Source of the DNA: Bolinopsis microptera
Lineage: Eukaryota; Ctenophora; Tentaculata; Lobata; Bolinopsidae
Direction of reading: 5' to 3'
Length of the DNA: 60,000 nt
Assembly: GCF_026151205.1 (NCBI RefSeq)
Contig: NC_087078.1
Span: forward strand, 5,599,675 to 5,659,674
Made by a program: the position numbers and the translations under genes. Each line of letters starts with the position of its first letter. Within the stretch, counting starts at the first letter, position 1. Under the pieces are notes generated by a model. It did not search any database and had not been told where the DNA came from. It saw nothing but the letters and a program-made list of their open reading frames with translations. Of this stretch, positions 1 to 60,000 are shown piece after piece.

Positions 1-1302
1 TAACGCTATACGCATCAACATTATCAATCGCTATTTTGAAGAATCAGCGATCAAGTCACCTTATTCTAACCCCAGACCCCTGCGAAGCTGGAGAGTATCG
101 AACACAGAGTATGTCAACTTGTGAAGCTTGTCCAGTGAACCAGATCAGTTCATCTGGGGCTGAGAGCTGCACTGAGTGTCCTTCAGGACTAGTTTCAAAT
201 GCAGCAAAGTCAGCTTGTGGTAAGTTCGAAAAAGTATGGTTAAGCTTATAAGATTGTTGATCAATTAACTTATTGGATTTGTACAAAATTAACACTATAA
301 TACGCACAACCTCAAACCTGTATCAGCATACTGTCTAAATTATGCTTTTAATTCTTGCACCTTTAAAAGAAACTATGAGAATTCTAAATAAAAGAATAAT
401 ATTTTGACCCTCGAAACTAAACTTTTTCAGATGTTTGCCCTGCTGGAACATACAGAACCGAAGGAATGGAGACATGTGATCCCTGTTTAGAAGGTGCTAT
501 CAGCACAGCTGGGTCTGCAATGTGTACTCCCTGTCTAGTGGGGACTCAGGCGAATATAGCAAAAACTGAATGTGGTGAGTTCGAAAAAGTATGGTAAAAC
601 TTATCAGATTATTGATCAATAAACTTAATGGATTTGTATTTTGTACAAAATTAACGCTATACGCATCAACATTATCAATCGCTATTTTCAAGAATCAGCG
701 ATCAAGTCACCTTATTCTAACCCCAGACCCCTGCGAAGCTGGAGAGTATCGAACACAGAGTATGTCAACTTGTGAAGCTTGTCCAGTAAACCAGATCAGT
801 TCACCTGGAGCTGAGAGCTGCACTGAGTGTCCTTCAGGACTAGTTTCAAATGCAGCAAAGTCAGCTTGTGGTAAGTTCAAAAAAGTATGGTAAAACTTAT
901 AAGATTATTGATCAATTAACTTATTGGATTTGTACAAAATTAACACTATAATACGCACAACCTCAAATCTGTATCAGCATACTGTCTAAAATATCCTTTT
1001 AATTCTTGCACCTTTAAAAGAAACCATGAGAATTCTAAATAAAAGAATAATATTTTGACCCTCGAAAGTAAACTTTTTCAGATGTTTGCCCTGCTGGAAC
1101 ATACAGAACTGAAGGAATGGAGACATGTGATCCCTGTTTAGACGGTACTATCAGTGCAGCTGGGTCTACAAATTGTGCTGCTTGTTCAGTGGGGACTCAG
1201 GCGAATATAGCAAAGACTCTATGTGGTAAGTTCAAAAAAGTATGGTAAAACTTATTAGATTATCGATTAATGAACTTAACCAAATTTCGATAAAAATCGC
1301 TA
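1..1302 (+). repeat. 651-bp tandem duplication carrying two GCC2_GCC3 exons
   Basis: The sequence from position 1 recurs from 652 at a constant offset of 651. Exon 76-219 corresponds to 727-870 and exon 431-574 to 1082-1225, with introns also matching closely to about 1270-1300. The few substitutions, in introns as well as exons, point to a recent event. The first halves of successive introns (after 219, 574, 870 and 1225) also resemble one another, so an older one-exon duplication probably preceded this one. Confidence 0.9.
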
Positions 1303-1518
1303 CTAGTAATAGTTATAGTATAGTACTACTACTACAATTCTTTCCAGTGCCGTTCTGTGAAGGTCCGAACATCGCAAACAGTAAAACATACGGTAGAGTC
1401 ACAGAGGAAACAGAGATCAAGATACGGTGCGTGGCCGGTTTTGCTGTGATTGGTCGGGAAATAATCACGTGTCAAGCGAACGGGGAGTATTCAGATGAGC
1501 CGACATGCAAAATTATGG
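76..1518 (+). CDS. Gene A: 3' part of a secreted GCC2_GCC3/sushi modular protein
   Basis: Five exons at 76-219, 431-574, 727-870, 1082-1225 and 1348-1518, each bounded by AG/GT and each starting and ending in phase 1. The first four are 144 nt and encode Cys-rich repeats of the kind CPAGTYRTEGMETC...C..C, matching the ephrin-receptor-like GCC2_GCC3 family. The last (57 codons) is a sushi/CCP domain with four cysteines in the contexts FC, IRC, ITC and PTC. The 5' exons lie left of the window. After 1518 a good GTAAG donor suggests further exons, but none was found. If unspliced, the frame stops at 1559-1561 and an AATAAA lies at 1585-1590, so this could also be the terminal exon. Domain families are recognised from pattern. 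Function (extracellular binding or recognition) is inferred from domain content only. Confidence 0.8.
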
Positions 1519-3729
1519 GTAAGACAAGCGCCATTAATACTGATAAAATTATGTTTCAGTGAACTAGGCTTTGTTAGCGATTCTAATAAAAATACCTTTT
1601 TCACTCTGAATCAATTTTAGTAACTAAATTGAACGAACAGTTCATGGAACCATGCAATATAAAGTTAGGGCTATCTATTGTATGGTTTACGTGTAACTAA
1701 ATTATATTCCTCCGAAAATACTTAGTAATAGTTCGAATGTATCACACAAGCTAACAAATAAAATATTTCCGACACTCCCACGACGAGACAAATAATGCTA
1801 AAGAAGTGGAACTCACAGTTTGGAACAGAGTGGATGTTGTTGCAACCTCTACAGCAACAATAACAACATGCCTCTCTGTTAGAATCAGACTTTCTTAATA
1901 ATATCATAGTGTTGTGCTGAAGAACGCAATGTGGTCACTGGTCAGTGGTCACATGACCATTAACGAGAAGACACTTTAGCATGAAACATCACCTTTCTGG
2001 GAACTCTTAAAATATGAGCTAAATTAGAGAGTCGTGATTTTATAAAATATTTATTTGAATTTTAACAATACGTAATGAATTAAATGTGCTTTGTATCTGG
2101 GTAGCTGATATTAATCTTCTGATAATAATATGTTCAATGTAATAATATACGATTTTATGAAGATTTTTGGAGATTTGCGTTCATATTTTCCACCTATAAA
2201 CTATATTATATAAGTCCCGATAAGAGGCGTGAGTACCCAGATGACTATTTAGACTTCATGCAAGCAGTTAATACCATTAGTATACGATGCAGTTTTCCCG
2301 TTTAAACGTTGAGGAAGAGTCAAGAGTTGGTCTTAGCAGCAGCTCATATTTAGACATTGGGGAAGAGTTGGTCTGTTAGGAGCTTATGTCTATTTATCAT
2401 CAGTGAAACCTAGATTTTTGAATATGCAAAGGACCTGTAGGCGGATTGTCATTGACCCTTTCCTCCCCCTCCTTTAGAATTTCATTAGTCAGTCCGAACT
2501 CTACCATAAGATGAGTTTATGATGAGCGTTGGCTGACGTTGATCATGTAGACAATATGAAAACGACGAGGAGACCTGCTTGTGACTCACGAGCTGGTCGC
2601 TCCGTCGTTTTCATTTCTATATGATAGGATAAGTCCAGCATTAGTCATGATATTCGCAGTTATAACGACTTACTCGACTTAGCGCGGCTTCAACGTCCGA
2701 ACAGAGATAGTTTTTTTCCAAATCTTTCTATCCAGCATGAGTTTGTTAATCTCCTTGCTGTCGTCAAGCCCCGTGTCCTTATAACGCAGTTATAATATAC
2801 CATTATAGAGCTTCAACCGTGGTTACTTCTCACTTTTTCGAGATTCTTACGCTCGCAAACCATCGCAGCAAAGATTGTTTATTTGGGAGTAAAGTAGTGT
2901 AACTGGTCGATCATATCGAAGGCTATTAATTCAATATTTTCTGTGAATAGGCAAGTCAGCTATAAGTTACATTAAACCGCTTTCATGTTAATGTTATTTA
3001 TGGTTATGGATAGGAACCGGCCGGCTTTAATATTCACTATCCAGTTCAGATTCCTGTCCAGTTTCCAAGAATTTGGCCGGATATTCAATTGTCGGGGTCT
3101 CGTATCCCGATTCTTGAGTCAGATCTCGAATTTCCCGATTCCAAAAATCAGATCGCGAGTTCTCGTATCCGAATTGAAAACTGTTCGGGACTAGGAAAAA
3201 TTATTTCGAGAAAAGTTTCTAAAAACAATTTTATGACATTTAATAATATCCAGATATCTTCAGAAATAAACATAGTGGTTAATTAACTTGAAACTACATT
3301 TAACATGTCATGTTAAAAGATGATCTGCAACCGGACAAACATTGCTCTCCTTTTCATAACAAAGATGACCTGTGCTCTAACCGCCTCAACTACTTCCTGT
3401 TAAGCAAACTCCCACGATTATCTAATGAATACCATTAAAGTATTTTAGGAAACTGTAACGGCCACAGCACTGTTAAATACAGTGTACCTTAGTTTTATTT
3501 TTATTTTGTAGGTGTTATTGTTTGCCACTAGAAATGTGAGGAGCAATTCTTAAATTCTATTTCGATTCGGTGACTTGTAACAATGTGACACCCTAGTCGC
3601 AGTTTTTGTTGTTGCTTTGGCTTTGATTATACATATTGTACAGTGTACACAAACCATTACAATTTTCTTGGATTTATAAAGTTTTGTTTAAAATTGATCT
3701 TCCTAGAAAAGCGTACGAATATTCGTGTA
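1519..3729. other. Intergenic stretch between genes A and B
   Basis: No convincing coding exon on either strand. The first ~250 bases are homologous to the sequence after gene C (from 13,319), showing the duplication included 3' flank. A hairpin lies at 2544-2623. The stretch 3010-3190 has several near-repeats of CCCGATTC and short ORFs without family resemblance. Confidence 0.6.
2544..2623. repeat. Imperfect hairpin
   Basis: ATGAAAACGACG at 2556-2567 pairs with its exact reverse complement at 2603-2614. Partial pairing continues inward (GACC with GGTC) and outward over about 10 more bases. The loop is short. It could be a small MITE relic or a precursor-like hairpin RNA. Confidence 0.5.
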
Positions 3730-6700
3730 ATGTTTGTGTGGCAAGCAGTTCTGCTGTTGTGTGACTGTTTTGCAGTCGGGATATCAACAGGTAAGGGACC
3801 AGAATTAATTCGATTCACCGTTAAAATTAATGAAAATTCCGGAGAATGGTTGCTTCTGTGTAATTAAGGTTACTTTGAGGGGGGGGGGGGGCTTACTTAC
3901 TTCAAAATGTTAGCGCAATTTCTACAGAGTCATTCTATTGAGGGTTAGTACTTCGCAAGATCATTAAACTTCTTCAGATTTCAGAAGCATAAAAGACTCT
4001 CAATAAACTTGTAATCTACATTTCAGTCGAATCAGGTCAAGAACTGATTGTCGACAGATCGGAATCATTCAATCATTATAACAGTTATGTAGCGGCTAAT
4101 GCACATGACGGGGACTACAATACTCAATACAGTGTTAAAGATGGTGAAGTGGCTGGAAACTTTCTGAAGTTGTATCTCTCGCAGCAGTACAATATCGGAA
4201 AGGTTAAGATGACCGTGAGAAGCGACTGCTGTAAAGAGAGAATTGTGAATACAGAGGTGTTCGTTTATTCAACTTTGCAAGGAGAGCAAATGGTCATGAG
4301 CTGCGGTAAAATTACCGGTGAGCAAATAATTTAGGAGATACTTTTATTTAGGTTTTTTAACCAAGCATTTGAATGCTTTTACTTTCTCAATTTGTTTGGA
4401 TTAGTATTGTTTTATGGCCCGTAGTATGCTCTAGGAATAAGAAGCATCCCATCATTTTTATACAAATGTGTATTATTATCGCAGAGGAGAGAACCCCTGG
4501 TAACACAGAGAACGATATTGAGGGACGGACATATACTCTGGACTGTGATGGGTCGATAGGAGATATGGTGTATTTGACAGACACAGATTACAAACTTGCT
4601 GAAGGCCACAATTTTGTGGAAGTTAAGATTTATGGTCTTGGTAAGCGATACATCATAAATAAATAAATAAGGTACATAAAAGCTTAAATATACTAGCAGA
4701 AACCCGTGTTTGTCAAGATAAAACAATATTTATTTATTTGTGATTTTGACACCACTTGGGGTTCCAAATTTCAACCAAAAAAGTGTCGATGGTATAGATA
4801 CGGTTTTCGTGAAAAGTTGCTTTAAAGTTGATGTCAGTAAAATGGTAACAGCCATAATATATTATATCGTCTCGCTTTATATATAGTAAGATTTGCATCC
4901 TGTTTTCAAGCTAACAATAACTGTACTACTTTCAATCAGAGTCAACACACAGTGAACACAGCCATTTCTTCATCTCGTAAATTTAGTGATAGCTAATTTA
5001 GTTATAATTGAGAACAAGATAGTCGCTCATACAAAATATCATCTGTTTCAGAGCTTTGTCCTGCTGGAAGTTACAACGGAGAAGGGACATGTGGTCCCTG
5101 TGCAGACGGTACTATCAGTACAGCTGGGTCTAGAGAGTGTTCTGACTGTCTAATGGGGACTCAGGCGAATACAGCAAATACTGTATGTGGTGAGTATTTT
5201 TGAAATATTCCTGCAATTCATAACTTGGAGTGCCAAAACTTGTTTGATATTTACATTTTACCTGCCATAAACTAAGAAATAAATAACCATGTTCCAGAGC
5301 CTTGTGAAGATGGACAGTACAGAAGTTGGGACATGACTAAATGTGCTACATGTGAGGACGGGTTTGTACCAAACTCTGATAAATCTGCTTGTGGTGAGTC
5401 AGAAATATTCAAAATATTCAAGGATTTTATGATTTATCGGTCGGAGAGTTCTATTTTTGCATCAATTATATATGTTCAATAAATCACAAGGATTTAGGAT
5501 TCACATCGTCAAGTCCAATGACCCCAACACGGGACAGCCATGCTGTTAGTTGAGTTGCCATGGTACTTTGATTATAAATTTGCAGTTGCAATATCATCTC
5601 AATGAAGCATTAAATATCAAATTAAATATATTTTCTAGAGCACAAGTCATGCACAACCAATATGGTTGACTTTTGTGATAGCCTGGCATTGTCTCTTAAC
5701 GAAAACATTATCAATCATGTTGTGTATTTTGATTTTGCTAAGGCATTTGATTCTGTAAATCATGATATCCTTCTTCATAAGCTAAAGACCTTATATAACA
5801 TTGATGGTACACTTCTCAAATTTCTTACCAATTACCTTCAAGGCCGTTACCAAAGAGTGGTTATTGGTAATGAGATGTCATCTACCCTCTCAGTTAATTC
5901 TGGTGTCCCCCAGGGCTCTATTCTTGGTCCCTTACTTTTTGTATTGTTTATCAATGATATTCCTCTTGGCCTTTCGGATAATACTGATATTGTTTTGTAT
6001 GCCGATGATACAAAAATCTGGCGTAAAATACATTCATCTTCTGATAATACTAATTTACAAATGGATATAGACTATCTCTCTGACTGGGCACTAAGAAACA
6101 AAATGCGATTCCATCCAGCAAAATGTAAAGTGCTTATTGTTTCAGGAAAACCATCTTTATCTCCTCCATTCGCATATAATCTTGATGGCTCTCCTCTTGT
6201 GTATGTAGAGTTAGAAAAAGATCTTGGAGTCGATGTTACTCCTAAGTTAAGTTGGAATAGTCAGTGCGACAGAATTTATACTAAGGCCTGCCAACAACTT
6301 GGTATGGTCAGAAGAGATGGCCATATTGTCATTGATCAGAAACGTCGCCGGGCGCTTTACCTCTCCCTGGTTCGTAGCCAATTCGAGAATTGTTCCATAA
6401 TCTGGCGCCCTTGTAATAAATCACTTAGTGATAAATTAGAAAGTCTCCAAAAGAGAGCTATTAAATGGATTCTGTCTGAAGAGGGCCGCAGTTATCCACC
6501 TGAGCAATATGTCAAAAAGTGCAAGCTTGTCGACATTCTCCCTTTGTCTCAAAAGTTTGACTTGAATGATCTTATTTTTTTCCACAAAGTTCTTAACAAT
6601 TTAATTCCTGTATCGCTGCCTCACTATCTCTCTCTATATCAGGGCACTTCTCGACTAAGACGTTGCCACCTCGACAGTCTGTCTATTGTGTCATCAATTT

Positions 6701-8508
6701 TACCTAAGTTAAGTCAGAATTCACACACCACATGTACCTCAAATAGCCCACTGGCAAAATCATTTTTCTACAGAACCCATATACTGTGGAATGGACTCCC
6801 TTTACAGGTAAGACAGATTGTGTCTACTAGTATTTTCAAAGCTGAGGTCACTAAGCATCTATGGAAATGTTTATTGGATAGTGAAACAACAGTCTAGCCT
6901 AGTCTCTTTGCTCCCCATATTATTATTATTTTTGTTTTATTAATTTTTTTATCTACCTTCCTATACTTTCAACATCATATCACACTTCACCCGCACACCT
7001 TCTCACACATTAATGACCATTTCAGACCTGTATCTAATGTATCTGGAATTTGACGTATTGAAATACCAATTTTGACTCTATATCCACAGTTATTCACCAT
7101 GGATTTGTTTGTTCTTAAATAGTTTTTCATAAATTTTTGGATTTAGATTAATTCGATGTAATGGGTCCAAGTTACTGCGGACATAGTTCACTATGTGTTT
7201 AGTGTTTACCGTGTTTGGGTGCCCATCATATTTTACAGATGGGGGCGATATTTTGAACGATTCTATTTTATATTCATCTATTGCTGTACTCTGTAAAATT
7301 TGAAAAGTATTTAATAAAAATAAAAAAAAATATCTATTGTATACAATCTTCAGATGCGTGCAACGAAGGAACGTACAGGAGCGCAGGAATGGTAAATTGT
7401 GCGAGCTGTGATGTTGGAAAAATACCAAACTCTGATAAAACTGCTTGTGGTGAGTTACTTATTCAGTGCAGAAGAATATTTTCTTTTCATAAATTTATAT
7501 TTAGTGATAGCTCATACAATTGACATAATATATCAGAATCTGTTTCAATTTGAGTTAATATATTCATCCAGCTTAATATTAAGAGTCGTTGTGAAAACAA
7601 TCAACAACCCAATCAACCTTCTTCTAACCCCAGTCACCTGCGAAGCTGGAAAGTATCGAACACAGAGTATGTCAACATGTGACGTTTGTCCAGTGAACAA
7701 GTACAGTTCACAACCTGGGTCAGCAAACTGTTTAAGCTGCCAACTAGGACAAGTTTCAAACACAGACAGGACTTCTTGTGGTGAGAAACTTTTTCATTTT
7801 GTTTTTTAACAATAGTCCATCTTTTGTTACTTGCTTCTCATTTAAAAAATAAAGAAAACAGTGATACTGAATTATTCAACTGTTTTCAAAATTTCCGTAA
7901 ATTAATATTATTTCAGTCTCAGAAGTTTGCTCTGCTGGAACACACAAGAGCTCAGGAATGGAGACATGTGATCCTTGTTTAGACAATACTATCAGTGCAG
8001 CTGGGTCTAGAGAGTGTTTTGATTGTCAGAAAGGTACCCAGGCGAATACAGCAAAGACTGTATGTGGTGAGTATTTTTCCTGCAATTCATAACTTGGAGT
8101 GCCAAAACTTGTTTGATATTTACATTTTACCTGCCATAAACTAAAACATAAATATAGTTTCAAATGCAGCAAAGTCAGCTTGTGGTGATTGGATTTTCAA
8201 AAATTGGAACAAACCCAGACGATGATTAGATTAAGGAACTGTTAAATTTATCGTCTTTATAACAATTTTGTTAATTCATCTATTTTAAATTATCAAAAAG
8301 TATGTACATAGTTCAACTGTACGATTATTATTTTCAGAATTGTTTTGTGAAGGGCCTACGATTGCAAACAGTCAAACTGAGGGTAAAGCCACAGCGGGAG
8401 CATGGATAAAGATACGGTGTCAGGCAGGCTTTGCTGTGATTGGTCAGGAAATAATCACCTGTCAGGCGAACGGGGAGTATTCTGATAAGCCCACGTGCAA
8501 AAAAATAG
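3730..8508 (+). CDS. Gene B: secreted F5/8C-like + GCC2_GCC3 + sushi protein
   Basis: Nine exons, all junctions in phase 1: signal peptide 3730-3790 (starts MFVWQAVLLLCDCFAVG); galactose-binding-like fold 4027-4317 and 4485-4640 (AANAHDG...NTQYS, then LDCDG, ending EVKIYG, as in fucolectin/F5-8C domains); GCC2_GCC3 modules 5052-5189, 5298-5393 (half module), 7354-7449 (half module), 7634-7780 and 7917-8066; sushi 8338-8508. They sum to 1306 nt, about 435 residues. An in-frame ATG exists upstream at 3643, but 3730 gives a clean signal peptide. No membrane segment is seen. If the last donor is not used, the frame stops at 8544-8546. Compared with gene C it lacks the 148-codon domain and the first sushi exon. 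The intron 5394-7353 carries a LINE insertion. Role inferred: a secreted binding or recognition protein. Confidence 0.82.
5638..7332 (+). mobile_element. 5'-truncated non-LTR retrotransposon (LINE) in intron of gene B
   Basis: Homology starts abruptly near 5638, in the HKSCTT motif that precedes reverse-transcriptase motif A, so the endonuclease and N-terminal part are missing. The RT ORF ends at 6895. An A-rich 3' end (AATAAAAATAAAAAAAAA) is at about 7312-7330. The insertion ends only about 23 bases before the next splice acceptor (7351-7353). A clear target-site duplication was not found. Confidence 0.8.
5662..6897 (+). CDS. Reverse transcriptase, C-terminal part (LINE ORF2 fragment)
   Basis: 411 codons, uninterrupted. 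Palm motifs in order: A FDFAKAFDSVNHD (residues ~24-36), B GVPQGSILGPLLF (~80-92), C YADDT (~112-116). The thumb and C-terminal region ends in a Jockey/CR1-type segment (IIWRPCNKSLSDKLE). The two catalytic aspartates of YADD and the motif A aspartate are present. The open frame of a truncated copy suggests a young insertion. The true protein would start upstream, so the ATG at 5662 is an internal methionine. Exact LINE clade not settled. Confidence 0.88.
   Translation: MVDFCDSLALSLNENIINHVVYFDFAKAFDSVNHDILLHKLKTLYNIDGTLLKFLTNYLQGRYQRVVIGNEMSSTLSVNSGVPQGSILGPLLFVLFINDIPLGLSDNTDIVLYADDTKIWRKIHSSSDNTNLQMDIDYLSDWALRNKMRFHPAKCKVLIVSGKPSLSPPFAYNLDGSPLVYVELEKDLGVDVTPKLSWNSQCDRIYTKACQQLGMVRRDGHIVIDQKRRRALYLSLVRSQFENCSIIWRPCNKSLSDKLESLQKRAIKWILSEEGRSYPPEQYVKKCKLVDILPLSQKFDLNDLIFFHKVLNNLIPVSLPHYLSLYQGTSRLRRCHLDSLSIVSSILPKLSQNSHTTCTSNSPLAKSFFYRTHILWNGLPLQVRQIVSTSIFKAEVTKHLWKCLLDSETTV
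8153..8184 (+). pseudogene. Relic 3' end of a GCC2_GCC3 exon
   Basis: About 30 bases match the last ten codons of the exons ending at 219 and 870 (…SNAAKSACG), followed by a degraded donor (GTGATT instead of GTAAG/GTGAG). No acceptor or exon body precedes it. It lies in the intron before the last sushi exon of gene B and looks like a lost repeat module. Confidence 0.7.
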
Positions 8509-10216
8509 GTAAGATATTATTAGAACTGGTAGAACTGAATTTGTGACATAAACAGACAAGATATTTCATGAAAACGGTGCAATAGCAAGTTTAGGCTATA
8601 ACTAGTTATTGTATTTGTTAGATCTTGACAATGACCACACTAAATGTAACTGTGACACACAGTTTCGACCGATCAACTTATCAACTTGCTCTTATGATGA
8701 TAACTGAAAAGAGTAGAGAAAGAATATTGAACCGAAGCTAAGATTGGAGTACTCTTTATATCAGTGTTAATTACGAGCTCTCTCAGGTCGCATAATATGA
8801 TTGAATAACAACTAACAAGGTATAATAGGTAGGCCTAAGAGAGAACTAAATTTTCTTAACAATGATTACTATAATATTAAATTTGTAACAGTATAATAAT
8901 TTATCAATCAGTAGTTTTTTCAAATCCTTGAATATTTCGATCATTAATATCATAACTTTTTCCAACTGACCAGAAGGGCAGTAAATTTAGCAAACCCCCT
9001 GGCAATTTCCTTCAACTTTAAACTTCCTCTTTTGAACACACGGTTCTGGTCCTGAAACTCCTTGCTCACAAAGGAAGGAGTCAAAGCAGGAAGCCAGACC
9101 AATGACAAAACAATACTTCAATCATGAGCATTGCAAGCGGAGGGTTCCTGTTTTATTGTGGCAAGCAAAAGAGTTGCTAACTCCCGTCCCTTCTTATACC
9201 AAGGATAATGAAGCAATGGCCATTATCGACCCCACGAACTTGTGAGAACTGGGTTTTTTGGTATTATATCTAAAACAATCTCTACATTTGGGCGTTGCGA
9301 ATCGTAGTGAATTCTTGAAATGTACGCCATGCTGGCTGCCATCTTGGCTGCGAGGGTCTATGATCTTACGATCGATCATCTGTTTGTCCAGAGTAGAGTA
9401 CCATAATGGCAATTCCAGTTTATCATAACAGTGGAGCACAGAAACCGGGCCTCCAGCTCCCATCCCTGTCTGCTCATTAGGGAATCTTCGTTTATACGCA
9501 AATGACCTGTATTCCCTAATTTCCTTCACCCTCTTTAAAGACCCTGCCCACTGTTAGCATCCCCATCACTTCAAAGAGATGCAAATTGCAGGGACTAGTA
9601 TGCTCGCTACTAGTTGAGGCCTCACAACCCTCCATACCCTAGTGCTTGGTCCACGAGATTCTATTTTCTTATTTTAGACCTCCCTTCTTTATCTACCTAG
9701 TGGAAATAATATTAAATCTTTAACTAATTACCGATGTTGTATGCAATTCGGCAATTCCACCTTAGATGACAAATATTTGTCAAACAATTGCAATTTTCGA
9801 TCCTTCTTTGTTGTATGATTACAGGAAATTTATGATTTTTTTCTTGTTAATTGAACTAGATGTTACAATGTGTACTGTGTAGTTATTGACTACTGAATGC
9901 TATAATATGATGCTATAGATCTGTAGTTGTAACACTGCAGCATACGTAGTCGCTACTGTCACAAAATTCAGCAGTGTCTTGATTCAGTGTGACATGAAAT
10001 TAAAGTCAGTGCCCACTTGGTGGTCCGATCAATGTCATTAGAGTATTAAACAGAGGCTTTACTGTAACATATCCAGTATTCACTATCCAGGTCCTCAGTT
10101 AACTCATTAACTGTGTTAATCTTATTAATTGTAGTTTCCAGCTCTGCACAAGTTTTTTTTCTTCAAAAATCAAATATTTTCACCAGCGGTAATCAATATC
10201 ATGTATTAAGGTACCT
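8509..10216. other. Region between genes B and C, possible decayed element
   Basis: No exon of the modular family was found. On the minus strand, 8940-9530 has unusually long open stretches in different frames and looks like decayed protein-coding repeat, but I recognise no family. The remainder is AT-rich with nothing noted. Confidence 0.4.
9194..9529 (-). pseudogene. Unrecognised open stretch, possibly decayed mobile-element ORF
   Basis: 111 codons open on the minus strand, with a C-x2-C pair near residue 80 (PKCRDC) and basic composition. Further open stretch continues downstream on the minus strand to about 8940 in another frame (contains FKRGSLKLKEIARGF). No splice sites or neighbours support a host gene. 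I do not recognise it. Confidence 0.25.
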
Positions 10217-13200
10217 ATGGTTTCGTTGGTACTTATAGTACCTACAGTACTGTTGGTATGTCAATTGATTGGTCACGGAAGATCACAAGCACAGCTTGAA
10301 GGTAAAGTAGTTTAAGCCGGTTTGTTTACTGTTCATTTTATCTACTTAACAGGAAGCAGTATGGATTTGTTTGTCAATGTTATAATGCAAATGACCGGAT
10401 TTGCAGCCTGAAGGCTAGATCACCGAAATGTAGAAATGCTTAAGATAGTAGGTAACATTTTTTGAACGATCTCTTAAATTTGTTCACATTAATTTTATTT
10501 AAACTTTCTTCAGGATCATCCCAAGAACTGACTATCGTAAGATCGGAATCATTCAACCATCATGGCAACTATATAGCGGCTAATGCATATGACGGGAACA
10601 ACAATACTCAATACAGTGTTAAAGATAATGAAGTGGCTGGAAACTTTCTGAAGTTGTATCTCTCACAGAAAAACAATATCGGACAAGTTAAGATGACGAG
10701 TAGAAAAGGTGAGACGATGTCGGAAAGAATGATTAATACGGAGGTGTCAGTTTATTCAACGGACGCTATTGATGTTCCAGTCGCAACCTGTGGAACAATA
10801 ACCGGTAAGGATATTCGAAGATAATTATAATCGATTGCTTCTTTTAAATTTCCACTTAGGAACTGATGATACTGAATTTTTCCTCCAGCAAGTATAATAA
10901 TATACGATCGATAGGATGAACAAATAACCTAGAGACTTCATTCAGATATCAACACTGGCGACTATCAAGATTTCAAAGATCTGACATACACTTTGGACTG
11001 TGATGGTGCGCTTGGGGACATGCTGTATCTGACAGATCTGGATTACGATTCAAATGCGGGACACAACATAGCTGAAGTAAAGATATATGGATCAGGTACT
11101 TAAAAACATAAATAATAATAATAATAATAACTAAAAATTTATACATCGCTTTATATATAGCAAAAAAGAACTAAAAATCCAAGATTCAGTTCAAGCCATC
11201 TAAAGCGACTCATGAACATGAGAAAGATATTATTTTTCACTTATGGATGAATACTTTTTCAAAGAGATGAGTCTTAAGTCTCTTTTTAAACAAGACAATA
11301 TCGGTCAATGTTCTCAATTGATAAGGAAGCTGATTCCAAACGGAGGGTCCGCAGTAACTACAACTTCTCTCAGTTTTACTATAATTTGAGACAGGAGGAA
11401 TATTGAACAGTAAACAGAACTGATAATCTGTTATCTGTTATGTTAACTTATCAATATAATATAATAAAGGTATAAAATGGGTACAAAAATAATCATCATT
11501 ATATTCAAGGGGATGGCACACGAATTAAGATACAGTTACTTAACCAAATAAATTATAAATAAGTGCACATACTCAATTAATGAGACCAATACTTTCTTGA
11601 ACTGCAATTGAAGGGTTCAAGAATGTTTTCTAAATCATCGTATTGGTTTTTTCTGTAATACTCTGCACCTTGAAATATTTATGAATTTCACAACCTGATC
11701 TATTTCAGCTTGGATAGCAGTACAACCCATTGTTGGAAAGAAACTCCATATTGATCTGGTCACAACACCTCTTGAGATACGAACAGACGTAGGACTCGAC
11801 AGTAGCACAAACATTAACGTGCTGTTCTTTGATGGAGAGGATGGAGAAGCAGGAAGCATTGATATTGCGTTTTTCAACACTGTAAAGTACAAGTTGGGAC
11901 ACTGCATGGCTAGTTTTGAATATTTCCCAAACCAAATAGAAGTGACTGGAGATGATGTTTGGAAAATCAGCAAGCAAGAAAAGGTCTTCAATATTTTATG
12001 TAATGGACAGGATGTTTTGCAAGTGACATTGAGTGACAGCGTTTGTGACAATATTTACCTGACATGGACAAACTACTGGACAAAGGATATAGCGAAAGTG
12101 CAATTTGCTGCAATCAACCAGATTGCTTCTAAGTTCTATTCACCACCAAGACGTAAGTTAGAGTGAAACTTATTTAATTTTCTAACAATCTCTTGGAAAC
12201 AAGGATTAGTAGGATTTTGATATACATCCTTCAATAAAATGTGCCAAATTCTGAACATGACAGAAAACACCCGACCTAGCATCTAACCAAGCCTTATTAT
12301 TAACTAAAATCGTAAAATGTTTTCAGACTGCACTGGCGTGAACCCTCCCCTGATAAGTAGGACTGGTTTCCCGATCCTACGAGGAGAAGTTGCAACAGTT
12401 TCATGTGCGGCTGGTTCCATTCTGAGTGGAAATAGTGTGATAACGTGCAGACATCAAAACATATTCACTAAAGATAACGAAGTAATCAACACATCATGCA
12501 GTGAGTATAAAGGGCCTAAATTATGAATTGATTGCTTTGAATGATCATTATATTATAATGCTTCAACATCATGAACTTTTTAAGCACAAGAATAAGCAGT
12601 CAAGTCACCATTATTTTTATATCCAGACCCCTGTGAACCTGGAAAATATGGAACAGAGGGTGCGTTAGCATGCGAAGTTTGTCCAGTAAACAAATATAGT
12701 TCAAAACCTGGGTCAGCATACTGTTCAACCTGCTTACTAGGACAAGTTTCAAACACAGACAGGACTTCTTGTGGTGAGAAACTTTTTTATTCTGTTTTTT
12801 TAACAATAGTCCATCTTTTGTTACTTGCTTCTAATTTAAAAAATAAAGATAAACACAGTGATACTTAATTATTCACCTGTTTTCAAAATTTACATTTCTG
12901 TAAATTAATATTATTTCAGATGTTTGCCCTGCTGGAACATACAGAACGGAAGGAATGGAGACATGTGCTCCCTGTTTAGACAATACTATCAGTGCAGCTG
13001 GGTCTAAAAATTGTGTTGCTTGTCAGAAGTGGTCCCAGGCGAATACAGCAAAGACTGAATGTGGTAAGTTCCTAGAATTTATGATAAACCCATCAATCAA
13101 TGAAATTGGTCAAATTTGAACAAATGCGCTACGGTAATTCTTTCCAGTGTATTTTTGTGATGATCCAAAGATTGAAAACAGTCGCACTTACGAAAGGGTG

Positions 13201-13318
13201 ACAGAAGGAACAGAGATAAAGATTTGGTGTCAGAAAGGCTTTGCTGTGATTGGTCAGCAAATAATCACGTGTCAAGCGAACGGGGTGTTCTCAGATTACC
13301 CCACGTGCAAAAAAACAA
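10217..13318 (+). CDS. Gene C: secreted F5/8C-like + novel domain + sushi + GCC2_GCC3 + sushi protein
   Basis: Eight phase-1 exons: signal peptide 10217-10301 (begins MVSLVLIVPTVLLVCQLIG); galactose-binding-like fold 10514-10804 and 10946-11095; a 148-codon domain 11709-12152; divergent sushi 12327-12500; GCC2_GCC3 12627-12773 and 12920-13063; sushi 13148-13318. They sum to 1606 nt, about 535 residues. All internal exons are multiples of 3 with AG/GT borders. The first fold exon is exactly the length of its gene B counterpart (291 nt) and closely similar. No membrane span is seen. If the last donor is skipped, translation stops at 13,399-13,401. Sequence after 13,318 is homologous to that after gene A (1519 on), which marks these as tandem copies. 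Role inferred: secreted recognition or adhesion. Confidence 0.83.
11709..12152 (+). other. Single-exon 148-codon domain of gene C (family uncertain)
   Basis: This exon encodes a beta-rich stretch with a conserved-looking end: VWKIS..., LCNGQDVL, a Cys in SDSVCD, then TNYWTKDIAKVQF and an aliphatic/Ser tail. Two Cys (NILCNG and DSVCD) may pair; a third is in GHCMASF. The pattern W-x-I...CNG..VL...C...W...I.F recalls an extracellular domain seen in invertebrate multidomain proteins and, weakly, the farnesoic-acid O-methyltransferase-like family. I cannot name it with certainty. It is absent from gene B. Confidence 0.6.
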
Positions 13319-13664
13319 GTAAGACAAGCGCCATTAATACTGTTGACATATTGGTTTTAAAAGGGATTCTAATGGTCATCAACATGACGTATTGCAACTA
13401 AATTGAACGAACAGTTCATGGAACCATGCAACAGAAAGTTAGGGCTATCTATTGTATGGTTTACGTGTAACTAAATTATATTCCAAATAAGTAGTAATAA
13501 TGTATTTAACGAATACATTACACAAACTCACTAATCAACTATTCCCAACTTTACCATTCCCACAACGACAAAAAGTGGTGGACAGGATTTTGTGGTGAGC
13601 CGAGATTACTACCAATTTGTTTGTTTAACTGTCTATCTTGAGATATAAGCTACTATGTTTAGCT

Positions 13665-15281
13665 GGTTCTTTTGCGATAGTCAAAACGCGACAACTAGCG
13701 CTGGATGGCGACAACTAGCGCTATCCAGCGCTAGTTGTCGCCATCCAGCGCTAGTTGTCGCTATCCAGCGCTGGATAACGCTGGCCAGCGCAAAATATAT
13801 ATGTTCGATAATTGTCGCTATCCAGCGCTAGTTGTCGCCATCCAGCGCTAGTTGTCGCCATCCAGCGCTAGTTGTCGCTATCCAGCGCTAGTTGTCGCTG
13901 GCTATGCGACACTGTCGCACGGCCAGCGCAACTGGCCATCGCAGAAAACAGTTCGATAACTAGCGCTGGATAGCGACAACTAGCGCTGGATAGCGGACAA
14001 ACTAGCGCTGGCCATCGATATCCAGCGCAAAATTTTTGCGCTATTACTCGTCAGCCAGCGCTGGCCAGCGCTAGCCAACGCTAGCCAGCGCTAACCATCG
14101 CTAGCCAGCGCTAACCAGCGCTAGTTGTCGCTAACCAGCGCTAGCCAGCGCTAACCAGCACTAGCCAGCGCTGGCCAGCGCTAGTTGTCGCTAACCAGCG
14201 CTAGCCAGCGCTAACCAGCGCTAGCCAGCGCAATGTATCAAAATCATATACTTGCGATATTAGTCGGATGATGATTAATCACTTTACACTCGACTGTCAC
14301 GTGACTTTTTTAACCCATTCTCTGACTCTAGAGGTTCTGAACGACTTTTCGAAACCTTAACCCTCTTAATCTGATCCCAACCCTAATGCTAACCCTAACC
14401 CAATCTTAACAAAACATATGCTGAAACTCTAATAATAACGAGAAATTAGGACTAACTTCCTTATACGTCATATCACGTGATCGATACCATGTACAGTTTT
14501 TCGACAATATCTCGTCAGGAGCTAGAGCATTTTAACCATATGTAATGGGCCCATTGGGGTTGATTCGAAATTAGCGTCGAAAATACATCGATTGAAGTTG
14601 GTTACAACCATCGGGGGCCCTTTTATGTTTTAGAACAATCTCGAAGATCGACTGTAGAGTGAATTAGCACGCTTGATATATTAGTATTACTCGTCAGCCA
14701 GCGCTGGCCAGCGCAATATAGTTGCGATATTACTCGTCAGCTAGCGCTGGCCAGCGCTGGCTAGCGCTGGTTAGCGCTGGCTAGCGATGGTTAGCGCTGG
14801 CTAGCGCTGGCCAGCGCTGGCCAGCGCTAGCTGATGAGTAATAGCGCAAAAATTTTGCGCTGGATATCGATGGCCAGCGCTGGCCAGTGCTGGCTATCGC
14901 TTAGCGCTGGCCAGCGCTGGCCAGCGCTAGTTGTCGCTATCCAGCGCTAGTTGTCGCTATCCAGCGCTAGTTATCGAACTGTTTTCTGCGATGGCCAGTT
15001 GCGCTGGCCATCGCAAACTATCGCGTGCGACAGTGTCGCATAGCCAGCGACAACTAGCGCTGGATAGCGAACCACTAGCGCTGGATGGCGACAACTAGCG
15101 CTGGATGGCGACAAAAGCGCTGGATAGCGACAATTATCGAACATATATATTTTGCGCTGGCCCAGCGTTATCCAGCGCTGGATAGCGAAAACTAGCGCTG
15201 GATGGCGACAACTAGCGCTGGATAGCGCTAGTTGTCGCCATCCAGCGCTAGTTGTCGCGTTTTGACTATCGCAAAAGAACC
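13665..15281. mobile_element. TIR/foldback DNA element filled with AGCGCT repeats
   Basis: Ends are inverted copies: GGTTCTTTTGCGATAGTC at 13665 and its complement ending at 15281. Both are flanked by the direct repeat TGTTTAGCT (13656-13664 and 15282-15290), a 9-bp (or 8 + chance) target-site duplication. Both arms (to ~14,230 and from ~14,690) consist of irregular arrays of CCAGCGCTAG, TTGTCG and variants, AGCGCT itself being palindromic. The ~460-bp centre is ordinary sequence. There is no transposase, so it is non-autonomous. TSD length would suit Mutator-like (9) or hAT-like (8) families. Confidence 0.88.
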
Positions 15282-16709
15282 TGTTTAGCTGACTGTTAGT
15301 TAAGGTGCACAGAAATTAGAGAACTTAACAGACTAAAAGTTAACAGACTATCATCGATGGTTTGAAAAGCTTCTTGAAATCGTTACAGTGGAGTTTAATG
15401 GTTTCACTGTCTTTATTTCAGAGCCCAATGTGGATTTGAGGAATGTGAAGCACGCAAAATACTCAACCCAAGCTGCAAGCTTTCGGACGGACGGACGAGG
15501 TGCCATTCTCCTTTCCTTTTGCAGTGCGGTCACTTCTTTATGAGTTGAGCCCCTAAATTTTCAATATTTGGGGTGAGATAAGGACGTTGTTATTTGGGGT
15601 GAGACGACTAAGCCGAATGACCCGGAAAAGTTAGACGAGTAACCTCGCTCGTGTTTACTATACCTGAACCTACGATAACTTTTTCAGGTCCTTTCTATAA
15701 TATGCCGGTTTCTCAATAGCCATCATGATGTTGAATTTACTTAATAAATAAGATAGAACAACTAATGATAAATTTGAACGGATTTCCCAACTCCATAGAT
15801 TTACTTTTAAACTGTAGAAGTTTTAACTTATAATATAATATGTAATAATATATAGATTATATAAACAAGAGTGTGTTGCAGTGTTATTGGACCCTAAATT
15901 TACAATAATCTACCACCATATTCTGTTAAAATGTGTTATACAGTGGATATGTTTAAAATTGGTTTAAAGACATATTTATTAAATTTGTCATATTAATATT
16001 ATTAGGAGAAGCTCTATTCCTAAGATGCAATAATTTTAATGGGTATAATATATACTGACATAGTGTATGTCACAGTGCAGTTTTGAGACTTAAAACTGAT
16101 AGTTTTCTTTTGTCGGTCTGAGAGTCTGAATCTTAGTATTTGGGCTTCTAAATAGTTATGTTCACACTACTGAGTATTATACGTGTCGCTTAATATTAAT
16201 GTTTAAAACATAATTTACTATTATCATTTATTATTGTTTTACTATTATTATTGATTTTACTAATAAGGTTTTACGATAAAAATGTTAGTATTATTTTCTG
16301 TCTTAAATTAGCCACACTCAAACAACTAGTCTGTAACTTTCTGTTAAACCAGTAACATCCACCAAAAGTACTTTTTATCGCATAAATAGATATTTCGTAT
16401 CGGTGGAGGACATGTAATTATTCCTTATATGGGCATATCTAGGAGAGTTTTAAGGATTATAATGAACACTCCAGCTAAGATAAAGGTCCTGTGATGCTAT
16501 TTGCAAGTAAGCAAGTAGCGACAGTTCGAGAGAGAGAGAGGGTGAGTGGCGAGTTAAATGGTTTGGAGAGCGCTACAGCTTGAGAAGAGGGTGGGGTCCA
16601 ACATTTAATTAATAATTGCGTTATTGATTACTATCACCGTCAGGTTGTGCAGTGACCTCAAAGCGCCACCGCACGAGATGGATACGACGATTAAATAAAG
16701 TAAACCAAT
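15282..16709. other. No gene seen
   Basis: AT-rich sequence between the foldback element and the LINE ORF1. Minus-strand coiled-coil exons of STIM were looked for here by eye and not found. Confidence 0.5.
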
Positions 16710-17657
16710 TTGTATTTGCACTGTTTTTTAGCTCGCTTATCAGTGATCGTTATCAGTGAAAGTGTTACTCGCCACGTCGACTTTCAACAGCGCCGACTGT
16801 GTAGCATGGATTTTTCAGTGGACCGGCTCAACGCGATGGACCATGAGATGACATCAGAACTTCAGAAAATATTCAAGGTTGCCAATGTTTCATGTAGATC
16901 TGACTTTACTGAGACCGCTTTAATGAAACTTAACAAAAATCCACTCGTCAAAATCATCGGCAGCTTAATGAAATTGGCGGAGAAGAATATTGAACTTTGT
17001 AAAAGTGCTGCTGGGAAAATTGATGTCATGAAATCGGAGAAAATAGCGGATCAGAAACTAATTATTGAAACTCAACAAGGACAGATGAATTCAGTTCAGG
17101 AGACAGTTAAATCAGAAATGAAAAGTTGGACGGATGTTGTCAAGAAAAACACTGCTCAGCGTCCTAGCGGGAAACCTTTAACAGAAAACTCTATCAAACA
17201 AGCCGTAAGGACTGTAAATGAAGAGAAGAAACGATCGAAGTACTTGATGATCTACGGTTGCCATGAAAGTGATAAAGAAGCCGATTTTGAGCTCAACAAA
17301 GTTGTCAAGGACATACTTTACGGAACTGACGCTTTCCCCGTGCTCCGCACTGGTGAGGTCTACAGAATCGGAAGGAAGGAACCGGGTAAGAATAGGCCTA
17401 TCAAGGTCGAATTTGGTTGTGCCAGTGAGGTAGACTTGATTTTGATGCGTGCACGAAACCTCAGAGACAGTGACGTTTTCAAACATGTTTATTTGGGACC
17501 GGACAGAACCAAAGAGGAACAGCTTGCGCATAGTAAACTTGTTAAGGAGATGAAACAGATGATCCAGAAAGACTCAAATAAACATTATTTCATACGGGAC
17601 AGAAAGATCTGCACGGCTGATAAAACCTTATCATCTCAAACGTCCCAAAGCTCCTGA
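16710..17657 (+). CDS. Non-LTR retrotransposon ORF1-type protein
   Basis: Open for 315 codons. A better start may be the ATG at 16,807 (MDFSVDRLNAMDHEM), since the first 32 residues look like upstream read-through. Residues ~70-140 are charged with heptad-like spacing (probable coiled coil). Residues ~180-300 resemble the RRM-like nucleic-acid-binding segment of LINE ORF1 proteins: YRIGRKEPGKNRPIKVEF, then VYLGPDRTKEEQLAHSKLV, then HYFIRDRKI. The expected role is RNA binding in a retrotransposon particle. No ORF2 follows, so this is a non-autonomous or internally deleted copy, or a domesticated ORF1. Confidence 0.75.
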   Translation: MYLHCFLARLSVIVISESVTRHVDFQQRRLCSMDFSVDRLNAMDHEMTSELQKIFKVANVSCRSDFTETALMKLNKNPLVKIIGSLMKLAEKNIELCKSAAGKIDVMKSEKIADQKLIIETQQGQMNSVQETVKSEMKSWTDVVKKNTAQRPSGKPLTENSIKQAVRTVNEEKKRSKYLMIYGCHESDKEADFELNKVVKDILYGTDAFPVLRTGEVYRIGRKEPGKNRPIKVEFGCASEVDLILMRARNLRDSDVFKHVYLGPDRTKEEQLAHSKLVKEMKQMIQKDSNKHYFIRDRKICTADKTLSSQTSQSS

Positions 17658-18000
17658 TAAGAGTTAATGTATGATGTATGTTGAGTGTTATTTGGTGCTG
17701 ACTGGAGTTGCCGTGTGTAGATTTACCACTTTTTACAATTAATAAATGAACCGCGTTGAAAGCTTATTTAGTGTGTTTTTTTCAGTGCTGAGACTGGTAA
17801 ATGTTAAAGTAACAGAACCTGAACTGCAACTCATATTTTTATGCTATTTTCTAGTTACGTCGACACACAAGGCTAAATAGTTTTCGGAGGCCTGCTAGAA
17901 TTTTATTCTCTATGTTTCTCTATAATTTTATATTGTATGTTTTTTATATTTCGGTACAGACCAGCGCCCATTGGGCGTATTCAATCAAAATTATTATTGA
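17658..18000 (+). mobile_element. Probable 3' UTR and tail of the ORF1-only LINE
   Basis: The segment ends with a short hairpin (CGCCC at 17965-17969, GGGCG at 17973-17977), then AATCAAAATTATTATTGAT. A stem followed by a short-repeat tail is typical of CR1/L2-like LINE 3' ends. The 5' boundary of the element is not clear. Confidence 0.55.
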
Positions 18001-18237
18001 TATGAGGTTGCATAGTTAAACCTTTGCTATGAGAGAATTGTAAGTTATAGAAATTTATACTGCGTCAAATTTCGTAGCAGAAGTCCATGAATTCAAACCA
18101 TGCGACTAAAAATCTTTTTTTCTGCATTAACAATGAGATGAATTATATATTTTGCGCGCAAAAAAATCGTGTGACGTACTGATAAATAGTTTAAAATTTG
18201 AACTGTAAAGATTCCTAATCTAAAATGAATTACTTAC

Positions 18238-43460
<25,223 letters not shown>

Positions 43461-43819
43461 AGCTATGCATCTAGAAGTTGTATTCCAAGGTTCTACATTT
43501 CAGGGTAAGAACCTACATGGAAAAGTAATTCATCAGTTTGGCTTTGATGCAACAATATATTTTACATATGACAAGAAAAATACGATGAATGATACTAACA
43601 ATATCGATCAAAATTTGCAGATGACTAAATGCCAGCTAAAGCAAGGCACCAGCTCTATTATGCCATATTGTAACATTACTGCCCATCAGCAGATACAGTA
43701 AAATTCAAACTATATATAACCTTGTTCAAATTACCAAAGTTTTAGGCTTTAATTTTGCAAATCAAGCTCAAATATTGTTATACTATAAATCATGCAAAAT
43801 GAGATGAGAATCAAAGTAG

Positions 43820-43915
43820 AAAACATCGCACAAAAGTCAAAACATCGCACAAAACATCCCACAAAACACCGCACAAAACATCGCACAAAACAACCCACAA
43901 AACACCGAACAAGAG
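43820..43915. repeat. Short GCACAAAACA-type array
   Basis: Irregular tandem copies of a 10-15 base unit (ACATCGCACAAA and variants), just left of the TTAA element. The Cys/Phe-rich ORF over it is a repeat artefact. Confidence 0.75.
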
Positions 43916-43939
43916 ACTTATAAAAAAGAATCATATTAA

Positions 43940-45444
43940 GGCCAGAGGGGGGGGGTAAGGGGTCAAAAAATTCTACCAAAATATTATTTTCTATATCGAT
44001 TTAATTTTTGATGACAAAAACATTGCTGCTATTCACATATTTGTAGCTGATTAACTTTATTTTATAATTGAGGTTAACCGATTTTCACAAAATTGACTAT
44101 ACAACATTGAGGTTAATAAAATTGAGGTTCATATTTTATTACACGCCATAATTTTTTGTTATTTCGGTCAGCAAATGTAAACTCTAAATTTTAGGTTCAT
44201 AATTATCAGAAAAAGTAATATCCAAACGTGATTAAATGAGGTTAACCTCTTCTTTTAGATAAAGCGAGAATAGATCAAATGATAGAGTTATTGTTTTCAT
44301 CGTAAGTTTACGGTATACAAATTTCTAAATAGATGACGTGTTGACTGACTTTCTTTTATCTTGAGAAAATGAAAAAAATGAGGTTAACCATCATATTTTG
44401 GTACCGTAGGGAATATACATACGATTCTTACTTATGTAATGTACCACAATATCGAAGTGAGCTATCTATTGGTATCACAATGCCTACAACTATAATCACG
44501 TGACAAAGGTGATTTGAACTGACCATATTTTAGTAGAAGATTTTACCCGTAAATGGCTAAAAAATGAGGTTAACCTCTTATTTTTTGAATATCTGACCAG
44601 TCGATTACATGTTAACCTCAAAAACTTAATCGTTATACTGTGCAAATGTTTTACTACATATATAATAACATATTGATAAACCAATCCCAGTGTTATATGG
44701 TCTAAAGCGAGGTTAACAACCAAATTTTAAGCAGTTAGTGTTTACAGGAAGTCTTGGTTAACCTCATTTTTTACAATACAAGGACATTAACTACTGAAAG
44801 TGGCTAAAATCATTTAGGGGACGGCCAGGTCTGATCAAGCAAACGTTATTAAGTGTATAAAAAGTCCTAACTAATGAACTGTGATACATTCCAGTGAATA
44901 TTCAAAATTTTGAAAACACTAAATTGCATCTATCTCAAAACACATTTTTTGACCTTTCGATTCCTTAGTTGAGAAAACCGGCCACTCCCTGATATTGAGA
45001 TTTGGTACAGTGGTTCCTTGGACAACTATCTAGATATCTGGTGCAGCGATTTTTTTTATTTGACTCGTTTCTCGAATTATGAGGTTAACCAATTAAATTT
45101 TCCGAATTTTCGACATGGTTAACCTCATAATTTGAGAACAGAGTCAAATAAAAAAAATCGCTGCACCAGATGTGAGGATAATTGTCCAAGGAACCACTGT
45201 ACCAAATCTCAAGATCAGGGATTGGCCGGTTTTCTCAACTAAGGAATCGAAAGGTCAAAAAAGTTACAGCCGTTTAAAGTTCCAGTTTAACATGTAATTA
45301 CAGGTAAACCTCAAAATTGAGCGCGCGATATCTCAGAAGCGCAAGGTCAGATTTTGATCCGGTTTTTTTCTTTTTGTTCGTCTCCAGTAGCTATTATCAA
45401 ATATGCAAAAACTACAAAAGTGCCATTTACCCCCCCCTCTGGCC
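43940..45444. mobile_element. TTAA-flanked foldback element with GAGGTTAACC motifs
   Basis: Ends GGCCAGAGGGGGG and CCCCCCTCTGGCC are inverted copies, each flanked by TTAA (43936-43939; 45445-45448), as in TTAA-targeting superfamilies (piggyBac, Kolobok). Inside, the palindromic motif GAGGTTAACC or its complement occurs about a dozen times. A second inverted pair of ~145 bp (44,945-45,095 and 45,105-45,265) folds on itself. No transposase ORF. Confidence 0.85.
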
Positions 45445-46251
45445 TTAAAATTTAAAAGACCATATAAAAAGTATTTTGTAAATTTAATAACTGTTTGTTT
45501 GTTTGTTTGTTTATAGAACCCGTCCCCAATCTCGTATCGGAAAATGACTAAACTCAGGTCTGAGTGTGAATAATACGGGTGGTACCTGCAAGAGTGTTCA
45601 TTAAGCATTTAGAGTTCTGTAAAACTGCAGTTACAATTGTGCTAGAGTATTTTTAGTATATACGATTGGAATCAGAAATATATCCCTACATGCTTCCAAA
45701 ATTTGTAAAATTTAATAACTGGAGCTTATCTGATTTCAATTGTTGGCTGTAATAATTTATTGCAGTGGGCTGTACATATTATAAGAAGACGAGAGGGAAA
45801 AGGTCATTCAAACAATATATACATTCAATTAAATCAAGTGATGCAATTGGCAACATAAAACTTATGTATGACAGTCTTAATATTATGATCTTTGCAGATG
45901 ATGTTATGATGTCATATTCAATATTGCTGTCGGACGGAATCAAATTTAAATTAAGAATATTCTTCAGTACATATTGTTGTGCACTACGAACAATAATACT
46001 CATACTATGTAGGCATGTTATGTTATCAAAATAAAAATGGAATATTGAATCGTTAATATTAAATATAACGTTGAAAAATTTGGCCGAATCACTAAAATTT
46101 ATATGCCAACAATCAACAACAAATAAAAACATTGCGAAAGAAAATAATAGGGTTAAAATGCTTTAATGCTACTCTGCAGCATGCAAGATATTAGCAAAAA
46201 AACTGTCTCAATCACGTGATATGACCGGATCGACCGTATAATTAAAAAAGT

Positions 46252-46446
46252 CACAGGCGGGGCTAAGTGCAAAGAAACTGCTGCTCACTGCTGCTCACTG
46301 CTGCTCACTGACAGCAGCAGTGAGCAGCAGTGAGCAGCAGTAAGTAGCAGTGAGCAGCAGTAACCAGCAGTGAGCAGCAGTGAGCAGCAGTGAGCAGCAG
46401 TGAGCAGCAGTGAGCAGCAGTTTCTTTGCACTTAGCCCCTCCTGTG
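46252..46446. mobile_element. Small TIR element filled with CAGCAGTGAG repeats
   Basis: CACAGGCGGGGCTAAGTGCA starts the left end. The complement of the right end reads CACAGGAGGGGCTAAGTGCA. AAGT stands on both sides (46248-46251; 46447-46450). The interior is a CAGCAGTGAG array in both orientations. Confidence 0.82.
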
Positions 46447-46450
46447 AAGT

Positions 46451-49400
46451 TGGTCTAATTTCTTGTTAGGGTTAGGATTTAGCATACGCTTTTGTTAAGA
46501 ATTTGGTTAGGGTTGAGAAATTAGATTAGAGCTAGAGGGTCGTGGTTTCGAATTGTCGTTCGTTCAGGGCTTGATTCACGATGTCAATCCTTCCTAGCTC
46601 GGCGAGGCCCAATGGTACATTCCGCTGATATATTACGGAAGAGATCTGTGGTTGTGAGAATATGCGCGGCGCGGACCAGTAGTGCATCGCGCTACAAGTT
46701 CAGAGCCAGCTAATTCATAATTAAGAACTTGCAATTATGGGTTGAAAATGTACGTGAAAATCGAGTATACTAGAGTAATTAACTATCATCCAAAAAAGAA
46801 TTCGGCTTAAAATTTGAAATTGTGCCGCGCATATTTTTCTTCAGAAATGTTTGTGAGTCGATTGTAAATCAAGCGTTAGCAGTTAATCTTCATCATCAGG
46901 AAATTTGTGAATTTTTCACACGAAGCAGATTAATATTGTTTTCAACCGGTTTTTGAAGGGTTATTTTTATATAGGGTCATTGTGACATTATGTGTATACT
47001 GTTTGAAAAAATTGTGTTATAAACCGGTAACAGTACATTGCATGTTGTGTTATAATGTATAGTTTGCTATCTTCGTTAGATATCACAGCTATTTTGTATT
47101 TGATTTTGGTATTTAATTATATCTTAGCTTAGTATCTGAGATATAATTGAGTTGTATAATGCAAGTGTATAACTTTGTATACTTGTGACTTGTGTCTTTC
47201 TCTTTGTGTAAAATTTCATATTTTTTAATCGTGATATCGCAATATCGAAAAAACGTCGACGACGCGACGAGAGGGTCGTTATCTGAACCCACGATCATTA
47301 CCTCAAATTTATGCTGTATTTGTTTTTTGGTCCAACCCGATTTGCAATTTTTAAGCTGCCGTAATGCTATTCATGCTTGCATGATTGACAATGCTCATTT
47401 ATCGTTCAAGTAACTTACATCAGATCTAGTTAATACGCTTTATAACCCTCGGCTCGAACTGATCTAACTTTTAAATTTAAGTTGAACATGTAGGCCTGAA
47501 ACGTTTATTGATTGAAATAAATTTTCGTGCACATACAGAATGAATGGTTAATAATTTAATATATTATATGTAGACCAAGCTCTGTGCACGGGATGCTTCC
47601 TGGAAGAATCCAGTTCTTTTAGCGGGGCACCCTACCTAAAGCCAAATTGAGATATAATAATCATATTCCTAGGGAAATAATCAGAAATCGAATACCAATC
47701 AAATAATATGATATATAGGAGTAGTAACCATATTTACTATGCAAAATGCCCCAACCTCATAGTGTAAATTTATATAAAATTCAAATTCCATACCACCACT
47801 AAACCCCAACAGTCAACGCAACAGCCCAAGCAAAATTAAATAACTTCTTAAATATACCTTACTGTCATACTACAAATTAATTAAACATTTGAAATCTGTT
47901 AACCAGAGAATAAATTTCTAAACCTAATGCAAGTGAAATAATTTAGATGCAATAATTAATGCCTAATATGAGTATCATCTGTCAATGTCCTTGTAGAACA
48001 GTCTGTACAAGAGATATGAGTAACTAATATAGAAGGGAAAAAAAACAGGAAGTTGTCGTCTGTTGGAAAATAAATAAAATATCTAGTATATAAATTAGAA
48101 TATAAAATATCATTCCGTCAATGTGTCGTCAATAAACTGTACAATTATCAAATGTTAAAACTGTACTGGGTGATACAGTCACCAAAAATAAATACTAAGT
48201 ATAATAAGTTAATAAATTAAATGTGGTCTGTAAAACTACCACTAGGTATAATAGGTCAATAAATTAAAAGTGGTTTATAAAACTACCACTGTGCGAACCC
48301 CTTCTCCAGTATTATACGATTATGGTAAACAGGATTAAACAGGATTAAACAGGATTAAACATAAATTTGTCAATGAGAGCCCTAACACTCACGTCTTGAC
48401 TATACATCAATATAATAGAAATAAATAAATAAATAATGTGCAAGAGTTTTTTTAAAATAAAAATTTAAAAATCATAAAAATTTAACTTCGTCACATCTTT
48501 TGAAAGAGAAACAAGTGCAAATAAAATAATTTAATTCCCATGAACATGTTCCAAAATGATATGATATGTTGATCGTGATATGAAATGAAATGAAGCTCGA
48601 CTTGACCGTCACGTGTCCGCAGAGGAGTTCCGTTGAGGTTTAGCGGGGACTTTACAGCTGGACATGGTATAATCAATCAATGTTACATTACCGCTGACTG
48701 TCGAATTGCAGAAGTTTGCCATTTGGTATTTAACTTTTCTTTGAGCGATGCTCAACCAGAACTGAAGGGATTTAGCTAGTTACATCAAACTTGCTTAAAT
48801 AGTATTTTCTTCTCTATTAAGCTCACTAAGAAATGTATTGGCTTGTAATTGTAATATCTCTGTGTGCAAACCGAGATTGAATTTCCTGATCACTGCCAAC
48901 TTGTGCTTGTACCAACAATTTGTCAGTTCACAATTTGAACGTTTCAATGTCAACTGTGTGCATCTTAATGTGGTCATTAGAGGTTCATTGGCGATTGTGT
49001 GTTTGGCTCTGGAAAAACAATTCCTAAAGTAGGATCTTAATCTTCCATTGAAATTCAATCTACGAATCTAATGAAACAATAAATTTTAATGAAACAATAA
49101 ATTTAATTTTAGCACATTTTTACAGAATAAAAAGATGTAAAACAATTCATGAAATATAATGCCCATTTGGTGTATGACTTTTTGTCCTTGACTGCTAGTT
49201 TGGTTTTGGAAGGACAGGTAACTAACGGGGCAAGGAATGCGCGTGCCTGGAAGCTTTTGCACACACCGAAACGCTAGTTCAGTTAAGTTTATAGAGACAA
49301 GGCTCAGATTAGGACTAGAAGAAAAATTGTAAGCAGACATTAGGGGTTCTGTTTATAGTTGTTATTATAGGTTGCAGTCTTGTTGTGACAAAAAGTCTAC

Positions 49401-49810
49401 ACTAAAACATTCTTTAGTTTATATTGTGTAGTTCGAAGATATAAAATGCAGCTTAAAGTTGGATATTGGAGAGCTGGCGAAAGATTATGGCCTTTGTATC
49501 AATGGTTATAATAAGCTATAAATATCTTAAACTATACAGTGCTAATTAAAAATTTCTTTAAACTTCATTCTCAAATTAGATTTTTTAAATTCAAAAGTAA
49601 ATATACAATAATTTTATTAAAACTTTCTCACACATACTTTACTCACAGGACAAGACTTGGAAAACAGTAGCCTAGGGTAATTTTAATTGAGATGTGTGTG
49701 ACCAGCCAGTTATAATGTTTGGGAAATAAGATTTGCGCAGTCAAAATCTTTGACAGTCCAATCAAGAAGGGCGTGATTATGTTGATTCGTTAATAGCGCA
49801 CGTTTTAGCT
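46451..49810. other. No gene seen
   Basis: AT-rich. Contains a GGTTAGGGTT-type patch at 46,465-46,530, a three-copy AGGATTAAAC repeat at ~48,330-48,361 and only short unrelated ORFs. Confidence 0.5.
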
Positions 49811-49943
49811 TACCTCGCATCGCCGATGTGGACTTTGCAGATGATATAGCACTTATATCTGAGGACATGGACAAGGCTAACGAGTTCCTGCTCAGAGTAG
49901 AATCGGCGGCAGCAAGCGTGGGACTACACATAAACGAAGGCAA

Positions 49944-50047
49944 GACCAAGGTCATGACACTGAATATGGAGGATCGATCTAGCGACCTAGGTCATGACCA
50001 AGGTCATGACACTGAATATGGAGGATCGATCTAGCGACCTACAAAGT
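49944..50047. repeat. 52-bp tandem duplication inside the LINE
   Basis: The unit beginning GACCAAGGTCATGACACTGA at 49,944 starts again at 49,996. 52 is not a multiple of 3, so the duplication breaks the RT frame. Confidence 0.9.
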
Positions 50048-50533
50048 CGATCCGGGGAAGCCATAGAAAATGTAGATGATTTCATCTACTTAGGCTCCTG
50101 GATTGAGAGCACAGATAGGGAGATAAGGGTTAGAAAGGGAAAAGCGTGGGGTGCCCTACATAGACTGAAGGATATCTGGAAATCCAAACTCTCAAAGAGC
50201 CTAAAGATTAGATTGTTCATAGCGGCTTGTGAATCAGTACTGCTCTACGGATCAGAAGCCTGGACACTGACAAAGGCTCAAGAGAAAAGTTTGGACGGGA
50301 CATACACAAAGATGTTGCGTATGGTGCTGGGTATCTCATGGAAGGACAAGGTCAGCAATATAACTTTGTATGGTAGCCTCCCAAGGCTGTCAAACAAGTT
50401 ACGAAGCAGGAGATTAAAAATGGCGGGACACTGCATCCGACATCCTGAGCTACTTGCCAGTGATTTAGTCTTATGGGAACCTACGCACGGTAGAGCACAG
50501 CAAGGCCGACCAAGACAAAGCTACTTGTCTATG

Positions 50534-50906
50534 TTTTTTTTTTTTTTTATCTCAAGTCTTATTTTACTTCGGACATTCCAACAGCCACATTGTTACACAA
50601 GTGTGTAACCAGCCAATTACAGGAAGCCGAAGGATTCAATTATACATTAGGCCAGTGACGGTTAAGGTAGTGTGTACCATACTTTCTTCGCCCGAGACTT
50701 TGCTGCAATGGGCAGCTCCTCATTTAACCCTCACACCCGATTTCTCGAGTATTTGGCTGAGTGGACCGGGGGGCTGCATAGACCACTCAGGATCCTTAGC
50801 TGAGCGTCGACGACGCTCACCCCACGGCTAGTGGCAGAGTCGGGAATCGAACCTGGTACCTCAAGCAATACCAGGCCCTGGATTAACCAACTGAGCCACT
50901 AAGCCG
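50534..50906 (-). mobile_element. tRNA-derived SINE (minus orientation)
   Basis: On the minus strand the head reads CGGCTTAGTGGCTCAGTTGG (A-box-like TGGCTCAGTTGG) and further on GGTTCGATTCC (a perfect B box). The tail is poly(A), seen as T's at 50,534-50,549. It splits the RTE-like ORF between codons …YLSM and LLKEV. No obvious target-site duplication. Confidence 0.88.
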
Positions 50907-51029
50907 TTACTGAAGGAAGTTGGGACAAACTCTAAAGAGGAACTGCGAACCCTGATGCGGGACAGGGATATATGGAGGGGGTTTTCTGGCGTAGATCGGA
51001 CTTAGCTCCGACATAGTAGTAGTAGTCGC

Positions 51030-53448
51030 AAGCACATTACACTAGTAGTAAAGTCAGTCATTCTGAATTTTGGGGTTAAAGTGTTAAAAATTTTGGTTGA
51101 TCTAGTGTTGTGATTGTCAGGTGGGTCTGCCTGACAGATTAGAAGGCAGGGTTTCCTCGAGGAACATGTGTAACCCTCATGTAAGGATATTGGAGCACGG
51201 AATTTCATTATCTTGTAGAGCTCGAATTCCTGATTCCCTTCAAACTTTTCTACCATGATTTTCAGATGGATAGTGAGAATTAAAAGTCAATCCCTTTTTC
51301 AATCACATTTTTGTAGTTTACAGCTGCTGTTATAGCTCAGTTAGATTATTAATTTGTACATTTCTCCGTAGTCACTGTGCATTGATTAGGTATCATGAAA
51401 ACCTTATAGCAATATTAAGTTGCACTGACTTTAAAGACAGTCTTCGATCATGGATGTAACTTAAGTGATTATAAAATCACCAACGACCAGTGTCAAATTA
51501 GAATTTTTATTTGATTTAACTACTTGCCAATTGTGAAATTGATCTGTTTCAAAATGTTCACCCTTTTCCGGCCCCCAAAACTAAAAGACAAAAACCATGA
51601 ACCAACAAGTTAGGTTAAGTTAAAAGTTTGTCCCAGTTTTTCCAGCCATTATTTTCTATTGCATCAAGTTTAATGGGAAACAATCAGCGGTGCACAGCGT
51701 GGTCAGTCGTTACACCACTGGAAATAAGTCGTTATTGTTTGTTTATGGGGGCCGGGGGCCGGGGGGGGGGGATCTTCATGAAAATTCTCCTGAAATAATG
51801 TCATGGAAAATATTGTTCCAAGCTGACATTATCGCCAATCAAAGGTGAGCGCTTATATAATGAATTGTAATACAATGGTGGCAAAATATAGTTGGGAACA
51901 TGAAACATATAGGACCATTAGAGGGATTAAAAATCTCTGTACCAATCACATAAGTACAAGTTACAACTAATATGAACGGTATTATGCATGAAAAAAATGC
52001 TACCAGTCCCGTCGAAATGAGGCAGTGTTGAAATTGATTGGAAATGTGCTTGAAACGAAGTTTGTGTTTTTTCTCTTGGTCATGTGTTCACCGTTTATTT
52101 TGCAACAGTAGTATACATTATTTTCCATGCCTGTGAAAACACCAAGGTTGATGTCCGTACAGTCGTTGTATGTACGACTTTTTTAGTAACCTATGTAACA
52201 GTAGTTTTGCTTAACCTTAATTCTTTAAATATCTGGCCAGCTGGCAATTCATTAATGTTTAGCAGCAAATTGAATATCCAATTTATCTTCAGTTAAAATC
52301 AGATATTTTACTCCTCAGATCATAATACAAAGAGTCACTACTGCAATGTTTGGGCTTATTACTTTTTCAGATTTTGATTTTATTCTTTCTGGAATGAGTT
52401 GAAATCATCACTCTTTCGAAAATTTTGTAGTTATATTTAGATTGATTGGGATTTGGTTATTGTGCTTGATAACATCATGATTCTGACCCCTTAATGTTTC
52501 AGATCATATGCCACATTTAATGACAAACTATTTAGCAAGTTCGAAAAGACCAGTATATTCAAATTATTGTTCAATAGGCGTAGTCTTCAAAAACTGAATT
52601 TTCAAATTATGACAGCAGAATCTATGGCTGAGTAGTTACGTAATTTCATCTGCAAATCGACAAGTCCCCGGCCCTGTGTATTATCTTTATTGGAATTAAC
52701 TGTAATATGATGGTGGTTTGAAGGGTGATGTAAAGGCGGTTTACGAACATTATTACATTAAATTGGCGATTGTATTAGATTGAATTTGTTTATCTGAAAT
52801 TACGGCTTATGGACGATTTTTAAAGCACACAACACACAGTCACATTAAAAATTGTAAATAGCTTATTTGTTTAAGGAAGCTAACTTAAACTTAATCCAGC
52901 GAAATCCAATTAAATTGTTCACATTTAACATAACGTTACATCATAATCACATTACAGCATATTTTATTTTCACACCATATTTGTTTGTTTGTTTGTTGCC
53001 ATAGTAGTCATTCAGGCAACTAACTCAAAACTCAAATCTAAACTGCAATGTGATGCATTACTAAATATGCCTGGGAATTTAGACTAAGAGTAAATAAATA
53101 ACTCAAGATAACATCTCGTGTATCATGTTGGTTTTGGTGAGGCTCGTGGTTTGATATTGTTTATAAACACATGTTATTAGATTACTTTATCCTTGTTGTA
53201 ACACATTGTATCATGTTGTATTGGCAGGAATATGTTCAGCAAGCATGTGTAATATCATATAAAATATTTTTAACTGCCATTAGATTCCGATTGAACAACA
53301 ATCATCGATAGTTTATCCGAACACTACTTTCTAAATATATTTCTTTAGACATTTTTAATCTTTACATACAATTTACACTGTACAGCTGATGTTGATACCT
53401 TTAATCATTGTGAACAGGTGGTCTTATAATGACATTGTTCACTGTAGC
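51030..53448. other. No gene seen; may include 3' UTR of the exon at 53,449
   Basis: AT-rich. On the minus strand an AATAAA lies near 52,970, about 480 bases beyond the candidate stop codon at 53,449. A (TTTG)4 run is at ~52,980. Confidence 0.4.
51747..51771 (+). repeat. G-run, potential G-quadruplex
   Basis: Runs of 5, 5 and 11 G separated by CC within 25 bases. Enough G-tracts for a four-stranded fold. Confidence 0.6.
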
Positions 53449-53533
53449 TTACACTTGATCCAGCTTGCACTTGATCCAGTCGATCAGTTGCGAAAAGAAG
53501 AGATCAGGAACCTTATAAGGGGTGAAAGTTGCA
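53449..53533 (-). CDS. Candidate terminal exon of an unrecognised gene
   Basis: A strong acceptor (pyrimidine-rich, …TTGTTTTAG) is followed by one base and then ATFTPYKVPDLFFSQLIDWI and KCKLDQV with TAA. The composition looks like real protein. Upstream exons would lie right of 53,533 and were not identified. Confidence 0.4.
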
Positions 53534-54299
53534 CTAAAACAAGAAAGAAATCATGAGAATTTGTTTGATCTCTGCTGAGCACTAAAATACATATGTATGT
53601 GATAATATAGTATACAAAGTGTGGTGTCTCAAGAATCAACATGAAGGGTTTCACTGTACGCTACTTGTCATCAACTTTAAGTGTCGGAACTTCTAGACAA
53701 TACCACACAAATTGTTGCTTGGAGTAGTTATTATAGCGGGTCATTAGAGGTGGCTAATAGGTCAAATATATGTTTTACGATATTTTATTGCACTGTACCA
53801 CATCTCTATTGATACAATGCTAGTGGTCAACAAATACAATGTGGTTATTCTCAGAATAACATATAAAGGAGAAGATATGTTCCCCATATACGGTCGATGG
53901 GGATTTGGACCCATTTATATCACCTTATAGTCTGAATACATACGTCATACACCCTCAGTAATACATTCGCTAACTTAGTTATTTGTTATATCTTTTTTAT
54001 AATATATGTATGTTATAACATATTATAACACTTATTATATATATAAGACGTGTTCAAAATATTTAAACCATACTTACATTACAGTATTATTACCGCCTTA
54101 CTGGTCATATTATTACCTTCTTTTACACACTCGTATTATTTATGCTCGGTATTTTATTTGTTCCTGTTACTTATTTTGTTGTTTTTACTAACTTTAAGAG
54201 AACAAAAATGGAAATATTGAAGTTAAAAAGACCATGTTTACCACAAAAGTTCTGTAAAAAAGTTTTGTTAATTTTTTATATTAATTAACAATATTACCA

Positions 54300-55039
54300 G
54301 TGCATTAGAGATTATGCTAGTAGTCAGTAAAAAAAATGAAGGTTTATCATTGGAGACACTCGATGGGGATTGGGACCCATTCAAATCAAAAACTAAGTAC
54401 ATGGGAATCAACATAAGAGATGATGATAACCCGACTCTGGTTGCTGGGAGTGGGAAGAACATTGAGAAAGTCGATGACTTCGTATATTTGGGTAGTAGAA
54501 TGAAGAGTTCGGAGAAGGACTTCGAAGTGAGGAAAGCTAAGGCATGGGGAGCGTGTCACCAGATGAAGCTTGTATGGAAGTCGGATATGTGTAGAGATCT
54601 CAAGATACGACTGTTCCTGGCTACAGTCGAGTCCATCCTTCTATATGGCTCTGAAACATGGACTGTCAGCCAGACCCTCGCAAAACGTATTGATGGATGT
54701 TATACGAGAATGCTGAGGATGGCACTGAACATTGACTGGAAAGAGCGGCAGACTAACGCCAAGGTGTATGGGCACCTCATCAGAGCATCTGATAAGATAG
54801 CTGCACGGAGGATGAGACTCGCAGGTCATTTAGCCAGACATGAAGAACTATTGAGTCATCAACTACACTTCTGGGAACCCCTTCAAGGACATCGTCGAAG
54901 GGGAAGACCACATCTCACATACATTGACATCCTTCGAAAGGACACGGGGCTTGATGACAGCAAAGAGATTAACAAACTCATGCTGGATAGAAAGATTTGG
55001 AAGAAGACTATTTCTGTTCGGACGCTGAAGCCGCCCTAA
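54300..55039 (+). pseudogene. RTE-like LINE 3' fragment (5'-truncated)
   Basis: Open for 241 codons from 54,314. Contains KVDDFVYLGSRMKSS, LLYGSETWTV, RRMRLAGHLARHEELLSHQL, GRPHLTYIDILRKDTGLDD and LMLDRKIWKK: the same tail as the copy at 49,820 but diverged, so a different subfamily. Reverse-transcriptase motifs are missing. A short piece of related sequence (TCGATGGGGATT…GGACCCATT) also stands at ~53,897-53,920. Confidence 0.82.
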
Positions 55040-55432
55040 GTCGAGTCGAGTAAGTCGAAATCACCTCGTAACGAAGTTTCGGAATGCATTAACATATTAT
55101 AATAACTACTAGTGTAACCCGACCCTAACGGGACTTCAGTTGAAATGCAAAAGTATAAACCCGCCTATTATATTCGAAAACATGTATTACATTGTAGTAT
55201 GAAAGTATGAACTCTATCAGTCCAAACAGACCAAAATTTCATTCTGAGTGTCCCCCCCCCCCCTAATAAGCTTATAGTATTACATAACAGGGAATCTTGC
55301 GACTAACCTGATTATGATTTATGTACCAACGCTGCAGTAATGGTGGAGAGAGCAAGGAGGAGCGGGAGAAACAGTGAGCCATTTTATGCCACATTTGTGG
55401 TGCAAACCCATCAATTAAACCACTTGCCACCG

Positions 55433-55688
<256 letters not shown>

Positions 55689-55699
55689 CTTATATAGAT

Positions 55700-57440
55700 A
55701 GTTCAGGAATTTGATACATGATATGCTATACAAATTCTCAGTTGCTTCCCCATTATAAGCTGAACTTTGTTTGTTAACTTGTTTTGATAGCTAGATCTTA
55801 AAACTCCGCTACTCTGGTTATTATATTATTTTTGTTAGCTTGTAATTGGTCAGTAACGAGCCTTGTTCAAGTGTAAATGTGTGCTGGCAGGAAAAGGGTC
55901 TACCTAAAATTGAGTATGGAACGCGCCAATAAAATTAAATAGAAAATATGTGCGCGGGACACTGCATGCGCGAGTACAGTACGCAAACAAAAACATGAAT
56001 TTCAGGAAGTATTTCAGAAAATTACATGACAAAAATTTCATTTACACTGATCCCTTGCTTGTATTTCCCTTCAATAATTTTACATCATACCATATTTTGA
56101 GCACTAATTGACATGCGTTTAATTGCCCAGTTAACCCACTCTTTTGTTTAGCTGAAAATGTGATCGCCTCTGGGGAGACGAACGATAACTTCTAACTTCT
56201 AAACGTGTAAGTACATCATCAGTATATAATCTAATATCATCTAAATTAAATCCTCTGTTTTCAAAGTAATGTGATTTCTCTCCAGCGTCATCGCATCATA
56301 TCCCTGTAATAATTGAACTCATTTGTTTGTTGGCACGTAATCTGTACACAGCTAATCTATTAGTAGCATTACAGCACAGTAATCAGTAAACGCCCAATTT
56401 TAGTCCTGATTTCCGGATTTTGCAGGTAAATACTGATATTCTAATGGAGGACTGAAATGGAATATGTAAGTAGTTATACAATCAAACAAATATTGTCTAT
56501 TTCGATTTATTAAATTCTACAATTTTGGCAGACGATTTACAAACTTGATTCACTTGCACGTTTTAATTACTCGCTGTATTTTTCCAACATAATGGTTCGC
56601 TGTAAACTATAACATGGGTCACGTACCAGCTGTGCTGCACACAAACACCACAACAACACCATCTCGGTCACTAGCTTACACAAGTCCCATCCATTCATTT
56701 CATCATGGTATTCAAAATCAGCAGAGGATCAAAAATGACCAAATTTCTGAACTTTTCTAGATTATTATACTATGTATATATTTATCTTCGTACTGGTGTT
56801 GCCATGTTGACCTGACACACGGAAGTGAGTTTAAACAGAGTAGATATATGTTACTGTCTCTAGCATTGTTTGAAGTTGAACATGTACCTCCATGTATACT
56901 TAACAGATATTCAAGATAAAGACACTGTGTAACACTGCAACCACGTCCGGATACATTGTTAAAACAACAGCGATTACACAAGTTACCTAATGATTCATTA
57001 TTGTTATAGATTATTTTTAGAACATTTCACAATGCGTATACATACTATTTTCTCTGGCGTTGACAAACTTTATCTTGTTGGGATCCGACTACTTGTTTAT
57101 GCATGCGTTCTGTCATGTTCCTACAGAGATTAGCGAACTGCAATTACTTTTCTGCCGTGAGCAGCTGACTCTGAGTAACTCTTGTTCAGTATTATGCTTA
57201 TAATGCTTATTATGCTTATAATGTTTATTATGCTTGTTGCCTGTACTTGACCATGTGCTACGACGTTATGTTCTACAGTACATTCCAAAGTAATTTAGAA
57301 CTTGCGCCTACACTAGTGGTGCCAGAGGAGTTGGACCAGACAGGTGTAACATAGCGACTACTTTAACGCCGTCTTATTTCGCCTCTCTCTTCCACACTCA
57401 ACCACCACTTAAGCGTTTATCTATGACACACCCCACAACA
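55700..57440. other. No gene seen
   Basis: AT-rich sequence, short ORFs only. Confidence 0.45.
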
Positions 57441-57447
57441 CTTACCA

Positions 57448-57564
57448 TCATCCTTGATTACACATCTTGATTCCACTGGCATCCTCCCACAGGACTGCCA
57501 TACCCCAGAGGTAGGCAAAGCATTCATATGCTATCCTCTCGTGGGCCAACCAGGCCCAGCCTCT
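57448..57564 (-). other. Coding-like segment or retroposon end
   Basis: Minus strand: a long T-tract acceptor, then an open frame with GWAWLAHERIAYECFAYLWG and MAVLWEDASGIKMCNQG, stop TGA and at once a donor-like GTAAGT. On the plus strand the same end is followed by two A-runs, as in a retroposon tail. Either a terminal exon or a SINE/LINE 3' end. Not resolved. Confidence 0.3.
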
Positions 57565-57599
57565 CTAAAAAAAAACTATTAAAAAAAAACTAGGAAGTT

Positions 57600-59871
57600 A
57601 TTTTTGATAGGATTAAATCAGACGATCTGATGTAAGTCCCGGGTTTCTGCTACCTTCACTTAGATCCCACGAGTTGTTTCAAATGTTAAACTTTAAAGTA
57701 GTTATTTGTGGTCGCAGCTTAGTTGTTTACTACTTATTTACATCGTTCCCATAGCATATCGTATATTCTTTAATTAGAAGCAAATGACGCACAGCATGTG
57801 TAATTTGATCCCTGGCAACTTCGATTACTACGAAACCCTCGCTAGGGAAGCTTGTTCCTTTGTTGCGACACGGTCAGAATGTTGATATGCGCTAAACTCG
57901 CTAATTTTGTAGCTAGACCTCTTTTCCGCGGTTCCTACCCTCCTTCAATGGTTGTTATCTCAGCATCGCATGTATATTATAAAGTATAAAGGTTTCAACA
58001 GTTAGTGATATTCTGTACTGTTTCTTTTACTCTTTATCTCTCCAAAACCTGATCAACTTTCAACACGACTAACGCCAATATAATATAGTGTACATTATTA
58101 AGCTTTAGTGCTGTTGTGTTGTAAAATTTACTATTGTTAATTCAAGTGTTGGGAATTCGAGTGTTTTACATGTGTTAATTTGATAAATTTGTTCTTTGTA
58201 ATTGTAAATTTGAAACCTACACAGTGTGAAAACATCTATTACATCATTATGCTGTGGCAACACTCCTAAAGTTGCACTGGCATTCTAATAGCTTATAGCA
58301 GATAAATAGTTAATGTTTTGTCACTTAGCAACAGAAACAAAAATAGCCCACTATAATTGTATACCTCACTATATACATGGCTCACTGTATACCACCATTT
58401 AGTATCCTAGCAACTGTTGCTATAGTATACGAGCATACATTACTGCAAGCTGTTAGCTTATGTTCGCTATAATACGTGTGCTAGAGCGTGTGTGTGTGTG
58501 TGTGTGTGTACAAACACACATAGTTTAATGATGTATTGTCCTAAGTAGAAAGTATTATATACCTGCCCTACGCATCCCTTGTATAATACTACAAGAGAGC
58601 CGTGTAGATAGTGCTATTCAGCAGCTTGTGCTATGTGTGATACAGATTGTATAGTGAGCTGGTGAGATCATCACATTGTGGTATTCTGATTTGTGGTGTG
58701 TTTCAATATTTATACTTGTGTACAGTATTATTGAGTGCCTTAATTGTGCAATATCTTCAATTTTAATGCTACTATTTGCAGTTTTCAATTTGCCCACAAG
58801 TAATTACCAGTCAACTTAGATAATTTGGTTCTACATTCTTCTGTAACTATGCTGGTTTTGCTTTCTTGGATAATAACAAACATTACTGTCCGGAATTTTG
58901 TCGCGTGTTTTCTGTCTTGATAATATTTCTATTCTGTATATATTTATTATATAAAGATATAAGCTAGTTTAGTAAATTCTTCTGTTACTTATTCTACTGT
59001 CCTTGAAAACTTTAATAATGCCCTACTTATCCCTTGTAAACTACGAAAGCTGCTTAATGTAGTAATAGTAGTGTATTAGTGTAGTAATAGTATTAGATGC
59101 CATCGTGGAGTAGGTGGTCGTGCACCTTTTCTGCCTCAACATGTGAAAAAACCCTGGGCATGCAACGTGCGATTCGAAGGTGATTGCAGCCATTATACCT
59201 TACGGAATACTATAATGTCTTCATTTTCCCATATTTGATGATCTACAGAACGACAACTTGTAAACCTCAGTAGTCCCATATAATACTCTGGAGTGCTTAT
59301 TGTGCGGTTTTCAATTTGACATTTAAGCAAGTATTCAAATAATCCGGTTCTGAAAACCACATTTTCGGGAAATTGGGAGCTTAGGTTTGGCCTCTATACA
59401 CTATACAGCCTCTATAGTCTATACGGCCTCTATACAGTCTCTATACGGCCTCTATATGGCCTCAGTATGGCCACTATACGGCCTCAGTACGGTCTATAAA
59501 CTCTCTGTTTGAAAGCTTTCAAAAGAATATGCAGCTTATCCACAATACCACAAAGATGCAACGATGCGTGCTTTCTTACATTCGTTTAGGTGTAATCGTT
59601 TCTTTGTTATGTTTCCATTAGTTCCCGCAGAGCATTATAAAACAGATGCACACTTTATTTTGTGAAATTTGTTCTAGATCATTCTTCTAGTGACGCACCT
59701 TATAACTGATCAGTCTGTTTAAACGAGTGTTTTCTATTCAAGAGCAACTTTTCTTTACCAACCTTACTTAGCGCAATTATATACGGTTTGATTTCTGTAA
59801 GCTCCACATTATCATATCTGCTAGAACTTAAAGATTATCTTGGCGCTGATTATTTTTCTGATATATTACAG
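57600..59871. other. No gene seen
   Basis: AT-rich, with a short (TG)n at ~58,488 and an irregular GGCCTCTATAC array at ~59,390-59,495. Confidence 0.5.
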
Positions 59872-60000
59872 GCTAGGCACTGATGGAGACTTTTGTTTGA
59901 GGACCACGAAGAGGGAATATTAGCGCAGTTCGGAGTCGTTTCCAACCGCTACAAACGACAAAACCTAAACTATGATCAACCCATGAACCAAGTTTATCCA
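59872..60000 (+). other. Candidate 5' exon running off the window
   Basis: An acceptor ATATTACAG at 59,863-59,871 is followed by sequence richer in G+C than its flank. One frame is open from 59,884 to the edge, with an ATG at 59,983 (MNQVYP). It could be the first coding exon of a plus-strand gene. Confidence 0.25.

Follow-up and report, generated by a model that had tools for sequence, protein, structure and literature searches.

A tandem array of predicted secreted modular-protein genes in the ctenophore Bolinopsis microptera, with candidate module exchange through phase-1 introns

The window analysed here is a 60,000-nt stretch of the Bolinopsis microptera genome (NC_087078.1, positions 5,599,675 to 5,659,674), and its first part holds three adjoining genes, which we call A, B and C. 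Judged from the DNA, these probably constitute a tandem array encoding modular proteins with predicted signal peptides, an F5/8C-type head, a GCC stalk (of nine, five and two modules, respectively) and a sushi cap. The proteins would be secreted and bind surfaces or glycans through the head, and the module make-up of the family would keep changing by unequal exchange across phase-1 introns. The duplication, deletion and homogenisation of modules can be read directly from the sequence; the two processes that we infer from this outcome are unequal crossing-over and gene conversion. Acting through phase-1 introns, they would duplicate, delete and homogenise modules in frame, because the modules sit on phase 1-1 exons.

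Layout and domain content of the array

A sequence-only reading of this DNA had proposed three neighbouring plus-strand genes at 1-13401 that mix F5/8C-like, sushi and GCC2_GCC3 modules. Exon models agree on the three plus-strand genes, and a Pfam scan (covering the window part of gene A, and B and C as modelled) together with these models supports the mix. The proposed extent holds for B and C, which lie inside it, but the window edge truncates gene A, which starts 3.9 kb upstream, with its signal exon at C7:5595794 (3,881 bp upstream of the window). When the upstream stretch is included, gene A has nine GCC modules instead of four, and two exons are needed for the F5/8C domain. A, B and C each have a signal peptide, an F5/8C-type domain over two exons, a run of GCC2_GCC3 exons (Pfam Ephrin_rec_like) and a terminal recognised sushi exon.

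All exons described below are on the plus strand and come from exon models unless stated otherwise. The window part of gene A begins with a phase 1-1 GCC-I exon (a1, 76-219) and a GCC-II exon (a2, 431-574), both also called by Pfam, followed by their copies a3 (GCC-I, 727-870) and a4 (GCC-II, 1082-1225), for which self-alignment adds to the models. The last recognised exon is the Pfam-supported sushi/CCP exon a5 (1348-1518), after which there is a donor-like GTAAGA, and read-through ends at a stop after 14 codons. Gene B opens with a signal-peptide exon (b1, 3730-3790) and the first and second parts of its F5/8C-type domain (b2, 4027-4317; b3, 4485-4640; Pfam for both). There follow a GCC-II exon (b4, 5052-5189), two short GCC exons (b5, 5298-5393; b6, 7354-7449), a GCC-I exon (b7, 7634-7780), a second GCC-II exon (b8, 7917-8066) and a sushi/CCP exon (b9, 8338-8508; Pfam). 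Gene C likewise has a signal-peptide exon (c1, 10217-10301) and a two-exon F5/8C-type domain (c2, 10514-10804, with Pfam evidence; c3, 10946-11095). Unlike A and B, it then carries an extra exon for an unnamed domain ("LEC"; c4, 11709-12152; exon model and genome search) and a CCP-like exon defined by a four-cysteine pattern only, with no Pfam call (c5, 12327-12500), ahead of its GCC-I (c6, 12627-12773), GCC-II (c7, 12920-13063) and sushi/CCP exons (c8, 13148-13318; Pfam).

Domain calls varied in strength. The GCC modules in the window part of gene A match Ephrin_rec_like (E 1.3e-15) and the ELAPOR1-like family (E 3.8e-18) in Pfam, and the sushi domains of A, B and C score 24.8, 26.1 and 30.5 bits against a cut-off of 20.7. 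The F5/8C domain of gene B passes for PF22633 (28.4 vs 27.8 bits) and falls below the cut-off for PF00754 (25.7 vs 28.2 bits), while that of gene C is below it for both; the first F5/8C exon of C is 82% identical to that of B over 241 bp. All three sushi exons precede a good GTAAGA donor, and further 3' exons, a membrane anchor included, may therefore lie past them. Scanning the window for Rfam families and tRNA genes gave no matches. In the genome search, matches to the sushi type of the array that lie outside it never exceed 51% identity, and this type is apparently private to the array. The same idea for the GCC modules did not hold up: outside matches, reaching 62% identity over 39 residues, interleave by E-value with in-array ones, which go down to 56%.

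Exon phase and module turnover

Symmetric phase 1-1 internal exons had been proposed from the sequence. Every internal exon in our models has this phase, as do 26 of 27 array exons when splice sites are selected without regard to phase; at related loci, blind site choice gives 44 of 54. The sole exception in the array is an F5/8C N exon, inferred to be that of gene A, where a stronger AG lies in the intron at C7:5596047; with the acceptor that A and B have in common, the phase is 1.

Within gene A, a two-exon unit has been duplicated in tandem (1-1279, plus strand; 1-628 vs 652-1279). The 628 bp unit is 94.4% identical between copies, introns included, as expected from the recent duplication that had been suggested. 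Over the five modules of B, gene A has two extra copies of the GCC-I plus GCC-II pair, and module number differs between close relatives across the array (9, 5 and 2 GCC exons). Similarity extends into introns, again as suggested, with alignable A-B intron pieces 73-97% identical.

Gene B contains what we read as the opposite outcome. Self-alignment identified a recombination scar at 8077-8186 (plus strand), in which 78 bp of b4-b5-type intron (97.4% identical) abut, with no gap at the junction, a 32-bp piece that exactly matches the 3' end of exons a1/a3. This chimeric scar is evidently the remnant of a GCC exon lost from gene B, and within it 8158-8184 could still serve as a 27-nt phase 1-1 micro-exon. 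Intron b5-b6 of the same gene measures 1960 bp, compared with 257 bp for the matching gene A intron, and encloses a LINE reverse transcriptase ORF (5641-6894, plus strand). The scar and the LINE, like the unnamed domain of gene C, had not been remarked upon in the sequence-only reading.

Divergence between A and B is mosaic. With 18-60 synonymous sites per exon, A-B dS is 0.07 in the F5/8C exons, 0.06-0.17 in GCC exons one to four, 0.25 in the fifth GCC exon and 0.62 in the sushi exon; the value for F5/8C plus the first four GCC exons (approximately 0.09) differs from that of the sushi exon with Fisher p 4e-6. B-C divergence is also uneven (F5/8C vs GCC, p 7e-5). By these estimates, A and B would have young 5' halves and old 3' ends. 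The duplicated GCC-I plus GCC-II pair in A, the scar in B and the A-B dS gradient together bear out the earlier suggestion of in-frame module gain and loss.

The unnamed domain of gene C gave an unexpected result, with at least 150 matches across the genome. It is roughly 145 residues long, has invariant cysteine and tryptophan positions and had no Pfam or PDB match among the members tested; a single-sequence AlphaFold model was unusable (pLDDT 32). We tentatively suggest that it could be an undescribed domain spread to at least 150 genome places as a mobile exon cassette that takes the adjoining intron DNA with it, often sits immediately upstream of GCC exons and feeds new secreted modular genes. 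If it truly is a dispersing exon cassette, the origin of lineage-specific secreted proteins becomes directly testable.

Selection and possible functions

Comparison of dN/dS across modules, which had been put forward as a check, gave pooled values below 1, with the GCC modules alone near neutral. Pooled omega is 0.50 for A vs B (p 0.0016; 0.64 without the sushi exon, p 0.08) and 0.46 for A vs C (p 2e-6); for A-B, it is 0.47 in F5/8C (p 0.13 against 1) and 0.71 in the GCC modules (p 0.25). In the wider family, F5/8C N exons have a median omega of 0.55 over 65 pairs, 3 of which exceed 1, all of these pairwise values being averages that could mask single sites under selection. Diversifying selection in the F5/8C binding domain was not found in the A-B pair or the 65 family N-exon pairs, and overall purifying selection with module turnover fits better than diversifying selection.

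On the reading we prefer, the proteins would be secreted, the F5/8C head would bind glycans or surfaces, the GCC stalk would set reach or valency, and the likely roles would be those of a secreted adhesive, a mucus or matrix component, or an opsonin-like lectin; a secreted innate-immune lectin may be among them. A narrower alternative, which we regard as possible if rather doubtful, has them as adhesive or mucus/matrix proteins of secretory cells such as colloblasts, with module variation of mechanical importance only. It draws on the variable length of the cysteine-rich stalks (the models of A, B and C contain 60, 36 and 26 cysteines, respectively) and on PMC6278862, in which the candidate colloblast genes of Mnemiopsis are enriched in sushi/SCR, lectin and Ca-EGF terms; the sushi and lectin terms also fit the preferred reading.

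The sequence-only reading had conceived of the array as a recognition locus, immune or allorecognition-like. We found no support for this, pooled dN/dS being below 1 and no convincing membrane exon having been found, and we consider it unlikely that this is a polymorphic locus whose products tell self from non-self and are diversified by module shuffling. Tandem arrangement, differing module copy number and mosaic divergence would suit such a locus, and F5/8C and sushi domains do occur in recognition proteins. Moreover, dN/dS exceeds 1 in 5 of 10 GCC-II pairs (1.12-1.80), at 30-34 synonymous sites each and with no per-pair test. Against it stand pooled dN below dS and a hydropathy scan downstream of the last sushi exons that yielded ten hydrophobic candidates, none convincing, a scan crude enough for a real membrane exon to have escaped. 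The candidates after gene A lie at least 1.2 kb downstream, two of them running into the signal exon of B; the single one after gene B overlaps the beginning of gene C; after gene C, the nearest begin at least 2.6 kb away. The genome-search matches, from one assembly, included no second haplotype of the locus. Fused individuals of the related ctenophore Mnemiopsis are reportedly able to integrate. Embryo-to-embryo grafts in Mnemiopsis were taken up according to portions of PMC13391361, in the main text of which the words allorecognition and rejection are absent, and, depending on the kinship of the embryos, this uptake may also argue against a recognition locus. A literature search joining GCC2, GCC3, sushi and allorecognition found no papers, and a modular gene family of this kind was not named among the entries listed in further searches. 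The 20 Pfam domains searched in PMC11797021, as given in excerpts of that paper, do not include sushi, F5/8C or Ephrin_rec_like, and Mnemiopsis species differ in copy number (copy-number variation; excerpts of PMC13231562).

It is very improbable that the array is decaying, with B or C a pseudogene and the LINE in the gene B intron and the broken exon remnant as its marks, given that the joined exons of A, B and C contain no stop, splice dinucleotides are canonical at the modelled exons and pooled dN is below dS between copies.

Comparison with known systems

Sushi modules are found in extracellular proteins such as the sushi-rich complement regulators and the products of the tunicate fester and vCRL1 genes. 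They are common to these systems and the array, in which one sushi domain is called per gene and which is known from the sequence of one assembly. Mst1 is an algal flagellar filament protein. This mastigoneme-like protein is the best PDB match of the gene C GCC region (PDB 8tx1, E 1.8e-9), but its architecture differs from that of gene C. The GCC modules of the array match those of ELAPOR1 and Eph-type cysteine-rich proteins (PF23091, PF07699 and PDB ELAPOR1 chains), from which the array differs in its F5/8C head and sushi cap. The ephrin-binding domain and kinase of Eph receptors are absent by Pfam from the window part of A and from B and C as modelled, and the hydropathy scan gave no convincing Eph-receptor-type membrane span downstream; the treatment of ctenophore Eph receptors in PMC6485061, in the portions available, has no bearing on the array.

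The array clearly exemplifies a known route of animal protein building, exon shuffling, and it sits in a ctenophore, a lineage placed as sister to other animals in the portions of PMC10232365 cited here. In keeping with this taxon, an iGluR exon is 73% identical to the ctenophore protein ML032222a iGluR (E 9.5e-128), followed by 4zdm, also from a ctenophore (E 5.7e-72), and kainate receptor 2 (E 5e-27). With exon-shuffled metazoan proteins built of symmetrical (1-1) modules (Patthy; PMC6335736, in part) it shares symmetric modules, extracellular domains and in-frame duplication and loss. It differs from them in that its shuffling is recent and local, a fresh and readable instance in progress, with units, mosaic divergence and a deletion scar visible within one 18-kb stretch.

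Gene models and exon phase

Exon models of the tandem plus-strand genes A, B and C were built from splice sites and reading frames. Gene A, which begins upstream of the window with a signal exon at C7:5595794-5595854 (plus strand), continues with two F5/8C-type exons, nine exons of the cysteine-rich GCC2_GCC3/Ephrin_rec_like module (GCC) and one sushi exon ending at window position 1518 (623 residues modelled). Gene B has a signal exon, two F5/8C exons, five GCC exons and one sushi exon (435 residues modelled), and gene C has a signal exon, two F5/8C exons, a 444-bp exon encoding an unnamed domain (c4, 11709-12152), a CCP-like exon, two GCC exons and one sushi exon (535 residues modelled). All three reading frames are free of stops once the exons are joined, and a search of the 15.8 kb upstream of A for array-type modules found none. 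When the top-scoring acceptor and donor near each module were picked blind to phase, using simple home-made site scores, the result was phase 1-1, that is, symmetric between phase-1 introns, for 26 of the 27 exons in the array and for 44 of the 54 from related loci; the 27 array exons are copies of approximately eight module types and thus do not represent 27 independent events. The anatomy proposed in the sequence-only reading, of modular, phase-symmetric genes, was right.

Directly downstream of gene C, short repeats of the CCAGCGCTAG type form a large inverted array (13665-15281). A minus-strand STIM-like gene follows at 18240-21290, whose SAM domain has STIM2/STIM1 as its nearest PDB entries (E = 2e-14). 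Inspection by eye shows an acid-rich N-terminal part, one hydrophobic stretch before and one after the SAM domain, and then an early stop; Pfam found no EF hand and the modelled product has no coiled-coil region. Frames at 16803-17654, 49786-50605 and 54272-55036 resemble, by eye, LINE ORF1 and reverse-transcriptase C-terminal parts, the first having no convincing Pfam match. A 965-bp inverted repeat (28802-29766 and 31969-32932, 99.4% identity), spanning about 4.1 kb, resembles the ends of a putative recent inverted-repeat element.

Gain, loss and homogenisation of modules

Within gene A, a two-exon unit has been copied in tandem (1-628 and 652-1279, 94.4% identical, with 95.7% identity in the intron within), and the GCC set of A consists of one counterpart for each of the five GCC exons in B, with both copies of this pair in addition. 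Divergence between A and B is uneven: dS is 0.07 for F5/8C, 0.06-0.17 for the first four GCC exons, 0.25 for the fifth and 0.62 for sushi, while the signal-exon intron is 96% identical and the remaining introns show 73-97% identity in the pieces that align. The 3′ flank of A aligns with that of C (79%, 184 bp) but not with that of B. F5/8C and the first four GCC exons together differ from sushi in A-B divergence (Fisher p = 4e-6), and between C and B the GCC exons (dS 0.25 and 0.14) are younger than the F5/8C exons (pooled dS 0.79; p = 7e-5), although both p-values are descriptive, since they assume independent sites and the contrasts were picked once the profile was known. Between the eighth and ninth exons of B (b8 and b9), window positions 8077-8154 match the b4-b5 intron at 97.4% identity and run on, with no gap, into 32 bp that equal the end of the GCC exons a1/a3 exactly. 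This junction is the scar of a lost GCC exon, and it leaves a possible 27-nt phase 1-1 micro-exon. The tandem copy, the mosaic dS and the scar are the marks that unequal crossing-over and conversion would be expected to leave, and at the level of sequence they demonstrate that modules have recently been gained, lost and homogenised.

Relatives elsewhere in the genome and a possible origin of gene C

The genome searched comprised 264.65 Mb in 232 contigs, with 97.5% of bases on 13 large contigs (C1-C13), and the window occupies C7:5599675-5659674. A COX1 search of the assembly found no match. Among 32 glutamate-receptor matches, the two compared with the PDB both had ML032222a iGluR as their top entry (E = 1.2e-53 and 9.5e-128); the second is 73% identical to it, followed by 4zdm (5.7e-72) and kainate receptor 2 (5e-27). 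ML032222a is a Mnemiopsis gene number and 4zdm a protein from another ctenophore, and the genome is, with high confidence, that of a ctenophore. F5/8C relatives (81 matches among 127 candidates) are clustered, 41 of them on C7, including 8 in the array, and recent copies reach 98.6% identity across 3.7 kb. In 18 related 10-kb stretches on C7, C10 and C12, F5/8C exons occur in pairs, often two pairs consecutively, and the array GCC and sushi models gave no matches there. Two such doublet genes on C7 (7000000-7009999 and 7150000-7159999) share 98% identity in inverted orientation, and C12:11365000-11374999 shares 93.5%, so copies also move between chromosomes. Array sushi gave 14 matches among 142 candidates, 11 of them beyond the array at 38-51% identity. 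For GCC, among the 150 of 1271 candidates that were scored, non-array matches interleave with array ones (up to 62% over 39 residues), which indicates that GCC modules are common in the genome. The F5/8C and sushi matches all lie on C1-C13 and so give no sign of a second haplotype of the array.

The unnamed domain of gene C (approximately 145 residues) has at least 150 matches (150 of 336 candidates scored); the 149 apart from c4 are spread over C45 and 12 large contigs, C7 being the one large contig without any. Scans of ten members including c4 gave no Pfam match with E < 0.05; two hits, to families of phage and viral proteins, were at chance level. A PDB search with the domain profile found nothing with E of 1 or below. 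A 1,770-bp probe from C5, containing two unnamed-domain exons, found copies on 11 of 13 large contigs and C45 (40 of 655 candidates scored), the longest pieces being about 830 bp, mostly at 81-90% identity and including non-coding flanks. Of 47 listed non-array GCC matches whose frames are short and confined to one exon, 16 have an unnamed-domain exon no more than 8 kb upstream on the same strand (15 of 26 without one large C12 cluster), where chance would give approximately 0.2%; in one C13 copy, an unnamed-domain exon is followed by three GCC exons. Because the unnamed domain is dispersed, has no scored match elsewhere on C7 and often lies 5′ of GCC exons, gene C looks like a meeting of the C7 F5/8C family with a dispersed unnamed-domain family. 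Either a transposon or ordinary gene duplication could account for that dispersal.

Selection, possible role and known relatives

Pooled dN is below dS in the array genes, with omega (dN/dS) of 0.50 for A versus B (p = 0.0016) and 0.46 for A versus C (p = 2e-6), or 0.64 (p = 0.08) and 0.52 (p = 0.0004), respectively, without the sushi exon. By part, A-B omega was 0.47 for F5/8C (p = 0.13), 0.71 for GCC (p = 0.25) and 0.27 for sushi (p = 0.0005). The least constrained modules are of the GCC-II subtype, with point estimates of omega above 1 in 5 of 10 pairs (1.12-1.80), each based on 30-34 synonymous sites. Across the array and related loci, 30 F5/8C N exons gave 65 pairs (median omega 0.55, 3 above 1) and 29 C exons gave 81 pairs (median 0.35, 4 above 1), counting only pairs of sufficient length with dS of 0.02-0.5; these pairs are non-independent, and pairwise means could mask a few selected sites. 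The suggestion in the sequence-only reading that the array looks like a recognition locus, conceivably an immune or allorecognition one, was a guess and is a minor possibility that the tests made here do not favour.

The products of A, B and C are probably secreted, with an F5/8C head that may bind surfaces or glycans and a stalk that would set reach or valency. In A (window part scanned), B and C, Pfam recognised sushi as well as modules of the Ephrin_rec_like and ELAPOR1-like families. F5_F8_type_C_2 scored barely over the cut-off in B, and the F5/8C exons of C fell under Pfam cut-offs, the first being 82% identical to that of B (241 bp). In the PDB, the neighbours of the GCC region of gene C are Mst1 and ELAPOR1, and that of its sushi module is complement receptor 2.
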